In this document: positions 1-64,000 of the stretch, one piece after another
How the letters are laid out: each line of letters starts with the position of its first letter
Position numbering within the stretch: position 1 is the stretch's first letter
Origin: Zobellia galactanivorans
Lineage (GTDB): Bacteria; Bacteroidota; Bacteroidia; Flavobacteriales; Flavobacteriaceae
Assembly: GCF_000973105.1 (NCBI RefSeq)
Contig: NC_015844.1
Location: 2,290,501-2,354,500 of the forward strand
Length of the DNA: 64,000 nt
Reading direction: 5' to 3'
Notes under the pieces: model-generated
The model's input: only the letters and a program-made list of their open reading frames with translations
What the model was told of the DNA's origin: nothing
Database searches by the model: none
Program-made: the position numbers and the translations under genes

Positions 1-1866
1 GCCCATATAGCCCATATAGGAATTCTCCAGTTTGTAGCTCGAAATCTCTTGGTGTAGGGCCCTTTCTTCGAGAAAGGTCTTTTTTTGTGCTATGGAATCG
101 GAGAGGGCCGCGGCATCAATGGTATATACATTGTTACTTATACTGTCCTTTAAGGCCGATTCATAGGCCGATAGCTCGTTTTGGATATTGGCCTGGTTAA
201 AATCAGAAAACCCTTCTTTCTTGATTTGGTTGGTTACGATTTCATCGGCATTCTTAAAATCGTCGGCATAACCATTGGAGCCTAGGAACCAAAGCACTAT
301 GGAAATTGCCAAGATGATCTTTCCTGCCCCTAGAACAAAACTTTTAGTCTTTTCCCATACCGTGTAGGCCACGTTTTTGGGTAATGGCAATTTGTAGTTG
401 GGCATTTCGACCACAAAGAAGGATCGGCCTTTGATTTTCAATATCTTGTTCAATACCATGGCCGATAGAATGGCCGCGGCAAAACCGAGTAGATATAAGA
501 GCATTAAGGTCAAGGCTTTATAGCCCAATCCGAGAATACTGCCTTCGGGAATGACCAAGGCGATGATGATGATATAAATCGGCAATCGGGCCGAGCAGGT
601 CGTAAAAGGTGTTACGAGTATGGTAATCAGCCTTTCCTTCCAATTTTCAATGGTACGGGTGGCCATTACCGCGGGGATCGCACAGGCGGTACCCGACATG
701 AGGGGTACGACACTCTTCCCGCTCAGGCCGAATGGGCGCATTAGGCGGTCCATTAAGAACACTACACGGCTCATATAGCCCGTTTCCTCTAAAAGCGATA
801 TAAAGAGGAATAAAAAGGCGATTTGCGGAATGAACATGACAATGCCGCCGATACCCGTTAAGACCCCTTCTGCAATGAGATTGGTGAACACCCCAGGAGG
901 CAGGGTGTCTTTGACCCATCCGCTTGCGTTGGCAAAGAAGGTTTCTATCATGTCTTGTGGATATCCACTCCAATCGTATATGGCTTGAAATATGGTAAGC
1001 AGTATGGCAAAGAAAATAACGTAGCCGAATACTTTATGTGTCAGTATTTTGTCAAAGGAAGCCCTTAAGCCCTTGGCCGCGGCCAAATCTACTTTGTAGG
1101 TTTCCTTTAGAATGCCGTTGATGAACTGATATCTTAGAATGGTTTCTTTTTGCTGTAATCGCTTCAGTTCCGATTTTGATTTGGTAGCGAAAGATGTGGC
1201 ATCTTTGAACAGCTTTTTTTCAATGGGCATGAAGTTGACGTCTTGCGTGATCACAAGCCATAACTTATAGAGGTCTTCGTTAGGGAATGCCGACCTGAGT
1301 TTATCAAAATACTCCGGTGAAATTACCGTGATGTCTACGTTCTGTTCGGTAGAGAGGTTTTTGTAATCGGTGATGAGTTCCTTTAGGCGGTCGATACCCA
1401 TCCTTTTTCTTGTGCTGACCAGGGCGATTTTAGTGTTCAGTTTTTGTTCTAGGAGGGCAATATCCACCGAAATTCCCTTGCGCGACATGCGGTCGGCCAT
1501 GTTAATGACAAGAATGGCCGGTATTTTAAGGTCTTTGATCTGCGTGAACAGCAAAAGGTTTCGTTTCAGGTTTTCAACATCTGAAACCACTATGGCCACA
1601 TCGGGGTGGTTCTTATCGTTTTTGTTCAGTAAAAGCTCAACGGCAACGCTCTCGTCCAAAGAGGTCGTATTCAGGCTATAGGTACCGGGTAAATCAAGAA
1701 TATGGGCTTTTACGCCACGGGGTAATTTGCAAATACCCTCTTTTTTTTCAACGGTAATGCCGGGATAATTGCCGACCTTTTGCTTTAATCCCGTCAGTTG
1801 GTTGAAAACGGAAGTCTTACCTGTGTTAGGATTGCCTATAAGGGCAACATTGATTTGTTTGCTCAT
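1..1866 (-). CDS. feoB: Ferrous iron transport protein B (FeoB), C-terminus cut by window edge
   Basis: Fe(II) transporter of the inner membrane with a cytoplasmic GTPase domain. The reverse strand read from the ATG at 1866 stays open to base 1 (622 codons; the family is usually about 700 residues, so roughly the last 80 lie outside the window). The N-terminus carries the G1 P-loop GNPNTGKTS at residues 11-19, the G3 motif DLPGTYSL near residue 55 and a G4-like NMAD near residue 120. A long hydrophobic membrane region follows, with the FeoB gate-type motif SGTACAIPAVMATR. The last visible residues (ENSYMGYMG) match the conserved segment before the final helices. Its start overlaps the feoA stop by 4 bp (ATGA), so the two are translationally coupled. 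Confidence 0.95.
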   Translation of the reverse strand, partial: MSKQINVALIGNPNTGKTSVFNQLTGLKQKVGNYPGITVEKKEGICKLPRGVKAHILDLPGTYSLNTTSLDESVAVELLLNKNDKNHPDVAIVVSDVENLKRNLLLFTQIKDLKIPAILVINMADRMSRKGISVDIALLEQKLNTKIALVSTRKRMGIDRLKELITDYKNLSTEQNVDITVISPEYFDKLRSAFPNEDLYKLWLVITQDVNFMPIEKKLFKDATSFATKSKSELKRLQQKETILRYQFINGILKETYKVDLAAAKGLRASFDKILTHKVFGYVIFFAILLTIFQAIYDWSGYPQDMIETFFANASGWVKDTLPPGVFTNLIAEGVLTGIGGIVMFIPQIAFLFLFISLLEETGYMSRVVFLMDRLMRPFGLSGKSVVPLMSGTACAIPAVMATRTIENWKERLITILVTPFTTCSARLPIYIIIIALVIPEGSILGLGYKALTLMLLYLLGFAAAILSAMVLNKILKIKGRSFFVVEMPNYKLPLPKNVAYTVWEKTKSFVLGAGKIILAISIVLWFLGSNGYADDFKNADEIVTNQIKKEGFSDFNQANIQNELSAYESALKDSISNNVYTIDAAALSDSIAQKKTFLEERALHQEISSYKLENSYMGYMG

Positions 1867-2108
1867 AGCGCCGGGGTATCATCTAGAATATCGAGTTCAA
1901 TAAGTTGGGCCGTTTCGCGCCTAATGGCAATATGTGAACCGTTAACATTGATGTAGATGGGGTCTTTGAAAGGCGCAATTTGAATTAACTCTACTTCGTT
2001 TCCGGGCAAACAACCCAATTCCAATAGTTTTATGGGAAGCGAATCATCTGAGAATTCTTTGATGATCCCTTTTTGTCCTTTTTTGAGTTGCGCGACCGTA
2101 GTTGTCAA
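1863..2108 (-). CDS. feoA: FeoA family protein
   Basis: Small cytoplasmic SH3-like beta-barrel partner of FeoB, needed for Fe(II) uptake; 81 residues, the normal family length. The sequence has the FeoA pattern: an N-terminal LKKGQKGIIKEF strand, a central LLELGCLPGNEVEL turn and a C-terminal HIAIRRETAQLIEL strand. It is the first gene of a feoA-feoB unit, with a 4-bp overlap into feoB. A promoter-like element lies about 30 bp upstream. An iron-responsive operator was not recognised. Confidence 0.93.
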   Translation of the reverse strand: MTTTVAQLKKGQKGIIKEFSDDSLPIKLLELGCLPGNEVELIQIAPFKDPIYINVNGSHIAIRRETAQLIELDILDDTPAL

Positions 2109-2137
2109 TGTTTATTTAGATTGATTATAAGTAAGGA

Positions 2138-2145
2138 CAAAAGTA
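2138..2145 (-). promoter_or_regulatory. Possible -7 element of the feoAB promoter
   Basis: On the reverse strand TACTTTTG matches the Bacteroidetes -7 consensus TAnnTTTG and lies 30 bp upstream of the feoA start. No clear TTG -33 element is seen at the usual 17-23 bp spacing, so this is a half-match only. Confidence 0.4.
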
Positions 2146-2283
2146 GCATAATTTATCCTAAAATGAGGCTCCCTAATCCCAAAAATTCCTAAAAATTCGG
2201 AAGTTTCCGCTCTTTAAAGCTATGATAGCACAAGGGATATAAAACAGATGCTAAAATTGATGCATATTGTCTCGGCTGCGGAT

Positions 2284-2961
2284 CTATTTCTTTTCGTAGG
2301 ATGCCCTAAGGATTTCTAGGTCGCCCATTAGTTTTTCTATCTCTTCCGGATTGGTTCCGTCGTAAAATCCGCGAATGCGTTTTTTCTTGTCGACCAAAAT
2401 AAAGTTTTCGGTATGGATCATGTCGAAGGGCCCGCCATCACCATCGTCTTTGACGGCCAAGTATGATTTTCTGGCCAATTCGTATATCTGTTTCTTATCA
2501 CCCGTTACCAAATTCCATTTGGCGTCGTCAACGCCTTTTTCTATGGCGTATTTTTTTAATTGGGCCACGGAATCGATTTGTGGGGTTACCGAATGCGACA
2601 AAAGCAGTACATCGTCAAAATTTTTGATGCGTTCCTGTATACTGGCCATATTCTTCGTCATGATGGGGCAGATGGTAGGGCAGGTGGTAAAGAAAAAGTC
2701 GGCGATATAAATCTTATCCGCGTAATCTTCTTGCGTAATGGTTTCGCCATTTTGATTGGTCAACGAAAAATCGGCAATGGTATGGTACTTTCTTTTGTAT
2801 TGAAGGGTACTGTCAACGAGTTCGGGGTTGACCATGGTCGGCTGGTAGATCGTTAAGGTTTTGGCGGGTTGTAGGGCGTTGTAGAAAAGATAAATGATTA
2901 TGGATGAAATCCCTAAGAGTACAAGACCGAAAAATTTGTATTTGGCGAAAAAAGAGCGCAT
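2284..2961 (-). CDS. SCO1/SenC family copper chaperone (thioredoxin-like)
   Basis: Membrane-anchored periplasmic protein of the SCO1/SenC/PrrC family, which delivers copper to the CuA site of cytochrome c oxidase or acts as a thiol redox protein. It is 225 residues long with one N-terminal membrane anchor (about residues 10-29). The copper ligands are visible: CPTIC with C94 and C98, and a downstream histidine H183 in the MIHTENF motif. It sits alone between feoA and the divergent rseP. A good promoter lies immediately upstream, giving a very short leader. The exact partner (oxidase or other) cannot be told from this window. Confidence 0.92.
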   Translation of the reverse strand: MRSFFAKYKFFGLVLLGISSIIIYLFYNALQPAKTLTIYQPTMVNPELVDSTLQYKRKYHTIADFSLTNQNGETITQEDYADKIYIADFFFTTCPTICPIMTKNMASIQERIKNFDDVLLLSHSVTPQIDSVAQLKKYAIEKGVDDAKWNLVTGDKKQIYELARKSYLAVKDDGDGGPFDMIHTENFILVDKKKRIRGFYDGTNPEEIEKLMGDLEILRASYEKK

Positions 2962-2972
2962 AATCTTTTTGG

Positions 2973-3003
2973 CAAAGATACGTTAGACATTACGAGCATT
3001 CAA
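2973..3003 (-). promoter_or_regulatory. Promoter of the SCO gene
   Basis: Reverse strand: TTG at 3003-3001, 20 bp spacer, then TATCTTTG at 2980-2973. Both boxes and the spacing match the Bacteroidetes housekeeping-sigma consensus TTG-N(17-23)-TAnnTTTG. The predicted start is only a few bases upstream of the ATG at 2961. Confidence 0.6.
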
Positions 3004-3088
3004 CTCTAGACCCCTCGGAGTGCTCCTAAATCTTTCTTAAAAATAATTGAGGTTGACTAGTAATTTTTTTTAAGCGGCCGTAAAAGTG

Positions 3089-3096
3089 TACTTTTG
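3089..3096 (+). promoter_or_regulatory. Possible -7 element of the rseP promoter
   Basis: TACTTTTG matches TAnnTTTG and lies 44 bp upstream of the rseP ATG. No -33 TTG at standard spacing is visible. A ten-codon out-of-frame mini-ORF begins at 3112 and ends across the rseP start codon. Confidence 0.4.
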
Positions 3097-3140
3097 TCGG
3101 CTGAATTCAAGATGAGTTCGTTAATTATAGAAAACTATAG

Positions 3141-4499
3141 ATGAGTCCGTTACTTATTAAGACTATACAATTCCTTTTAAGCCTTTCGTTATTGATAGTG
3201 CTTCACGAAATGGGGCATTTTATTCCAGCTAAATTATTTAAGACCCGTGTAGAGAAATTCTACCTCTTCTTTGATGTTAAGTTTTCCCTATTTAAAAAGA
3301 AGATCGGTGAGACCGTTTACGGGATCGGTTGGCTTCCGTTAGGGGGCTACGTGAAAATAGCCGGTATGATCGACGAAAGTATGGATACCGAGGCGATGAA
3401 GGAAGAACCCAAGGAATGGGAGTTCAGAAGTAAGCCGGCCTGGCAACGATTGATTATTATGTTGGGAGGGGTAACGGTAAACTTTATCCTGGCCTTGGTC
3501 ATTTATATTGGTATGGCCTATGGGTATGGTGATCAGTACATTCCTGCGGACAGTTTGAAAGACGGGGTTCACGTCATCGAGAAAACGATAGGTGATGAAC
3601 TGGGTATTCAAACGGGGGATAAGATTCTTGCGGTCGATGGAAACAAAGTAAAAGATTTCAACGGAATCTTTATGAGTATAATCGAGGGGAACTCGATTAC
3701 CATAGAGCGCGACGGCCAAACTATAGAACAGGCCATTCCGGTAGACTTTATTGCTACATTGATGGAGGATAAAGATCGTGCTTTGTTTTTAGGACCTCGT
3801 ATTCCCTTTATCATAGGGGAGGTTTCGCCCGGGTCGTTGAACAAAGAAGCCGGACTTGAACCTCAAGACGAAGTGGTGGAGATCGCAGGAAAAAAAGTTA
3901 CCTATTTTGATGAGGTAAAACCTATTCTGGAAAACCATAAGGGAGAAAAAATCGATTTGACCGTTGTCCGTGAGAATAACGAACGTAAGGTAATACCTGT
4001 AGTTATCAATGACTCGGCCCAAATAGGTGTGCGGCCGATGGGGCTTTCTATGAAGGATATGGAGCAAAGGGGACTTTTACGTGTGGAAACGGAAAAATAC
4101 ACTTTTGCGCAGTCTATTCCTGCAGGAATCAATAAAGGGGTGAGTAAATTTACCGGCTACCTAAAGCAATTGAAGAAAATTTTCAATCCAGATACAGGCG
4201 CGTATAAAGGTGTTGGTGGCTTTGCGGCCATTGGCGGACTTTTTCCGAATACTTGGAACTGGGAAGTGTTTTGGGGTACCACGGCTTTCTTATCGATAAT
4301 GTTGGGTGTGTTGAACCTCTTGCCCATACCCGCCTTAGATGGCGGACATGTAATGTTCTTGCTATATGAGATAGTTTCCGGACGAAAACCAAGCGATAAA
4401 TTTTTGGAATATGCACAGATGATAGGCTTCTTTTTATTGCTTGCTTTGATACTATTTGCCAACGGAAATGACCTGTATAGATATTTAACTGGAAAATAG
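3141..4499 (+). CDS. rseP: Site-2 intramembrane zinc metalloprotease RseP
   Basis: Inner-membrane M50 protease that cuts transmembrane anti-sigma factors and remnant signal peptides. It is 452 residues, the usual length. The zinc-binding HEMGH motif is at residues 22-26 in the first membrane segment. PDZ-like segments occupy about 125-330 (the repeated GDKILAVDG and QDEVVEIAG patterns). The second catalytic motif, PIPALDGGH, is near residues 396-404, followed by the last membrane helix. The start at 3141 follows a putative promoter and gives a correctly positioned first helix. It stands alone, divergent from the SCO gene, with tRNA-Asn downstream. Confidence 0.95.
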   Translation: MSPLLIKTIQFLLSLSLLIVLHEMGHFIPAKLFKTRVEKFYLFFDVKFSLFKKKIGETVYGIGWLPLGGYVKIAGMIDESMDTEAMKEEPKEWEFRSKPAWQRLIIMLGGVTVNFILALVIYIGMAYGYGDQYIPADSLKDGVHVIEKTIGDELGIQTGDKILAVDGNKVKDFNGIFMSIIEGNSITIERDGQTIEQAIPVDFIATLMEDKDRALFLGPRIPFIIGEVSPGSLNKEAGLEPQDEVVEIAGKKVTYFDEVKPILENHKGEKIDLTVVRENNERKVIPVVINDSAQIGVRPMGLSMKDMEQRGLLRVETEKYTFAQSIPAGINKGVSKFTGYLKQLKKIFNPDTGAYKGVGGFAAIGGLFPNTWNWEVFWGTTAFLSIMLGVLNLLPIPALDGGHVMFLLYEIVSGRKPSDKFLEYAQMIGFFLLLALILFANGNDLYRYLTGK

Positions 4500-4513
4500 A
4501 TTGCAAAATTTAT

Positions 4514-4543
4514 TTGGGACAATAAAAAAAACAATTATATTTG
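4514..4543 (+). promoter_or_regulatory. Promoter of tRNA-Asn
   Basis: TTG at 4514-4516, a 19-bp spacer and TATATTTG at 4536-4543 form a full Bacteroidetes consensus promoter 33 bp upstream of the mature tRNA. It is the best promoter match in the window. Confidence 0.7.
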
Positions 4544-4544
4544 C

Positions 4545-4569
4545 ACCCGCTTTGATAAACAAAGCGGGT
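4545..4569 (+). other. Perfect hairpin in the tRNA-Asn 5' leader
   Basis: ACCCGCTTTG (4545-4554) and CAAAGCGGGT (4560-4569) form a perfect 10-bp stem with a 5-nt loop, between the -7 box and the first base of the tRNA. It would lie at the 5' end of the precursor transcript. There is no T-tract, so it is not a terminator; its role could be leader processing or stability. Confidence 0.6.
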
Positions 4570-4575
4570 ATATTT

Positions 4576-4649
4576 TCCTCCTTAGCTCAGTTGGTTAGAG
4601 CATCTGACTGTTAATCAGAGGGTCCTTGGTTCGAGCCCAAGAGGGGGAG
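4576..4649 (+). tRNA. tRNA-Asn (anticodon GTT)
   Basis: All arms fold. The acceptor stem pairs TCCTCCT with AGGGGGA (one G-U). The D stem is GCTC/GAGC and the anticodon stem TCTGA/TCAGA with loop CTGTTAA (anticodon GTT). The T stem CTTGG/CCAAG has loop TTCGAGC. The discriminator is G4649 and no CCA is encoded. The final 16 nt (4634-4649) recur downstream in a tandem array. Confidence 0.93.
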
Positions 4650-4658
4650 CAAAATTAG

Positions 4659-4697
4659 AAATCCAATCTATTAATTTAGGTTGGATTTTTTGTTTTT
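4659..4697 (+). terminator. Intrinsic terminator of tRNA-Asn
   Basis: AAATCCAATCTA (4659-4670) pairs with TAGGTTGGATTT (4677-4688), a 12-bp stem with one wobble and a TTAATT loop, followed by a T-rich tract. Identical terminators recur in each downstream repeat copy (for example 6193-6222). Confidence 0.8.
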
Positions 4698-4717
4698 TAT
4701 GGCATTGATGTTCGGGC

Positions 4718-4725
4718 GAGAAGTC
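4718..4725 (+). repeat. Left 8-bp target-site duplication
   Basis: GAGAAGTC abuts the left IS end and is repeated at the right end. An uninterrupted copy of the same sequence is present in each downstream repeat unit, which shows the pre-insertion target. Confidence 0.85.
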
Positions 4726-4747
4726 GGATCATGACCAATTGTTGTGT

Positions 4748-5734
4748 TTATGCAAAAATTGTCGTCAATCTGTAAAGGAAGAATTCTACATTTTTCACCC
4801 CTCTGAACTGTGCCCTGAACGCTTTAATTTTTGCGTTGAAGGATTCCGCAGAAGCATTCGTACTTCTATTTATAAAATAGTTTAGGATCGACCTATAATT
4901 GAGTGATATCGTATTGGCAATGGTATTGAAGGCCCTAAAGCCTGTGTTCTGTACATCTTTGTACCAATGTGCCAGCTTTGTATATGCAGATTGTATAGAA
5001 GCTGCTGTATTGAATATGTTCCTGAGCCCCTGCACAAGATCGAAGGCGACCTTTATATCGGGATATTGGGCGAACAATATTTTACTTCTTTCGGCTTGGT
5101 TCTGCGTCCAATTGTTTGGTGATTTGTAAAGTAGGTACCTACTTCTGGCTAAGAGTTGTTTTCTGGTATCCCCATTGCTAAACTCTTTTGGGACGAATGT
5201 CCCGTTCTTTGCCCTGGCCTCTTTAATCTGTTGGTTCTCTTGGTCTATGGCCTCCCATCGGTGTTTGATTCGGATGTCCTGAAGGGCCTCCAGTGCCAGT
5301 TTTTGCACATGGAACCTGTCCGTTACCTGTATCGCCTTTGGGAAGCAGGTCTTGGCGATGGTCTTCATGGAGTTGGCCATATCCAGAGTGATTTCTTTGA
5401 CCATGGCCCTTTTCTTGGCAGATATCTTTAACAGCTGCTCTATAATCGGCCCCACCTTGGTACCGGAGAATATGGCCACTATGGACCCTTTCTTGCCCTT
5501 GCCTTTTTTATTGGTGATTATGGTGTAGAGTTCTCCTTTGGAGAGTGCTGTTTCGTCAATGGACAGATTAGGCCCTATGTTTTCGGGGAATATAAGCCAT
5601 TGCTTGGCATGGGATTTCTCCTTCCACTGCCTGAAATCGCTTAGATAATCCCTAAACTGTCGCTGTAGTTTTTTGCCGTTTACCCCATAGAATTGGCCGA
5701 TGGTATGACAGTCATTTGCTTTAGTACTGACCAA
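4748..5734 (-). CDS. DDE transposase, ISL3/ISAon1-like (ORF2)
   Basis: Catalytic transposase of the element, 328 residues. The acidic residues fit the ISL3 DDE fold: D60 in LSIDETAL, D118 in ITLDMA, with the nearby VTDRFHV motif (D139), and E297 in the SAESFNAKIK motif. The only possible initiator is TTG at 5734, inside ORF1 and in the +1 frame relative to it; the next methionine is residue 111. ORF2 is therefore probably made by translational coupling or by a frameshift from ORF1. Its stop touches the left inverted repeat. The reading frame is undamaged, so the element may be active. Confidence 0.9.
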   Translation of the reverse strand: MVSTKANDCHTIGQFYGVNGKKLQRQFRDYLSDFRQWKEKSHAKQWLIFPENIGPNLSIDETALSKGELYTIITNKKGKGKKGSIVAIFSGTKVGPIIEQLLKISAKKRAMVKEITLDMANSMKTIAKTCFPKAIQVTDRFHVQKLALEALQDIRIKHRWEAIDQENQQIKEARAKNGTFVPKEFSNGDTRKQLLARSRYLLYKSPNNWTQNQAERSKILFAQYPDIKVAFDLVQGLRNIFNTAASIQSAYTKLAHWYKDVQNTGFRAFNTIANTISLNYRSILNYFINRSTNASAESFNAKIKAFRAQFRGVKNVEFFLYRLTTIFA

Positions 5735-6074
5735 GTACTTTTAAAAAAGCAGCGAACTCTACGGTCATACGAGTTCCCTGGGCCACCAACTCCCAATCTC
5801 TTTGCACGGCTTGCCCCGTGGCCTTGTCCAGCCAACGGCGGCGCTTAATGTGGAGAAAGACCGACTTTCCCCGCAATGGAAAGTCCTGGACGACGATCTC
5901 CTTATGAAATCCATGGCCTATTAAAATGCGGTGTTTTTCCTCTTTAGGGGTATCCTCTTTTTCTTCAAAATATAAATGAAGCATACCATCTTCAGTTTCA
6001 TGGGAAACTAGTTTAAAGTGGGTTAGTAAAAGTTCCGGCAGTATAAGCTTTAATAGGTCGATAGATAATTCCAA
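5721..6074 (-). CDS. Transposase N-terminal region protein, ISAon1-like (ORF1)
   Basis: 117-residue upstream ORF of the IS. It resembles the short N-terminal protein that accompanies ISAon1-type transposases in Bacteroidetes; a basic central segment (FLHIKRRRWLDK, about residues 73-84) could bind the inverted repeats. It overlaps ORF2 by 14 bp. Its end runs through a T6A4 tract (5748-5739) shortly before the overlap. No catalytic residues are expected here. The family name is from recall rather than a search. Confidence 0.8.
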   Translation of the reverse strand: MELSIDLLKLILPELLLTHFKLVSHETEDGMLHLYFEEKEDTPKEEKHRILIGHGFHKEIVVQDFPLRGKSVFLHIKRRRWLDKATGQAVQRDWELVAQGTRMTVEFAAFLKVLGQY

Positions 6075-6141
6075 TGCTGTTCGTTTTACTGCAAATATCG
6101 AACTCCTATTTCAATTCACACACAACTTTTGAGCTTGATCC

Positions 6142-6149
6142 GAGAAGTC
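6142..6149 (+). repeat. Right 8-bp target-site duplication
   Basis: GAGAAGTC, identical to 4718-4725, immediately follows the right IS end and continues into the first full repeat copy. Confidence 0.85.
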
Positions 6150-6515
6150 TATCCCGCGACAGCGGGAAGCCCAAGAGGGGGAGCAAAATTAGAAATCCAA
6201 TCTATTAATTTAGGTTGGATTTTTTGTTTTTTTATGGCATTGATGTTCGGGCGAGAAGTCTATCCCGCGACAGCGGGAAGCCCAAGAGGGGGGCAAAATT
6301 AGAAATCCAATCTATTAATTTAGGTTGGATTTTTTGTTTTTTATGGCATTGATGTTCGGGCGAGAAGTCTATCCCGCGACAGCGGGAAGCCCAAGAGGGG
6401 GAGCAAAATTAGAAATCCAATCTATTAATTTAGGTTGGATTTTTTGTTTTTTATGGCATCGATGTTCGGGCGAGAAGTCTATCCCGCGATAGCGCGAAGC
6501 CCAATAGGGGGCAAA

Positions 6516-7019
6516 GAAGAAATGAAAAAAGAATCTCTCGCCAAGACGGGTTTTCGGTATTGCCCTTGTTCATTCCAGTTAAAAAAGACTCTTACTTGCC
6601 TTAGGGTGATGCCCTACCGGAGTGTTTGTAGAATTGGGATTTACAATGAAGGAAGTCTGCTATTTGGGGTGCGGTAAATCAATGATGTACTAAGGGCTGT
6701 ATCATTAGGTCTGATATACGGTGTTGGTGAACCTTATCCCCTTAGTCAAGTTATTTCGGGTGACCCTTTAATTTAACCGTATGCCAGGGTATGGATATGG
6801 GGTCCACGTCTTGGTTCGTTACTTCTATAGTCGAAGGGCAGTTTATAGGTCGGGACCTTATTGTAGAGGTGAATAGTTTGTATTTCGGAGTTTTTTAACC
6901 AGATGAAGCGGGATAAAATGTCCCGCTCCTGACAATTGTCATTTTCTGGTCCCCCTATGGCTAAATCGGAGTTTTTTTAGCGCGGTGATTTTGTAAAAAC
7001 CATGCGCCGTCTTATGCTG
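6516..7019. other. Intergenic stretch without a recognisable gene
   Basis: No convincing ORF. Two inverted repeats are visible: AGCGGGA (6907-6913) with TCCCGCT (6921-6927), a 7-bp stem with TAAAATG loop, and the 12-bp perfect palindrome TGACAATTGTCA at 6930-6941. The first resembles the TCCCGC/GCGGGA hairpin of the neighbouring repeats in inverse order. No function assigned. Confidence 0.5.
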
Positions 7020-9040
7020 CTATTGTAAGATAAGCTTAAGCATTTTGCTTCCCTGCGAGTTTTCGACTTTTACAAAGTACACCCCGATATTCAAGGATGA
7101 AGTGTCAATAATGGTTTTTGGATTGACCGCCTTTTTTCTCGGTAGAACTATGTTACCCGATACATCTAATAATGAATAATAGGTGATGAGGTTTCCGTCA
7201 ATATCATCGAGTTGTAAGAATACGGTACCTCCTTTTGATGGATTTGGAAATACTGTAGTACTCTTGATGATCCCTATACTAGCTTTCATAGATAGGCTTG
7301 AGTTATTACCGGCCCTATTGGAGTTGTTGGGAACGGTCCAAATAAATTTCGACCATGGTCCAATGGTGGTGAGGTTACATATCATAGGGTTTTTATTACC
7401 TGCCGAACTAACGTTTTTTCCATTGCTTCCGCGTAAGACGACCGTGTTGGTATTAAGCTCCTCCCAGTTGAATTTTTCCGTATGGCCAATGGTACTTTTA
7501 TTGCAAGTCATTCGGTTTATACCATTTTCGGCACTAACATATTTATTATTGTTGCCTTTAAGGGCTATTTTTCCTTCTCCTGCATCAACAACCTTGAATT
7601 TTTCCCAATCTCCTGCGGTTGTTCTGAAGCAGGTCATGGCTTTTGAACCATTCTCAGAACTTACATAGGCCTTATTATTTTTAAGTGTTATGATTTTTCC
7701 TATAGGTGCTTCACTGTTGTTATCACCATTGTTTCCTTGAGCGGCACAATTATCTACCCGATGGTTCCATCTTCGAATAACGGGTGTATTCGGAGGGAAG
7801 TTTGTGGCGTTCTGTTCAAGGGTGGCTGCAGAAGGAATTTTAATACTGTAGTATCTAGGGTCTTGTCCCGTGGTACTACTGGCCGAATACAAAAGGGGCG
7901 CCAAAGAAGGTCCTTGGAACCATCTTGCCTGCCCAGGTTTGCTGGTTGTTTTTAAAATATTGGGGTTCGTTCGTAGATTACAAGGAACAAATGGGATATT
8001 TCCATCTTTTACTTAGGCATTTGTTCCGTAAGTACTGGCGATGTCGGTAATACGCGAATCTGGGTCAAAATTACCAATACTTGGAGCGTTCAAATCAACA
8101 AATGCCCGATCGATGCGTACGGCGGCCATACAACTTGTAGCTCTCACCTTTTGGATGTCGAACCAACCATTTTTTGCGCCCCAAGGTTGAATCATTACTG
8201 CCGAATTCCCGTTTTTGCACGATATATTGTAGGCCGAAATTTCGGAAACTCTAGCGATATTTTGAGGAGCTTGGTTTCCACTGGTTTCCCTGCCATCGGT
8301 TTCTATACGAAGGGTTGCTCCTCCTCCTTGGGAACTAATATTCTTGAAAAACACTTTGTGTGCCACCCTGGTTTGTACGGCACCATATCCCCCATGGGCA
8401 TTTATTACCGAAATATTTTTGACCAGACCATTTTTTGAGCCGGCCCATACCCCGTTTCTTTTACTTAACCCTAAATTTACGGTAGAATGGACCGTCCATT
8501 TGTCTATCACATGGCATCCGGAAATCATGAAGTTTTCCGTTTCTTTTATATTGAAGGGTAATATCCTCGTGTTATAGGGGAGTTCCGACATGTCAATTTT
8601 GAACTTGTTTGTGTTGGATCTGATGCTGACATTTGACACTTTTACTCCCGTATAACCTATTTCAAAAATCGAATGATCCGTGAAATTTCCGAGTTTGGGT
8701 TTTACTATGGCTCCTTGGTCAAAAACCAAATGGATATTTGACTTCAGTTTAATGGCGCCCAAGAGCCAAGTTCCTGCGGGAATCGTAATTACCCCTCCAC
8801 CTTGATCGGCAAGCGTGGTTATTAATTGGTTTAAGGTTCCGGAATCGTCTCCCGGACCGTTGTTTGCTAATGTTTTTCTTCGAGATGCTGGGATGCTGCC
8901 CGAAGTGTCGCTGAAAAAGTTGTTTTCATTTAGGTCGACAGGTCGGGTTATCGGTGCGCCAGATTGGGCCAAAAGAAATGTGGCATTGATAATGGCGGCC
9001 AAAAATAAAGAGATTACGGATTTAAATTTTCGTTTTTCAT
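7020..9040 (-). pseudogene. Decayed secreted beta-helix glycoside hydrolase, GH82 iota-carrageenase-like
   Basis: One reading frame runs from about 9030 to 7020 with a single TAA at 8013-8015; the protein continues in the same frame after it (VKDGNIPFVPCN...). The start is also damaged. The ATG at 9040 is followed by five A, and adding one A would join it to a perfect signal peptide (MKKRKFK, then a hydrophobic core ending LLAQS); as it stands the frame terminates after eight codons. Domains in order: signal peptide; right-handed beta-helix with GAVQTR and RIETDGRE segments (near 8370 and 8305), an E-x-D pair and upstream Gln as in GH82 iota-carrageenases; three fascin-like trefoil repeats of about 42 residues, 7320-7690; and a type IX secretion type A sorting domain (7020-7270). 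A GH82 enzyme would cut red-algal iota-carrageenan outside the cell. Family assignment is by recall of motifs, and pectin-lyase-fold relatives remain possible. Confidence 0.8.
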
Positions 9041-9266
9041 TTTAAATGTTTAAAAGTTGTTCTTATAAAAATTTGGGGTAAAAGTGAATTCTGTTACTGT
9101 GGGTAATAAGACTTTTTCGTCGGTAAATCGTTATTTGTAAATGGTAGGGGCGTATGTGTGATTGCATATGCTTATGCAAGGGTTGGTGAATTGGTCATGG
9201 TTGTAAATTCTTATGACTATTCCATATGATCCGTTTTAAATGTTTGTAGTAAAATTCTTATGTTTT

Positions 9267-9307
9267 AACACAAATAAAACCTTAAATTATCATAAGGTAT
9301 TTGTGTT
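9267..9307. repeat. Long imperfect palindrome upstream of the pseudogene
   Basis: AACACAAAT (9267-9275) pairs with ATTTGTGTT (9299-9307), and inside it ACCTTA (9279-9284) with TAAGGT (9293-9298), with a 3-nt bulge and 8-nt loop: 15 paired bases. It lies in the 750-bp region between the carrageenase-like pseudogene and uspA. It could be an operator or an RNA hairpin. The rest of 9041-9738 shows no gene I can support. Confidence 0.5.
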
Positions 9308-9755
9308 GTTTATCTTTTGTCGACACTATTTTAACCTGTTGTGGTATAGTGACGGGTGTTTCGTTTCATGGATATGCTTGCTTCGATTCCGGGTGGGGTG
9401 CAACTAAAAAGCTTTTAAGGGCTTGACCTTTCGGGTTATGTCCTTTTTCATTGGAGTGAAGATGTTTTTTGAATGAGGGTTGTTCTTCCTACTGAACCCG
9501 GTTCGGAACCCCTCTCCCTAATATTTTTTTCTAAGGTAGAAAGGCTACAGACCATCCATAGGAAAAGGTGTTTTAGGCAATTTTTGCTACCCTGTTGGAT
9601 ACAACCGTTTGGTAACATAGGTTTAAAAGTGTTCAAGCCTCTGACTTTCAGTATTTTTTAAATGTTAAGGAAGGTTGGTGGGTTTAAGGAGGTTCTTTTG
9701 CATTCTAAATTTCGCTTATATGACGACAATCATGTTTTTTGGGATATACAGTGTC

Positions 9756-9763
9756 TAAATTTG
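9756..9763 (+). promoter_or_regulatory. Possible -7 element of uspA
   Basis: TAAATTTG fits TAnnTTTG and sits 26 bp before the ATG at 9790. A TTG at 9739-9741 is upstream but with only 14 bp spacing, shorter than consensus. Confidence 0.38.
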
Positions 9764-9789
9764 AAGTAAACGATAATCAATTACATACG

Positions 9790-10575
9790 ATGAAACAAAA
9801 GCCTACAATTCTTATTCCTTTTGATTTTTCCAAGACTTCAAAAAAGGCGCTTGATTATGCCGTGCATTATGTAGGGCAAGATGCTAAACTTAAAATCGTA
9901 CTGGCCCATATTTCCGAAAGTAATGATATGGATATGGCTAGGGAGGCTTTTAAAGGTATTGAGCAAGAATATGCCAAAATTCTTAAGAACAAGATCGAGT
10001 GGATGGTCATAAATGGAACTTTGACCGAATCATTGGTAAAAATCCAGAAAGAAGAACAGATAGACCTTATTATCATGGGTACGTTCGGTGCATTCGACAA
10101 GGAGGATTCTACGCCCACAAATACATCGAAGTTGGTTTTGGAGATAGATTGTCCTGTTTTGGTAGTGCCCTTTACCTCCGATAAGCTTCAAATAGAGCGA
10201 ATCGGTTTAGTATTGGGAAAAGAAGAAATAGAAGATAAACGTGTTCTTGATACCTTGCTTAGGGTGGCAAGACGCTTCAATGCCAAGGTATATGTAATTA
10301 CCGTACAGAACAGTCAAGAAACTTACGGGTATTCCCCTGCAGACGAGAAAAATGAAAATACCTTAGAGTATTATCTGGAAAGCTTCTATTCGGAGCATGT
10401 TTTTGTGGAAAATCCCGATGTAGTTAAAGGGGTACTGGACTATGCGTCTAAAAATGAGCTTGATATGATTGCTATTCTTCCTAGAAACCACGTACAGAAA
10501 AGCGAACCGTCAAAGGGAGAACTTACTGAAATGTTGACTTTACATTCCCATATTCCGGTACTTGCTATTGATTAG
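9790..10575 (+). CDS. Universal stress protein, tandem UspA domains
   Basis: Cytoplasmic protein of 261 residues with two Usp (Rossmann-like) domains. The first starts ILIPFDFSKTSKKALDYA and has the nucleotide-binding-like MGTFGA segment near residue 98; the second covers about 143-261. Such tandem Usp proteins are common in Bacteroidetes and are linked to stress, nutrient limitation or redox state. I chose the ATG at 9790: the longer frame from a TTG at 9739 adds 17 residues that do not look like Usp and would include the promoter box. It stands alone upstream of pckA. The precise role is unknown. Confidence 0.88.
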   Translation: MKQKPTILIPFDFSKTSKKALDYAVHYVGQDAKLKIVLAHISESNDMDMAREAFKGIEQEYAKILKNKIEWMVINGTLTESLVKIQKEEQIDLIIMGTFGAFDKEDSTPTNTSKLVLEIDCPVLVVPFTSDKLQIERIGLVLGKEEIEDKRVLDTLLRVARRFNAKVYVITVQNSQETYGYSPADEKNENTLEYYLESFYSEHVFVENPDVVKGVLDYASKNELDMIAILPRNHVQKSEPSKGELTEMLTLHSHIPVLAID

Positions 10576-10753
10576 ACCATATAAACAAAAGAAATCATAG
10601 CAGTATTGTTCGTGGCTTTGTCCATTGTCATTCTTCCCTGATATGTGGACTATTTTTAGCTGTCAGGGGAGCTGTGGTGGCGGTCATTAAGAAGGGAATG
10701 CGGCTTGGGGCGTCCGTAATAGGGCCTTTTAATATGAATAAAAAAATGGAAGT

Positions 10754-12388
10754 ATGGAAACACTATCTCGAACACCAAAGAATACCAACCTTGAAAAGTA
10801 TGGGCTGAAAAATGTAAAGGCCAATTGGAACCTCGACGGGGAGACCCTTCAAAAATTGACCCTTGAAAAAGGTATGGGGACCGAGACCGCTAATGGTACG
10901 CTTTGTGTCAATACAGGAAAGTTTACGGGGCGTTCGCCAAAAGACCGTTTTATCGTAAAGGACAATTATACCGAAGATAAAGTATGGTGGGGCCGGATAA
11001 ACAAACCGATAGCCTCGGAAAACTTCAAAAAGCTTTACGACGAGGTAGTAGCGTATTTGTCGAATAAGGAAGTGTACGTGCGCGATGCCTACGTAGGTGC
11101 GGCACCAGCGTATAGAATGAACGTACGTACGATTACGGAATACCCTTGGTCGAATTACTTTGTAAAGAACATGTTCATTCAGTTGGCCGATGATGAAATT
11201 AAAAACTTTGAGGAAGAATGGCTGGTCATATGTGCGCCCGGTTACGAAGCCAAAGACCCGGCCAATAGCGGTCTAAGGGCGGGAAATTTTTCCGTCCTAG
11301 ATTTTACGAAGAAAACGGTCTTGATTGCGGGTTCTGCCTATACCGGTGAAATTAAAAAAGGAATTTTCTCGGCCCTCAACCTCATTCTGCCTACCGAGAA
11401 GAACGTTTTGCCCATGCATTGTTCCGCCAATTATGGGGAGAACGGTGATACGGCCATATTCTTTGGTCTTTCGGGGACGGGTAAAACAACCTTGTCCGCC
11501 GATCCAAAGCGTAAACTTATAGGCGATGACGAGCATGGTTGGACTGCCGATAACATCATTTTTAACTTTGAAGGAGGTTGTTATGCCAAGGTTATCGACC
11601 TGACCGAAGAAAAAGAGCCTGATATTTTCCGTGCCATACGACCTGGGGCGCTCTTGGAAAATGTAGTATTTAAGGAAGGGACCAAAGAGGTCGATTATTC
11701 CGATAGTTCCATTACGCAAAATACAAGGGTAAGTTATCCGATCCATCATATCGACAACATACAGGTGCCTTCTTACGGAGGCAATCCAAAGAACATTTTC
11801 TTTTTGACCTGTGATGCCTTTGGCGTCTTACCACCGGTATCGAAGCTTACACCGGGGCAGGCCGCTTATCATTTTATTTCGGGCTACACGGCGAAGGTTG
11901 CGGGTACGGAGGCAGGTATCAACGAACCTGTACCTTCTTTTTCGGCCTGTTTCGGGGAGCCTTTTATGCCCTTGCATCCGACGGTCTATGCCGAAATGCT
12001 CAGTAAAAAGATGACCGAGGCCCATGTGAACGTCTGGCTCTTGAACACGGGCTGGAGCGGTGGTCCTTATGGAGTGGGCTCTAGAATCAAATTGAAATAC
12101 ACACGGGCCATGATTTCCTCTATTTTAGAAGGGGAGTTGGAAAGGGTAGATTATGAACAGCATCCTATTTTTGGTTTGCACATGCCTAAATACTGCCATA
12201 ATGTGCCTACTGAATTGTTGGACCCTATGAATACTTGGCTTCAGAAAGGAGCTTATATCAGCAAGGCGATACAATTGGCCCATTCCTTTCATCTAAATTT
12301 CGACAAGTTTATTAACCAAGCTTCGGATGAGGTCATACATGGTGGACCGTTAATTGATGCCCACCAGGTCATAGACCATCATATTTAA
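10754..12388 (+). CDS. pckA: Phosphoenolpyruvate carboxykinase (ATP)
   Basis: Cytoplasmic enzyme converting oxaloacetate and ATP to phosphoenolpyruvate, CO2 and ADP; first committed step of gluconeogenesis (EC 4.1.1.49). It is 544 residues, the usual length. Visible motifs: FTGRSPKDRFIV near residue 55 (substrate site), kinase-1a P-loop GLSGTGKTT at about 238-246, and the metal-binding kinase-2 motif IGDDEHGW at about 255-262. A strong terminator follows at 12487. An inverted CCCTGA/TCAGGG pair lies upstream at 10636-10668. It is monocistronic as far as can be seen, and fits growth on amino acids or organic acids. Confidence 0.97.
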   Translation: METLSRTPKNTNLEKYGLKNVKANWNLDGETLQKLTLEKGMGTETANGTLCVNTGKFTGRSPKDRFIVKDNYTEDKVWWGRINKPIASENFKKLYDEVVAYLSNKEVYVRDAYVGAAPAYRMNVRTITEYPWSNYFVKNMFIQLADDEIKNFEEEWLVICAPGYEAKDPANSGLRAGNFSVLDFTKKTVLIAGSAYTGEIKKGIFSALNLILPTEKNVLPMHCSANYGENGDTAIFFGLSGTGKTTLSADPKRKLIGDDEHGWTADNIIFNFEGGCYAKVIDLTEEKEPDIFRAIRPGALLENVVFKEGTKEVDYSDSSITQNTRVSYPIHHIDNIQVPSYGGNPKNIFFLTCDAFGVLPPVSKLTPGQAAYHFISGYTAKVAGTEAGINEPVPSFSACFGEPFMPLHPTVYAEMLSKKMTEAHVNVWLLNTGWSGGPYGVGSRIKLKYTRAMISSILEGELERVDYEQHPIFGLHMPKYCHNVPTELLDPMNTWLQKGAYISKAIQLAHSFHLNFDKFINQASDEVIHGGPLIDAHQVIDHHI

Positions 12389-12486
12389 TTGGCCCCTCGT
12401 TGTTTGAAGGCTAGGGATGATATGGCGTAGCCCTTACGAAGAAGCGCGACGAAAAAGCGTGTGATTACAGGAAACCCGAATGGGAG

Positions 12487-12520
12487 AAAAAGGGAAGCTA
12501 ATGGCTTCCCTTTTTCTTTG
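12487..12520 (+). terminator. Intrinsic terminator after pckA
   Basis: AAAAAGGGAAGC (12487-12498) and GCTTCCCTTTTT (12504-12515) form a perfect 12-bp stem with loop TAATG; the A/T flanks make it potentially bidirectional. Confidence 0.85.
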
Positions 12521-13060
12521 GGACAAAGCGGCTCCATTCAAATTTTACAAGTAGAATGGGGCGGTTAAGCCGTAATAATAGAAGTAGTATTTTTCCTTTG
12601 AAAAAATGTAGTATTTTTATGTGAATGTATTGACTGACAATCAAGATGATGTGATTTGTAAGTTGAGTAGGGTAGAATAGCCTAGTTAATGTGCCGTTGC
12701 TTGTGGATGTAAGGTTTGTTTTTAGCTTTTGAAGTGTAAATGGCTTATTAATAACCTGTAATGAAAAAGATTTGTTCTGCCTTGTTCAGTTGCCAATTAC
12801 GAAGTATCGATAGCTGTTATTCCGAACGAGGGAAGAATGATGTGGTTTGGGAAATACCGGCTCATATGGGTAGCGTGTTTCTTGGTGTTTCCCTTTAAAA
12901 GATACCGATTAACTAATAATTTGGTTGATTGTCTTTGCAGGGCTCGTATTCTCTATATGTTAACTATTTCGTTCCTATATTTGACACCCGTTTTCACTCC
13001 ACAAGGTTTACAATAAACAATACTAATTATTAAGCGAAAAATTAAAATTAGTCTCTCAAA
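12521..13060. other. Long intergenic region upstream of the exopolysaccharide operon
   Basis: No ORF I can support. It contains a short direct repeat (AGTAGTATTTTT-like at about 12585 and 12609) and, near its end, TATATTTG at 12977-12984. That matches the -7 consensus and may be the promoter of the exopolysaccharide operon with an approximately 70-nt leader. No -33 TTG is seen at normal spacing. Confidence 0.45.
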
Positions 13061-14452
13061 ATGAACTCAAAGAATAGATTCATACTTATAAACTTATTGG
13101 CTTTTGAGTTTGTTCTTTTAAATGTGGTTTTAACGATATGTTTTCTTTTTAAACTACCGGACTTTTCACTAAGCCATACAGCAATCCTTCCAAAGATGCT
13201 TTCCTTGATAGCAATCTATAATATTACCTGGTTGGTTATTATAATGTATATCCGAAATAGCGAGTTTTATTTTAATCCCGATTTCGGTTATTTTAAGAGT
13301 ATAATAACTTCACTCTTTTTCTTTGTAGGTTTTGTGATGAGTGTAGTTATTCTCTTGAAGATTAGATATTTTGAACGGTCAACCTTTATAGTTCCCATCT
13401 TTATATTCTCCTATTTGAATTTGGTCAGCCATAAATATCTGTTGCGATATTTAAAAAAGAGGGCTGCACATCTTTTTTCCGACACCTTGTTGATTGGTTC
13501 GGGCTACGACGAAAGCAATATTAAGAGTTTTACCAACGCCATGACCCAATATGGGTATAACATTATGGGCTATTTGGAAAACACGGAGAAGAAGCCGAAG
13601 AACGTTTTGGATTTTAGTGTTTTCGGAAGTATAGATGACTTGCCAAAAGCTTTGAATGATAACGGCATTGACGAGATTTTTATAGCTATGGGGGGTATGA
13701 AACATGAGAAAATCATGGAGACTATACGAATAGCTGATAGTTTTGGGGTGAGGGTGAAATTGATTCCAAAAAACCCATTACTCAAATCGAAGAATTATAA
13801 AGCGGTTACTATGGGTGATCTTGCTGTTTTCAAGCTGCGGGAATCGCCATTGGACCATTTTAGTACGACCGTCTTAAAGCGTTTGTTCGATTTTTGTTTT
13901 GCTTTCCTAGTATTACTCTTTTTGGTTCCTGTGTTTTTAATTATAGCCATTGTTATAAAAATAGATTCCAAGGGGCCCATTTTTTATTCACCCTTAAGGA
14001 AGGGCGAGGGGGGAAGAACGTTTAAATGCTATAAGTTTAGAACGATGCATGTAACGGAGGATCCGATAAACGGGGCACGGTCGACCGTGGTCGATGATCC
14101 AAGAATCACTCGTGTGGGAAAGTTTTTGAGAAAAATGGACTTGGATGAATTACCACAGTTCTACAATGTTCTTAAGGGGGAGATGAGTGTAATCGGCCCT
14201 AGACCGCATAGGGTCAATCTACAGAACGATTTTAGAAAGAGTGTAAACCATTATATGGTAAGGAGCTATGTCAAGCCAGGTATTACGGGTTGGGCTCAAG
14301 TGAACGGATGGCGTGGGCCAACGGTAACTGATGAGCAAAAAAACCAGCGTGTAAACCACGATTTGTGGTATATAGAAAATTGGAGCCTCTGGTTAGATGT
14401 TAAAATCATTTTTTTAACCATTTTCGGGAATCATCACAAGAAAGCTTTTTGA
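13061..14452 (+). CDS. Undecaprenyl-phosphate sugar phosphotransferase (WcaJ/WbaP type)
   Basis: Initiating enzyme of exopolysaccharide synthesis: transfers a sugar 1-phosphate from a nucleotide sugar to undecaprenyl phosphate at the inner membrane. It is 463 residues. Four N-terminal membrane helices are followed by a Rossmann-like middle domain (about 140-250). The bacterial sugar transferase domain follows, with a re-entrant helix (RLFDFCFAFLVLLFLVP, about 268-300), YKFRTM, DELPQFYNVLKGEMSVIGPRP and the PGITGWAQVNGWRG end. It is the first gene of the forward polysaccharide operon. The transferred sugar cannot be read from sequence. Confidence 0.93.
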   Translation: MNSKNRFILINLLAFEFVLLNVVLTICFLFKLPDFSLSHTAILPKMLSLIAIYNITWLVIIMYIRNSEFYFNPDFGYFKSIITSLFFFVGFVMSVVILLKIRYFERSTFIVPIFIFSYLNLVSHKYLLRYLKKRAAHLFSDTLLIGSGYDESNIKSFTNAMTQYGYNIMGYLENTEKKPKNVLDFSVFGSIDDLPKALNDNGIDEIFIAMGGMKHEKIMETIRIADSFGVRVKLIPKNPLLKSKNYKAVTMGDLAVFKLRESPLDHFSTTVLKRLFDFCFAFLVLLFLVPVFLIIAIVIKIDSKGPIFYSPLRKGEGGRTFKCYKFRTMHVTEDPINGARSTVVDDPRITRVGKFLRKMDLDELPQFYNVLKGEMSVIGPRPHRVNLQNDFRKSVNHYMVRSYVKPGITGWAQVNGWRGPTVTDEQKNQRVNHDLWYIENWSLWLDVKIIFLTIFGNHHKKAF

Positions 14453-14495
14453 AAAATATTAGCCATACAAATACAAAGTAAAATAAATAGGAAAG

Positions 14496-15323
14496 ATGCA
14501 TATCAAACCAAATTTTAATAGACCAACCATAGCAAAATCCCGGTTTCAGGGTGTTTGCAGAGTGGGACTAATACGAAAAACGATTTTGTTGTTACTGATG
14601 ATGTCGCTAGCTTCTTGTTATACCTCAAAAGGGGTGAACTATCTTCAGAGCGAGGATCAAGAATTGTCGATACGCTTAAACAAATCGGAATATTTGGTTC
14701 AACCTAACGATGTGCTGAGTGTTAAGGTACAGAGCCGTGATCCTGACCAAGCTGCTTTTTTCAATATTACAACGGTCGAAAACAGAAACTTGCAGGCCAA
14801 TCCGGCTTCGCTTTTTCTTAATGGGTACACGGTCGATACGGAGGGTAGGATCAATCTTGCTATTGTTGGGGAGTTAGAGGTGGCCAATAAGACTGTTGAG
14901 GAAATAAGGAATCAGGTACAGGCAGAAATAGACAAGTATCTTTTGAATGCCTTGGTGACGGTTAAGCTGACTAGTTTTAAGGTGTCGGTATTGGGCGATG
15001 TGAAAAATCCGGGTACGAACTATATATACAATACCCAGGCTACTATTTTTGAGGCCTTGAGTGCCGCAGGAGATTTAAATATTTCGGCAAAGCGTAAAAA
15101 CGTAAAGCTGGTCCGCCAAGTGGGGGAAAAGTCAATTGTGGTAAACCTAGACCTTACCAGCCCAACGATAATAAATTCCCCATATTACTTTTTACATCCT
15201 AACGATGTATTATATGTGGAGACATCGAAGGCCAATATTTTTCAGCGCAATTTGGGGGTGTTTAGCCTAGTTTTGTCAGCGATATCCACTACCATATTGG
15301 TTCTTAGTTTCAATAGTAATTAA
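14496..15323 (+). CDS. Polysaccharide export outer-membrane lipoprotein (Wza-like)
   Basis: Outer-membrane polysaccharide export channel component, 275 residues from the ATG. The lipobox LASC places the acylated cysteine at residue 41. This is preceded by about 22 residues that do not look like a signal peptide, so the true start may be the GTG at 14562 (cysteine at 19). The Poly_export domain (YLVQPNDVLSVKVQSRDP...) is followed by one SLBB-type domain (KVSVLGDVKNPG), then a C-terminal hydrophobic helix. It works with the Wzc-like kinase encoded next. Shorter than E. coli Wza, as usual in Bacteroidetes. Confidence 0.9.
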   Translation: MHIKPNFNRPTIAKSRFQGVCRVGLIRKTILLLLMMSLASCYTSKGVNYLQSEDQELSIRLNKSEYLVQPNDVLSVKVQSRDPDQAAFFNITTVENRNLQANPASLFLNGYTVDTEGRINLAIVGELEVANKTVEEIRNQVQAEIDKYLLNALVTVKLTSFKVSVLGDVKNPGTNYIYNTQATIFEALSAAGDLNISAKRKNVKLVRQVGEKSIVVNLDLTSPTIINSPYYFLHPNDVLYVETSKANIFQRNLGVFSLVLSAISTTILVLSFNSN

Positions 15324-15425
15324 AAAAATATCCTTAAAAAAGGAAGTGAGTCGGAAACGTCTAAGGGAAAAACGCTTTTAGTGTTTTCTTGAATAAGGTT
15401 TCTTGAAAAATGAAGAAATATTAAA

Positions 15426-17831
15426 ATGAAGGAAAAAAAGAATAATGGAGGCAATAGTCAACAGGAAGTTGATTTTAAGGCTTTTTTACTGAAAATCTAT
15501 AAGAATAAATTTTTCTTTTTATTGAGTATCGGGGCGTTTGTTTTTCTTGCACTGATTTACATTGCTGTGTCAACCCCTGTTTATGAGGCGTCGACTTCAA
15601 TTCTAATCGATTCTAAGGGGAAAAATCGTGTTCTGGGCGATAGTGAATATGTTGAAGGTGGGGTTAGCTTGATAGAAGTTGAAAAAAACCTTTTTAATGA
15701 AATAGGAATTATAAAGTCTTTTAGCCTTATTAAACAAACGGTAAAAGATCTGAATTTCGATGTGACATACCATAGTGAAAAGTTGTTTGGGCGTAAAGAG
15801 CATTACGGATATTTTCCTTTTAAAGTAACCTTGAATGATAGTGCCGTCCAATTATATGGGGTGCCCTTTGAAATAACCATATTATCCGACTCTGCATATA
15901 AGTTGTCAATTGAAGCCGATGACTTTGTTGTTTCAAATCCGTCTAATGGGTCTAAGCGTGTGGTAGAGCGCAGTTTTGACTTTGAAAAGGAGTTTGCCTT
16001 TGGGCAGGCTGTCGAACACGAGTTTTTCTCATTTACCCTCACGAAACCCTCTTATGAAGTGAACCTAGAAGATTTTTCAGGTGCAGACTTAAGCTTTGTA
16101 GTTCACGATGTTGAAGATGTCGCTAAAAATTATATGTCCTCGGTAGAGGCTAATAATATAGATATAGAGGCTAGTATATTTAAAATTGTTTCCACAGGAA
16201 CTAATGTGAATAAAGAAGTTGATTTTCTCAACATGCTCACTAAGAATTATATTCAAAACGAGCTAGGGTCGAGAAATGAAATTGCTGCCGGTAAAGAGAG
16301 TTTTATTCGGAATCAGTTGCGCATTATTTCGGATTCCTTGTCCAAGTTTGAAGTGGTTTTAGAAGAGTTTAAAAGAAATAGAAAAGCGGTTGATTTAAGT
16401 GCGACCGCATCAAATGCGTTAGATCAAACCAATGATTTGCAGGTAGAGGCTGCGAAATTAAGAATGAACATCAATTTTTATAATTCTGTCATTAAAAGTG
16501 TAGAGAATAATAGAAATAGTGATGAGTTTATCATGCCTTCGGGTATCGGTATAGAAGACCCTTTAATCAATAGGAATATTTTAGACCTTAAACAACTGTA
16601 TACTGAGCGTTCGAAGAAAAGGTTTTATGTGACCAGTAATAATCAAGAAATGACCATTTTAAACCAACAGGTTCAGGAGGCCACGGAGGTACTATTGAGC
16701 AATTTAAAAAGTGCTGTCCGTTCTTCTCAAATCGCGTTGGGAAGTATAAACTCTAGAATGTCACGTATCGATAGTGAAATCAGTTCACTCCCTACTACCG
16801 AGATAGAGTTGCTTAATATCCAGCGACAGAGCACCCTTTATGAGAACCTTTTCAAATACTTGAGCCAAGAGTTGGCAAAAACAGGTATCGCGCGTGCTGA
16901 AAGCACTTCTGATACTAGGGTATTGGATGAGGCTAGAATGGAAGGAGATGGACCTGTGGCACCACAAAAATCATTATTGTTGGCACTTGCCGTAACATTG
17001 GGTATGTTGGTTCCTTTGGGTAAAATGATTTTTTTCCCTCCGGAGGAAGCTATTGATAACATAGGGCAAATTATAGCCAATAGTGAGATTCCGGTTATTG
17101 CTAGTATAGTACACTACGAGGAGGGATCGGAAAATGAAGGTTCTGATGTTGACTTATGGAAACTAAAGGAATCGTTTCGAGACCTTTGCGCGAAACTAAA
17201 ATTGGTCAACTCTAGTGGGAAGGGGGTTATAGGTATTACTTCGATATTGCCTGAAGAGGGCAAAACTTATAATGCTATAAACCTTGGTATCACTTTGGCC
17301 GAATCAGGTAAGAAAGTCATTGTGGTTGATGCCGATTTAAGAAACCCTAGTTTGGTAGGGAGGCTTAGCGAAATTAAAGGAAAAGGCCTCGCTAGTTATT
17401 TGAATGGTGAATTGAAATCACATGAAGAGATAACCTATTCGCATGAGAAGGTCACTAACTTAAAATTCATTCCTACATCAATAGTTGAAGCTAATGTGCA
17501 TGAGTTGCTTTCTGGCAATCGAATGAATACCTTGGTAGGGCAACTGAGGCAAGAATATGATTATGTAATTCTTGATACACCTGCCGTGGGTCTGGTGTCG
17601 GACTTCTTGTTGCTGTTGGATGACATAGATATTAATTTGTTCGTCGTACGTAGAAACATTTCAAAAGTCCGGTTTTTAGAAGACCTAGAGGATTTGATTC
17701 CCCAAAATAAACACAAGAAGAGCTATATCATTTTTAATGATGCCCCGCGTGACAATCATAAATATGGGTATGGTTCAAAATACGGAGTGAATGAAGAGGA
17801 GCAACTGGTGAGTAAATCTTTATCGGTGTAG
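15426..17831 (+). CDS. Chain-length determinant / BY-kinase (Wzc-like)
   Basis: Inner-membrane copolymerase that controls chain length and couples to the export channel, 801 residues. N-terminal Wzz domain with a first membrane helix at about 27-50, a long periplasmic coiled-coil region, and a second helix near 515-535. The cytoplasmic tyrosine kinase has Walker A-type SILPEEGKTYNAIN (about 605-618), Walker A' VVVDADLRNP (about 634-643) and Walker B YVILDTPAVG (about 713-722). A short tyrosine cluster (KYGYGSKYG) near the C-terminus is the likely autophosphorylation tail. The order exporter-kinase-polymerase-flippase is the standard Wzy-dependent layout. Confidence 0.93.
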   Translation: MKEKKNNGGNSQQEVDFKAFLLKIYKNKFFFLLSIGAFVFLALIYIAVSTPVYEASTSILIDSKGKNRVLGDSEYVEGGVSLIEVEKNLFNEIGIIKSFSLIKQTVKDLNFDVTYHSEKLFGRKEHYGYFPFKVTLNDSAVQLYGVPFEITILSDSAYKLSIEADDFVVSNPSNGSKRVVERSFDFEKEFAFGQAVEHEFFSFTLTKPSYEVNLEDFSGADLSFVVHDVEDVAKNYMSSVEANNIDIEASIFKIVSTGTNVNKEVDFLNMLTKNYIQNELGSRNEIAAGKESFIRNQLRIISDSLSKFEVVLEEFKRNRKAVDLSATASNALDQTNDLQVEAAKLRMNINFYNSVIKSVENNRNSDEFIMPSGIGIEDPLINRNILDLKQLYTERSKKRFYVTSNNQEMTILNQQVQEATEVLLSNLKSAVRSSQIALGSINSRMSRIDSEISSLPTTEIELLNIQRQSTLYENLFKYLSQELAKTGIARAESTSDTRVLDEARMEGDGPVAPQKSLLLALAVTLGMLVPLGKMIFFPPEEAIDNIGQIIANSEIPVIASIVHYEEGSENEGSDVDLWKLKESFRDLCAKLKLVNSSGKGVIGITSILPEEGKTYNAINLGITLAESGKKVIVVDADLRNPSLVGRLSEIKGKGLASYLNGELKSHEEITYSHEKVTNLKFIPTSIVEANVHELLSGNRMNTLVGQLRQEYDYVILDTPAVGLVSDFLLLLDDIDINLFVVRRNISKVRFLEDLEDLIPQNKHKKSYIIFNDAPRDNHKYGYGSKYGVNEEEQLVSKSLSV

Positions 17832-17873
17832 TAATCTGAAAACTAGTAGGGGCATTGGTTTGTTTCTTTGAAT

Positions 17874-19241
17874 ATGGGTAAATACGCACGATATTTTTAT
17901 TTTGATCTTGATAAGGTCCATTATGAGCATTTTTACCTTTACATGCTTATAGCTGCTATCGTAGCCCTATATCTTGTTTTAAAAAGTCAATCCAAGTTCA
18001 AATTGGAAATGTTCTTTTTATCGTTCTATTTATTAACAGGGAGCTTTAATGTCTTGCTTAATTTTAAGATTCCTGGAATAAGTTTTTTTGAAGTACAAAT
18101 CGTACGGGTAGTCTATTTGTTATTGTTGTTTCGTATGGTTCGGGATAAGGTATTTTCTGGGACAAGATTTAATTTTGTGGACGACAAGAAATTGCCATGG
18201 TTTGTTTTACCTCTTTTCCTATATGTTCTGTTTCTTAGTTTATCCGTGCTTTATACGGGGGTGGAGAAGGGTTATGTTACTATAATTGATTCGGTTGCTT
18301 TCATTCTGATAGTCTTTGGTATAAGCTCTTTGAAAGACCAGCATTCGTATGATATAATAGGTAAGTCGATAATAATTGGAGCGATAGCATCTAGTATTAT
18401 TAGCTTACTTCAATTGACTATTAATCCTTTTTTTCTGCGTATAGGTGATGATAGGGCTGCTTTTGGCAATTTTATTAGGTCTAACGGTATCTTCGATACT
18501 GAATATTTTAATTCATATTACCTGATTGTTGCGATTACGTGGGTATTGGTGATGGTCAAAAACAAAATTTTAAGAGCATTTTTGGTGACATTATTTACAT
18601 TAGGGGTGATTTGTTCGTTTCAACGAATGAGTTGGATCATTTTGTTTCTGGTAATAGTTATTTATTTCATTTTTATAGCAAAGGTTAGCTTGGCTAGACT
18701 ATTATTTGCTGCCGTCGCTGGTTTCGCTATCATCCTTTCACTTTCTGTTTTTTACTATCAGGACATTATGAAAAGCTCATTGGTTCAGGATCGTCTGACC
18801 GATTCTGTAGAGGGGCGCCAAGAGTATTATTCATTTGTTTTGAATAACATTGGAAAAAAACCGTTTTTGGGTTTTGGGGATTTAAAGAATGAGGTTTATT
18901 ATGAAAACCTATTGAGAATAACGGGAAAGCGATCGAGGGCAACTGCAGAAGAGGGTGATTTGCACAGTGGATATTTTATGTCGATGTTTCAATATGGTAT
19001 CCCGGCATTTGTTTGCTTTCTACTTTTTGTTCTCCTTCCTATTCCTTACTACCTGCGGCTTGTTAAATTTAAGATATATTTTATGGTCCCATTTTTAGTA
19101 AGTGTGCTTTATTTTGTAGGTAACCTTACGAATTCATTTTTATTCCTAAAATACCTTTCTGTACTTTATGCAATTCACATAGGTATTGGTATGGGGGTGC
19201 GAAAAATAGAGACAAGTCAATTAACGAAAATTACTAATTAG
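17874..19241 (+). CDS. O-antigen ligase/polymerase-like membrane protein (Wzy-like)
   Basis: About 455 residues with roughly ten or more membrane helices and a large loop containing FLGFGDLKNEVYYENL, followed by a charged stretch and HSGYFMSMFQYGIPAFV near residue 365. That H-x-G/S pattern is common in the O-antigen ligase/polymerase superfamily. In this context it is most likely the Wzy-type polymerase that links repeat units in the periplasm. The ATG at 17874 is preferred over the in-frame TTG at 17868. Family members are too diverged to predict the linkage. Confidence 0.82.
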   Translation: MGKYARYFYFDLDKVHYEHFYLYMLIAAIVALYLVLKSQSKFKLEMFFLSFYLLTGSFNVLLNFKIPGISFFEVQIVRVVYLLLLFRMVRDKVFSGTRFNFVDDKKLPWFVLPLFLYVLFLSLSVLYTGVEKGYVTIIDSVAFILIVFGISSLKDQHSYDIIGKSIIIGAIASSIISLLQLTINPFFLRIGDDRAAFGNFIRSNGIFDTEYFNSYYLIVAITWVLVMVKNKILRAFLVTLFTLGVICSFQRMSWIILFLVIVIYFIFIAKVSLARLLFAAVAGFAIILSLSVFYYQDIMKSSLVQDRLTDSVEGRQEYYSFVLNNIGKKPFLGFGDLKNEVYYENLLRITGKRSRATAEEGDLHSGYFMSMFQYGIPAFVCFLLFVLLPIPYYLRLVKFKIYFMVPFLVSVLYFVGNLTNSFLFLKYLSVLYAIHIGIGMGVRKIETSQLTKITN

Positions 19242-19259
19242 GTTAGTTTATTCATTTTA

Positions 19260-20621
19260 ATGGGAGTTATAAATAGATTTAAGGATTTTTTTTTGAAAGG
19301 GGATGCCCGGTCAATACGTGCCAAGAAAAATGTTTTACAGACTGTCCTTATTAAAGGTTTGGGGGTGATTATTGGCTTTCTTTATTTCCCTTTATCTTTA
19401 GATTACCTCGGAACGGTCAAGTTTGGAATTTATCTTACCCTCCTTTCCATTGTTGACTGGTTTTTGAATTTTGATGTTGGAATAGGGCTTGGATTGCGTA
19501 ATAAATTTGGCGAATCGGTTGCACGGGGAGACGATGAAGATGCCATACGTTATGTGAGTACGGCGTATTTTGCCTTAGGGGCGATGATTACCCTTGTTAC
19601 CCTATTTCTTCTAATACTGAATTTTACATTGCCTTGGACGGACTGGATCAATATTTCGGCTGATTTAAAGGAAGAAGTAGTTTTGCTTGGAGCGGTAATT
19701 ATCTTGGCTTTTGGAATACGGTTCGTTGCCCGAAATGTTTATGAAATTTTCTTTGCCATGCAACAAATGGCCTATGTGGAGTTTTTTACTTTCCTGACCA
19801 AACTTTCATTTCTTGCACTTATCCTGGTACTTCCATTTATAGTGTCAGATTCACTTTTCCTATTTGGTACGGCCAAAGCCCTTACTTTTGCAATAGTCCC
19901 TCTTGCTGTGGGGCTTTTTTATTTTAACAGGAAATACCAAAAGTATAAACCTCGTTTAAAGTACGTACGCAAAGATTATTTCAAAAGTTTATTTTCTTTA
20001 GGAACAAAGTTTTTCCTCATAAAAATAGCGATGTTAATTATTCATCAAACGAATAACATCCTTATTGCCAGTTTTGTTTCTTTGGAAGGAGTACCCCAGT
20101 ATGAAGCCGCCTATAAGTACTTGTCCATTTTTATGCTCCTGTTCGTAATATTAAATAATCAGCTTTGGCCTTCAAATATAGAGGCCTATGCGAAGGGAGA
20201 ATTCGAGTGGATGAAAAAATCCATACGGGGGGTAGTTAAAATTTGGTTGGCGACAGTAGCCCTCGCCTTGGTTATGGTTTTGGTGTCACCTATTATATAT
20301 AGACTTTGGTTGCAAGATGGATTGACAGTGCCTATGGAGGTTTCTATAGCAGTGGCTATTTCAATATGCCTTACGACTTGGGTGAACATGTTTAATATTG
20401 TGCTGAACGGCACAGGTAAGATTAAGTTACAGATGTACGCGTGGCTTTTTGCGGCATTGATCAATATTCCCGCTTCCATATTTTTTGTAAGAGTTCTTGA
20501 TTTAGGTGTGGTGGGTATTGTTTTGGGAACCGTGGCTAGTCTCGTCCCATTAGTTGTAATTTCGCCCATCCAAGTTAATAAGATTCTAGCAAAAACAGAT
20601 AAGGGTATATGGGCAAAGTAA
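19260..20621 (+). CDS. Polysaccharide flippase (Wzx/MOP superfamily)
   Basis: Inner-membrane protein, 453 residues, with about 12-14 membrane helices typical of lipid-linked oligosaccharide flippases. The start reads MGVINRFKDFFLKGD, followed by a first pair of helices with FGIYLTLLSIVDWFLNFDVGIGLGLRNK, a segment characteristic of this flippase group. It would move undecaprenyl-linked repeat units to the periplasmic face, between the initiating transferase and the polymerase. 18 bp separate it from the upstream polymerase gene. Confidence 0.88.
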   Translation: MGVINRFKDFFLKGDARSIRAKKNVLQTVLIKGLGVIIGFLYFPLSLDYLGTVKFGIYLTLLSIVDWFLNFDVGIGLGLRNKFGESVARGDDEDAIRYVSTAYFALGAMITLVTLFLLILNFTLPWTDWINISADLKEEVVLLGAVIILAFGIRFVARNVYEIFFAMQQMAYVEFFTFLTKLSFLALILVLPFIVSDSLFLFGTAKALTFAIVPLAVGLFYFNRKYQKYKPRLKYVRKDYFKSLFSLGTKFFLIKIAMLIIHQTNNILIASFVSLEGVPQYEAAYKYLSIFMLLFVILNNQLWPSNIEAYAKGEFEWMKKSIRGVVKIWLATVALALVMVLVSPIIYRLWLQDGLTVPMEVSIAVAISICLTTWVNMFNIVLNGTGKIKLQMYAWLFAALINIPASIFFVRVLDLGVVGIVLGTVASLVPLVVISPIQVNKILAKTDKGIWAK

Positions 20622-20695
20622 TGGCTTGTGTAGGCTCATTTCTCTAAGCTATTAGAAACACTGGTTAATTGAGTTTTGAAAATGAAAAAACGAAA

Positions 20696-21700
20696 ATGAA
20701 AAAAGTTTTAATTGATATATATCACTTGCCCCAATACAACATGTTTCGTAACACGATTAGAAACTTCGACCCTTCCGAGGTCGATATCTATTGTGTTAAC
20801 CGAGGTAAGCTTTTACCGGTAATTCAATATGAATTGCCAGAATACAATATTATCTGCATAGGGGATTACAGGCACAATAAGGGCATGTATTCGATGGTTT
20901 TTAAGATTATCGTGCCAAGGTTATGGAAGTTGTTCCGGTTGATCAAGTCTTCTAAATATAGGTATGTCATCACGGCCCATTATCAAGCGAACTTTATAGC
21001 AAAACTTAAAGGCATTCCCAATGTGGCCTTTATTGATGATCCTAGAAGATTTGTTTTTCCCCTTTTAAAATTTTCCGCAGATGACGTATACTTGCCCCCA
21101 TTTGAAAAGAAGTTTGAAGGGGTAAAGTATTTCAATGCGTTGAAGGAGTGGTCATATCTTTCGCCGAAGTATTTTAAGCCCCAGATTTCGGCTCTTGAAG
21201 AGTATGGCTTGGCACCGAAAGAATATATTTTTATTAGAGAAGTCTCCACGGAGACCTCTAATTATCTTTCTCAGGAAACAGGGGCTATATTATCCATATC
21301 GGCCAATTTTCCAACGACGTTAAAAGTTGTGCTTTCATTGGAGAATAAAGAGCTGGTGGACAAATTCCCTAAAAGTTGGATCATTCTTAAAGAACCCGTA
21401 AAAGATATTCATTCATTGATGTATTATAGTCAGGTAGTTATTTCTTCCGGAGATAGTGTGGCAAGGGAAGGGGCTATGTTGGGTGTACCTTCCATCTACG
21501 CAGGTATTCGCGATATGCCGGCCAATGTAATCATGATGAAGAAGGGAATGCTTTTAAAATTACATCCTTCCGAGATTGTGGAAACCGTAGCGAAAATGAG
21601 AAGTGGGGAATTGACATTTCCGGAACCCGATGTGTTTAGACAAGAGCTTTTGGAGGAGTGGGATGACGTCACCACCCTTTTGTTGGACAAGTTAAAATAA
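20696..21700 (+). CDS. DUF354-type GT-B fold protein
   Basis: 334-residue cytoplasmic protein resembling the DUF354 family, a GT-B-like fold related to glycosyltransferases/UDP-GlcNAc epimerases. Visible: N-terminal beta strand VLIDIYHLPQYNMFRNTIRNF, middle YVITAHYQANFIAKLKGIPNVAFID, C-terminal half with VISSGDSVAREGAMLGVPSIY, which resembles the nucleotide-sugar-binding region of GT-B enzymes. The ATG at 20696 is chosen; an in-frame TTG at 20669 adds nine unlikely residues. It lies between flippase and sugar dehydrogenase, so a role in polysaccharide assembly is likely, but the reaction is not known. Confidence 0.72.
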   Translation: MKKVLIDIYHLPQYNMFRNTIRNFDPSEVDIYCVNRGKLLPVIQYELPEYNIICIGDYRHNKGMYSMVFKIIVPRLWKLFRLIKSSKYRYVITAHYQANFIAKLKGIPNVAFIDDPRRFVFPLLKFSADDVYLPPFEKKFEGVKYFNALKEWSYLSPKYFKPQISALEEYGLAPKEYIFIREVSTETSNYLSQETGAILSISANFPTTLKVVLSLENKELVDKFPKSWIILKEPVKDIHSLMYYSQVVISSGDSVAREGAMLGVPSIYAGIRDMPANVIMMKKGMLLKLHPSEIVETVAKMRSGELTFPEPDVFRQELLEEWDDVTTLLLDKLK

Positions 21701-21727
21701 AGAAATCAATCATAAAGAAAGTAAAAA

Positions 21728-23032
21728 ATGAATATATCAATTTTTGGATTAGGTTATGTGGGGTGCGTGAGTATTGCCTGTTTGGCAGAAAACGGGCATA
21801 CGGTTACCGGAGTAGATGTAGTTCCGCACAAAATAGACCTGATCAATGCAGGAAAGGCTACCATTATAGAGAAGGACATCGATATCCTGCTCACATCCAA
21901 TTGGGAGAAGGGCAGGATTTCGGCTAGCCAAAACTTTAAGGATGCGGTACTGAATACCGAGATTTCCATTATTTGTGTGGGCACCCCTTCGGATGTAAAC
22001 GGTCATTTAAACCTGAATGCCATTTACCAGACAGCAGAGCAGATAGGGGAGGCCTTAAAAGAAAAAGATGGTTTTCACATTGCGGTTATTCGGAGTACTG
22101 TGCTGCCCGGGACCAATCAAAAAATCGGGGAGATAATAGCGGAACGTTCGGGGAAGAAGCGAAATGAGGCCTTTGCGGTAGTGTCTAATCCCGAATTTTT
22201 GAGAGAAGGCTCTGCGGTGAAGGATTATTACAATCCCCCAGTTACCGTGATCGGTACGGATAATGAAAAGGCGTCAAAAAAGATAGCCGAAATGTACAAA
22301 GGAATCAATGCTCCCGTAAAGGAAACCAATATTGAAATAGCCGAGCTGATAAAATATGTAAACAATTCATTCCATGCATTAAAAGTTTCTTTCGCCAATG
22401 AAGTCGGAAACATTTGTAAAAAAATGAATATCGATTCGCATGAGTTGATGAACCTTTTCTGTATGGACACCCAACTGAACCTATCGCCATACTATTTAAA
22501 ACCAGGTTTTGCATTTGGGGGCTCGTGTTTGCCAAAAGATCTAAAAGCCTTTAAGACCATGGCCCATGATTTTTATTTGGAGAGCCCGGTGTTAAATTCT
22601 ATCCTTGATTCCAACGAGAACCAGAAAAATCAGGCCCTTAACTTGGTCTTGGAAAAAAACAATAGGAAAATAGGTATTTTGGGGTTGAGCTTTAAGAAGG
22701 GTACGGATGATTTAAGGTATAGCCCTATTGTAGAATTGGCTGAAAGTCTACTGGGTAAGGGGTTTTCCATTGCGATTTACGATAAGAACGTGAACGTTTC
22801 CATGCTTTCGGGAACCAATAAGGCTTATATCGATAAGCATATTCCTCATTTATCCGAACTTATTTCCGATGACTTGGAAAAAGTAATTAATGATTCGGAG
22901 ACTATTGTCATTTCGCATAACGAGCCGGAATTTAAGGATATTAACCTCAGGTATGCCGACAAGCATTTTATCGATCTGGTAAAGATCAAAGACAATGCCC
23001 CCAGTGAAAACTATGAGGGTATTTGTTGGTAA
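21728..23032 (+). CDS. GDP-mannose/UDP-sugar 6-dehydrogenase (AlgD-like)
   Basis: NAD-dependent four-electron oxidation of a nucleotide hexose to the uronic acid, 434 residues. Rossmann motif GLGYVG at residues 7-12; catalytic cysteine in FGGSCLPKDLKAF near residue 266, close to the position in Pseudomonas GDP-mannose dehydrogenase; NNSFHALKVSFANE dimer segment; C-terminal nucleotide-binding domain with LGLSFKKGTDDLRYSP. The start MNISIFGLGYVG is closer to GDP-mannose dehydrogenases than to UDP-glucose dehydrogenases, which would make the polymer contain mannuronate; UDP-glucose cannot be excluded. Last gene of the forward operon, followed by a terminator. Confidence 0.88.
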   Translation: MNISIFGLGYVGCVSIACLAENGHTVTGVDVVPHKIDLINAGKATIIEKDIDILLTSNWEKGRISASQNFKDAVLNTEISIICVGTPSDVNGHLNLNAIYQTAEQIGEALKEKDGFHIAVIRSTVLPGTNQKIGEIIAERSGKKRNEAFAVVSNPEFLREGSAVKDYYNPPVTVIGTDNEKASKKIAEMYKGINAPVKETNIEIAELIKYVNNSFHALKVSFANEVGNICKKMNIDSHELMNLFCMDTQLNLSPYYLKPGFAFGGSCLPKDLKAFKTMAHDFYLESPVLNSILDSNENQKNQALNLVLEKNNRKIGILGLSFKKGTDDLRYSPIVELAESLLGKGFSIAIYDKNVNVSMLSGTNKAYIDKHIPHLSELISDDLEKVINDSETIVISHNEPEFKDINLRYADKHFIDLVKIKDNAPSENYEGICW

Positions 23033-23039
23033 GGGATTC

Positions 23040-23075
23040 AACCGTCCATGTGTTTTAGTATGGACGGTTATAATT
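23040..23075 (+). terminator. Terminator at end of forward polysaccharide operon
   Basis: AACCGTCCAT (23040-23049) and ATGGACGGTT (23060-23069) make a perfect 10-bp stem with a 10-nt loop, followed by ATAATTTTATT. It lies between two convergent genes, so it can serve both. Confidence 0.8.
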
Positions 23076-23124
23076 TTATTGTTCTGATGAGAGTTTCTAT
23101 CAGTTTTATGTGTGGAGCTTTTAA

Positions 23125-24225
23125 CTAGCTTAAAATTTCTTCGTATACTTTCTTATACATATCGGTCATGTGTTCGAGGTTAAAATGTTTTTCTATCCGA
23201 CATTTACCTTTTAGACCCATTTCAGATGATTTTTCAGGGTTGTTTATCAGTTCTATAATTTTATTAGCCATAGCTTGGGGGGACTTCGGCGGAATAAGAT
23301 AGCCTGTTTCATCATCAAGTACAATCTCATCCGTACCTCCTCCTCTTGTTGCGATAACAGGTTTGGCCAAAGCCATATATTCCAATATGGAATTAGAAAT
23401 ACCTTCGCCATGTACCGTGTCATTGGTTGATAATATCCCTACATTTATAATACTCACCAACGATTCTATATCTTGAACAGGGCCGGTAAAGATTATGTTT
23501 TCTTCCCCATTTGCTTGAACTTTCTTTTTAAACTGTTCTAAGTTGGTTCCACTACCTATAGCAAGAAAGGTTACGTCTTTTCTTGACGATAGAACTATTT
23601 GTGCAGCAGAGATATAAGTGTCGTAATCTTTGCGATTGGCGAAAGCTGCTACTTTGGCTATAACTATATCGGTCTTTATGTTATATTTTTTTCTAATTAT
23701 TTGCGCTTCCTCAATATGTTGAATGCGTTTGAAATCAAACCCGTTTTTAATAGCTTTACTTTTTGATTTGGGAGCTCTGTAAGCCTTTAATCCAGCGGAT
23801 GAATTGCCAATTACCACATCTGAAAATATAAACGATAGTTTGGCCAAAAACAGTTCTTTATGCCAAATACTGAGCTTTCGCGGTGCTTTTGCGATGTTCC
23901 CATTAATTAGCTTAATGTTGAGTAATAGGGATGATGGAATGGCAAACAAGGTACACATCGTTGACCACGAATGTATAATATCAGGTTTAAACTCGCGACA
24001 GATTTTATAGACTTTAAAAAAAGGGGCTGGCGAATATTTGGGTTTTCGTTCAATGATATGTAGCCTAACGTTTAGATCGTGTACGATGGGGTATTCTATG
24101 ATATCTTTGAAAATAACTACTTCGAGATTAAATGTTTTATCTTTTGAAAGACCTTTGACAAGTTCTAACATACGTCTCTCTTTACCGCCTTTTCTAAGGT
24201 TGTCAATTAAAAAAATGATTTTCAT
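23125..24225 (-). CDS. Family GT4 glycosyltransferase
   Basis: 366-residue GT-B retaining glycosyltransferase. N-terminal domain starts MKIIFLIDNLRKGGKERRMLELVKGL; the C-terminal domain has the nucleotide-sugar site GEGISNSILEYMALAKPVIATRGGGTDEIV, with the EX7E-type glutamate, near residues 275-305. It is transcribed opposite to the main operon and ends against it. It probably adds one sugar of the repeat unit on the cytoplasmic face of the membrane. Donor and acceptor are unknown. Confidence 0.88.
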   Translation of the reverse strand: MKIIFLIDNLRKGGKERRMLELVKGLSKDKTFNLEVVIFKDIIEYPIVHDLNVRLHIIERKPKYSPAPFFKVYKICREFKPDIIHSWSTMCTLFAIPSSLLLNIKLINGNIAKAPRKLSIWHKELFLAKLSFIFSDVVIGNSSAGLKAYRAPKSKSKAIKNGFDFKRIQHIEEAQIIRKKYNIKTDIVIAKVAAFANRKDYDTYISAAQIVLSSRKDVTFLAIGSGTNLEQFKKKVQANGEENIIFTGPVQDIESLVSIINVGILSTNDTVHGEGISNSILEYMALAKPVIATRGGGTDEIVLDDETGYLIPPKSPQAMANKIIELINNPEKSSEMGLKGKCRIEKHFNLEHMTDMYKKVYEEILS

Positions 24226-24443
24226 GTTTTTTTTTAAGATTCTAATGCAATGTTGGATGGGCGTAATTTATCATGGGTGAAAAGTACTGAAATATAGCAA
24301 TCTCTTCAATTAAACTTGATTTCATTAACATGATAATTAGATAGAAAAAGTAATCTGTTTTTCTATTTTAGGAATAACGCAAAAGTAGTGAGTTCAGGGC
24401 TTTCAAATGTTCGATTATGTTAGAGAAAGTGAGGGGTATAATT

Positions 24444-24451
24444 TACTTTTG
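24444..24451 (+). promoter_or_regulatory. Possible -7 element before the GT4 gene at 24469
   Basis: TACTTTTG matches TAnnTTTG; a TTA at 24420-24422 lies 21 bp upstream in the -33 position (TTG expected). Leader of about 10 nt. Confidence 0.4.
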
Positions 24452-24468
24452 TTTAAAATATGTTATAA

Positions 24469-25659
24469 ATGGAAAATGATAGTAGGCATATTGTGTTTTT
24501 AGGCACTTCAGGCTTTCCATATGGTTTAGCGGCAGTTCAAAGAACTATTTTGATGGGGAAGGCGTTGTTGTCTGAGAATTGTAAAGTTACGGTGGTTTGT
24601 AGAAAGGGTACGTACGGGCCATATGAGCATGATGGGTTTGATAATAATGGCAATTTTGAGGGAATAGACTATACATATACATCGGGAACCGTTATTAAGC
24701 CTAAATCCTTTTTTCGAAGAAATCTACTTAAAATAAAGGGAATATACGGGGAGTTTAAATATTTGCAACTTTTAAAGAAGAATGATAATATTGATTTGGC
24801 TCTCGTCTCGAATATGAAGGCGCTACATCTTTTTCGTTATTTGTTTTTTTCATTCTTCTTTCGCATTCCAGTGATATTAAATCTTGTTGAAATGCCTAAC
24901 GCAATGCAAGAGAGAACAAAACTATCGGAAAAAGTTAATGATTATATCGTAAGTCGCTGGTTATATAAGTATTTTGATGGGGCGCTTCCTATCAGTGATA
25001 AACTGATGGATTATTATAAGATTATTGCACGCTCTAGGCCTAGTATGAAACTTCCGATTTTATGCGATTATGAAAAATTCAATCTTCCTAAAAAAATGGA
25101 GAATCCTTATTTTTTGTATTGTGGAAGTGTGAATTATATGGGGGTTATTGACTTTGTCCTAGAGTGTTACAAGAAATTAGAGGTCCACCATGTAGAAATG
25201 TATATGATTGTAAGTGGCGGTTCAAAAGAGGCTACCAAAGAACTACAGGATAAAATTAATAGACAGTTTGAAGGAAGCCCAGTCAAACTATTTACGAACA
25301 TCCCTTATTTGCAACTTGTGCATTTGTATAATCATGCTATAGCCTTACTTATTCCTCTGAGGCCGACATTACAGGATGCGTCAAGATTTCCACACAAAAT
25401 AGGCGAATATCTAGCATCGGGTAATCCTGTAATAACGACAGATGTTGGAGAAATTAAAAATTATTTTAAAGACGGCGAAACTGCTTTGGTGGCCGAGGAG
25501 TATAGCATACTTTCTTTCACTGAAAAAATGAGTTTTGTTTTGAAGGAACCAGATAGAGCACGAGCTATTGGTATAAATGGCAAAGAACTAGGATTAAAGG
25601 AGTTTGATTATAAAGTTCATGGATTAAGGATGAGGCGTTTTTTTAATAATTTTCTGTGA
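24469..25659 (+). CDS. Family GT4-like glycosyltransferase
   Basis: 396-residue GT-B glycosyltransferase: MENDSRHIVFLGTSGFPYGLAAVQR N-terminal fold and a C-terminal donor site FPHKIGEYLASGNPVITTDVGEIKNYF near residues 302-330, with the conserved glutamates. Base composition is visibly more AT-rich than the flanking dehydrogenase and heparinase-like genes, as is the next gene, so the pair may have been acquired separately. The role in a repeat-unit sugar transfer is inferred from context. Confidence 0.85.
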   Translation: MENDSRHIVFLGTSGFPYGLAAVQRTILMGKALLSENCKVTVVCRKGTYGPYEHDGFDNNGNFEGIDYTYTSGTVIKPKSFFRRNLLKIKGIYGEFKYLQLLKKNDNIDLALVSNMKALHLFRYLFFSFFFRIPVILNLVEMPNAMQERTKLSEKVNDYIVSRWLYKYFDGALPISDKLMDYYKIIARSRPSMKLPILCDYEKFNLPKKMENPYFLYCGSVNYMGVIDFVLECYKKLEVHHVEMYMIVSGGSKEATKELQDKINRQFEGSPVKLFTNIPYLQLVHLYNHAIALLIPLRPTLQDASRFPHKIGEYLASGNPVITTDVGEIKNYFKDGETALVAEEYSILSFTEKMSFVLKEPDRARAIGINGKELGLKEFDYKVHGLRMRRFFNNFL

Positions 25660-25762
25660 TATTTCTTCTTTTAAAATCATGAGAAATTTTTAGTCTACTT
25701 TGTTTTTTTTGGTCGGATGATTAAAATGGTCGAACAATATTGGAAAATATAACTAGTGAATT

Positions 25763-26698
25763 ATGAATTCATTTTTTTACAAAATATATAGGAAGACCAT
25801 TGTTGGTAATTTAGTTCGTAACCTGTACCATTGGTTACAAGGAATACTTCCAGATAAGATTTTTTTAGCCTATAAATATAGGATTAGTATGGGTAAAAAA
25901 CTTCAGTTGAATCCACCTACAACTCTTAATGAGAAGATTAATTGGTTAAAACTTTATGATCGTAGGGACATACTTACGAAATGTGCTGATAAATATAAAG
26001 TCCGTGAAATAATTTTAGAAAGAATTGGAGATAAATATTTAGTTCCACTTTATTTTCAGACTAAGAATCCTAATGAGATAGTTTCTGAGAATATCAAGGA
26101 TACTCCTTGTATAATCAAAACCAATCACGATAGTAGTGGCGGAATTTTTATTTATGATAAAGAGGTAGTGGATTGGAAGGAGCTTCGAAGTCAGTTAAAG
26201 AAAAGAATCAGAAAAAATTACTATAGAAAATCTAGAGAGTGGCAATATAAAAATATCAAACCTCGTATTATAGTTGAGAAGTTGCTACTTGATAGTAAAG
26301 GTAATATACCTTTAGATTTTAAATTGCATTGCTTTAATGGAAAAGCGAGAATGATACAGGTTGATATTGATAGAGGTACAGAAAAACATAGTCGAAATTG
26401 GTACGATTTAGAATGGAAACGCGAACCGTACAAATGGTCTTCTCCTAAAAGGTCAGGGGCTTTTACTGACCCTAGTGATACTGAAGTGGAAAAACCTCAG
26501 ACTTTAAATGAAATGATTATGCTTTCTGAAACTTTAGCTTCGGATTTTGATTACGTTCGGGTTGATTGGTATGATGTAGATGGTAAATTATACTTCGGAG
26601 AGCTTACTTTTCATCATGATGGGGGTATTAGACCAATCATTCCATACGAATGGGACATCAGATTGGGCCAAGAATTGAAACTATCAACAAGAGCATAG
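25763..26698 (+). CDS. TupA-like ATP-grasp protein
   Basis: 311 residues resembling the TupA-like ATP-grasp family found in capsule and teichuronopeptide loci. The family signature NPPTTLNEKINWLKLYDRRDILTKCADKYKVREII is at about 50-85; ATP-grasp strands follow with PCIIKTNHDSSGG (lysine near 120) and a C-terminal YGELTFHHDGG-type metal/ATP segment (here LYFGELTFHHDGG). Such enzymes join an amino acid or peptide to a carboxyl group, which would fit amidation of a uronic acid residue made by the nearby dehydrogenase; this last point is inference. AT-rich like its upstream neighbour. Confidence 0.83.
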   Translation: MNSFFYKIYRKTIVGNLVRNLYHWLQGILPDKIFLAYKYRISMGKKLQLNPPTTLNEKINWLKLYDRRDILTKCADKYKVREIILERIGDKYLVPLYFQTKNPNEIVSENIKDTPCIIKTNHDSSGGIFIYDKEVVDWKELRSQLKKRIRKNYYRKSREWQYKNIKPRIIVEKLLLDSKGNIPLDFKLHCFNGKARMIQVDIDRGTEKHSRNWYDLEWKREPYKWSSPKRSGAFTDPSDTEVEKPQTLNEMIMLSETLASDFDYVRVDWYDVDGKLYFGELTFHHDGGIRPIIPYEWDIRLGQELKLSTRA

Positions 26699-26711
26699 AG
26701 TTGAAACTATT

Positions 26712-26742
26712 AACAATAATTGTAATTGTTGATTTTAATGAC
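26712..26742 (+). terminator. Weak terminator-like hairpin between convergent genes
   Basis: AACAAT (26712-26717) and ATTGTT (26725-26730) form a short AT-rich stem followed by GATTTT. Low stability, so weakly supported. Confidence 0.3.
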
Positions 26743-26766
26743 GATTATCTTAAGTTTGTGATTTTC

Positions 26767-27864
26767 CTATGAACCAAGAATGCTTTTTGAATATATACGT
26801 TCTAGTTCAGAGCTTACTTTTTCAGGTGTAAATCGGTTATGGGCATAAACGATATTGTACTGGCCCATAGTACGTATGCTATCACGGTCGTTTATTAATA
26901 AACTGACTTTCTCGGTTATCTGTTCCGGATGCTTCATTTCGACCAAGTAACCCATTTGTCCGTCCTCAAAGAAATCCTTAATGCCTCCCACGTCGGTGGA
27001 GATAACGGGCAAACCGGTGGCCATGGCCTCCAATATGGAACAGGGGAGTCCTTCTCCGTGATACGAGGGTAATAGGTAAATGTCAGATTCATAAAATACT
27101 TTGGCTTTGTTGTCCCCGGTTATCCAGCCTAGTAATTCCACTCCTTTCATTTGACGGGAACGAACATATTCTTCAACCGCAGGTAGTTCTCCTCCAGTTC
27201 CCGCAATCTTTAATTTGACGTTGGGAAACCTTTTTTGAAGGACCACAAAACTCTCCAAGGCTTCATAGATACCTTTGACCCGTTCGATACGGGAAAGGAA
27301 TAAAAGGGTGATTCCATCATTTTCATGGTTCGATGTTTCGGCCTTCTCAAACTTGTTGTCCAGTTTAAAAAAGATAGGGTCGGCGACGGTGGTTATGGGG
27401 TAAATGGGCTTCTTATACCCGTATTTTCTCAATTGATCGGCAAATTCCTTTCCAAGGACGATCATAGAGTCGGCTTTACCAAAGGTTGCGCGAAAATATG
27501 GTAAGATCCTTTGCGTTACTTTTTTCTCGAATTCCCACTGCCAGCCATGCCAAAATACGGTCATTCGCGTACCGGTCAGCCGACATATTAATGCAAAGAC
27601 ACTATCCCTAAAAAACGACTTCATGTTCATTGAAGGGTTGAGGTGCACCAAATCATATTTGTTTTTTTTGAGCTTTCGGTAGAATTTCCAAAAATCGGAA
27701 ATTAGTCTAGTTATGACCCGTAGCTTTCCTTCTTTTTTGCCTTGTGCCCCGTAAAAGAAAAACTCGATATCACTGGTAAAGTGATTTAGTAACGAAGCAA
27801 AGTAGGTTTGCTTCCCTCCAGGGGTCGAAAGGTTCGGTGAGTGTATAAGGATTTTCTTTTTCAT
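26767..27864 (-). CDS. Family GT4 glycosyltransferase
   Basis: 365-residue GT-B retaining glycosyltransferase. The N-terminal segment ILIHSPNLSTPGGKQTYFASLL has the GGK acceptor-side loop; the C-terminal donor site GEGLPCSILEAMATGLPVISTDVGGIKDFFEDG has both conserved glutamates near 267-300. It overlaps the upstream heparinase-like gene by 4 bp (ATGA), so the two are co-translated. This coupling suggests that the linked enzyme acts on the same polymer. Confidence 0.9.
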   Translation of the reverse strand: MKKKILIHSPNLSTPGGKQTYFASLLNHFTSDIEFFFYGAQGKKEGKLRVITRLISDFWKFYRKLKKNKYDLVHLNPSMNMKSFFRDSVFALICRLTGTRMTVFWHGWQWEFEKKVTQRILPYFRATFGKADSMIVLGKEFADQLRKYGYKKPIYPITTVADPIFFKLDNKFEKAETSNHENDGITLLFLSRIERVKGIYEALESFVVLQKRFPNVKLKIAGTGGELPAVEEYVRSRQMKGVELLGWITGDNKAKVFYESDIYLLPSYHGEGLPCSILEAMATGLPVISTDVGGIKDFFEDGQMGYLVEMKHPEQITEKVSLLINDRDSIRTMGQYNIVYAHNRFTPEKVSSELERIYSKSILGS

Positions 27865-29834
27865 TTTTTTTGCACGTTTATTTTTGTGGTCAATTGCAAA
27901 TTTCCGGAAACCTCTATTTTGCTATAGATAACCGAAGTAGGCTGTTTTTGTAAAAAAGAGGGGGAGAACCAGCCCAATAATGGACTCTTGGAACCCCGCA
28001 CAATTTCTGGACTTAAACGTTTGTCCAGCAAAACGCTTACTTTGCGCTCCCCGTGATGCTCGATCGTAAATTGGTTGGCCCCTACCTGTTCTATTTGAAT
28101 GTCGGGGTGCAGGTGCAATGGATATTCATAGGTGTGGGGTTCGTTGTTCTCGGTATTAAGCTCGTCGACGATCAGGATGCTATCGTCTTTTTTATCGATG
28201 GTATAGGTCCTGATGTGTTGTACGCCCTGCTGGGCATATCCGTTATGGCTTCCTTTTAAAACGATTTCTTCGGGCGTGTCCTTTACTTCCAGTACCTCGG
28301 TCTGGTAATGGTTGAGCCATAGGCAGGGCCCTCCGTTTACCGACTGGTCCAGGCCGTCTATGCGAACGGTATTATGGGCCAAGGTTCCCTTAAAATAGGC
28401 CCTCCATTCAGGAAAGGAATGATAGGTATAGGTGCCGGGATCTATGATATAGGGCTTTCCGTCGATGTTGAGAAAGAATGACAGGGCATCGGCGTGGCCA
28501 TGCGCGGCAATGGACAAATAGCCAAGCGGGGCGATGTCTACATGCAGGTAGACCTCACTGTTATCGCTTCCCTTTTTAATAAAAAAGTGCCCCTCGTTTT
28601 TATAGAGTACCGTTTTGGGTTCCACTTTTTGGGGAACAACAAGGCTGTCGAATATTTGCCTGCCCGCGTCGCCGAACAAAACCTGGTTTTTAAGGTCGAA
28701 TAAAGGCGCCTTTCCCTTATATTTAGGGTCTTTGAATACGATGGCCGCCGAGGTCAGCAAAGACCTGAAATTGTTGAAATGGCTTTCGTCGGTGGTCAGT
28801 GAAATCACTTTCCCGTCATCGTCGTCACCGTAGTAAGGTACGTTGCCGCCCATGTCCATCAAATGGTAGATGTAGTCGAATATGGTTTTAAGCGTATGGG
28901 TATATGTCTTGCTGAACCCATGGCCTGATCGCTCCCCGATCAAGAATGCGATTAGGAAAAAATCGGTGATAAACTGAATATACTCCGAGGCCTCTTCCTT
29001 GTTGATGCCATTGGCCGAATGTTGCTTTTCGATTTCCTCTTCCAAAATGGCTTGGCCTTTTTTGACCCATCGGTCACTGTCTTTGAACGACCAATAGCAG
29101 CCGGCAATAAACAGGCCACTGGCCTCGGCTATCAAATGGTTGTTCGACGAAGAGTATTTCGATTCGTAGCGGTAGGCGTGCCGTGCATGTAGCTCGATCA
29201 GGGGAAGCCAGGTTGTTTCGGCAAATTTCTTAAAATCGGCATCGCTTGCCATAAGTTCGTTGGCCCCGATCATTTCCCAACAGAACACCCAATTGATTAT
29301 TCGTATGTTCACCTCGATGTTCGAATACCAGTTTACCCCGGTCAAATAAGGGTTGGCCTTGTGCCAGTCCTCAATATGTTGAACGAACAGGTCGAGGTAT
29401 TTTTTGTCCTTGCTTTGGTGGTATTTATGGCATATGTGTACGAGGTATTGCAAGCGGTTTACTTCCCAAACCACTTTTACCGTACCATTTTTACCGCTTC
29501 GTGTATCGATGTCGAAGGAGAATTTTTTGGGGAACTCCCTTCCGTCCATCAAATCTTTATGCCAGTCAATGGCTTGTTGATAGTTTAGGCCATGCCCGAA
29601 AATGGAATAGTCGCGAAGTACAATCTCTTCTTCCGTCCGGGGGGCGAAAAAAAGGGGCTTGGGCAAATGGTTCAGGTTTCCTTTGGGAAGATAGCCCATT
29701 TTAAAACGTTGGTCCTTTTTCTTTTTTAGGGCCGTTCGTACCCTATAAACTACCTCGGGCAGAGACATGGTTCGTATTCTGCTCAAATACCAATTAAGGC
29801 GGCTCCTTTTCTGTTGAATTTTGGCTTTCGGCAA
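27861..29834 (-). CDS. Heparinase II/III-like protein
   Basis: 657 residues with the alginate-lyase/heparinase II/III fold: an alpha/alpha barrel (about 60-380, including SSNNHLIAEASGLFIAG) and the Hepar_II_III beta-sandwich domain with AHGHADALSFFLNIDGKPYIIDPG near residue 460 and AHNTVRIDG. Family enzymes cleave uronate-containing polysaccharides by beta-elimination. There is no signal peptide; the N-terminus is basic (SRIRTMSLPEVVYRVRTALKKKK), typical of homologues inside polysaccharide-synthesis loci. It may trim or proofread the polymer rather than feed on it. Located directly upstream of and coupled to a GT4 gene. Confidence 0.88.
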   Translation of the reverse strand: MPKAKIQQKRSRLNWYLSRIRTMSLPEVVYRVRTALKKKKDQRFKMGYLPKGNLNHLPKPLFFAPRTEEEIVLRDYSIFGHGLNYQQAIDWHKDLMDGREFPKKFSFDIDTRSGKNGTVKVVWEVNRLQYLVHICHKYHQSKDKKYLDLFVQHIEDWHKANPYLTGVNWYSNIEVNIRIINWVFCWEMIGANELMASDADFKKFAETTWLPLIELHARHAYRYESKYSSSNNHLIAEASGLFIAGCYWSFKDSDRWVKKGQAILEEEIEKQHSANGINKEEASEYIQFITDFFLIAFLIGERSGHGFSKTYTHTLKTIFDYIYHLMDMGGNVPYYGDDDDGKVISLTTDESHFNNFRSLLTSAAIVFKDPKYKGKAPLFDLKNQVLFGDAGRQIFDSLVVPQKVEPKTVLYKNEGHFFIKKGSDNSEVYLHVDIAPLGYLSIAAHGHADALSFFLNIDGKPYIIDPGTYTYHSFPEWRAYFKGTLAHNTVRIDGLDQSVNGGPCLWLNHYQTEVLEVKDTPEEIVLKGSHNGYAQQGVQHIRTYTIDKKDDSILIVDELNTENNEPHTYEYPLHLHPDIQIEQVGANQFTIEHHGERKVSVLLDKRLSPEIVRGSKSPLLGWFSPSFLQKQPTSVIYSKIEVSGNLQLTTKINVQKK

Positions 29835-30232
29835 TTTCTTTTTTTTTAGATTAAAAAATTATACGGGAACACACGTATATGATACCTAAATATTTGATTT
29901 GAAACGGCTAATTTAAAGGTTCGCACTGGAATGAGACATACTTTTTTCCATTATCATAGTTTAATTTTAGATCATCTCTTAGAGATGGCAAAGTGTAATA
30001 TATAGCTTGTAAGACAGCTGTTTTTTGAAAAAGGAAAACTTAATGTTGGTTAATTTAACAATGTTCAAAAACGTATGTTATGTAATATAGCAGTTAGAGT
30101 CGTGTCATTTGTCGATAAAATGTCACTTCTGCATATTTTTTTTAGATTTCCGTGTCTTTCATCGAAAATAGTGAACATCTAGACGTATTTGCCGTTAAGA
30201 CTAGGAACACCCTCGTCCCTAAGTCTTAAATT
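29835..30232. other. Intergenic region between divergent genes
   Basis: AT-rich divergent promoter region. A small perfect hairpin, CATCTC/GAGATG with TTA loop, lies at 29973-29987. An imperfect one, GTGTCATTT paired to AAATGTCAC, lies near 30100-30125. No consensus TAnnTTTG box or ORF that I can support. Confidence 0.4.
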
Positions 30233-31279
30233 ATGAAAAGCTCAATCGCAAGATTTTATAGAATTCAAATGATAGTGTTACTGCCTCTTTTTTTTATTTT
30301 TTCATGGTCATGCTCGGATGAAGATTTGTTACAAGATACGCTGGTTTCAACCAACAAGCCGTCAATAGATATATCATCGGAAAATATTACCGGAACTAAA
30401 TCCGATTCCGTTGAACAGCAACAGAATACTTCAAGACTTCCGGAGACTGAAAATCTTCCATGTTCTACGGGGAGTAAGTCGGCCGACGAGAGTGGGGCCA
30501 AAGTATGGTGTTGGGATAATATTTCGGTACCCGAGGAAGGTTTTTTCGATAACCATAAATTGTTTATCAGCAGCCATTGTAGTTTGGGCATGGTAAAAGA
30601 AAGGGAGGGGAGACTTTATTTTAAGGTAAACCCTACTACGCCCACGGCCCCTGCAACATGTGGGGCGGAGTTTAACTATCGTGCAGAAATTAGGGAACAC
30701 CCTTCAGATGTTGACTACCCTGTAGGAACCGAACAATGGTGGGGCTTCGATTATAAATTTGGGGATGATTATGTGCCAGATGAATTGCCTTGGATATTGT
30801 GGCAGACCCATGGGAGTTTTAGTAATCCGGCGAGCCCCATGACGAACTTACAGTTGGCGCCCACGAATTATAACGGTAGTGTTAATCCTGTTGGGGAGTT
30901 GTTCGTAGTTAACAACACTCCGGCTACGGGGAGAAAATTTACGCCCGTCGGTATCATACCCAAGGCGGGTCAGACCCTTAAGATAGTAATACACTTGGTT
31001 TGGGGAGACGAGGGTAATGGACTCTACGAGGTATGGATCGATGGAGTTCAGGTGTATAGAAAACAGGAGCGTACGGTTTATACGGAGCAACCATATGGGG
31101 GATACTGGAAAATCGGTATTTATAAATGGCGTTGGAAAACGGATGAAAATGTGTTGGCTTCTGTCCAAAGGAACATATCTGAGTTGAATACTTCTATCGG
31201 TACCCTACGTACTATTATGCGAAAACCCCAAGATCTCGATTATGGCGTAGATGCTTATTCACTTGTGTTTCCCGATTAA
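30233..31279 (+). CDS. Surface lipoprotein polysaccharide lyase-like protein
   Basis: 348 residues. Signal peptide with lipobox SWSC (C27) followed by SDED, an acidic tail that fits the Bacteroidetes signal for surface display. A short linker precedes a single beta-jelly-roll domain (about 72-348). It resembles PF14099-type polysaccharide lyases (heparin lyase I/PL20-like) through YRAEIREHP, GTEQWWGFDYKF, LPWILWQTHG and GGYWKIGIYKWRW. Four cysteines in the N-terminal half of the domain could form disulfides. The same domain ends the next gene, so the two are paralogues. Substrate unknown; a uronic-acid polymer is likely. Confidence 0.82.
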   Translation: MKSSIARFYRIQMIVLLPLFFIFSWSCSDEDLLQDTLVSTNKPSIDISSENITGTKSDSVEQQQNTSRLPETENLPCSTGSKSADESGAKVWCWDNISVPEEGFFDNHKLFISSHCSLGMVKEREGRLYFKVNPTTPTAPATCGAEFNYRAEIREHPSDVDYPVGTEQWWGFDYKFGDDYVPDELPWILWQTHGSFSNPASPMTNLQLAPTNYNGSVNPVGELFVVNNTPATGRKFTPVGIIPKAGQTLKIVIHLVWGDEGNGLYEVWIDGVQVYRKQERTVYTEQPYGGYWKIGIYKWRWKTDENVLASVQRNISELNTSIGTLRTIMRKPQDLDYGVDAYSLVFPD

Positions 31280-31535
31280 CCTTCCTTGGGTTTTTAAAGA
31301 AATGCGGTTCAAATATTGCGTTGGGCCTTGTTGTTAGACTTTAGTCAAATTTAGTAAGTGTCTTTCACTTAAAAAGGGTGCGAAACATAACTGATTATTC
31401 GGAATTGTGTATGAAATGTTAAAATTATACGCATTTCGTCGAATTTAATGACCGTTTAGCGACTTTATCAGGGGTGCTTACCGTATATAGCGGCATAGTT
31501 TTAGCCGTTAAATTCCCCAGTAAAGAACACTACTT

Positions 31536-34508
31536 ATGAAATTACGCCAAACTCCTACCTTGGCCAATCGCCTATGTTTTATAGGAATTACTTTTTTATT
31601 GATTTTATCCTGTAATAAAGATGTCGATACATTGCGTGATGCCGTGTTAGACAAAAATATCCCAATAATTAATGGGTCGGATGAGGAGACTACAGGTCCA
31701 TCAGATGTAGATGAAGACCTGTTGGAGGACGAAAGTGAAAGCCAAACTCCCGAAAACGAAATACAATTTGAAAATAGGGTCGCTGTCTTTAATCCCATAC
31801 ATGATGCCTATATCCAAAATGGTAAGGGCTATAACCAATCTCTCATCCGTTTAGAGGAAGGACGTAGAAAGAGTTACCTTATGTTTGATCTGAGCCCTTT
31901 GGATTCTATTGGTGGGGTAATCGTTGAAGCTCGTTTGGACTTTGTGGTGAGTACCGATGATGGTGATGGGGAAGTTATTGTGTTCAAAGGTGAGTCGAAT
32001 GATTGGACGGAACAAAATCTTTCCGAAACCTCCGCGCCCGACATCGGGGCTTCTTTGGGCAGTATAGACCAACCGTATCGTGTAAATAGCGAAGTGCAGA
32101 TTGCCTTGGATACCTTGGGGATAGAACCAGGGTATACAAGCCTTGTGTTAGATCATAAAGATGGGGACGATTTGGCCTTTGCCTCAAAGGAAAGTGCTAT
32201 AGGAGGGAGTAAGTTGGTCGTGTCTTATGAGGTACCTGTCGGAACTAAAATTTTGGAATTGGAAAACCTAGGCGCCAATGAAGAAAGCGAATGGGATTCA
32301 AATGACGAACCAGGGGAAGATAGCACTGAAGGGCAAGGTCAGGTTCCAGAGGGTAACGATACCGAACAAGAAGGAGAGGAAGAACCTGTTGATGACTCTG
32401 TTGGAGAAGAGGCTCCAGTAGAGGAGGAAGAGCCGGTTGATGACCCCGTTGAGGAAGAGGCTCCCGTGGAAGAGGAAGAAGCTGTTGATGACCCCGTTGA
32501 GGAAGAGGCTCTTGTAGAAGAGGAGCCTGTTGAAACTCCCATTGAGGAAGAAACTCCCGCAGAAGAAGAACCGGTGGAGGAAAACCCCGAGGTTCCCGAA
32601 CCTCCTGCAAGTCCGGCGAACGAAGCTCCTGTCGCCGTTGTCCGTGCCACTCCCAAGGAAGGGACCTTGCCGTTGAAGGTGAGTTTTAATGGGGGCGATT
32701 CATCGGATGATAAAGCCGTGGTTTCGTACCTATGGGACTTTAAGAACGGGGAAACGGCTAGCTCTAAAAACCCCGAGCACACTTTTACAGAGGCCGGCAC
32801 TTATGACGTTGTATTGAAAGTAAAGGACGAAGAAGGATTATCCTCTTCGGGTAAACTTACTATTAAGGTTCTAGCTGCCAAAAATGAAGCGCCTACCGCA
32901 AAAATCAGTGCTAATACAAAGTCGGGAGAAGCTCCTCTAGAGGTACGCTTTGCAGGAAGTGGGTCAAGTGATGACCAAGGAATCAAAACGTACGCTTGGA
33001 ACTTTAAGGATGGAAAAACGGCAAGTACCGCAAATCCAGTCCATACTTTTGCCAAGGCCGGAACTTTTGTAGTCGAACTTGCGGTAAGCGACGAAGAAGG
33101 GCTTACCGACAAAGAGACTGTTACGATAACAGTAGAAGAGCCTAAGAACGATCCCCCGGTATCAAAACCCTCTGCCAGTTCCCAATCGGGTGAAGCTCCG
33201 GTCGAAATTCATTTTACGGGCAGCAATTCAACGGATGATAATGAAATTACCGGTTATAAGTGGGACTTTGGTGATGGGTCGATTTCCACTGAAGCGAACC
33301 CTAAGCATACCTTTGATACTCCGGGAACATATTCAGTTAAATTGGAGGTGGTCGATAAAGGCGGACTAAAGGACGTGGAGCATATAAGTATTACGGTAAG
33401 TGCCCCGGAAAATGAGGCTCCGACTGCGGTAGCTTCGGCAAGTGTCCTCTCAGGTGAAGCCCCACTAAAAGTTGATTTTACCGGAGGAAATTCGAGCGAT
33501 GACAAGGGGGTCGTGGGTTATTCTTGGGACTTCAGTGACGGTACCTCATCAAGCACCAACCCTTCCCATACCTTTAACAATCCGGGTAGTTATACGGTAA
33601 AGCTTACGGTAGGTGATGAAGAGGGGCGACAAGATACGACTTCGTTAATCATTGAGGTAACTCAGAGTGCGGTACAGGGAAATTTACCATGCGGTACCGG
33701 CAGTGGCCCAGCGAATCAGTACGGTGCCAAGGTTTGGTGTTGGAACAATATAAGCGTTCCAAGTAATGACTTTTTTAGTAACCATGAGCTATTTATAAGT
33801 AGCCACTGTAGCGATGGAATGGTCACAAAATCAGGTAGCCGGCTTCGCTTTAAGGTAAATCCGACCACCCCTAATGCAGCTGCAACTTGTGGTGACTATA
33901 ACTATAGGGCCGAAATACGGGAGCATCCGGCCGATGTCAATTACCCTGTTGGCACCGAACAATGGTGGGGCTTCGATTATAAATTTGAAAGCGGTTATAA
34001 GGCAGATGAGTTGCCTTGGATTTTATGGCAGACCCATGGGAGTTTTAGTAGTCCGAGCAACCCTATGACTAACCTTCAGTTGGGACCCACTAACTTTAAT
34101 GGAAACAGTAATACTGTAGGGGAGCTTTTTGTTGTAAATAATGCCGCACGAAGTGGTTCTAGCGCATATACTCCCACAGGTATTATACCTAGGTCTGGCC
34201 AGACCTTAAAAGTAGTTATCCACATGGTGTGGGGAGATGGAGGCTCTGGAAAGTTTAGGGTGTGGATTAACGGAGTAAAAGTGTATGATCAAAATGAAAG
34301 AACAGTCTATTCTCAACGTCCATATGGAGGATACTGGAAGCTAGGTATCTATAAGTGGCGATGGAAAGACCGAGAGAATGTAGAGGCCTCCGCTGCACGG
34401 GGCATTCGTGAGTTGAATACTTCCATAGGCACTTTACGGACCATTACAAGACAGCCCGGAGATAGTGATTATGGAAAGGATTCGTACTATTTGGTAGAGC
34501 CCGATTAA
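31536..34508 (+). CDS. Modular surface lipoprotein: CBM, acidic repeats, four PKD domains, lyase
   Basis: 990 residues. Lipobox ILSC (C26) followed by NKDVD. A DNRLRE/CBM96-like carbohydrate-binding domain at about 82-232 (DAYIQNGKGYNQS, YLMFDLSPL). An acidic Glu/Pro/Asp repeat linker at about 250-352 built from PVEEEEPVDDPVEEEA-like units. Four PKD domains at about 356-445, 449-535, 537-622 and 625-711, each ending in a HTF-x-x-x-G-T/S-Y type strand. The C-terminal lyase domain (about 714-990) is very similar to the whole catalytic part of the preceding gene (GTEQWWGFDYKF, LPWILWQTHG). Probably attached to the cell surface, holding the lyase away from the membrane. The 256-bp gap from the upstream gene suggests separate transcription. 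Confidence 0.85.
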   Translation: MKLRQTPTLANRLCFIGITFLLILSCNKDVDTLRDAVLDKNIPIINGSDEETTGPSDVDEDLLEDESESQTPENEIQFENRVAVFNPIHDAYIQNGKGYNQSLIRLEEGRRKSYLMFDLSPLDSIGGVIVEARLDFVVSTDDGDGEVIVFKGESNDWTEQNLSETSAPDIGASLGSIDQPYRVNSEVQIALDTLGIEPGYTSLVLDHKDGDDLAFASKESAIGGSKLVVSYEVPVGTKILELENLGANEESEWDSNDEPGEDSTEGQGQVPEGNDTEQEGEEEPVDDSVGEEAPVEEEEPVDDPVEEEAPVEEEEAVDDPVEEEALVEEEPVETPIEEETPAEEEPVEENPEVPEPPASPANEAPVAVVRATPKEGTLPLKVSFNGGDSSDDKAVVSYLWDFKNGETASSKNPEHTFTEAGTYDVVLKVKDEEGLSSSGKLTIKVLAAKNEAPTAKISANTKSGEAPLEVRFAGSGSSDDQGIKTYAWNFKDGKTASTANPVHTFAKAGTFVVELAVSDEEGLTDKETVTITVEEPKNDPPVSKPSASSQSGEAPVEIHFTGSNSTDDNEITGYKWDFGDGSISTEANPKHTFDTPGTYSVKLEVVDKGGLKDVEHISITVSAPENEAPTAVASASVLSGEAPLKVDFTGGNSSDDKGVVGYSWDFSDGTSSSTNPSHTFNNPGSYTVKLTVGDEEGRQDTTSLIIEVTQSAVQGNLPCGTGSGPANQYGAKVWCWNNISVPSNDFFSNHELFISSHCSDGMVTKSGSRLRFKVNPTTPNAAATCGDYNYRAEIREHPADVNYPVGTEQWWGFDYKFESGYKADELPWILWQTHGSFSSPSNPMTNLQLGPTNFNGNSNTVGELFVVNNAARSGSSAYTPTGIIPRSGQTLKVVIHMVWGDGGSGKFRVWINGVKVYDQNERTVYSQRPYGGYWKLGIYKWRWKDRENVEASAARGIRELNTSIGTLRTITRQPGDSDYGKDSYYLVEPD

Positions 34509-34590
34509 ATTATATAACTAATGGGCAAAATTCCTTATTTAATTTGAGAGCTTTGATTTTATCTTAGTTTTGATCGTAATCACTACTCCA

Positions 34591-35907
34591 TCAATTGTTA
34601 ATTTCATTGGGCCTGTTTATTCTGATCCGGAGTATTTTAAAATACACATAGGTATAGAACATAAGCCATATCGGTACCACCGGAATCAGATAACGCCCCC
34701 TGCCGTCTAAGAGAATATGGCCGCCAAGGTAAATAAGGCTTATAAGCATGAGTATAATCAATTCTTTTGGAATCGATTTAAACCTGATGATGGCAGGGTA
34801 AATGCCCAATAGGGCCAAAACCACAATAAAAATATTTGGGATTAAGTACCCCAGGGTGTCCAAGTTTTGCATTCGGTATGAAAATGGAAAATGAAAGAAA
34901 ATACGCGACACGTTGGCTACCGTGTTCTTGATGTATTTTTTGGGGTGTTTTTTCATGTTCTCAATGGCCTTGACTTTTAGAACGCTATCCTTTTCGACCC
35001 AAGTAAGCGAATCAATGCTGAGAAAGAGTTCTTCATGGTTTTTCTTTAGTACGTCCATATTGGCCATGACCGAACCACGTCCCGTAGGTACGTCGTCGTT
35101 CAAGACATGTCGTTCGGAAAACCAATTGCCCCACTCGTTTTCAAAGGGGGTGGCTCTTGAATAAAGGGTAATGCCCCCATGGGTGCCCAAATAGAAAAAC
35201 TTGCCTGTTAGTTTGTAGTTGTGAATGACATAGGGACTAAAAACGGCCATTGCTCCCAACAACATAAAACTAAGCCCCTTCAGTTTATAGGTTTTATAGG
35301 TTTTTCTAAATACCAAGGCCGCGACACAGAGCGCCAAGGCTGCGAGTATTACATAAGCAAATATTATTTTGGTCAAGGCCAAATATCCTAGAAACAACAG
35401 GGCAATAACAAAATGCCTTTTATACTTACCCTCTTTATGGTACCAAGCGATAAAGTGGTAACTGAAGCCTATCAACAGAAGCAGCATAAGCGATTCTGCG
35501 TACATAAGATTGGCCCACCGAAGCAGAGGTGGATATAGACCGAATAAATAGGTTAAAACTATAGCTGGTTTTTTAGGAATATACCGCTGTAATATTAAAA
35601 ATAGATAAATTGCGGCAAAGGAAAGAAGTATAATGTTGCTTAACCGTATATAGAAAAATGGAACGTCGAGCCCAATCGGAATGGATATAAACAGTGGGTA
35701 GCCAGGACCGTCTAAAATATTGGGATTGACGGCATCGGCATAAAAGCCGTGGGTGATATTTTTTGCATGGTTGTAAAAATGGCTTTCGTCAGCTATAACA
35801 TCGGAGGAATGGGTCGAAGGTCTCGGTATTATCGCAATACACAATAACAAGAATAAAGGCAATAGCGCTTTAAACCCACTCATGGTGGTGATTTGGTATT
35901 TATTCAT
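34591..35907 (-). CDS. GT-C fold membrane glycosyltransferase-like protein (ArnT/PMT-like)
   Basis: 438 residues with about ten membrane helices and an acidic ADESHFYNHAKN motif in the first periplasmic loop (about residues 38-49). This is the hallmark of GT39/ArnT-type enzymes, which use polyprenyl-phosphate sugars on the periplasmic side. It overlaps the GT2 gene upstream by 8 bp. A GT2 (polyprenyl-phosphate sugar synthase) coupled to a GT-C transferase is a recurrent pair that adds a side sugar to a lipid or polymer. Sugar not known. Confidence 0.75.
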   Translation of the reverse strand: MNKYQITTMSGFKALLPLFLLLCIAIIPRPSTHSSDVIADESHFYNHAKNITHGFYADAVNPNILDGPGYPLFISIPIGLDVPFFYIRLSNIILLSFAAIYLFLILQRYIPKKPAIVLTYLFGLYPPLLRWANLMYAESLMLLLLIGFSYHFIAWYHKEGKYKRHFVIALLFLGYLALTKIIFAYVILAALALCVAALVFRKTYKTYKLKGLSFMLLGAMAVFSPYVIHNYKLTGKFFYLGTHGGITLYSRATPFENEWGNWFSERHVLNDDVPTGRGSVMANMDVLKKNHEELFLSIDSLTWVEKDSVLKVKAIENMKKHPKKYIKNTVANVSRIFFHFPFSYRMQNLDTLGYLIPNIFIVVLALLGIYPAIIRFKSIPKELIILMLISLIYLGGHILLDGRGRYLIPVVPIWLMFYTYVYFKILRIRINRPNEINN

Positions 35908-37009
35908 GATTGGGCCTTTGATTCTTTATAGTCGATTTTAAAATGCTGGAATTGATATGAAATAGCTCGTCAAAATAACGTTTCTTTTGTAATGATATAA
36001 AACCAAGGCTTAATAGTTGAATTGTAACTATTATTGTGGTGCCACCTATAATAAACGAGTAGGGTCTTTGCTTGTATACCTCAGATACGGCAAGGGCAAA
36101 TCTATGGCCGAAATCCGGCGCCAAATCCACTATGGTAGGGTATATTCTATAAGCATCTATAAAAATCCAAGCAATCAGATAGAGTGAGGGCAAAGAAATC
36201 AGAAAACCAAGAACCCAAAAGAACATATAGGGGCGAAACATAAAACTATTTGCAAGCCCATTGAAGATTCCTTTAACAATTTTTAGGCTAGAGGTTCTGG
36301 TTTCAGCCAATTGTTGTTGTTCGGACCAATCCAGATGAGCTGGTATTTCAATGATTCTTGCCCTTAAGATATAAGCCTTTAACAAAATTTCGGAATTGAT
36401 ATCGAAGGTACTCGATTTCGTGTTGAGCGAACGAATGAATTCTCCCTTATAGGCCCGTACCATACCTGTAAAAGTGCAGATGTCAAGTCTCGAGGCGGTT
36501 TGCATCATTTTATTTACCGTTTTGCTCAACAATAAGCGTAAACGTGGTACGGCCGTGTTTTTGCCTCCTTTCATATAAGGCGAGGCTAGTACCATATCAC
36601 TTTGGGTGACTATAATTTCGGATAATAAGTTGCCAATATGGTCGGGAGAATAGCTTAAGTCAATGTCCAGAACTACAACGTAATCCCCTGTGCTATTTGC
36701 AAATCCGGTTCTTAGGGCGGTACCCAAATTGCGGTTGACCACATGATGGAGTACTATTAAATTTGAATAAGTATCGGACAAGGTGTCTGCAATGACCCCG
36801 GTACGGTCAACACTACCATCGTTGACTACGATTATTTCCCATTCGTACAAGTGATTCAAAGTGTCTAGATAGTCGTATAATCTGACGATGTTTTTTTCTA
36901 TAATAGCCTCTTCATTGTAGGCCGGAAGTATTACTGAAACAAGAGGCTTCTTTTGGTTATTTTTAATTTCTGATGACATGTGTGGTAGTTTGGTTTTGCT
37001 CGAAAGCAT
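35900..37009 (-). CDS. Family GT2 polyprenyl-phosphate glycosyltransferase
   Basis: 369 residues. GT2 domain with VSVILPAYNEEAIIEKNI, VNDGSVDRTG and the DXD motif in VVLDIDLSYSPDH (about residue 118), as in dolichol/undecaprenyl-phosphate mannosyl- and glucosyltransferases; two C-terminal membrane helices (about 265-285 and 320-340). An alternative start is methionine 11. It would load a sugar on undecaprenyl phosphate for the GT-C enzyme encoded immediately downstream (8-bp overlap). Confidence 0.85.
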   Translation of the reverse strand: MLSSKTKLPHMSSEIKNNQKKPLVSVILPAYNEEAIIEKNIVRLYDYLDTLNHLYEWEIIVVNDGSVDRTGVIADTLSDTYSNLIVLHHVVNRNLGTALRTGFANSTGDYVVVLDIDLSYSPDHIGNLLSEIIVTQSDMVLASPYMKGGKNTAVPRLRLLLSKTVNKMMQTASRLDICTFTGMVRAYKGEFIRSLNTKSSTFDINSEILLKAYILRARIIEIPAHLDWSEQQQLAETRTSSLKIVKGIFNGLANSFMFRPYMFFWVLGFLISLPSLYLIAWIFIDAYRIYPTIVDLAPDFGHRFALAVSEVYKQRPYSFIIGGTTIIVTIQLLSLGFISLQKKRYFDELFHINSSILKSTIKNQRPNHE

Positions 37010-37148
37010 CTGTTTGGGGAAGATAATCAGAGTCTAACTTGCTTAAGCGGACAATAAAATTAGGAAAAATAAAACTAGATTGTATACGAATAACGACCAA
37101 TAGGTCAATCCTTTCGGCCAAAAAGTAAATTTTTTGTTTACTATGGTT

Positions 37149-38114
37149 TTAGGTGGGTATGGAAACTGTTTTTAGGGTATTGTTTTTCTTTATACTTTCA
37201 ACATGCCCATTCATATCTGTCAAGTTGAAATGCTTGCCTAGTTTTTTCATCACTTTCTTAAAGATGAACACCTTTCTTTCACTTGATACGTTCATTCCGG
37301 GAAAAAAGGCCAAACTGCTAATCTGGTCCCCTCCGATCAAATCGAGCGGATGTAACAAAAAGCTAGGCTCGGTCTTGGTAATCTTACATAAAAAAATGGC
37401 GATGTTCAGGTATAACATCATCAAAGAAGTCGAAATATTACTTATATAAATGAGATAGCTGAGGTGAAACGGAATTCTGAACAAGGGCATGGTAGTCACG
37501 GGAAGTTCCAGTATTTTTTGATCACTTTTAGATTTCCAGTAGTAGGGTTTAAGCCTTCGGAAGCCATCGGAGAATTTTCCGAAGATTTCCTTTCGGTCTT
37601 CCTTTTCCTCTTTTGAAAGATTACTGGTGCTAAAATAGTACAGTCTGGCCAAGGGGCCGATAACAGTGGGTAGGGTAGAGGCATCGTAAGCATAGCCCTT
37701 TTCGGCCAATACCTCCAATAAGGTGCCGCTCCAGCTAAAGCCAGGCCCTCGAAATCCGCTAGGGGCTTTACCTGTTACCTTTTGAATAATATCATGGGCC
37801 GTGTCGATCTCTGCGCGCATCTCGTCCTTGCTATAAAGATGGAGCCAAGTTTCATGTTTAAATGAATGATTGGCTATGTCGTGGCCGGCATCTGCAATTT
37901 GTTTGAGGTATTTGTGGTTCTTTTCAAAAGCGGCATCTTGCCCAACGATAAAGAAGGTGATTTTCAAATCTAATTCGTCCAATACCTGCAACACATGGGG
38001 AACAAAGATGTCGAGGTAAGAGGGGTAGTCTTCCCATCCTTTTTCCCCATGTATTTTCATATAAGACCACTGGTTGTCCATGTCCAGTGAAAGACTCAAA
38101 TAGGGTTTGCTCAT
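37149..38114 (-). CDS. Polysaccharide deacetylase (NodB/CE4)
   Basis: 321 residues. CE4 motifs in order: SLDMDNQWSY (catalytic/metal aspartates near 9-12), the metal-binding NHSFKHETW (H-x3-H type, about 80-88) and GFRGPGFSWS (about 118-127). The usual reaction is removal of N- or O-acetyl groups from sugars. No signal peptide, so it acts in the cytoplasm, perhaps on a lipid-linked precursor. It is 32 bp downstream of the FAD oxidoreductase gene in the reverse module. Confidence 0.85.
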   Translation of the reverse strand: MSKPYLSLSLDMDNQWSYMKIHGEKGWEDYPSYLDIFVPHVLQVLDELDLKITFFIVGQDAAFEKNHKYLKQIADAGHDIANHSFKHETWLHLYSKDEMRAEIDTAHDIIQKVTGKAPSGFRGPGFSWSGTLLEVLAEKGYAYDASTLPTVIGPLARLYYFSTSNLSKEEKEDRKEIFGKFSDGFRRLKPYYWKSKSDQKILELPVTTMPLFRIPFHLSYLIYISNISTSLMMLYLNIAIFLCKITKTEPSFLLHPLDLIGGDQISSLAFFPGMNVSSERKVFIFKKVMKKLGKHFNLTDMNGHVESIKKNNTLKTVSIPT

Positions 38115-38146
38115 TATAACTTTTTAAAAAAAATTCAACTTTATTT

Positions 38147-39451
38147 TTATTCAAGCTCTTTTTTAAAGCTATCCATAAAATTTTTTACGTGGCCGACTAC
38201 CGAGTTGTTGTTCAAGGTGTCGTTTACGAACTGTGAGGTATTAAGCACGTAAAAATTGTTGTGCTTTGTTTTTATTTTAGGAATGGTCTCCGAATAATTC
38301 AATACCTGCAAGGGTTGTACCCTGTACGCCTTGTGTATATGCGCCGATACAATAGTGTTGGTGTCGAAATCGGGGTAGAGTTTCGATACGCCCGCTATAA
38401 AAATGGACTTTAGTTCTTCGTCCGATTTTTTCCAGAAAGGATCGTTTCCGCTTATATACTTGGGAAAATACGTAAGGTGCTTGCCGGCCCTCTGGTCGAG
38501 GTCTACAAGCGAGCTCATGCCGATTACCCCTGTAAAGGGAATTTCCTTGTCGGCGATGTTCAGTACATAGTAGGGCGACAGCGAGGTTTCGGTAACCAGT
38601 ACGAGGCAGATAACCCCGAGGTATTCTACGGGAGCCTTTGCCTTGGTGGCCTCGAAGAGGCTGGGGGCCGCGATTCTTTCTATGACGTCCAAAGGGGTGG
38701 TTACGATTACCTTGTCGAAATGCTCCTCTACGCCGTTGTTGGTTATGGTTACACCCCCATTCGCATTGGGTTGGATCGCTTCCACCGTACTGTTCAGTAC
38801 AACTTCCGAACCCTTTTCGCCTAGCGATTTTTGCAGGGCGTCGAAAACGGTCTTGTATCCTCCCGTCACATAGCCCATATGCTCTTTTTGGGCGGCCGAA
38901 CTTCGGGCCTTGAAGAGCCTTTTTATATAGGTCCATATAAAAACGGCGGACACTTTTTCGTGGTTTTCGCCCAGCTTGGCCAAGAGCAGGGGCGACCAGA
39001 ATTTTTCATAGGTGCGTCTTCCGCCCATTTTGATCAACCAGTCCTTTACGGTAATCTTCTCCAGTTTTTTCCAATCCTTGATCTTTGAGCCGTAGAAAAT
39101 GGTAAAGGCTAACATGGCCTTGTCCCATAGGTTTAGGGCCGGAAAGAGTAAAAACTCTTTGGAACTGCTTATGGAGTAGAACTTTTTTTGAACATAGTAG
39201 CCCGTATAAGAACGTCTCCAGCACAACTTGTCGCCAATACCCAAATCTTCGATAAGTTCGATTAAAAAGTTGTCTGTGGGTAAGATTACATGGTAGAACC
39301 TGTCCCAAACAAAGGCACCATAATCTTCATGGGTAGACAGGCCACCCATTTGCTGGTCGCTTTCAAAAACTTTAACGATGGCATTGTTTTTTGCGATTTC
39401 ATGGGCCAATGTTAGTCCCATGAAACCACCTCCGACGATGCCTATTTTCAT
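38147..39451 (-). CDS. FAD-dependent oxidoreductase (amine oxidase/UDP-galactopyranose mutase-like)
   Basis: 434 residues from the ATG at 39451. An N-terminal dinucleotide-binding motif GIVGGGFMGLTLAHEIAKNN and an ESDQQMGGLS loop bind FAD; a C-terminal substrate/FAD region ends with LNTSQFVNDTLNNNSVVGHVKNF. The fold matches protoporphyrinogen oxidase/phytoene desaturase-type proteins and, more distantly, UDP-galactopyranose mutase. I prefer this start because its ATGA overlaps the epimerase stop; a longer frame begins at 39487. The substrate is probably a nucleotide or lipid-linked sugar, by context only. Confidence 0.78.
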   Translation of the reverse strand: MKIGIVGGGFMGLTLAHEIAKNNAIVKVFESDQQMGGLSTHEDYGAFVWDRFYHVILPTDNFLIELIEDLGIGDKLCWRRSYTGYYVQKKFYSISSSKEFLLFPALNLWDKAMLAFTIFYGSKIKDWKKLEKITVKDWLIKMGGRRTYEKFWSPLLLAKLGENHEKVSAVFIWTYIKRLFKARSSAAQKEHMGYVTGGYKTVFDALQKSLGEKGSEVVLNSTVEAIQPNANGGVTITNNGVEEHFDKVIVTTPLDVIERIAAPSLFEATKAKAPVEYLGVICLVLVTETSLSPYYVLNIADKEIPFTGVIGMSSLVDLDQRAGKHLTYFPKYISGNDPFWKKSDEELKSIFIAGVSKLYPDFDTNTIVSAHIHKAYRVQPLQVLNYSETIPKIKTKHNNFYVLNTSQFVNDTLNNNSVVGHVKNFMDSFKKELE

Positions 39452-40452
39452 AATGTGACTACTTTTTTTGAAACGTTTTTTTGCCAATCAAATGTAATGC
39501 GTAGGCCCTCCTCTAAAGAAGTCTGCGCCTTGATGCCCAATATTTTTTCGGCTTTTGTAGTGTCGGGCACGCGACGCATAACATCTTGGTATTTACGACC
39601 TGCCGATATTTCGTTATACGGAATCAATTTAATTTCAGGTGTTCTTGGTTCATTCGATATTCGCTTTAGCATATTGGCCAGTTCAATAATGGTGATTTCC
39701 TGATTGGCCCCAATGTTGAAGATTTCACCGTTGGCTTCCGGCTTCATGGTAGCGGCATAAATTCCCGCTACGGTGTCGTCAACGAAGGTAAAGGTTCTGG
39801 TCTGCATTCCGTCCCCATGAATAGGGATTTCCTTGTTCTTCAATATACAGTCAATGAAGACTGATTGTGGACCGCCCCACCAAGATAGGTTTTGGTTGGG
39901 ACCGTAAGAACCGAAAAATCGCAAGATAACGACTGGAAAGTCATAATCTTCCATATAGGCCAAGGCTAAATGTTCGTCAAAAAGCTTTGAAACGGCATAG
40001 GCCCATCGCGGTACTTTTGAGTCACCTATAAGACAGTTGCCGTCTTCTTTGAACGGGATATCCGGACTCATGCCGTATACATCTGAAGTTGAGGCTAAAA
40101 CAAATTTACATTTGAGTTTTCTGGCCAGTTCGAGCATGTTTTCGCTGCCCTTGGTGTTGATCTTTAAAGTATCGACCGCATTGCCGTATCGTGGTATTTT
40201 AAAAGCGGCCAAGTGAACGATAACATCAAAGTCGTCGTCTAAATTGTCAATTAAGGTTTTGTCTAGTACATCGCCTTTTATAAAATGGAAATTTTGATGG
40301 TCAAGGCTTTTTTCAATATTGTCGAGTGTACCCATCGATAAATTATCGATACCTACAACTTGATGGCCTTGGCTCAAACATTTTACTAAAAAGTTAGAGC
40401 CTAGAAAACCGGCAACACCGGTAACGAGAATTTTCTTTTTCTCCGTAATCAT
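39448..40452 (-). CDS. NAD-dependent sugar epimerase/dehydratase (GalE-like SDR)
   Basis: 334 residues, extended short-chain dehydrogenase. NAD-binding GVAGFLGSN near residues 12-20, catalytic YAVSK (Y-x3-K) near 155, and an ASTSDVYG segment. Family members act on nucleotide sugars (4-epimerisation, dehydration or decarboxylation). The start at 40452 (MITEKKKILVTG) is preferred; a longer frame from 40503 adds 17 residues with no homology signal. It is the first gene of the reverse module epimerase, FAD oxidoreductase, deacetylase, GT2, GT-C. Confidence 0.83.
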   Translation of the reverse strand: MITEKKKILVTGVAGFLGSNFLVKCLSQGHQVVGIDNLSMGTLDNIEKSLDHQNFHFIKGDVLDKTLIDNLDDDFDVIVHLAAFKIPRYGNAVDTLKINTKGSENMLELARKLKCKFVLASTSDVYGMSPDIPFKEDGNCLIGDSKVPRWAYAVSKLFDEHLALAYMEDYDFPVVILRFFGSYGPNQNLSWWGGPQSVFIDCILKNKEIPIHGDGMQTRTFTFVDDTVAGIYAATMKPEANGEIFNIGANQEITIIELANMLKRISNEPRTPEIKLIPYNEISAGRKYQDVMRRVPDTTKAEKILGIKAQTSLEEGLRITFDWQKNVSKKVVTL

Positions 40453-40777
40453 ATGGTTAGGTTTGTTTTGAAGGAAAAATGGTATATGGTTTTGAGGGAG
40501 CAAGATACCCCAATAAAACAGGTTTGTAAAATGGGTTTTCCGTGTTTGGTGGATAAAAAGAGACCTAATATCGAAAATTTATGGGCAGATTTTATTTCGA
40601 AGGCGTTTTTCCGAAAAATCCGTCCAGTATGGTGATGATTTTAATGAGTGTGAAATGCACCGAAACCATCGGGTAAAAAGCAAGGATAAGTTCAAAAGAC
40701 CGTTGCCTGTTCTTGGTCATGGTATGTAGGACGGGAGCTAATCGATGAAAGTCCATGTAGGATAGATTTGAAAAATG
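40453..40777. other. Intergenic region between epimerase module and araR
   Basis: Contains only a short forward ORF (40453-40635) with no recognisable features, which I do not support. It serves as the divergent upstream region for the reverse polysaccharide module and araR. Confidence 0.4.
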
Positions 40778-40792
40778 TTAGTGATACACTTA
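40778..40792. promoter_or_regulatory. Palindrome overlapping the araR -33 region
   Basis: TTAGTGATACACTTA contains AGTG-ATA-CACT with outer T/A pairing. It shares the ACACTT half-site with the larger palindrome before araB (41532-41550). It sits about 20 bp upstream of a TATTTTTG -7 box (40810-40817), so a bound repressor would block araR transcription (autoregulation, inferred). Confidence 0.45.
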
Positions 40793-40809
40793 TACCCGAT
40801 TTCTTTACG

Positions 40810-40817
40810 TATTTTTG
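40810..40817 (+). promoter_or_regulatory. Possible -7 element of araR
   Basis: TATTTTTG matches TAnnTTTG, 32 bp upstream of the araR ATG. No TTG at -33; that position is taken by the palindrome at 40778-40792. Confidence 0.45.
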
Positions 40818-40848
40818 AAGGAACCGTTAACTACTATTAAATTTGAAA

Positions 40849-41526
40849 ATGGACAGAACATATAAAGATATACAGCAAATAACGCTGGCCGTAGATTGTA
40901 TCATATTCGGTTTTAATGACAATAGATTGGAGGTGCTACTGGTGCACAGGGGATTCGAGCCCGAAAAGGATAGATGGTCCCTAATGGGCGGTTTTGTGGG
41001 GAATCATGAAGATTTAGACGATGCGGCCAATCGAATCTTAAAAGACTTGTCCGGTCTTGAGGATGTTTATATGGAGCAGGTAAGAACCTTCGGAAAGGCC
41101 AAACGTGATCCCTATGAGCGCGTAGTGTCGACTACCTACAGCGCATTGATATTAAAGGAGAAATACAACAGAGAACTGATAGAGGAGTATCGGGCCAAAT
41201 GGTTTCCGATAGACGAGCTCCCCGATCTTATTTTTGATCATAAGGAAATGGTAGAGTCCGCTATTCGACGGCTTCAAAGACGGGTGCGAACCTTTCCCAT
41301 AGTGTTTAATCTGCTTCCGGAGAAGTTCACCCTGCCACAGTTGCAAAAGTTGTACGAGGGTATTTTTCAGGAGGAAATGGACAAGCGCAACTTCCGGAAA
41401 AAACTGGCGACAATGGATTTTCTCGTAAAACTGAACGAAAAGGATATGTCGGAGTCAAAAAAAGGGGCATTTTTATACCGTTTTGACGAAAAAAAATACG
41501 CTAAATCAAAAAACTTTACAATTTAG
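40849..41526 (+). CDS. araR: Nudix-type (NrtR family) transcriptional regulator, AraR-like
   Basis: 225 residues: N-terminal Nudix-like domain (about 10-140) and C-terminal winged helix (about 145-225). The Nudix box is degenerate (GGFVGNHEDLDDAANRILKDLSG, lacking the REUxEE catalytic glutamates), so it should bind a ligand rather than hydrolyse nucleotides. A Nudix-derived regulator of this family (AraR) is known to control L-arabinose genes in Bacteroides with arabinose as effector. Here it lies directly upstream of araB-araD-transporter-araA, with palindromes before both its own gene and araB. The ATG at 40849 is preferred to the TTG at 40843. Confidence 0.88.
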   Translation: MDRTYKDIQQITLAVDCIIFGFNDNRLEVLLVHRGFEPEKDRWSLMGGFVGNHEDLDDAANRILKDLSGLEDVYMEQVRTFGKAKRDPYERVVSTTYSALILKEKYNRELIEEYRAKWFPIDELPDLIFDHKEMVESAIRRLQRRVRTFPIVFNLLPEKFTLPQLQKLYEGIFQEEMDKRNFRKKLATMDFLVKLNEKDMSESKKGAFLYRFDEKKYAKSKNFTI

Positions 41527-41531
41527 ACAAT

Positions 41532-41550
41532 AAGTGTTTTTGAAACACTT
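41532..41550. promoter_or_regulatory. 19-bp palindrome upstream of araB, candidate AraR operator
   Basis: AAGTGTTT-TTG-AAACACTT is a perfect inverted repeat with 8-bp arms, 5 bp after the araR stop and 75 bp before the araB start. No T-tract follows, so a terminator is less likely than an operator. Shares ACACTT with the palindrome in front of araR. Confidence 0.6.
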
Positions 41551-41625
41551 GTAAAAAGTCCTATATTAGTCTCTTTTTCAAGGGTGGTTTTTACTTGGTC
41601 TGCCTAAATTTTAAAGATAATATGA

Positions 41626-43320
41626 ATGAAGTCATCAACCACCTATAGCCTCGGCTTAGATTTTGGTTCGGATTCGGTCCGGGCCCTATTGGTCAATACG
41701 CAAACGGGCGAAGAGCTTGCTACTGCCGTACATTACTATAAACGATGGAAGGAGGGCCAATACTGTAATCCTTCTGAAAACCGTTTTCGCCAGCACCCCT
41801 TGGATTATATCGAAGGTATAGAGGCTACGGTCAGGTCCGTGGTGGCCCAAGTGGGCCCGGAAATCTCCGCTCAGATCGTCAGTATAGGCGTAGATACTAC
41901 GGGAAGTACACCTGTAGCGGTCGATGCGACCGGAACACCCTTGGCCCTTTTGGAAGGTTTTCAAGAGAATCCCAACGCCATGTTCGTACTGTGGAAAGAC
42001 CATACGGGCATTCAAGAAGCCCAGGAAATCAACGAACTATGCTCGAAATGGGATGTCGATTATTCACAATATGAAGGCGGCATCTATTCCTCCGAATGGT
42101 TTTGGAGCAAGATATTACATGTGTCTAGAGCCGATGCCGAGGTACACAAGGCCGCCTATTCTTGGGTGGAGCATTGTGACTGGGTACCGTTTTTGTTGAC
42201 CGGGGGCGACGATGTGCGACAAATGAAACGCAGTAGATGCGCCGCAGGGCACAAGGCCCTTTGGCATGAAAGCTATAACGGATTGCCGCCCAATGCGTTT
42301 TTTGTGGCCCTTGACCCGCTTTTAGATGGACTTAGGGAACGTCTGTTCGATAAAACCTACACTTCCGATGTTTCGGTCGGTAACTTGAGCGCTGCATGGG
42401 CCGAACGGTTAGGGCTTTCCGAAAACCTTACGGTTTCCGTAGGGGCCTTCGATGCCCATATGGGGGCGGTAGGGGCCAAGATCGAACCTTACTATTTGAC
42501 CAAGATCATGGGGACTTCCACTTGTGATGTCTTGGTGGCACCCGTAGAAGGTGAGGAGAAACTGGTCAAGGGAATATGCGGACAGGTAGATGGTTCCGTA
42601 ATCCCCCAAATGCTAGGGCTCGAAGCGGGGCAATCGGCTTTCGGTGATATCTATGCGTGGTACCAAAGGGTACTGGCATGGCCCATTGAGGAATTGATCT
42701 CAAAGTCTGGCTTGATCGACGAGGCTACCAAAAGAAAATTGATAGAGGAGGCCCTTGGCAACCTCATTCCTGAGTTGAGCAATGCCGCAAGCAAGGAGCC
42801 CATAGGTGCATCGGGTGAATTGGCATTGGATTGGATGAACGGAAGAAGGACGCCCGATGCCAATCAGAACTTAAAAGGGGTCATTGCCGGGATTAACCTA
42901 GGCAGTACCTCGCCAAAAATATTTCGGGCATTGGTCGAGGCTTCGTGTTTCGGGGCCAAAAAGATAGTGGACCGCTTCCTGTCGGAAGGTATCCCCATTA
43001 AAGGGGTTATCGCCTTGGGCGGGGTGGCCAAAAAATCCCCCTTTATTATGCAAATGATGGCCGACGTGCTTAACATGCCCATCAAAGTGGTCGCTTCCGA
43101 GCAGGCTTGTGCCTTGGGAGCCGCGATTTTCGGCGCCGTAGCGGCAGAGGTCTATGACACTGTCCCCGAAGCCATGGAGCGCATGGGAAGTGCCTTTGAG
43201 GTCGTGTACGAACCGAACCGGGCCAATGTGGGGGCTTATGCCGAGGTGTATGAAAGATACGGTCGGCTGTGCGATACCATGGAAAAACATATCATGAACC
43301 AAATCAAGAACAATGGGTAA
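41626..43320 (+). CDS. araB: Ribulokinase
   Basis: 564-residue FGGY-family kinase that phosphorylates L-ribulose to L-ribulose 5-phosphate with ATP. The N-terminal phosphate loop LGLDFGSDSVRALLV (residues 9-23), the ribulokinase segment GVDTTGSTPVAVD, a TKIMGTSTCDVLVAP segment and a C-terminal ATP site GVIALGGVAKKSPFIMQMMADVL are all visible, and length is normal. First gene of the arabinose operon; its end overlaps araD by 8 bp, so the two are translationally coupled. Confidence 0.96.
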   Translation: MKSSTTYSLGLDFGSDSVRALLVNTQTGEELATAVHYYKRWKEGQYCNPSENRFRQHPLDYIEGIEATVRSVVAQVGPEISAQIVSIGVDTTGSTPVAVDATGTPLALLEGFQENPNAMFVLWKDHTGIQEAQEINELCSKWDVDYSQYEGGIYSSEWFWSKILHVSRADAEVHKAAYSWVEHCDWVPFLLTGGDDVRQMKRSRCAAGHKALWHESYNGLPPNAFFVALDPLLDGLRERLFDKTYTSDVSVGNLSAAWAERLGLSENLTVSVGAFDAHMGAVGAKIEPYYLTKIMGTSTCDVLVAPVEGEEKLVKGICGQVDGSVIPQMLGLEAGQSAFGDIYAWYQRVLAWPIEELISKSGLIDEATKRKLIEEALGNLIPELSNAASKEPIGASGELALDWMNGRRTPDANQNLKGVIAGINLGSTSPKIFRALVEASCFGAKKIVDRFLSEGIPIKGVIALGGVAKKSPFIMQMMADVLNMPIKVVASEQACALGAAIFGAVAAEVYDTVPEAMERMGSAFEVVYEPNRANVGAYAEVYERYGRLCDTMEKHIMNQIKNNG

Positions 43321-44017
43321 GTATACATCGTTAAAAGAAGAGGCCTATGCGGCCAATATGCAATTGCCCGAATTGGGGCTGGTACTCTTTACCTTTGGCA
43401 ATGCGAGTGCCGTTGATAGGGATAAGGGCGTGTTCGCCATAAAGCCTAGTGGTGTACCCTACGCCGAACTAACGGTCGAGGATATGGTCATTTGCGATTT
43501 TGATGCCAAGATCGTGGAGGGTAAAATGCGACCTTCCTCCGATACCAAGACCCACGCCGTTCTTTACAAGGAATGGGATAAAATTGGGGGGGTGGTTCAT
43601 ACACATTCCACTTATGGGACCGCTTGGGCACAGGCCCTGCGTGATATTCCTATTTTTGGGACGACCCATGCCGACCATTTAATTTCAGATATTCCTTGTG
43701 CGCCACCCATGAAAGACGAGTATATTGCAGGTGATTATGAACATATGACGGGCTATCATATTATCGATTGCCTAAAGGAAAGGGGTCTCGACTATAACGA
43801 GATCGGTATGATACTGGTAGGGAGCCATGCCCCGTTTACCTGGGGTGCGACCGTAGCCAAGGCGGTTTATAATAGTGCCGTATGTGAGGAAGTGGCCAAA
43901 ATGGCCCATTTGACCTTGCAGATAAATCCGAACGCGTCCCCTTTGAAGGAGGCCTTGAAAAAGAAGCATTTTGAGCGTAAACACGGTAAGGATGCCTATT
44001 ACGGACAAGGCTGTTGA
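43313..44017 (+). CDS. araD: L-ribulose-5-phosphate 4-epimerase
   Basis: 234 residues, class II aldolase/AraD fold, converting L-ribulose 5-phosphate to D-xylulose 5-phosphate through a zinc-bound enediolate. Zinc ligands lie in VVHTHSTYGTAWAQ (near residues 94-100) and in a later GSHAPFTWG loop (near 170). FGNASAVDRDKGVFAIKPSGVPY is the phosphate-binding region. It overlaps araB by 8 bp and is followed after 24 bp by the transporter gene. Confidence 0.96.
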   Translation: MGKYTSLKEEAYAANMQLPELGLVLFTFGNASAVDRDKGVFAIKPSGVPYAELTVEDMVICDFDAKIVEGKMRPSSDTKTHAVLYKEWDKIGGVVHTHSTYGTAWAQALRDIPIFGTTHADHLISDIPCAPPMKDEYIAGDYEHMTGYHIIDCLKERGLDYNEIGMILVGSHAPFTWGATVAKAVYNSAVCEEVAKMAHLTLQINPNASPLKEALKKKHFERKHGKDAYYGQGC

Positions 44018-44041
44018 TTTTTAACTGACAAATTTGAATAT

Positions 44042-45607
44042 ATGGGAATTGCATCATTTATCGGCTTTACGCTTCTCGTGGCCATCATAGCGTACCTGGC
44101 TACCCGAAAAACCGACGAAACCTCTTCCGATGGTTATTTTTTGGGAGGTCGTAGCCTTACCGGACCGGTTATTGCCGGCTCATTGCTCTTGACCAATCTA
44201 TCGACCGAGCAGATCGTAGGTATGAACGGTATCGCCTATAGCGAGGGTATCCTTATCATGGCCTATGAAGTCTTGGCGGCCATAGCTATGGTATTTACGG
44301 CCTTGGTATTGTTGCCCAGATACTTAAAGGGAGGTATTGCCACGATTCCCCAATTTCTTGAAAAGCGATATGGGAAATCGACAAAGACCTTGGTGTCCCT
44401 TCTCTTTTTAGGGGGATATGCCATTTCCATGCTGCCTACCGTACTCTATTCTGGTGCCTTGGCCATCAATACAATGTTCGATTTGCCCGAAGCTATGGGC
44501 TTGGGAGAAGAGGGGGCCTTATGGGTCACCGTTTGGGGCATCGGCATCATCGGAAGTATCTATGCCATTTTTGGGGGACTGAAAGCGGTTGCGGTGTCTG
44601 ATTCCATTAATGCCATTGGTTTGATCATCGGTGGATCGCTCATCCCCATATTCGGATTGTTGTACGTGGGTGATGGAAGCCTGACTGCCGGTATGGACGT
44701 CTTGACGACCAATTTCCCTGAAAAGTTCGATATCTTAGGGGGACCTGATTCTTCGGTGCCTTTCTGGACCCTCTTTACAGGTATGGTTATCGTCAACTTC
44801 TATTATTGGGGTACGAACCAGGCCATTATTCAACGTGCCCTTGGGGCCAAGAACTTAAGGGAAGGGCAAATAGGCTTAAGCCTTGCTGCCTTTGTAAAAA
44901 TATTGGGGCCTTTTATTGTGGTACTGCCGGGTATTATCGCCTATCAAATCTTTAATGGCGAACTGGTCAATGCCGATCAGGCCTATCCGATGGTAGTCAA
45001 AAAAGTATTACCAACGGCCTTTATCGGTTTTTTTGCGGCCGTCCTTTTCGGGGCCATATTGAGTTCGTTCAACAGTGCGCTTAATAGTTCGGTCACCTTG
45101 TTCGGACTTGACTTCTATAAGGAGTATATCAATAAAGATGCTACGGAGAAACAGGTGGTAAAGGCGGGTAAGATCTTCGGGATGTTCCTTGCCATTATAT
45201 CTATGATTATCGCACCCTTGTTGTTCGGTGTCGAAGGGGGCATATTCAATTACCTCCAAGAATTGAACGGATCCTACAGTGTGCCGATCTTGGCCATTAT
45301 CCTAGTGGGCTACCTGACCAAAAAGGTTCCGGGTATCGCTGCGAACATCGGTATCGTTTTCGCCGTGGTTACCTATTTGGTCACGCTTTATATCGTTAAA
45401 CCCGACATTAGTTTTTTACACGTTATGGGTATCTTGTTCGTTTTGGTAGTGCTCTTGATGTTCGTTATCGGTAAGTTCTGGCCGAGGGAGACCGAGTATG
45501 TGCAAGTATATACGGAACAGGTGGATATTACCCCATGGAAATTTGCCAAGCCCGTGGGCTTTGTGATATGTGCCATGGTTATTGGGTTATATGTGTATTT
45601 TTCCTAG
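44042..45607 (+). CDS. Sodium:solute symporter family sugar transporter
   Basis: 521 residues with 13-14 membrane helices, SSS (SGLT-like) family. Conserved features: FLGGRSLTGPVIAGSLLLTNLSTEQIVGMNG near the N-terminus (sugar-transporter subgroup), YWGTNQAIIQRALGAKNLREGQ near residue 258, and AAVLFGAILSSFNSALNSSVTLFGLDFYKE near 335-365. Position between araD and araA makes it the likely L-arabinose/Na+ symporter. It belongs to the inner membrane; no SusC/SusD pair is present in this operon. Confidence 0.9.
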   Translation: MGIASFIGFTLLVAIIAYLATRKTDETSSDGYFLGGRSLTGPVIAGSLLLTNLSTEQIVGMNGIAYSEGILIMAYEVLAAIAMVFTALVLLPRYLKGGIATIPQFLEKRYGKSTKTLVSLLFLGGYAISMLPTVLYSGALAINTMFDLPEAMGLGEEGALWVTVWGIGIIGSIYAIFGGLKAVAVSDSINAIGLIIGGSLIPIFGLLYVGDGSLTAGMDVLTTNFPEKFDILGGPDSSVPFWTLFTGMVIVNFYYWGTNQAIIQRALGAKNLREGQIGLSLAAFVKILGPFIVVLPGIIAYQIFNGELVNADQAYPMVVKKVLPTAFIGFFAAVLFGAILSSFNSALNSSVTLFGLDFYKEYINKDATEKQVVKAGKIFGMFLAIISMIIAPLLFGVEGGIFNYLQELNGSYSVPILAIILVGYLTKKVPGIAANIGIVFAVVTYLVTLYIVKPDISFLHVMGILFVLVVLLMFVIGKFWPRETEYVQVYTEQVDITPWKFAKPVGFVICAMVIGLYVYFS

Positions 45608-45630
45608 GAAGGAATTTGACTTAAGAAAGG

Positions 45631-47133
45631 ATGATTGATTTAGGCAATAATGAAGTTTGGTTCGTAACCGGAAGCCAGCATCTTTACGGACCGGAAACCT
45701 TGGCTCAAGTAGCGGAACATTCGCGTGATATCGCCAAGTATTACGACGCGGGCAAGGCCATACCTCTAAAGGTCGTTTTTAAGCCGGTGGTAAAGACCCC
45801 AGGGGAAATAAGTGCTTTGTGCAAGGAGGCGAACAATACCGATGCCTGCGTCGGATTGATCATGTGGATGCATACCTTTTCGCCTGCTAAAATGTGGATT
45901 GCGGGACTACAGGCCCTTCAGAAACCTTTTTTGCACCTCCATACCCAGTATAACCGCGATATTCCGTGGAATGCCATAGATATGGATTTTATGAACCTGA
46001 ATCAATCGGCCCACGGAGGGCGTGAATTTGGCTTCCTGGCCTCTAGGATGCGCTTGAACCGAAAGGTGGTGGTCGGGCATTGGCAAAATGAGGGCGTACT
46101 GCAAAAAGTGGCGAATTGGTGCCGTGTAGTCTCTGCCGTTGCCGATTCTAAAAAGATGAAGGTGGCCCGTTTCGGCGACAATATGCGACAGGTAGCGGTA
46201 ACCGAAGGGAACAAGGTTTCCGCCCAGATGAAATTTGGTTATGAGGTAAACGGTTACGGTGTAGGTGATTTGGTCAAGTATATCGATGGGGTTTCCGAAA
46301 GGGAAATTGACACTTTGATACAGGAATACAGGGATACTTATACCATGGCGGCCGAAATACAGTCCGATGGAAGTATGCACAGTTCTTTAAGGGATGCCGC
46401 CCGTATAGAATTGGGTATGCGCGCCTTTCTAGGGGAAGGTGGGTATACGGCCTTTACCGATACTTTTGAAGATCTGCACGGAATGAAGCAGTTGCCGGGC
46501 ATCGCCACCCAAAGGCTAATGGCCAGTGGTTACGGTTTCGGTGGCGAGGGCGATTGGAAGACCGCTGCATTGGTGCGCACCATGAAGGTTATGGGCGCTG
46601 GCCTCGAAGGGGGTAACAGCTTTATGGAAGACTATACCTATCACTTCGATCCTAAAAATACAACGGTACTCGGCTCCCATATGTTGGAGATATGTCCGTC
46701 GATTGCCAAGGGCGATATTTCCTGTGAAATACACCCGTTGGGAATAGGGGGCAAGGAAGATCCCGTTCGCCTGGTCTTCAATGCCGGGGTGGGTAGGGCC
46801 TTGAACGCTTCTATCGTTGATATGGGGAACCGCTTTCGAATGTTGGTCAATTCGGTTGAAGCTGTCGAAATCAAGAACGATATGCCTAAGCTTCCGGTGG
46901 CGCGGGTACTATGGGAGGCCAAACCCGACTTACAGACCGCTGCGGCCGCATGGATTTACGGCGGAGGGGCACACCATACCTGCTATAGCCAGAACGTTTC
47001 CGCTGAATCGCTGGAAGATTTTGCCGAAATCATGGATATCGAGTTTTTATTGATTGATGAAAAAACGGACCTCTATCGCTTTAAACAAGAACTGCGTTGG
47101 AACGATGCTGCTTATGGCGTAAAAGGTATCTAG
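45631..47133 (+). CDS. araA: L-arabinose isomerase
   Basis: 500 residues, usual size, converting L-arabinose to L-ribulose with Mn2+. The start reads [17 protein letters not shown]; metal-binding glutamates and histidines lie in [16 protein letters not shown] (near 276-290), [25 protein letters not shown] and [14 protein letters not shown] (near 445). [28 protein letters not shown] is the typical N-domain segment. Last gene of the ara operon; it ends 8 bp from a convergent regulator gene. Confidence 0.97.
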
Positions 47134-47141
47134 ACCGAACC

Positions 47142-48335
47142 TTATTCGAGTTCAAGTGCCTTTACATGTAGAATTTTGGAACTCAGTTCCATACGGTCTA
47201 TACCGCTTACTTCCATAAAAACCTCAAAAAAACGGGGTATTTCCCCTAAATCGGTTTTCATTCGGGCTTCTAAGCGTTGGATCAAAACCGGATTGGTGAA
47301 GTTTTTCAAGCTTTGTGATGCCCCTGTATCCCACAAACCTGTAAAAATGTATATGGTATTGTTGTTGGGGCCGGGTGCTTTAATAATGATGGCATAATCC
47401 TTATGGTAGGTTTCGGCATCTCCGCTAGGCTTATATGTGGTGTCCGATGCTTTCTGTGAAAAAGTATCCTCGATCGGATTGTAGCTTATGCTGGTTTTTT
47501 TGATATAGTCTTTAAAAATACCCAAGGTTTTTGTCATTCCTACCACCATAAAATCATTCTCTGGAAGCTCTTTGGGGCTAAAGCGTAAAATGGTCCGTAC
47601 GTTGAAATCTTTGTTTTTCGCATTGAGTACCTTACTGACGTCTTTTACCCATTCGATACTGTTCCGTATTAAAAAACTGTATTCCATGGGTTCGTAAACA
47701 AAACCTGGGGCCTTAAATTGTGGCTGAGCATTGTAGAGCTGGCCTTCCGAATTGATGAGGGGGCTTCGGATAACTTTTTCTTTATGGATGGTAGTGTCTA
47801 TCTCACGATAGATAAAAAGGTCGCCCAAGGCTAGTATCATCGGGTTTTTAGATTCAAAGATAGCTTGCCATATACGCGATTCGTCAAAAGGATCTACCTG
47901 TCGGTTTTCGCTCCATAATAACCAGTTTCCAATAAAAGATAGAGCCAGTAGGGAGCCAAGAAGAATCAGTAGTGGTTTTTTAGAGAGGAATTCTTTAGCG
48001 GCTTTAGGTTCTTTCTTTCTGTGCTCGAACTCCACCTTATAGCTTCCTTTGGGGATGCGGAGAAGGATAGGGTCTTGCAATCCTTCCTTCTGATAATAAA
48101 CTTTTAGCTTTTTCCGAAGGTTATAAATATATACTCGGATCAGTGTGCTCTGTGAAGGGTCGAATTCCTTTTTGGCGAAGATCTCTGTGGCGATGGTCGT
48201 TTCTTTTGGCACATCGTTTTCGAGGGTACATTCTACCAAGTACCGCAACAAATTGGCATAGGTTGTAGAGCTGCCGAACGACTTGCTCGAAATTATCTTG
48301 TTAACGTAATTGCCGTAATCCTTAGCGTTCATCAC
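47142..48335 (-). CDS. Membrane-anchored winged-helix regulator (ToxR-like layout)
   Basis: 397 residues. A cytoplasmic winged-helix domain at about 20-103 (FGSSTTYANLLRYLVECTLEN, TLIRVYIYNLRKKLKVYY, ILLRIPKGSYKVEF) resembles the Trans_reg_C/OmpR-type DNA-binding fold. A single membrane helix at about 121-141 is followed by a roughly 250-residue extracytoplasmic part of unknown fold. This layout lets an external signal act directly on DNA. It is divergent from the PSCyt1/DUF1501/TRAP cluster, whose shared promoter carries three AAC-N-GTT palindromes, its probable binding sites. I do not recognise a named family for the sensor part. Confidence 0.75.
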   Translation of the reverse strand: MMNAKDYGNYVNKIISSKSFGSSTTYANLLRYLVECTLENDVPKETTIATEIFAKKEFDPSQSTLIRVYIYNLRKKLKVYYQKEGLQDPILLRIPKGSYKVEFEHRKKEPKAAKEFLSKKPLLILLGSLLALSFIGNWLLWSENRQVDPFDESRIWQAIFESKNPMILALGDLFIYREIDTTIHKEKVIRSPLINSEGQLYNAQPQFKAPGFVYEPMEYSFLIRNSIEWVKDVSKVLNAKNKDFNVRTILRFSPKELPENDFMVVGMTKTLGIFKDYIKKTSISYNPIEDTFSQKASDTTYKPSGDAETYHKDYAIIIKAPGPNNNTIYIFTGLWDTGASQSLKNFTNPVLIQRLEARMKTDLGEIPRFFEVFMEVSGIDRMELSSKILHVKALELE

Positions 48336-48370
48336 TTCAAAGAAGGAATTTTTTAAAGATAATTAAAATT

Positions 48371-48413
48371 ATTAACAGTTAATAAAACTGTTTTTTAACG
48401 GATTAACAGTTAA
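48371..48413. promoter_or_regulatory. Three AAC-N-GTT palindromes, candidate operator
   Basis: TTAACAGTTAA occurs at 48372-48382 and again, identically, at 48403-48413 (centres 31 bp apart, about three helical turns). Between them AAAACTGTTTT (48384-48394) has the same AAC-N-GTT core. Each is a perfect 11-bp inverted repeat. The group lies in the 112-bp divergent promoter between the winged-helix regulator and the PSCyt1 gene. Confidence 0.65.
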
Positions 48414-48447
48414 AATCGAGGCGTATATTGATAAAAATTCCAAACCA

Positions 48448-51400
48448 ATGCGATTTTTATTGAGACTAATTTTAACGCTCTGTTTGTTGTGTTTAAGCAG
48501 TTGCGGATGGAATGCACCTGAAGAAATCGAGGAAGCAATGACTCGTTTACCCGAGAAGGTGGATTTCAATTACCATGTAAAACCGATATTATCGGATAAG
48601 TGTTTTGCCTGCCACGGTCCGGATATGGCCAATCAAAAAGCAGGTCTCCGACTCGATATAGCCGAAAGTGCCTACGAGGCTTTAAAGGGGTCTGGGAAAA
48701 ATCCTATTGTACCCCATAAACCTGGGGAGAGTGAAGTGGTGGCCCGGATTTTATCCGATGACCCCGATTTGAAAATGCCGCCAGCGGAGTTCAACGTGGC
48801 CTTGAGCAAGAACGAAATTGCCACCCTTACCAAATGGATCGAGCAGGGAGCCGAGTACAAACCGCATTGGTCGTTTATACGCCCTCAAAAGGAAGCGGCC
48901 CCTGAAGTAAAACATAAGGAATGGGCAAAGAACGACATTGACCGGTTTGTGGTCGACAGGTTGGAGGCTATGAACGTAGAGCCGTCCAAGAAAGCGGAAA
49001 AGGAACACTTGATCCGCCGCCTGAATTTTGATCTGATCGGCCTGCCGCCTACGTTACGGCAGATCGAAGATTTTGTCAATGACACTTCGGCCAACGCATA
49101 CGAAAAAGTGGTAGACCGTCTTTTGGCCTCTCCCGCCTATGGGGAACGTATGGCTTCCGAATGGATGGATGTGGCTCGCTACGCCGATAGTGATGGTTAC
49201 CTTGATGATAAGCATCGTGATTTTAGTCCGTATAGGGATTGGGTCATAAAGGCCTTTAATGAGAATATGTCGTATGAGCAGTTCGTAACCTGGCAGTTGG
49301 CAGGAGATCTTATAAAGAACCCATCGCAAGAAAGTATTTTGGCAACTGCCTTTAATCGTTTGCACAAAAAAAATTCCGAAGCGGGAATTGTCTTTGAGGA
49401 ATACCGCGTAGAGTATGTAGCCGACAGGACCTTATCGGTTGGAAAGGCATTTTTAGGCTTGAGTGTGGAATGTGCCAGGTGCCACGATCATAAATATGAC
49501 CCGATAAGTCAAAAAGACCACTATGAGCTTTTTGCCTTTTTCAACAGTACCAACGAAATCGGAACCCCTGTTTATGGGCCGGGGCAAGTGCCGGGACCTT
49601 CACTCTTACTGACCAACGAAGAGGAAAAAAAGGTATTGGAGTTTATTGATAGGGATATCGATCAAACTAAAGGGCAATTGGTGTCCGTTGAAAGGGAAAC
49701 ACCTGAGATTGTTAAGACCTGGTTGAACAATCCTTCGGAAGTAAAGGCAGAGCTAGAAAAGGTTTTAGGGAAAGGACTGCAGGCCAGTTTAAATTTTGAT
49801 TCGTTTGCAGCACGGGATGAAAAGTCGTACAAGGTTCAAAACAGCGGAGGAAACAGGCAAGCCGTAGCGGTAAGGGAACCTATAATAGAGGATGGACTAG
49901 AAGGAAAGGCTGTTTTTCTGGGAGATTATACTACACTGGGAATGCCCGATAAAATAGGTTGGTTCGATCAGTCCGACCCCTTTACGGTTTCCGTTGCCAT
50001 AAAGCCGGGTAAAAATTATGAAGAGGCTTCTATTTTTACACATTGTGAGGAATCAAGGCAGGGATTGAAAGGCTATTCCATGCATTTAGAGGATAACCAT
50101 CTCAAGTTTATCATTGCCCGTTCTTGGCCTTTTAATTCCATACAGCTAAAAACAAAGGATCCCGTTCCCGAAAAGGAATGGCATACCGTAACCGTTTCCT
50201 ATGATGGGCTGGGTAAAGCGGAAGGGGTGCATATCTATATTGACGGAAAAAAAGTGCCGGTAGCGATTGAAATAGACAACCTGTACAAATCCATCCTATT
50301 TAAGAAAAATATACATAATTACGCATTCGGAGGTTTCAGGTTAGGAGTAAGTGGCAAGTTCAAATCCTTTAAAGACGGGGGGCTCGATAATCTTAAAATA
50401 TACGAGCGACAATTATCCGATCTGGAAGTGCTTTACAGCCTTTCCCCTGCAAAGGCCATGGAGGAGGTAAAGAAAAATAATGAAGCCTTACTGACCGATT
50501 TTTATTATCAAAGTATAGATAAGGATGCGGAAACTACACGAAAAAAAATACAGGAGCTGCGTAAAAAACAGCTCGATGAATTGGAGCCCATAAAGGAGAT
50601 TATGGTGTTGGGCGATTTACCGGAGCCCAGGCCCACTTATGTACTTGATCGCGGTATGTACGATGCCCCTACGGAAGAGGTGCAGCCCGATGTACCGGAA
50701 GTGGTTATGCCCTTTAATAAAGATTTGCCCCGAAATAGGCTGGGGCTGAGCCAATGGTTGTTCGATAAAAATAACCCCTTAACGGCAAGGGTCTTTGTAA
50801 ACCGCTTATGGCAAATGCACTTCGGTCAAGGTTTGGTGTCTACTTCCGATGATTTTGGAAACCAAGGCAATTTACCTTCGCACCCCGAATTATTGGATTG
50901 GCTGGCCGTAGAATTTATGGAGTCGGGTTGGGATATTAAAAAAATACACAAGCTGATGGTGATGTCCGCTACCTACCAACAAAGCTCGGAACTGACTCCC
51001 GAATTGCTGGAAATGGATACGGATAATATTTGGTTGGCCCGAGGGCCGAGTAGACGTATGACCGCAGAAATGGTAAGGGACAATGCCTTGGCCATTAGCG
51101 GACTGTTGGTCTCTAAAATCGGAGGACCGAGCACCTATCCCTATCAACCTGAAGGACTGTGGGACGAAATCAGTAACAAGCCCTGGCGTTACCGCTACAA
51201 ACAAGAACCAGGTGAAGGCTTGTACCGAAGGAGCCTTTATACCATCTGGAAGCGAACCTCCGCGCCTCCGTCAATGCAAATTTTTGATGCTGGCGATAGA
51301 AGTGTATGTGCCGTTAAAAGAAGGGAGACCAGCACGCCTTTACAGGCCTTGGTCTTACTGAACGATCCCCAATTTATAGAGGCGTCATATATACTTGCCG

Positions 51401-51681
51401 AGCATCTTTTAGAGGAAAACAATGGCAATGCCGAGATACAGTTGCAGAAGGCGTTTCAGTTGAGTACCGGTAGAAAGGCCCGGCAAAAGGAAATGGTCGT
51501 CTTAAAAAGATTTCTAGATGAGGAGCTGGAACGGTTTTTAGAGAAAAAGGAAGATGCCATAGCCTATTTGAACATGGGCGAGACCAAGATCAAGAGTACC
51601 TCTGATCCGGTCAAGGTGGCCGCATTGGCCACGGTCATTAACGGAATTATGAATACAGCCGAAGGGTTTACCATACGATAA
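48448..51681 (+). CDS. PSD1/planctomycete cytochrome C domain lipoprotein (DUF1549/DUF1553)
   Basis: 1077-residue extracytoplasmic protein. Lipobox LSSC (C19). Domains in order: PSCyt1 with heme site CFACH (C52, C55, H56) and KMPP-like MPPAEF; PSCyt2/DUF1549 at about 155-360, containing a second CxxCH (C342, C345, H346) in VECARCHDHKYDP; a LamG/concanavalin-like domain at about 475-650; and PSD1/DUF1553 at about 755-1060 (FVNRLWQMHFGQGLV, PSRRMTAEMVRDNAL). These proteins are thought to take part in oxidative or electron-transfer-linked degradation of complex substrates, but no reaction is proven. First gene of the cluster, 9 bp from the DUF1501 gene that commonly accompanies it. Confidence 0.9.
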   Translation: MRFLLRLILTLCLLCLSSCGWNAPEEIEEAMTRLPEKVDFNYHVKPILSDKCFACHGPDMANQKAGLRLDIAESAYEALKGSGKNPIVPHKPGESEVVARILSDDPDLKMPPAEFNVALSKNEIATLTKWIEQGAEYKPHWSFIRPQKEAAPEVKHKEWAKNDIDRFVVDRLEAMNVEPSKKAEKEHLIRRLNFDLIGLPPTLRQIEDFVNDTSANAYEKVVDRLLASPAYGERMASEWMDVARYADSDGYLDDKHRDFSPYRDWVIKAFNENMSYEQFVTWQLAGDLIKNPSQESILATAFNRLHKKNSEAGIVFEEYRVEYVADRTLSVGKAFLGLSVECARCHDHKYDPISQKDHYELFAFFNSTNEIGTPVYGPGQVPGPSLLLTNEEEKKVLEFIDRDIDQTKGQLVSVERETPEIVKTWLNNPSEVKAELEKVLGKGLQASLNFDSFAARDEKSYKVQNSGGNRQAVAVREPIIEDGLEGKAVFLGDYTTLGMPDKIGWFDQSDPFTVSVAIKPGKNYEEASIFTHCEESRQGLKGYSMHLEDNHLKFIIARSWPFNSIQLKTKDPVPEKEWHTVTVSYDGLGKAEGVHIYIDGKKVPVAIEIDNLYKSILFKKNIHNYAFGGFRLGVSGKFKSFKDGGLDNLKIYERQLSDLEVLYSLSPAKAMEEVKKNNEALLTDFYYQSIDKDAETTRKKIQELRKKQLDELEPIKEIMVLGDLPEPRPTYVLDRGMYDAPTEEVQPDVPEVVMPFNKDLPRNRLGLSQWLFDKNNPLTARVFVNRLWQMHFGQGLVSTSDDFGNQGNLPSHPELLDWLAVEFMESGWDIKKIHKLMVMSATYQQSSELTPELLEMDTDNIWLARGPSRRMTAEMVRDNALAISGLLVSKIGGPSTYPYQPEGLWDEISNKPWRYRYKQEPGEGLYRRSLYTIWKRTSAPPSMQIFDAGDRSVCAVKRRETSTPLQALVLLNDPQFIEASYILAEHLLEENNGNAEIQLQKAFQLSTGRKARQKEMVVLKRFLDEELERFLEKKEDAIAYLNMGETKIKSTSDPVKVAALATVINGIMNTAEGFTIR

Positions 51682-51690
51682 GACGAACTT

Positions 51691-53169
51691 ATGAGAGATT
51701 TTCAAGAACAAAAGAAGTTTGAAGATACCCGCAGGGGCTTTTTAAAGAAAGCGTCCTTGGGTTTTGGTTCCATTGCTCTATCGAGTCTATTGGGGCCTAC
51801 CGAATCCTTTGCCAATGATTTGTTGATGGCCAAAACCCCACCATTGGTCAATGCGAACGGGGGCGCATTGGGCGGAACCCATTTCCCGGCCAAGGCGAAA
51901 CGTATTATTTATTTGTTTCAAAGTGGCGGGCCTTCCCAAATCGAGACCTTTGATTACAAACCGGCCTTGGAAAAATGGCACGGTCAGGAAATTCCCGATT
52001 CCGTAAGGGGAATGCAACGTAATTCGGGTATGGTGACTTCACAAAGTACCTTTCCCTTGGTGAAATCTATTTTCGATTTTAAGCAATACGGTGAATCAGG
52101 GGCTTGGGTAAGCGAGCTTTTTCCGCATACCGCCGGGGTGGTAGACGAACTTTGTATCATTAAATCAATGTATACCGAGGCTATCAACCATGAACCTGCC
52201 GTAATGTTTATGCAAACGGGCTCCCAATTGAGTGGGAGGCCTTCAATCGGATCTTGGTTGAGCTATGGGCTTGGTAGCGACAATAAAGACCTGCCCAATT
52301 TTGTCGTGATGCTCTCCAAGGGAGGAGGTGCCCAGCCCTTGAGCTCGGCAGCTTGGGGCAATGGCTTTCTGGCTTCCCACCACCAAGGGGTGCAGTTTCG
52401 TTCCGGAAAGGATCCGGTATTGTATTTGAACAACCCACATGGGGTACACGAGCACGACCGTAGACGGGCCTTGGATCATATTTCGGAATTGAACAATCAG
52501 CAATATGATATCTGGAAAGATCCCGAAATCCAATCTAAAATTAATCAGTATGAAATGGCCTACCGCATGCAGAGTTCGGTGCCTGATGCCGTAGATACCT
52601 CTGATGAACCCGATCATATTTACGAGTTATATGGAGAAGATGCCAGAATTCCGGGGACCTATGCGGCCAATTGCCTGCAGGCAAGACGTTTGGCCGAGAA
52701 AGATGTGAAGTTCATACAGTTGTACCATATGGGATGGGACCAGCATGGCGGACTTCCCAACGGTATAAAAAGACAGGCACTGGGTACCGACCAGGCCACC
52801 GCCGGTTTGATTACCGACCTAAAACAACGCGGACTCTTAGAAGATACCTTAGTGGTCTGGGGAGGGGAATTCGGCAGAACCAGCTTCTCCCAAGGTAGGC
52901 TTACCGCCGATAATTACGGAAGGGACCACCACCCTGGCTGTTTTACCATGTGGATGGCCGGTGCCGGCGTAAAAGCGGGAATGGTCTATGGCGAGACCGA
53001 TGATTTTAGTTACAACGTTGCCCAAAATGGGGTTCACGTACATGATTTTCAGGCTACCTTGTTGCATTTGTTGGGGGTAGACCACGAAAAGCTTACTTTT
53101 AAGCACCAAGGAAGAAGATTCCGCCTGACCGATGTTCATGGTCATGTAGTGAAAGATATATTAGCATAA
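51691..53169 (+). CDS. DUF1501 family exported protein
   Basis: 492 residues. The N-terminal twin-arginine-type sequence TRRGFLKKASLGFGSIALSSLLG suggests Tat export of a folded protein. DUF1501 features: RIIYLFQSGGPSQIETFDYKP, NHEPAVMFMQTGSQ, FIQLYHMGWDQHGG, VVWGGEFGRTSFSQ and GRDHHPGCFTMWMAGAGVKAG. These resemble the metal-binding positions of the alkaline-phosphatase/sulfatase superfamily, to which DUF1501 belongs; the classic sulfatase C/S-x-P-x-R motif is absent. Standard partner of PSD1 cytochromes. Its stop overlaps the next start by 1 bp (TAATG). Confidence 0.9.
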   Translation: MRDFQEQKKFEDTRRGFLKKASLGFGSIALSSLLGPTESFANDLLMAKTPPLVNANGGALGGTHFPAKAKRIIYLFQSGGPSQIETFDYKPALEKWHGQEIPDSVRGMQRNSGMVTSQSTFPLVKSIFDFKQYGESGAWVSELFPHTAGVVDELCIIKSMYTEAINHEPAVMFMQTGSQLSGRPSIGSWLSYGLGSDNKDLPNFVVMLSKGGGAQPLSSAAWGNGFLASHHQGVQFRSGKDPVLYLNNPHGVHEHDRRRALDHISELNNQQYDIWKDPEIQSKINQYEMAYRMQSSVPDAVDTSDEPDHIYELYGEDARIPGTYAANCLQARRLAEKDVKFIQLYHMGWDQHGGLPNGIKRQALGTDQATAGLITDLKQRGLLEDTLVVWGGEFGRTSFSQGRLTADNYGRDHHPGCFTMWMAGAGVKAGMVYGETDDFSYNVAQNGVHVHDFQATLLHLLGVDHEKLTFKHQGRRFRLTDVHGHVVKDILA

Positions 53170-54242
53170 TGCGCATGACAACGAGAAGAGATTTTATAAA
53201 AAAGACAGGTATGGGTACGGGAGGCGTTTTGGCCATGTCTTCAGTACCATTCTATATCAACAATCCAAAGGCAAACCTGGGCAAGGAAATTATTGGCCAT
53301 GGAGATTTTAGGTATAGGGTAGAGGTCGGTTGGGGCGATCTAGATCCGAAAAAACATCCTGTCAATAATTGCCATGAAATGGTAATCGACAAAAAAGGCA
53401 GGGTCTTTATGCTTACCGATCACGCCAAGAACAATGTGCTGGTCTATAATAAATCTGGGGAGTTGTTGCACAGTTGGACCCTGAATTTGCCGGGTGCACA
53501 TGGTCTGGGCATACATGAAGAAGGTGGGGCGGAATTTTTATACATCACCGATCCCTCTTTAGGGAGGGTCGTAAAGACCGATTTAGAGGGTAGGGTAGTC
53601 CTAGAGATAGCCTCGCCCGTATCGGCGGGAATTTACGGGGAGCACGCGCCCTTCAGGCCAACGGAAACCGCCATAGGTCCCAATGGGGATATCTATGTGG
53701 CCGATGGCTACGGTTCGCAATATATTTTACAGTACGATTCCAAGGGTAATTTCATTCGCAAATTTGGGGGCGATAGCTTTCTCTCCAAGGAAAAATTCAA
53801 ACAGGCGCATGGGGTAGCCTTAGATAATAGAGACCCATCAAACCCGACCTTGCTGTGTACGGCCCGCATAAAAAACTCGTTCAAACGCTTTTCCCTTGAA
53901 GGGGAATTCCTTGAAGATTATTATATGCCGGGACTTTTTGTGAGTCGGCCCGTAATCGACGGAGATAACGTATATTCAGGGGTTTGCTTTGGAATGGAAG
54001 AAGGTAATTACAATTTGCAGGCGAACAAGGGCTTTGTTACTATCCTAGATAAGGATAATAAAGTAATCTCTAATCCGGGTGGTACTGAGCCGGTTTACGA
54101 GAACGGAAAATTGAAGTTGATGTTCCAAGAAAACCCCATTTTTAAGCATTGTCATGATGTGTGTGTAGACAATGATAAGAATCTATATGTTTGCCAATGG
54201 AATGCGGGTGGAATCTATCCTTATAAGTTACATCGAATTTAG
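53169..54242 (+). CDS. Exported NHL-repeat/6-bladed beta-propeller protein
   Basis: 357 residues. The N-terminus TTRRDFIKKTGMGTGGVLAMSS is a Tat-type signal. The rest shows recurrent propeller strands typical of NHL repeats: DKKGRVFMLTDHAKNNVLVYNKSGELLHSW, GPNGDIYVADGYGSQYILQYDSKGNFIRKFGG and CVDNDKNLYVCQWNAGGIYPYKL. NHL propellers in such clusters are found as binding proteins or, in peptidyl-amidating lyase relatives, as metal enzymes; I see no clear catalytic set. Coupled to the DUF1501 gene by 1-bp overlap. Confidence 0.85.
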   Translation: MRMTTRRDFIKKTGMGTGGVLAMSSVPFYINNPKANLGKEIIGHGDFRYRVEVGWGDLDPKKHPVNNCHEMVIDKKGRVFMLTDHAKNNVLVYNKSGELLHSWTLNLPGAHGLGIHEEGGAEFLYITDPSLGRVVKTDLEGRVVLEIASPVSAGIYGEHAPFRPTETAIGPNGDIYVADGYGSQYILQYDSKGNFIRKFGGDSFLSKEKFKQAHGVALDNRDPSNPTLLCTARIKNSFKRFSLEGEFLEDYYMPGLFVSRPVIDGDNVYSGVCFGMEEGNYNLQANKGFVTILDKDNKVISNPGGTEPVYENGKLKLMFQENPIFKHCHDVCVDNDKNLYVCQWNAGGIYPYKLHRI

Positions 54243-54361
54243 AAACTGGTTTCATATATGAAACTAATTGAAATTCATTAAAAGTTTGTTTTCTGTTTTT
54301 TAGGATGTTAAGGAATGCAAGAAATCCTTATATTGTAGCTCTAAGATTGAACTCAAACTTT

Positions 54362-54898
54362 ATGAAAGGACTATTTTTAGTTGTATGTATTTCCGTTTTT
54401 ACTTCGTTTAACGGATCTGCTCAAGAAGAAACCGAATATAATCCCGAAGCTAAACTTTTAGAATTGGGAATAGAACTTTCAAAACCTTCTGCCCCTATGG
54501 CCAATTATGTAAATGCGGTACGTACGGGAAATCTTATCTTTTTATCCGGAAAAGGTCCTACCAAAGCCAATGGAGAAAATATTACGGGAAAATTAGGGGC
54601 CGACCTTAGTATAGAAGAGGGTTACGAGGCAGCTAGGGTAACGGGTATCAATCAAATTTCGGTCTTGAAAATGGAGTTGGGCGACCTGAAAAAAGTAAAG
54701 CGTATCGTCAAGGTACGCGGTATGGTAAACGCCGTCCCCGATTTTACCGATCAACCCAAAGTCATCAACGGATATTCAGATTTAATGGTAGCGGTCTTTG
54801 GCGAAAGGGGAAAGCATGCACGTGCCGCCGTGGGCATGGGTTCTTTGCCCGGCAATATTGCAGTGGAAATAGAAATGGTAGTTGAGGTAGAAGATTAG
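54362..54898 (+). CDS. RidA-family protein with signal peptide
   Basis: 178 residues from the ATG at 54362, which gives a clean signal peptide (MKGLFLVVCISVF...NGSAQ); a longer in-frame start at 54305 adds 19 residues. The mature part is a RidA/YjgF domain with FLSGKGPTKANGENITGKLG and the arginine-bearing KHARAAVGMGSLPGN. Family members hydrolyse reactive enamines/imines. Export to the periplasm is unusual for RidA and suggests an extracytoplasmic substrate, consistent with the neighbouring exported enzymes. 3 bp before the TRAP binding-protein gene. Confidence 0.85.
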   Translation: MKGLFLVVCISVFTSFNGSAQEETEYNPEAKLLELGIELSKPSAPMANYVNAVRTGNLIFLSGKGPTKANGENITGKLGADLSIEEGYEAARVTGINQISVLKMELGDLKKVKRIVKVRGMVNAVPDFTDQPKVINGYSDLMVAVFGERGKHARAAVGMGSLPGNIAVEIEMVVEVED

Positions 54899-54901
54899 AT
54901 T

Positions 54902-55912
54902 ATGTTTGATCGTAGATGGTTCCGCCCTGTTTTCAAAAAGGCCTTGCCCTGCCTTTTTGCCTTGTTAAGTCTTAGTGGTTGTAAGCCGGATAAAGACGAA
55001 CCTGAATTTTTGTTACGCACCGCCCTTTTGGTGAACGAAGAGCATACTTGGTACAAGGCCTTTGTCTATTTCGGGGAAATTCTCGAAGAACGCAGCAAAG
55101 GACGTATCAAGGTAGAAGTATATCCTTCCGAACAATTGGCCAAAGAAATCGAAGCGATCAGGCTGATTCAGGCCGACGTTATCGATATGACAACCACGGG
55201 ATCTACCCTTACGAATTGGTTTGAAGTGGCTACCTTCTGTGAACTTCCTTTTTTGATGCAAGATTCTACCGATATGAACCGGTATATCAATGGCCCCATA
55301 GGTAAATTGATGGAAGAGGAAATGATCAACAAATCGGGACTTCGACCCTTGGGCCATTTTGAACGGGGACCCAGACACCTTACTTCAAATAGGCCTATAC
55401 GGCATCCCGACGACTTAAAGGGACTCATAGTTCGCGTGCCGAACGTTCCTTCTTTCGTAACATTGTGGAAAGCCCTGGGCGCGAAACCTACACCTATGGC
55501 CTTTTCCGAGGTTTTTACCTCGTTGCAGCAAGGTACCATAGAAGCACAGGAAAATCCGTTTGCCTTGATCAACAACGCAGGTTTTGCCGAAGTGCAAAAA
55601 TACTTGAACCTGACCGGGCACGTCATGAGCTGGGTCTATCCGGTCATGGGCGAAAAACAGTTTCAGCGACTCCCTCCAGATTTAAAGGAAATTTTTTTGG
55701 AAGCGGCCAAAGATATGCAGGCGTATGAGCATCGTCTCTTTTTGGAGAACGAAAAGAAAGTACAGGATGCCCTCAAGGCCAAGGGCATGGAGTTTATAGA
55801 AGTGGATAAGGAAGCCTTTCAACAAAAATGTGAGGAGGCCATTTACAACAGTCTTTCTCCTGAAATGCAAAAGATATACGATCAACTCAAAGTAGAGAAA
55901 GATGCTTCATAA
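54902..55912 (+). CDS. TRAP transporter substrate-binding lipoprotein (DctP)
   Basis: 336 residues. Lipobox LSGC (C27) anchors it, then a DctP fold: TALLVNEEHTWYKAFVYFGEILEERSKGRIKVEVYPSEQL, DVIDMTTTGSTLTNW, and the ligand-carboxylate arginine region LKGLIVRVPNVPSFVTLWKALGAKPTPMAFSEVFTSLQQGTIEAQENP. TRAP systems take up organic acids, sugar acids and similar anions with Na+. A lipoprotein anchor is typical outside Proteobacteria. Overlaps dctQ by 11 bp. Confidence 0.93.
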   Translation: MFDRRWFRPVFKKALPCLFALLSLSGCKPDKDEPEFLLRTALLVNEEHTWYKAFVYFGEILEERSKGRIKVEVYPSEQLAKEIEAIRLIQADVIDMTTTGSTLTNWFEVATFCELPFLMQDSTDMNRYINGPIGKLMEEEMINKSGLRPLGHFERGPRHLTSNRPIRHPDDLKGLIVRVPNVPSFVTLWKALGAKPTPMAFSEVFTSLQQGTIEAQENPFALINNAGFAEVQKYLNLTGHVMSWVYPVMGEKQFQRLPPDLKEIFLEAAKDMQAYEHRLFLENEKKVQDALKAKGMEFIEVDKEAFQQKCEEAIYNSLSPEMQKIYDQLKVEKDAS

Positions 55913-56366
55913 AACAATAGGACGTATTTTAAAAATAGGCGTATTATTGAGTACATGGGGCCTTATCGCTACCGTGCTCTTGCAAATTTTCTGCCGGTTC
56001 ACTCCTCTGGACACCCCCTCTTGGACAGAGGAAGCTTCACGTCTCTTTTTTATTTATGCCATGTCTTTTGGTGCCGGCCTGGCCATGAAAAACGAGTACT
56101 ACGTTCACTTAGATATGTTCTATAGCCGTTTTCCCATAAAAATGCAACGGTGGTTGGTTCAGGTCATTCCGGTAGTCGTTTTGGTTTTATTCGTGGTCAT
56201 GGCTATCTATTCCGTGCAATTCGTGCTGTTGGGCATTCCTGAGAAATCGCCCAGTATGGGCTTTAATATGGGGGTTGCCTTTTTTAGTATGCTTATCATG
56301 TCGACATCCATTAGTTATTACCTCTGGAAAAAAATCCAAAGAAATTATAAAAATTCGAAATCATGA
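55902..56366 (+). CDS. TRAP transporter small permease (DctQ)
   Basis: 154 residues with four membrane helices and the DctQ signature WTEEASRLFFIYAMSFGAGLAMKNEYYVHLDMFYSRFP (about residues 42-80). It forms the inner-membrane complex with DctM. Overlaps dctP by 11 bp and dctM by 4 bp. Confidence 0.92.
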   Translation: MLHKTIGRILKIGVLLSTWGLIATVLLQIFCRFTPLDTPSWTEEASRLFFIYAMSFGAGLAMKNEYYVHLDMFYSRFPIKMQRWLVQVIPVVVLVLFVVMAIYSVQFVLLGIPEKSPSMGFNMGVAFFSMLIMSTSISYYLWKKIQRNYKNSKS

Positions 56367-57637
56367 TTTGGGTCCTTGTCGTAGTATTTGTGGTATGTCT
56401 TGTCTTGCGGTTTCCCATCGCCTTTGCACTCGGACTCTCTTGTTTGGGGTATATCTTGGTAAAGGGCATTCCCTTGATCATTGTGCCCATGAAAATGTAT
56501 TCGGGCATTGATGTATTTGTTCTATTGAGCGTTCCTGGCTTTATTATGGCAGGGAACCTTATGAACCATGGCGGTCTGACCGAAAAGATAATTACCTTTT
56601 GCAACCATTTGTTGGGCCATATTAGAGGTGGACTTTCCTTAGTGAATATTGGGGCTTCAATGTTATTTGCCGGTATTTCGGGTACGGCCATTTCAGATAC
56701 GGCCAGTATGGGGTCTATTATGATTCCGGCTATGAAGAAAGAGGGCTATGACACGGGTTTTTCATGTGCGGTTACGGCGGCTTCCTCAACTATTGGCCCG
56801 ATTATCCCACCTAGTGTGCCCATGATCATTGCGGCAACCTTGAGCGGACTCTCGGTAGGAAAACTGTTTCTTGCCGGGGCATTGCCCGGCTTGTTGTTGG
56901 GGGTGGGCCTATTGATTACGGCCTATGTCATATCCAAAAAGAAAAATTATCCTAAACACGCCAGAAGTAGTTTTAAGCAGGTGGCCCATGGTTTTGTCGA
57001 TACGTTTTGGTCACTTTTAATGACCTTTATTATTTTGTACGGTATTATTGGGGGTATTTTTACTCCCACCGAAGCCTCGATAATCGCAGTAGTCTACGCC
57101 TTGGTTATCGGGAAGTTCGTATACAAGCGGTTGAGCTTTAAAAACATTCAAGTCGTTTTTCTCGACAGTATGAAAACCTCGGCCTCACTTATGGTGTTGG
57201 TGGGCTTTGCCAACTTATTCGGCTATATATTGATCACGGAACAGATTCCGCAAAGCATTTCTAGTGAAATATTGGGCTTTACCGATAATAAATATGTGGT
57301 ACTGCTGTTGATCAATATTCTCTTGATCGTGGTGGGTACTTTTATGGAGACCATTGCCGCTCTTTTGATCTTGTTTCCCATCTTATTAAAAGTGGCCTTG
57401 GCCGTAGATGTAGACCCCATTCACTTTGCGGTCATTGCCGTACTGAACCTGATTATCGGTTTGACCACCCCGCCCGTAGGGGTATGCCTGTTTGTGGCGT
57501 CGAGCATCGGTAAGATATCTATCGGGGAAGTGAGCAAGGCCGGACTGCCCTTTTTGGTGGTCAGTTTTGTGGTGTTGACCTTGGTGACCTTGTTTCCTTG
57601 GTTTTCCTTGGTGCTACCCAATTTATTCATGGATTAA
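56363..57637 (+). CDS. TRAP transporter large permease (DctM)
   Basis: 424 residues, about 12 membrane helices, with the DctM features GTAISDTASMGSIMIPAMKKEGYD, AASSTIGPIIPPSVPMIIAATLSGLSVGKLFLAG and a C-terminal GLTTPPVGVCLFVASSIGKIS. It is the Na+-coupled transport subunit of the DctPQM system. The transported compound is unknown; location after RidA and before an esterase suggests the product of the extracytoplasmic pathway encoded upstream. Confidence 0.94.
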   Translation: MIWVLVVVFVVCLVLRFPIAFALGLSCLGYILVKGIPLIIVPMKMYSGIDVFVLLSVPGFIMAGNLMNHGGLTEKIITFCNHLLGHIRGGLSLVNIGASMLFAGISGTAISDTASMGSIMIPAMKKEGYDTGFSCAVTAASSTIGPIIPPSVPMIIAATLSGLSVGKLFLAGALPGLLLGVGLLITAYVISKKKNYPKHARSSFKQVAHGFVDTFWSLLMTFIILYGIIGGIFTPTEASIIAVVYALVIGKFVYKRLSFKNIQVVFLDSMKTSASLMVLVGFANLFGYILITEQIPQSISSEILGFTDNKYVVLLLINILLIVVGTFMETIAALLILFPILLKVALAVDVDPIHFAVIAVLNLIIGLTTPPVGVCLFVASSIGKISIGEVSKAGLPFLVVSFVVLTLVTLFPWFSLVLPNLFMD

Positions 57638-57648
57638 ACCGATTTCTT

Positions 57649-58467
57649 ATGAAGATGATTAAAAACCTTATTCTTTGCGTCTTCTCTATGGTCATGACCA
57701 TGGCTTTTGGCCAAGAGGCGTATGTGCTGAAAAAGAACATTCCTTATTACCCCGAAGCTATCCGTTCTCAAGATGCCTATGTGAAAGAACGGTGCAAGTT
57801 AGATGTATACTATCCGAAAGATTTGGTCAATGCTCCGGTAGTGGTTTGGTTTCATGGAGGGGGACTCAAAAATGGAGAAAAGAATATCCCTGAGGGGTTG
57901 GAGGAAAAAGGTATTGTTGTGGTAGCGGTCAATTATCGTATGCACCCGAAAGTGAAACATCCGGTTTATATTGAAGACGCCGCGGCGGCAGTGGCTTGGG
58001 TATTCAAGAATATTTCTGTCTATCACGGGAGTGCTGATAAAATAGTGGTATCAGGCCATTCGGCCGGCGGATATCTCGCCAGTATGGTGGGACTGGATAA
58101 GTCGTATCTCGGAAAACACGGGATAGACGCCGATAAAATTGCGGGCTTGGCACCTTTGAGCGGACATACCATAACCCATATGACCATTCGTGAAGAAATG
58201 GGAATAAAGGAAACACAGCCCATCGTGGATAAATTTTCTCCCCTGTTCCACGTACGGAAAGATGCTCCCCCAATGTTATTGATTACGGGCAACCGTGAGT
58301 TAGAGCTCTTGGGGCGATATGAAGAAGTAGCCTACTTCTATAGAATGATGAAGGTTGTTGGGCACACCGATGCCGTGTTGATGGAGCTTGACGGCTATGG
58401 TCACCTTATGGTTTATCCGGCACTGCCTTTGCTTGTAAATTTTGTAAAGGAAAAATCAGAAGGGTAA
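57649..58467 (+). CDS. Secreted alpha/beta hydrolase (carboxylesterase-like)
   Basis: 272 residues from the ATG at 57649, giving a signal peptide (MKMIKNLILCVFSMVMTMAFGQ). Oxyanion-hole motif VVWFHGGGLKNGE near residue 65, nucleophile S138 in SGHSAGGYLAS, and a late GHL segment near 258 (YGHLMVYP) for the catalytic histidine. The fold is that of BD-FAE/hormone-sensitive-lipase-type esterases that remove acyl or feruloyl groups from sugars. 11 bp after dctM, so the last gene of the cluster. A longer in-frame start at 57598 inside dctM is rejected. Confidence 0.88.
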   Translation: MKMIKNLILCVFSMVMTMAFGQEAYVLKKNIPYYPEAIRSQDAYVKERCKLDVYYPKDLVNAPVVVWFHGGGLKNGEKNIPEGLEEKGIVVVAVNYRMHPKVKHPVYIEDAAAAVAWVFKNISVYHGSADKIVVSGHSAGGYLASMVGLDKSYLGKHGIDADKIAGLAPLSGHTITHMTIREEMGIKETQPIVDKFSPLFHVRKDAPPMLLITGNRELELLGRYEEVAYFYRMMKVVGHTDAVLMELDGYGHLMVYPALPLLVNFVKEKSEG

Positions 58468-58536
58468 GCCAACAATTTTATCTAAAAACAATATAAAATT
58501 AGTTGCCCAGTTTTTTCGGCACACGCAAAAAAACTT

Positions 58537-58544
58537 TATTTTTG
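58537..58544 (+). promoter_or_regulatory. Possible -7 element of tRNA-Arg
   Basis: TATTTTTG matches TAnnTTTG, 15 bp before the mature tRNA 5' end. No TTG at the expected -33 spacing. Confidence 0.45.
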
Positions 58545-58559
58545 CACTCTTATTAAATT

Positions 58560-58631
58560 GGCCTCGTAGTTCAATGGATAGAATAGAAGTTTCCTAAACT
58601 TTAGATGCAAGTTCGATTCTTGCCGAGGTCA
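58560..58631 (+). tRNA. tRNA-Arg (anticodon CCT)
   Basis: Acceptor stem GGCCTCG/CGAGGTC (one G-U), short D arm, anticodon loop TTCCTAA between AAGT and ACTT (anticodon CCT), T stem GCAAG/CTTGC with loop TTCGATT, discriminator A58631. CCA is not encoded. Reads AGG codons. Confidence 0.88.
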
Positions 58632-58663
58632 CTATCTTAAATTGTTGTTTTATAAGGGGTCTT

Positions 58664-58714
58664 AAGCCCTAAAAAAGAGAAAAGTCCTTTTTTAGATAAG
58701 GGCTTTTATATTTT
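58664..58714. terminator. Bidirectional terminator between tRNA-Arg and a small reverse ORF
   Basis: AAGCCCT (58664-58670) pairs with AGGGCTT (58699-58705); AAAAAAG and CTTTTTT extend the stem inward. T-rich flanks on both sides suit termination in both directions. Confidence 0.65.
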
Positions 58715-58813
58715 ATAGACATCGAATTTCTTGATCAATTCGTTTATCCTCTTTTTGTTTTCTTCTAGCTTCGCTTCCAGTTCTTTTATCTGTTCTTTGG
58801 TAATGGTATTCAT
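58706..58813 (-). CDS. Small coiled-coil peptide, 35 residues (hypothetical)
   Basis: ATG at 58813 to TAA at 58708-58706. The peptide is almost entirely a charged heptad-like helix (TKEQIKELEAKLEENKKRIN, then ELIKKF), with 7 glutamates and 8 lysines. Composition and strict amphipathic pattern look coding rather than random. It ends within the terminator hairpin shared with tRNA-Arg. No clear promoter; it may be a remnant of a longer coiled-coil protein or a true small protein. Function unknown. Confidence 0.5.
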   Translation of the reverse strand: MNTITKEQIKELEAKLEENKKRINELIKKFDVYKI

Positions 58814-58980
58814 GCCATCATAATTAATATTGTCCGATTATAACGGAATATGATGGCTTACATTGTATGTATCTGATCAAATACATATTTTTTTATGGGC
58901 GGGGTGGTCCGGTCAATATGTATGTAAACGACCGAATCCTTCTTAAGACTGGTTTTTATCAGTGCTTGGGCGATTCAGTC

Positions 58981-59706
58981 CTACCTTTTTGCCCAAATCT
59001 CGTACATGGGTTCTCCCTTACTATTGTTTCCGGTATGGTGCCAATCGCTTCCTTTTAGTTCGTAGTCGAAATTTAAGGTCGCTCCCACACGGGAATCGTC
59101 TTTTGAGAAAAAGTCTATGTTTTCGGTGTAATGGCCGTCTTTTGAACTAAAGGAACCTCCGCCCGTACCGAAAAATTTCATGCTGTCGGTATGGTAGGCA
59201 ATCCATTGAAAGCGTCCGTTCATAAGTAGTTTGAGTGTTTTTCTAGGGTTTTCTTCGCCCCTGCGCTCTTGACCGGTATCGGGGCCGCGTGTGGCAAAAA
59301 GCCATTTCCCGTCCAAGGCTTGTGTAAGGTGGGCAATCGGTTTAAAAGTAGCGCTGGATTTCAGTTCAAGAACAAGGGCATCCTCTTTTTGTTCGAAGGG
59401 AATCTGTAGTGTCTTCAGTTGGTCGTTTTCGTAATTGGAATTGAATTCCAAATCGACAATAAGGTGATTACCTTCTACTTTTACAAAACCTCCACGGGTC
59501 ATTATAAAGCGGGCCGGACTTTTTTCGTAGACCGTATGTACAAGGTAACCATCGTTGATATGAAGCTCATGGGTGGTATTTTTTTGGTCGATGTGCTCTT
59601 CAAAAAGGTAACTTTTTGATGCCATTTGGGCACTGACAAGATGGGTCGTGGCCAAAATGAGGAATAAAACCATGCATTTTGTCCTAATTTTGATTGTAGT
59701 TTTCAT
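58981..59706 (-). CDS. Secreted lipocalin-like protein of unknown function
   Basis: 241 residues with a signal peptide (hydrophobic core MVLFLILATTHLVSA). The mature protein is beta-rich with two halves. The C-terminal half (KWLFATRGPDTGQERRGEENPRKTLKLL, then GRFQWIAYHTDSMKFFGTGGGSF) has the look of lipocalin-like/DUF4488-type secreted proteins of Bacteroidetes. No catalytic motif seen. Divergent from the polyamine operon. It is commonly annotated only as membrane or secreted protein; function not known. Confidence 0.7.
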   Translation of the reverse strand: MKTTIKIRTKCMVLFLILATTHLVSAQMASKSYLFEEHIDQKNTTHELHINDGYLVHTVYEKSPARFIMTRGGFVKVEGNHLIVDLEFNSNYENDQLKTLQIPFEQKEDALVLELKSSATFKPIAHLTQALDGKWLFATRGPDTGQERRGEENPRKTLKLLMNGRFQWIAYHTDSMKFFGTGGGSFSSKDGHYTENIDFFSKDDSRVGATLNFDYELKGSDWHHTGNNSKGEPMYEIWAKR

Positions 59707-59818
59707 TTGTTGAGGATTTTTAATGGTTTAAAAATAAGGTAATTACATTATATTTTTAGCTTTTGGACCTCCTTTTAAAATTTTTTTTCACGCTTTGTCG
59801 TAATTTTTTTGAAAATTC

Positions 59819-59848
59819 TTGATTTTAATTTTTTTTTGTTTTCATTTG
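59819..59848 (+). promoter_or_regulatory. Candidate promoter of the structured leader and speA operon
   Basis: TTG at 59819-59821, a 19-bp spacer and TTCATTTG at 59841-59848 (one mismatch to TAnnTTTG) would start transcription near 59855, about 30 nt before the first leader helix and 300 nt before the speA start codon. Confidence 0.5.
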
Positions 59849-59884
59849 TCCTGTCTTTAGCGATTTAAAACTAGAGGCGTATAG

Positions 59885-60044
59885 AGCTTTTAGCTGAACA
59901 TTATGCAATGTGTTTCTATGTTCGGGCTATGGGAGATTAGGAAGTCAAATCTCATAGCAACCCATCAGATGGGCGGCCGAATTTTAAAGCTAACTTCCGA
60001 TTTTTCTACTACTATTGTGCAAAGCCAGCACAACTACTTTTTTA
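59885..60044 (+). ncRNA. Candidate riboswitch/attenuator leader with pseudoknot
   Basis: Dense complementary pairing read by eye. P0: AGCTTT (59885-59890)/AAAGCT (59986-59991). A small hairpin ACATT/AATGT at 59898-59911. P1: TTCGG (59921-59925)/CCGAA (59977-59981). P2: CTATG-GG-AGATT (59927-59938)/AATCT-CATAG (59948-59957). P3: CCCAT/ATGGG (59961-59973). The P2 loop GGAAGT (59940-59945) is complementary to ACTTCC (59993-59998), a 6-bp pseudoknot. This gives a three-way junction closed by a pseudoknot. A terminator-like hairpin follows: TTGTGC/GCACAA (60015-60033) and a T-run. No class known to me matches. Position before speA suggests control by arginine, agmatine, a polyamine or SAM. Confidence 0.6.
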
Positions 60045-60156
60045 TTCCTACTACTCAGGAACAAATTCTTATATGATACCATCGGTAACAATTATTTAAT
60101 CTTTACAGCACACCTTAGTAAAAAAATATACCGATTTTCATTCACAAGAATTCACA

Positions 60157-61614
60157 ATGAATACAAAATACATCGATCTGATCGATCAAACTTACTTTTT
60201 CCCTCAAGAGGAGTTCACCCTTGAGGACGAGCACTTGAAATTTCATGACATACCGCTTAGAGATGTGGTGGAAAAATTTGGGAGCCCTTTAAAATTCACC
60301 TATCTGCCTAAAATTTCAGAGAATATCGGCAGGGCGAGAAACTGGTTTGCGAACGCTATTGAAAAGAATGCCTACAAGGGCAAATACCACTATTGTTATT
60401 GTACCAAAAGTTCGCACTTTCAGCATATCTTACACGAAGCGCTCAAGAACGATATCCATATCGAGACCTCTTCGGCCTTTGACATCAATATCGTAGAGCA
60501 GTTGAAAAAAGATGGAAAGCTAAAAGATAGTGCCTATGTAATCTGTAACGGTTTCAAACGCGAGCAGTATGTAGATAATATCGCGAGGCTGATCAATAAC
60601 GGCCATAGGAACTGTATCCCTATCATTGATAATTACGAAGAGATCGGACTTTTGTCCGACGTTATAGACGATACCTTTAAAATCGGGATTCGAATAGCTT
60701 CTGAGGAAGAACCCAAATTCGAGTTCTATACCTCTCGCTTGGGAATTGGCTACAAGAACATTGTACCGTTTTTTGAAAACGAAATCAAGGACAACGACAA
60801 GGTAGAGCTGAAAATGCTTCACTTTTTTATCAATACCGGTATTCGTGACAATGCCTATTATTGGAACGAGTTGGTAAAATGTCTGAAAGTGTACACCCGT
60901 TTGAAAAAAATCTGTCCCTCTTTGGATAGCTTGAATATTGGTGGAGGATTTCCCATCAAGAATTCCTTGGCCTTTGAGTACGATTATCAATATATGATCA
61001 ACGAAATCTTGAACCAGATCAATATTACTTGCGAAGAGGCCGATGTGCCGGTTCCCCATATTTTTACGGAGTTCGGAAGTTTTACCGTTGGTGAGAGCGG
61101 CGGGGCTATTTATGAAATTCTCTACCAAAAACAACAGAACGACCGTGAAAAATGGAATATGATCGATTCATCTTTCATTACCACTTTGCCCGATACTTGG
61201 GCCATTAACAAGCGATTTATCATGTTGCCCATCAACCGATGGAACGACGAGTACGAACGCGTGCTTTTGGGTGGCTTGACCTGCGATAGCGATGATTATT
61301 ACAATAGTGAGCAGAACATGAACGCTATTTACCTGCCCAAATACAAACGCGATAAACCTTTGTATATAGGCTTTTTCAATACAGGGGCCTACCAAGAGAC
61401 CATTGGCGGTTATGGCGGTCTACAGCATTGCTTGATCCCCCAGCCCAAACATATATTGATAGATAAGGATGCCGATGGCAATCTTACCTATGAGGTCTTT
61501 AGTCCCCAACAAAAGGCGGAAGACCTACTGGATATTTTGGGTTATAAAACGGATAAATCTAGCGTAGGCACCAGCGATACTACTATCGAACATGCAATTA
61601 CATCAAACGTATAA
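60157..61614 (+). CDS. speA: Arginine decarboxylase (PLP-dependent, alanine-racemase-type barrel)
   Basis: 485 residues. Converts arginine to agmatine with pyridoxal phosphate in the cytoplasm. A probable Schiff-base lysine lies in YHYCYCTKSSHF (about residue 80); the barrel continues with HFFINTGIRDNAYYWNEL and the phosphate-binding glycine loop LNIGGGFPIKNS near 268. A C-terminal domain carries FITTLPDTWAINKRF, LLGGLTCDSDD and FFNTGAYQETIGGYGGLQH. It is shorter than the 630-residue enterobacterial biosynthetic enzyme but of the size found in Bacteroidetes. Agmatinase follows after 15 bp, which supports arginine rather than lysine, ornithine or diaminopimelate as substrate. Confidence 0.85.
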   Translation: MNTKYIDLIDQTYFFPQEEFTLEDEHLKFHDIPLRDVVEKFGSPLKFTYLPKISENIGRARNWFANAIEKNAYKGKYHYCYCTKSSHFQHILHEALKNDIHIETSSAFDINIVEQLKKDGKLKDSAYVICNGFKREQYVDNIARLINNGHRNCIPIIDNYEEIGLLSDVIDDTFKIGIRIASEEEPKFEFYTSRLGIGYKNIVPFFENEIKDNDKVELKMLHFFINTGIRDNAYYWNELVKCLKVYTRLKKICPSLDSLNIGGGFPIKNSLAFEYDYQYMINEILNQINITCEEADVPVPHIFTEFGSFTVGESGGAIYEILYQKQQNDREKWNMIDSSFITTLPDTWAINKRFIMLPINRWNDEYERVLLGGLTCDSDDYYNSEQNMNAIYLPKYKRDKPLYIGFFNTGAYQETIGGYGGLQHCLIPQPKHILIDKDADGNLTYEVFSPQQKAEDLLDILGYKTDKSSVGTSDTTIEHAITSNV

Positions 61615-61629
61615 ACTTCAACAATCAAG

Positions 61630-62571
61630 ATGAGCACAACAAAGAATTATGCGGGCATTCCCGACAAATTCGCACAATTAGAAACGGCCAAGGTAGTTTT
61701 AATACCTGTGCCTTATGATGGAACAAGTACTTGGGGCAAAGGTGCCGATAAGGGCCCCCAAGCATTTTTAGAGGCTTCCGAGAATATGGAGCTTTACGAT
61801 ATCGAAACCGATAGCGAGGTGTATGAGCAAGGCATTCATTTGGCCGAGGCCATAACCGAGAACAGCTCACCGGAAGCCGTGGTAAACGCTGTTCATAAAC
61901 AGACCAAAGATTACATTAAGCGCAACAAGTTCGTAACCTTGTTCGGGGGGGAGCATTCCATTTCGATAGGTACGATCCGCGCCTTTAACGAATGTTTCGA
62001 TAATCTGACCGTTTTGCAGATCGATGCCCATGCCGACCTACGCGAGTCGTACGAGGGTACAAAATACAACCATGCCTGTGCGGTTCACGAAGCCAGTCAG
62101 ACCACAAATCTGATCCAAGTAGGGATTCGTTCCATGGATGCTATAGAAAAATCGTTTATGGACGAAGAAAAGACCTTCTTTGCCCACGATATGGTACATG
62201 ATGAGTATTGGACGGACAAGGTAATCGAAGCCATGACCGACAACGTCTTGATTACCTTTGATCTTGATGCCTTTGATCCTTCGATCATGCCTTCAACGGG
62301 AACTCCCGAGCCAGGGGGACTCTTTTGGTACGAGACCTTAGAGTTTTTAAAACAGGTATTCAAGGAGAAAAACGTAGTGGGCTTTGATATTGTGGAGCTC
62401 TGTCCCAATCCCGCGGATAAATCTTCAGATTTTCTTGCCGCTAAATTGTATTATAAAATGCTAAGCTATAAATTTATGGGTGAGGCGTCAGATGACGAAT
62501 ATGACAATACCTACGATGTAGATTACAAATCAGGTACGAACGGTTTAAAATTTGATGATGACGAAGACTAA
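61630..62571 (+). CDS. speB: Agmatinase
   Basis: 313-residue ureohydrolase, agmatine to putrescine and urea. The binuclear manganese motifs are complete: GGEHSISIGTIRAF (near 107), QIDAHADLRESYEG (near 130) and FDLDAFDPSIMPSTGTPEPGG (near 213-233). The C-terminus carries an acidic extension. Between speA and a deoxyhypusine-synthase-like gene whose start lies inside its last codons. Confidence 0.93.
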   Translation: MSTTKNYAGIPDKFAQLETAKVVLIPVPYDGTSTWGKGADKGPQAFLEASENMELYDIETDSEVYEQGIHLAEAITENSSPEAVVNAVHKQTKDYIKRNKFVTLFGGEHSISIGTIRAFNECFDNLTVLQIDAHADLRESYEGTKYNHACAVHEASQTTNLIQVGIRSMDAIEKSFMDEEKTFFAHDMVHDEYWTDKVIEAMTDNVLITFDLDAFDPSIMPSTGTPEPGGLFWYETLEFLKQVFKEKNVVGFDIVELCPNPADKSSDFLAAKLYYKMLSYKFMGEASDDEYDNTYDVDYKSGTNGLKFDDDED

Positions 62572-63535
62572 AGGAGCAATTTCCGAATTTATAGAAAAAT
62601 ATTACCTGCATTTTAATGCTGCCGCTTTGGTTGATGCCGCCAAGGCATACGAAGAGCAATTGAACAAAGGTTCTAAAATGCTTGTGTCATTGGCCGGAGC
62701 GATGAGTACTGCCGAATTGGGCAAGATCTTTGCCGAAATGATCCGTCAAGACAAGGTACAGATCATATCGTGTACAGGGGCCAACCTAGAGGAGGATATC
62801 ATGAATTTGGTAGCACATTCACATTACAAACGTGTTCCCGAATACCGAGACCTTACGCCCCAAGATGAGTGGAATTTACTCGAAAAGGGCCTGAATAGGG
62901 TAACCGATACCTGTATTCCCGAAGAGGAAGCCTTTAGAAGGTTGCAGGAGCATATTTTTAAGATATGGAAAGATGCCGAGGAAAAAGGGGAGCGTTACTT
63001 GCCGCATGAATACATGTATAAAATGTTGCTTTCCGGGGTGCTTGAAGAGTATTATGAAATCGACCTTAAAGATTCATGGATGTACGCCGCTGCGGAGAAG
63101 AACCTACCTATTGTGTGCCCAGGATGGGAAGACAGTACTATGGGCAACATCTTTGCATCTTATGTGCTAAAGGGCGAGTTGAAGGCCAGTACCATGAAAT
63201 CGGGTATTGAATATATGACCTTCTTGGCCGATTGGTATACCGATAACTCTAAAAACGGTATCGGCTTCTTTCAAATCGGAGGAGGTATAGCTGGTGATTT
63301 TCCTATCTGTGTAGTGCCTATGCTCTATCAAGATATGGAACGTACCGATACACCGTTCTGGAGCTATTTCTGCCAGATCAGTGATTCTACCACCAGTTAC
63401 GGGTCGTATTCGGGTGCGGTTCCGAACGAGAAAATTACATGGGGGAAACTCGATATCGATACCCCGAAATTTATAATAGAAAGCGATGCAACCATTGTTG
63501 CGCCATTAATTTTTGCTTATCTTCTTGACTTATGA
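62555..63535 (+). CDS. Deoxyhypusine synthase-like protein (probable homospermidine synthase)
   Basis: About 326 residues, starting at one of two adjacent ATGs (62555, 62558), overlapping speB by 17 bp. NAD-dependent aminobutyl transferase fold: MLVSLAGAMSTAELGKIFAEMI, IISCTGANLEEDIMNLVAHSHYKRVPEYRDL, and the catalytic lysine region ITWGKLDIDTPKFIIESDATIVAPLIFAYLL near the C-terminus. Bacteria lack the eukaryotic eIF5A substrate; family members studied in bacteria make homospermidine from putrescine and/or spermidine. Together with speA-speB this gives a route from arginine to putrescine and then homospermidine (pathway end inferred). Confidence 0.85.
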   Translation: MMTKTKGAISEFIEKYYLHFNAAALVDAAKAYEEQLNKGSKMLVSLAGAMSTAELGKIFAEMIRQDKVQIISCTGANLEEDIMNLVAHSHYKRVPEYRDLTPQDEWNLLEKGLNRVTDTCIPEEEAFRRLQEHIFKIWKDAEEKGERYLPHEYMYKMLLSGVLEEYYEIDLKDSWMYAAAEKNLPIVCPGWEDSTMGNIFASYVLKGELKASTMKSGIEYMTFLADWYTDNSKNGIGFFQIGGGIAGDFPICVVPMLYQDMERTDTPFWSYFCQISDSTTSYGSYSGAVPNEKITWGKLDIDTPKFIIESDATIVAPLIFAYLLDL

Positions 63536-63858
63536 GTAGTAGAAAAGAAAACACAAATTTAAAGCGCGTCATCGTAGACTTTAAAAAGTTGACCCCAGAA
63601 GTGTTGAAGCTTTTGGTGGAGGCTTATCCCGATGGTTATGATGATCGAAATATTATTTCCTTCAAAAATGCCAATGGTGAACGTATTGAAGCTGTTGAAG
63701 TGTTGACCGAAGACACCAAATATTTGGTGAAGATCAGTGCGAAGCTTGAGTACACTATGGAGAATTACGACGAAGATGATTATGAAGATTTTGATGATGA
63801 CGATCCAGATGCGGTAGTAGAGCCCGACCCTGAAGATATGGCTCAAGACGATGATTAG
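63532..63858 (+). CDS. Small acidic conserved-looking protein, unknown function
   Basis: 108 residues, overlapping the preceding gene by 4 bp (ATGA), so co-translated with the polyamine genes. N-terminal half is basic and mixed alpha/beta (LKRVIVDFKKLTPEVLKLLVEAYPDGYDDRNII); the C-terminal 35 residues are extremely acidic (DEDDYEDFDDDDPDAVVEPD). The acidic tail could bind cationic polyamines or ribosomal/nucleic-acid-binding partners, but that is speculation. I do not recognise the family. Confidence 0.8.
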   Translation: MSSRKENTNLKRVIVDFKKLTPEVLKLLVEAYPDGYDDRNIISFKNANGERIEAVEVLTEDTKYLVKISAKLEYTMENYDEDDYEDFDDDDPDAVVEPDPEDMAQDDD

Positions 63859-64000
63859 AGCCGTTCTACGGTTTGCGCAAAACCTTTGTTGCCCGTTCTT
63901 CGGGCAGTGGCCCTTCTTAGCTCTATTCCAAAATTTTGTTCATAGTAACAATTACCGCTTAACGCCTGTTCGATGAAAATAGAGGATATAGAGAATATAG
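63855..64000 (-). CDS. C-terminal end of an unidentified protein (partial)
   Basis: The reverse strand is open from base 64000 to a TAA at 63857-63855, 48 codons, ending with ALSGNCYYEQNFGIELRRAT and then ARRTGNKGFAQTVERL. The composition looks like a real basic C-terminus. It overlaps the stop of the convergent acidic protein by 3-4 bp. I do not recognise the family. The competing forward reading from the ATG at 63973 has only nine codons in the window. Confidence 0.45.
   Translation of the reverse strand, partial: IFSISSIFIEQALSGNCYYEQNFGIELRRATARRTGNKGFAQTVERL

Follow-up and report, generated by a model that had tools for sequence, protein, structure and literature searches.

A conserved pseudoknotted RNA within the leader reading frame of the speA operon of Flavobacteriaceae, a candidate leader-peptide attenuator

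Does the structured RNA in front of the arginine decarboxylase operon of Zobellia galactanivorans act as a riboswitch, or does it control the operon by other means? We analyzed a stretch of 64,000 nucleotides of this genome (contig NC_015844.1, positions 2,290,501 to 2,354,500), hereafter the window, in whose coordinates all positions are given. A preliminary description had proposed a pseudoknotted RNA of an unassigned class, a terminator and the gene in that order, i.e., the layout of a transcription-attenuating riboswitch. The operon comprises the following genes:

60157-61614, positive strand: speA-like arginine decarboxylase, operon gene 1 (Pfam Orn_Arg_deC_N, above cut-off)
61630-62571, positive strand: speB, agmatinase (TIGR01230, above cut-off)
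62552-63535, positive strand: deoxyhypusine-synthase-like (DHS-like) protein (Pfam DS above cut-off; NCBIfam matches all below cut-off)
63532-63858, positive strand: small acidic protein, operon gene 4 (no Pfam match)

The best NCBIfam matches of the first product were to arginine decarboxylase, all below the cut-off, and the product of gene 4 presented two weak NCBIfam matches, far under it. The DHS-like gene perhaps encodes a homospermidine-type enzyme.

A nucleotide search of 60 genomes, including that of Z. galactanivorans, found the leader stretch in 20 of them (a second match of 29 nt, in L021, was left out). Eleven of these genomes belong to other genera; their matches covered approximately positions 59883-60007, which correspond to the proposed RNA, with one exception extending to about 60096. 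Seventeen of the 20 homologues made up the first RNA alignment; they aligned nearly gap-free, and RNAalifold without an input structure returned the same nested helices. Covariation was analyzed in a larger set, namely the 96 of 120 covariance-model matches (see below) that scored at least 90 bits. The elements of the fold were:

59890-59895/59988-59993, positive strand: closing helix P1, UUAGCU/AGCUAA (96.2% of cells paired, 96 sequences)
59896-59915, positive strand: hairpin A, GAACA/UGUUU, whose loop contains the start codon of the leader (pairing in 99.0% and 96.6% of cells)
59921-59925/59977-59981, positive strand: helix X, UUCGG/CCGAA (99.0% paired; changes on both sides in 4/5 pairs)
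59926-59934/59950-59958, positive strand: P2 (changes on both sides in 9/9 pairs)
59940-59945/59993-59998, positive strand: pseudoknot GGAAGU/ACUUCC, P2 loop with a 3' strand (99.5% paired)
59960-59965/59969-59974, positive strand: P3 hairpin (changes on both sides in 6/6 pairs; 88.7% paired)
59988-59998, positive strand: 3' strands of P1 and of the pseudoknot, which are also codons K-L-T-S of the leader peptide (see below)

Across the 96 sequences, 96.2% of the cells of the whole structure paired, and double changes were present in 23 of 36 pairs as compared with 11.3 in shuffles. Sliding the partners by one column halved the pairing; structures slid by 1-3 columns still contained 11-17 pairs with double changes. 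When substitutions were re-dealt on a FastTree tree (25 replicates), the 37-pair structure accounted for the eight best-ranked of 7273 pairs, for 11 of the best 12 and for 12 of the best 15; three extra-structural pairs also ranked within the top 15, and under the strict null 1 pair alone passed E<0.05 over the 7273. The top-ranked pair belonged to P2, four of the six best covarying pairs to P3, and the top 12 included ten P2/P3 pairs together with one from helix X, whose best pair was at rank 10. Two of the six pseudoknot pairs, the outer ones, showed double changes (ranks 15 and 39), the other four ranking low. P1, which RNAalifold also recovered, and hairpin A, with no doubly changed pairs in the 96 sequences, are nearly invariant and so give little covariation information.

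The pseudoknot was thus found exactly where the preliminary description had placed it, with 99.5% of cells pairing in the 96 homologues. P2, P3 and helix X are present and covary, but the closing helix AGCUUU/AAAGCU, preferred in single-sequence folding, was paired in 63.4% of cells, which is the shuffled level, and is not conserved. The preliminary description gives its P1 without coordinates; the conserved closing helix is UUAGCU/AGCUAA. Compensatory changes, proposed as a check of the fold, were seen in P2, P3, helix X and two pseudoknot pairs, P1 being too invariant to covary. Folding of the single sequence was mildly better than that of shuffles (z -1.73; 13/200 shuffles equally good), so that the case for the fold is a comparative one. 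We also observed an alternative pairing, CUGAAC/GUUCGG (59894-59899/59920-59925), with 96.0% of cells paired and little covariation, which competes with P1, hairpin A and helix X and is a possible second conformation or switch state.

The covariance model located the RNA at 120 places in 118 of 249 sampled Flavobacteriaceae genomes. In a sample of the whole phylum, searched with stricter filters, 5 of 395 genomes matched, all five being Flavobacteriaceae, and 28 speA loci taken from 39 available, 26 of them from other families, gave no RNA match at E<=0.01. The position proposed for the RNA, in front of a polyamine operon, was borne out: it is a cis-acting element, and 114 of the 120 copies lie directly before speA (93 by coordinates and 21 by tblastn). 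The others comprised one copy two genes upstream of speA (L110), one that runs off its contig (G200) and two (L099 and L102, genus g19) before a homologue of operon gene 4. In these two g19 genomes, searches for speA and for the DHS-like gene found neither, and that for speB gave weak matches alone (18-31% identity); the presence of the RNA before the gene-4 homologue in these genomes would tie gene 4 to the polyamine regulon. The remaining two are second copies, L111 (G209) and L114 (G138), which lie in front of genes for small proteins of secreted appearance, similar to each other on visual inspection; in the L114 copy, the reading frame described below and the 5' part have been lost.

An exact-pattern scan of named genomes yielded at least 119 stretches, with 80 loci among the matches listed. 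Most of the record titles listed name genera of this family, among them Winogradskyella, Algibacter, Lacinutrix, Maribacter, Olleya, Tamlana and Robiginitalea; a few records among the matches listed name a higher group alone, and one is titled Campylobacterales. The speA start was at most 400 nt past the leader stop in 73 of the 80 listed loci, and in six merely 1-167 nt of sequence were left after that stop.

The preliminary description had assigned the RNA to no class, which agreed with our searches: Rfam 15 at gathering score found two tRNAs in the whole 64 kb and nothing at the leader. A scan of 59700-60200 at E<=10 gave two irrelevant chance-level matches and no SAM family, and a scan covering 11 relatives at E<=1 gave no match at the element, SAM included. 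The string AGCAACC in the leader, which we took to be SAM-I-like, is not conserved in the relatives, so that a SAM-I or spermidine riboswitch was discarded. The pseudoknot strand of the speA leader lies outside the junction, unlike that of SAM-I. The spermidine riboswitch, a SAM-I variant, is likewise a conserved leader RNA before polyamine genes; its description in PMC10853860 gives 13 examples from Gram-positive genera and metagenomes, with a SAM-I four-stem fold and a transcription terminator, unlike the RNA studied here. A literature search retrieved no paper on the speA leader of Flavobacteriaceae, and section 19 of PMC9723704, on other Flavobacteriaceae leaders, names them without speA.

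Most of the RNA turned out to be contained in an open reading frame, which the preliminary description had overlooked, thereby taking coding sequence for an expression platform:

59903-60076, positive strand: leader ORF of 57 codons plus UGA, MQCVSMFGLWEIRKSNLIATHQMGGRILKLTSDFSTTIVQSQHNYFFIPTTQEQILI (frame kept in 119/120 RNA copies)
60065-60076, positive strand: last codons of the leader, Ile-Leu-Ile-UGA (in agreement with the conserved ending [IFL]-x-[IV]-stop)
59840-59848, positive strand: probable promoter -7 element, TTTCATTTG (from the sequence; Bacteroidota TAnnTTTG type)

The pseudoknotted RNA forms the first half of this frame, the 5' strand of P1 (59890-59895) being located 5' of the start codon. 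An open frame starting with NTG was found by script in 114 of the 120 copies and by hand in five more, among which two had a start codon displaced by about 10 nt; 113 of the 114 scripted frames reach a stop and one runs to the contig end. These 114 leaders were chosen for an open frame and lack in-frame stops by construction; the informative evidence is therefore the retention of the frame in 119 of 120 copies and the number of stops that the two alternative frames contain in the RNA part of the 114, namely 397 and 195. The start codons were TTG in 70, ATG in 36 and GTG in 8 of the 114, i.e., the first base varies while T and G are fixed. Leader length was usually 55-57 codons, and 54-57 in 97/114. 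The element is thus a short conserved ORF encoded in cis upstream of the gene that it would control, as arrest peptides are. Readthrough of the leader UGA into speA would be in frame and open in none of 81 leaders. In Robiginitalea sediminis (L309) the leader is 79 codons long, and its TGA shares bases with the ATG of speA (ATGA), an arrangement like that of translationally coupled genes.

The promoter-like element of the preliminary description is plausible. We take 59840-59848 to belong to the Bacteroidota TAnnTTTG consensus; its TTTG is at -58 from the leader start codon in Z. galactanivorans, and 95 relatives gave 54 counts of TTTG between -24 and -26. The transcript would start a few nt 3' of 59840-59848 here and, in many species, just 5' of P1, in which case P1, hairpin A and the pseudoknot would enclose the initiation site.

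The two halves of the frame have evolved under different constraints. In codons 2-32, pS was 0.112 and pN 0.092 (pN/pS 0.82), and from codon 33 onward pS was 0.539 and pN/pS 0.40, with 0.36 in the last 20 codons; these values come from the 438 close pairs among 1891, in a peptide alignment of 62 of the 114 leaders that covers the commonest type alone. Codons 2-32 barely change either way, indicating that their bases matter as RNA, and the low pN/pS of the second half, together with columns F48, P50, T51 and T52, in which codon positions 1 and 2 are kept and position 3 drifts, indicates that there the residues matter. The leader is accordingly bipartite at the level of sequence comparison, with codons 2-32 constrained as RNA and the remainder as protein, and in the commonest type (62 leaders) it carries a selected C-terminal peptide sequence. 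Across the family the second half comes in several unalike types.

Among the 113 complete frames, 99 finished in [IFL]-x-[IV]-stop; the last residue was Ile or Val in 102 and the third from the end Ile, Phe or Leu in 102, the penultimate residue varying (R 41, Q 39, L 12, M 7). The stop was UGA in 99 of the 113 and in 62 of 64 further loci, some of them close relatives of the first set, and U followed the UGA in 81%. By comparison, UGA ended none of 60 operon genes in 26 context loci (22 speA, 18 speB and 20 DHS-like) and 7 of 45 stop-to-stop ORFs of at least 200 codons in the window. In the context loci the narrower motif [LIF][RQ][IV]-stop ended 13 of 619 ORFs of 45-100 codons, 12 of the 13 being the leaders themselves, and an ORF ending in this narrower motif was found in 0/33 speA leaders outside Flavobacteriaceae. 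Where the RNA precedes other genes (G026, G655, G090 and the second copy of G209) the conserved peptide end is absent. Sequence comparison thus shows the fold of the RNA and the open frame, as well as selection acting on the second part of the peptide and on its UGA stop.

Protein-level selection on the second half and the nearly fixed length would also suit a small protein acting in trans, e.g., a decarboxylase inhibitor, with the RNA structure tuning its translation. We consider this improbable, since the first half evolves under RNA constraint, the second half comes in unlike types, the copies lie in cis directly before speA in 114 of 120 cases, and a bias for UGA would not be expected of such a protein. 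Even less probable, in our judgment, is classical attenuation by arginine codons and alternative hairpins. It would be in keeping with arginine as the substrate of SpeA, with Arg at the penultimate codon in 41/113 leaders and with the two hairpins described next, but by eye the leader peptides contain no run of Arg codons, that penultimate codon is Gln, Leu or Met in 58/113, and hairpins with a U-tract are infrequent past the stop. The two hairpins are:

60015-60033, positive strand: P4 hairpin in the second half of the leader frame (-6.3 kcal/mol), the terminator of the preliminary description
60081-60135, positive strand: hairpin ATCGGTA/TACCGAT between the leader stop and the speA start (z -2.93; 0/200 shuffles equally good)

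The hairpin and T-run reported at 60015-60033 do exist, but they are coding: the U-run encodes Tyr-Phe-Phe-Ile, and a U-run behind P4 (at least 6 T in 8) was present in just 14 of 62 alignable relatives, so that an intrinsic terminator at this site was rejected. The region of P4 was nevertheless more stable than synonymous-codon shuffles in 57 of the 62 relatives (mean -7.26 vs -4.79 kcal/mol). The spacer behind the leader stop has a median of 80 nt and shows excess structure 20-56 nt past the stop (mean z -1.55 in 80 leaders); terminator-like hairpins with a U-tract were found past the stop in 18/105 leaders, against 6% in shuffles. An inverted repeat, TTAAC-loop-GTTAA, was seen by eye about 24 nt past the stop in several genera, e.g., in G091, G102 and G205 (L138, L139 and L141), and could be a hairpin or an operator.

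These results bear on the riboswitch layout initially proposed, which they do not support: its terminator is coding sequence, and the RNA proposed as its aptamer makes up the 5' half of the leader frame, with no conserved intrinsic terminator coupled to it. We regard as unlikely a metabolite riboswitch in which a ligand (a polyamine, arginine or agmatine) would be bound by the pseudoknot itself, with direct control of speA and a secondary role for the frame. The compact covarying pseudoknot close to the putative transcript 5' end, in front of a biosynthetic operon, speaks for it, as do the copies in which the RNA is kept and the peptide end is absent (G026, G655 and the second copies), once even without the frame. 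Retention of the frame in all but one copy, protein-level selection on the second half of the peptide, the UGA-biased stop and the lack of a conserved terminator beside the aptamer argue against it, and translating ribosomes would be expected to unfold the RNA. A structured RNA that binds a protein or stabilizes the mRNA, with neither ligand nor peptide sensing, would agree with the conserved fold and with there being no known ligand; it would leave the peptide end and the UGA bias unexplained, and we give it hardly any weight.

We find it fairly probable that the element is a leader-peptide attenuator of speA, probably working by termination arrest in the style of TnaC and SpeFL, with its start gated by the pseudoknot. 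On this reading the element is transcribed as the leader of the Flavobacteriaceae speA-speB-DHS operon and encodes a peptide of ~56 residues, and speA would be controlled through translation of this leader. The first 32 codons and a few bases of the 5' UTR fold into the pseudoknotted RNA with the start codon in a hairpin loop; as the initiation site would be enclosed by the fold, folding should limit leader translation and the pseudoknot would gate initiation. The remaining 23-25 codons specify the conserved nascent peptide, with the usual end [IFL]-x-[IV]-UGA, which might slow RF2-dependent termination at the UGA upon sensing a metabolite of the pathway. Given the combination of arginine decarboxylase, agmatinase and DHS-like genes, the candidates are arginine, agmatine, putrescine and a triamine, e.g., homospermidine. 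The parked or released ribosome would then decide the fate of the ~80-nt spacer, i.e., folding, termination or translation of speA.

The peptide end and the stop-codon bias resemble those of known termination-arrest peptides. Salmonella orf34/SpeFL is a leader ORF upstream of speF whose translation works via Rho-dependent termination and alternative structures of the mRNA, according to PMC6386406; as in Salmonella and E. coli, the leader studied here combines a short ORF, a long structured leader and a polyamine-biosynthetic decarboxylase behind it, and the same account gives orf34 a UGA stop as well. Unlike the ~56-residue leader before arginine decarboxylase, SpeFL/orf34 has 34 codons and precedes ornithine decarboxylase; in the speA leader, the start codon is held within a conserved pseudoknotted fold. 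Two leader peptides gave no match to any Pfam family at E<=1, so that they do not belong to PF10940, the SpeFL family. In the section of PMC8429421 on these peptides, SpeFL is described as an RF1 inhibitor, and TnaC as ending in UGA, its ligand blocking RF2 at termination and shielding the transcript from Rho. The speA leader shares the UGA-ended peptide with TnaC, arrest being putative here; TnaC is a tryptophan sensor of 24 residues, for which that section mentions no conserved RNA fold within the frame. For the AMD1 leader (MAGDIS) and the AMD1 C-tail, PMC13025110 reports ribosome pausing at the stop codon, the C-tail placing arginine into the peptidyl-transferase centre; these peptides likewise control an enzyme of the polyamine pathway, but they are eukaryotic and unrelated in sequence.

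A two-input device is a more speculative extension, which we would not favor at present: the pseudoknot would itself bind a ligand and gate a leader whose C-terminus senses a metabolite and arrests RF2 at the UGA, i.e., a riboswitch embedded in the gene of an arrest peptide, the two ligands possibly being different. If the attenuator reading is true, polyamine synthesis in Bacteroidota would be under leader-peptide control that matches no known peptide family. It would also be an unusual case of bases that are selected for an RNA fold while remaining part of an open frame; this two-part layout would be a test object for the combination of RNA structure with nascent-peptide sensing, and a way into what flavobacteria sense to set their polyamine levels.

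The peptide motif also occurs beyond the copies detected by the covariance model. Of the 41 genomes with speA and no model match, 40 were examined, one with a partial match (G071) being left out. Fourteen of these 40 speA leaders contained an ORF ending in [LIF][RQ][IV]-stop (at least 45 codons, ending 40-110 nt before speA), as compared with a mean of 0.08 in shuffles. An unfiltered scan of the same 40 leaders gave six RNA matches with E<0.01, four of which fall among the 14 motif-bearing leaders. UGA was the stop in 7 of the 14, suggesting that the link with RF2 would not be universal. Finally, two loci of genus g146 without an RNA match (L261 and L262) presented a different conserved peptide before speA, ending in FANIRV-UGA.
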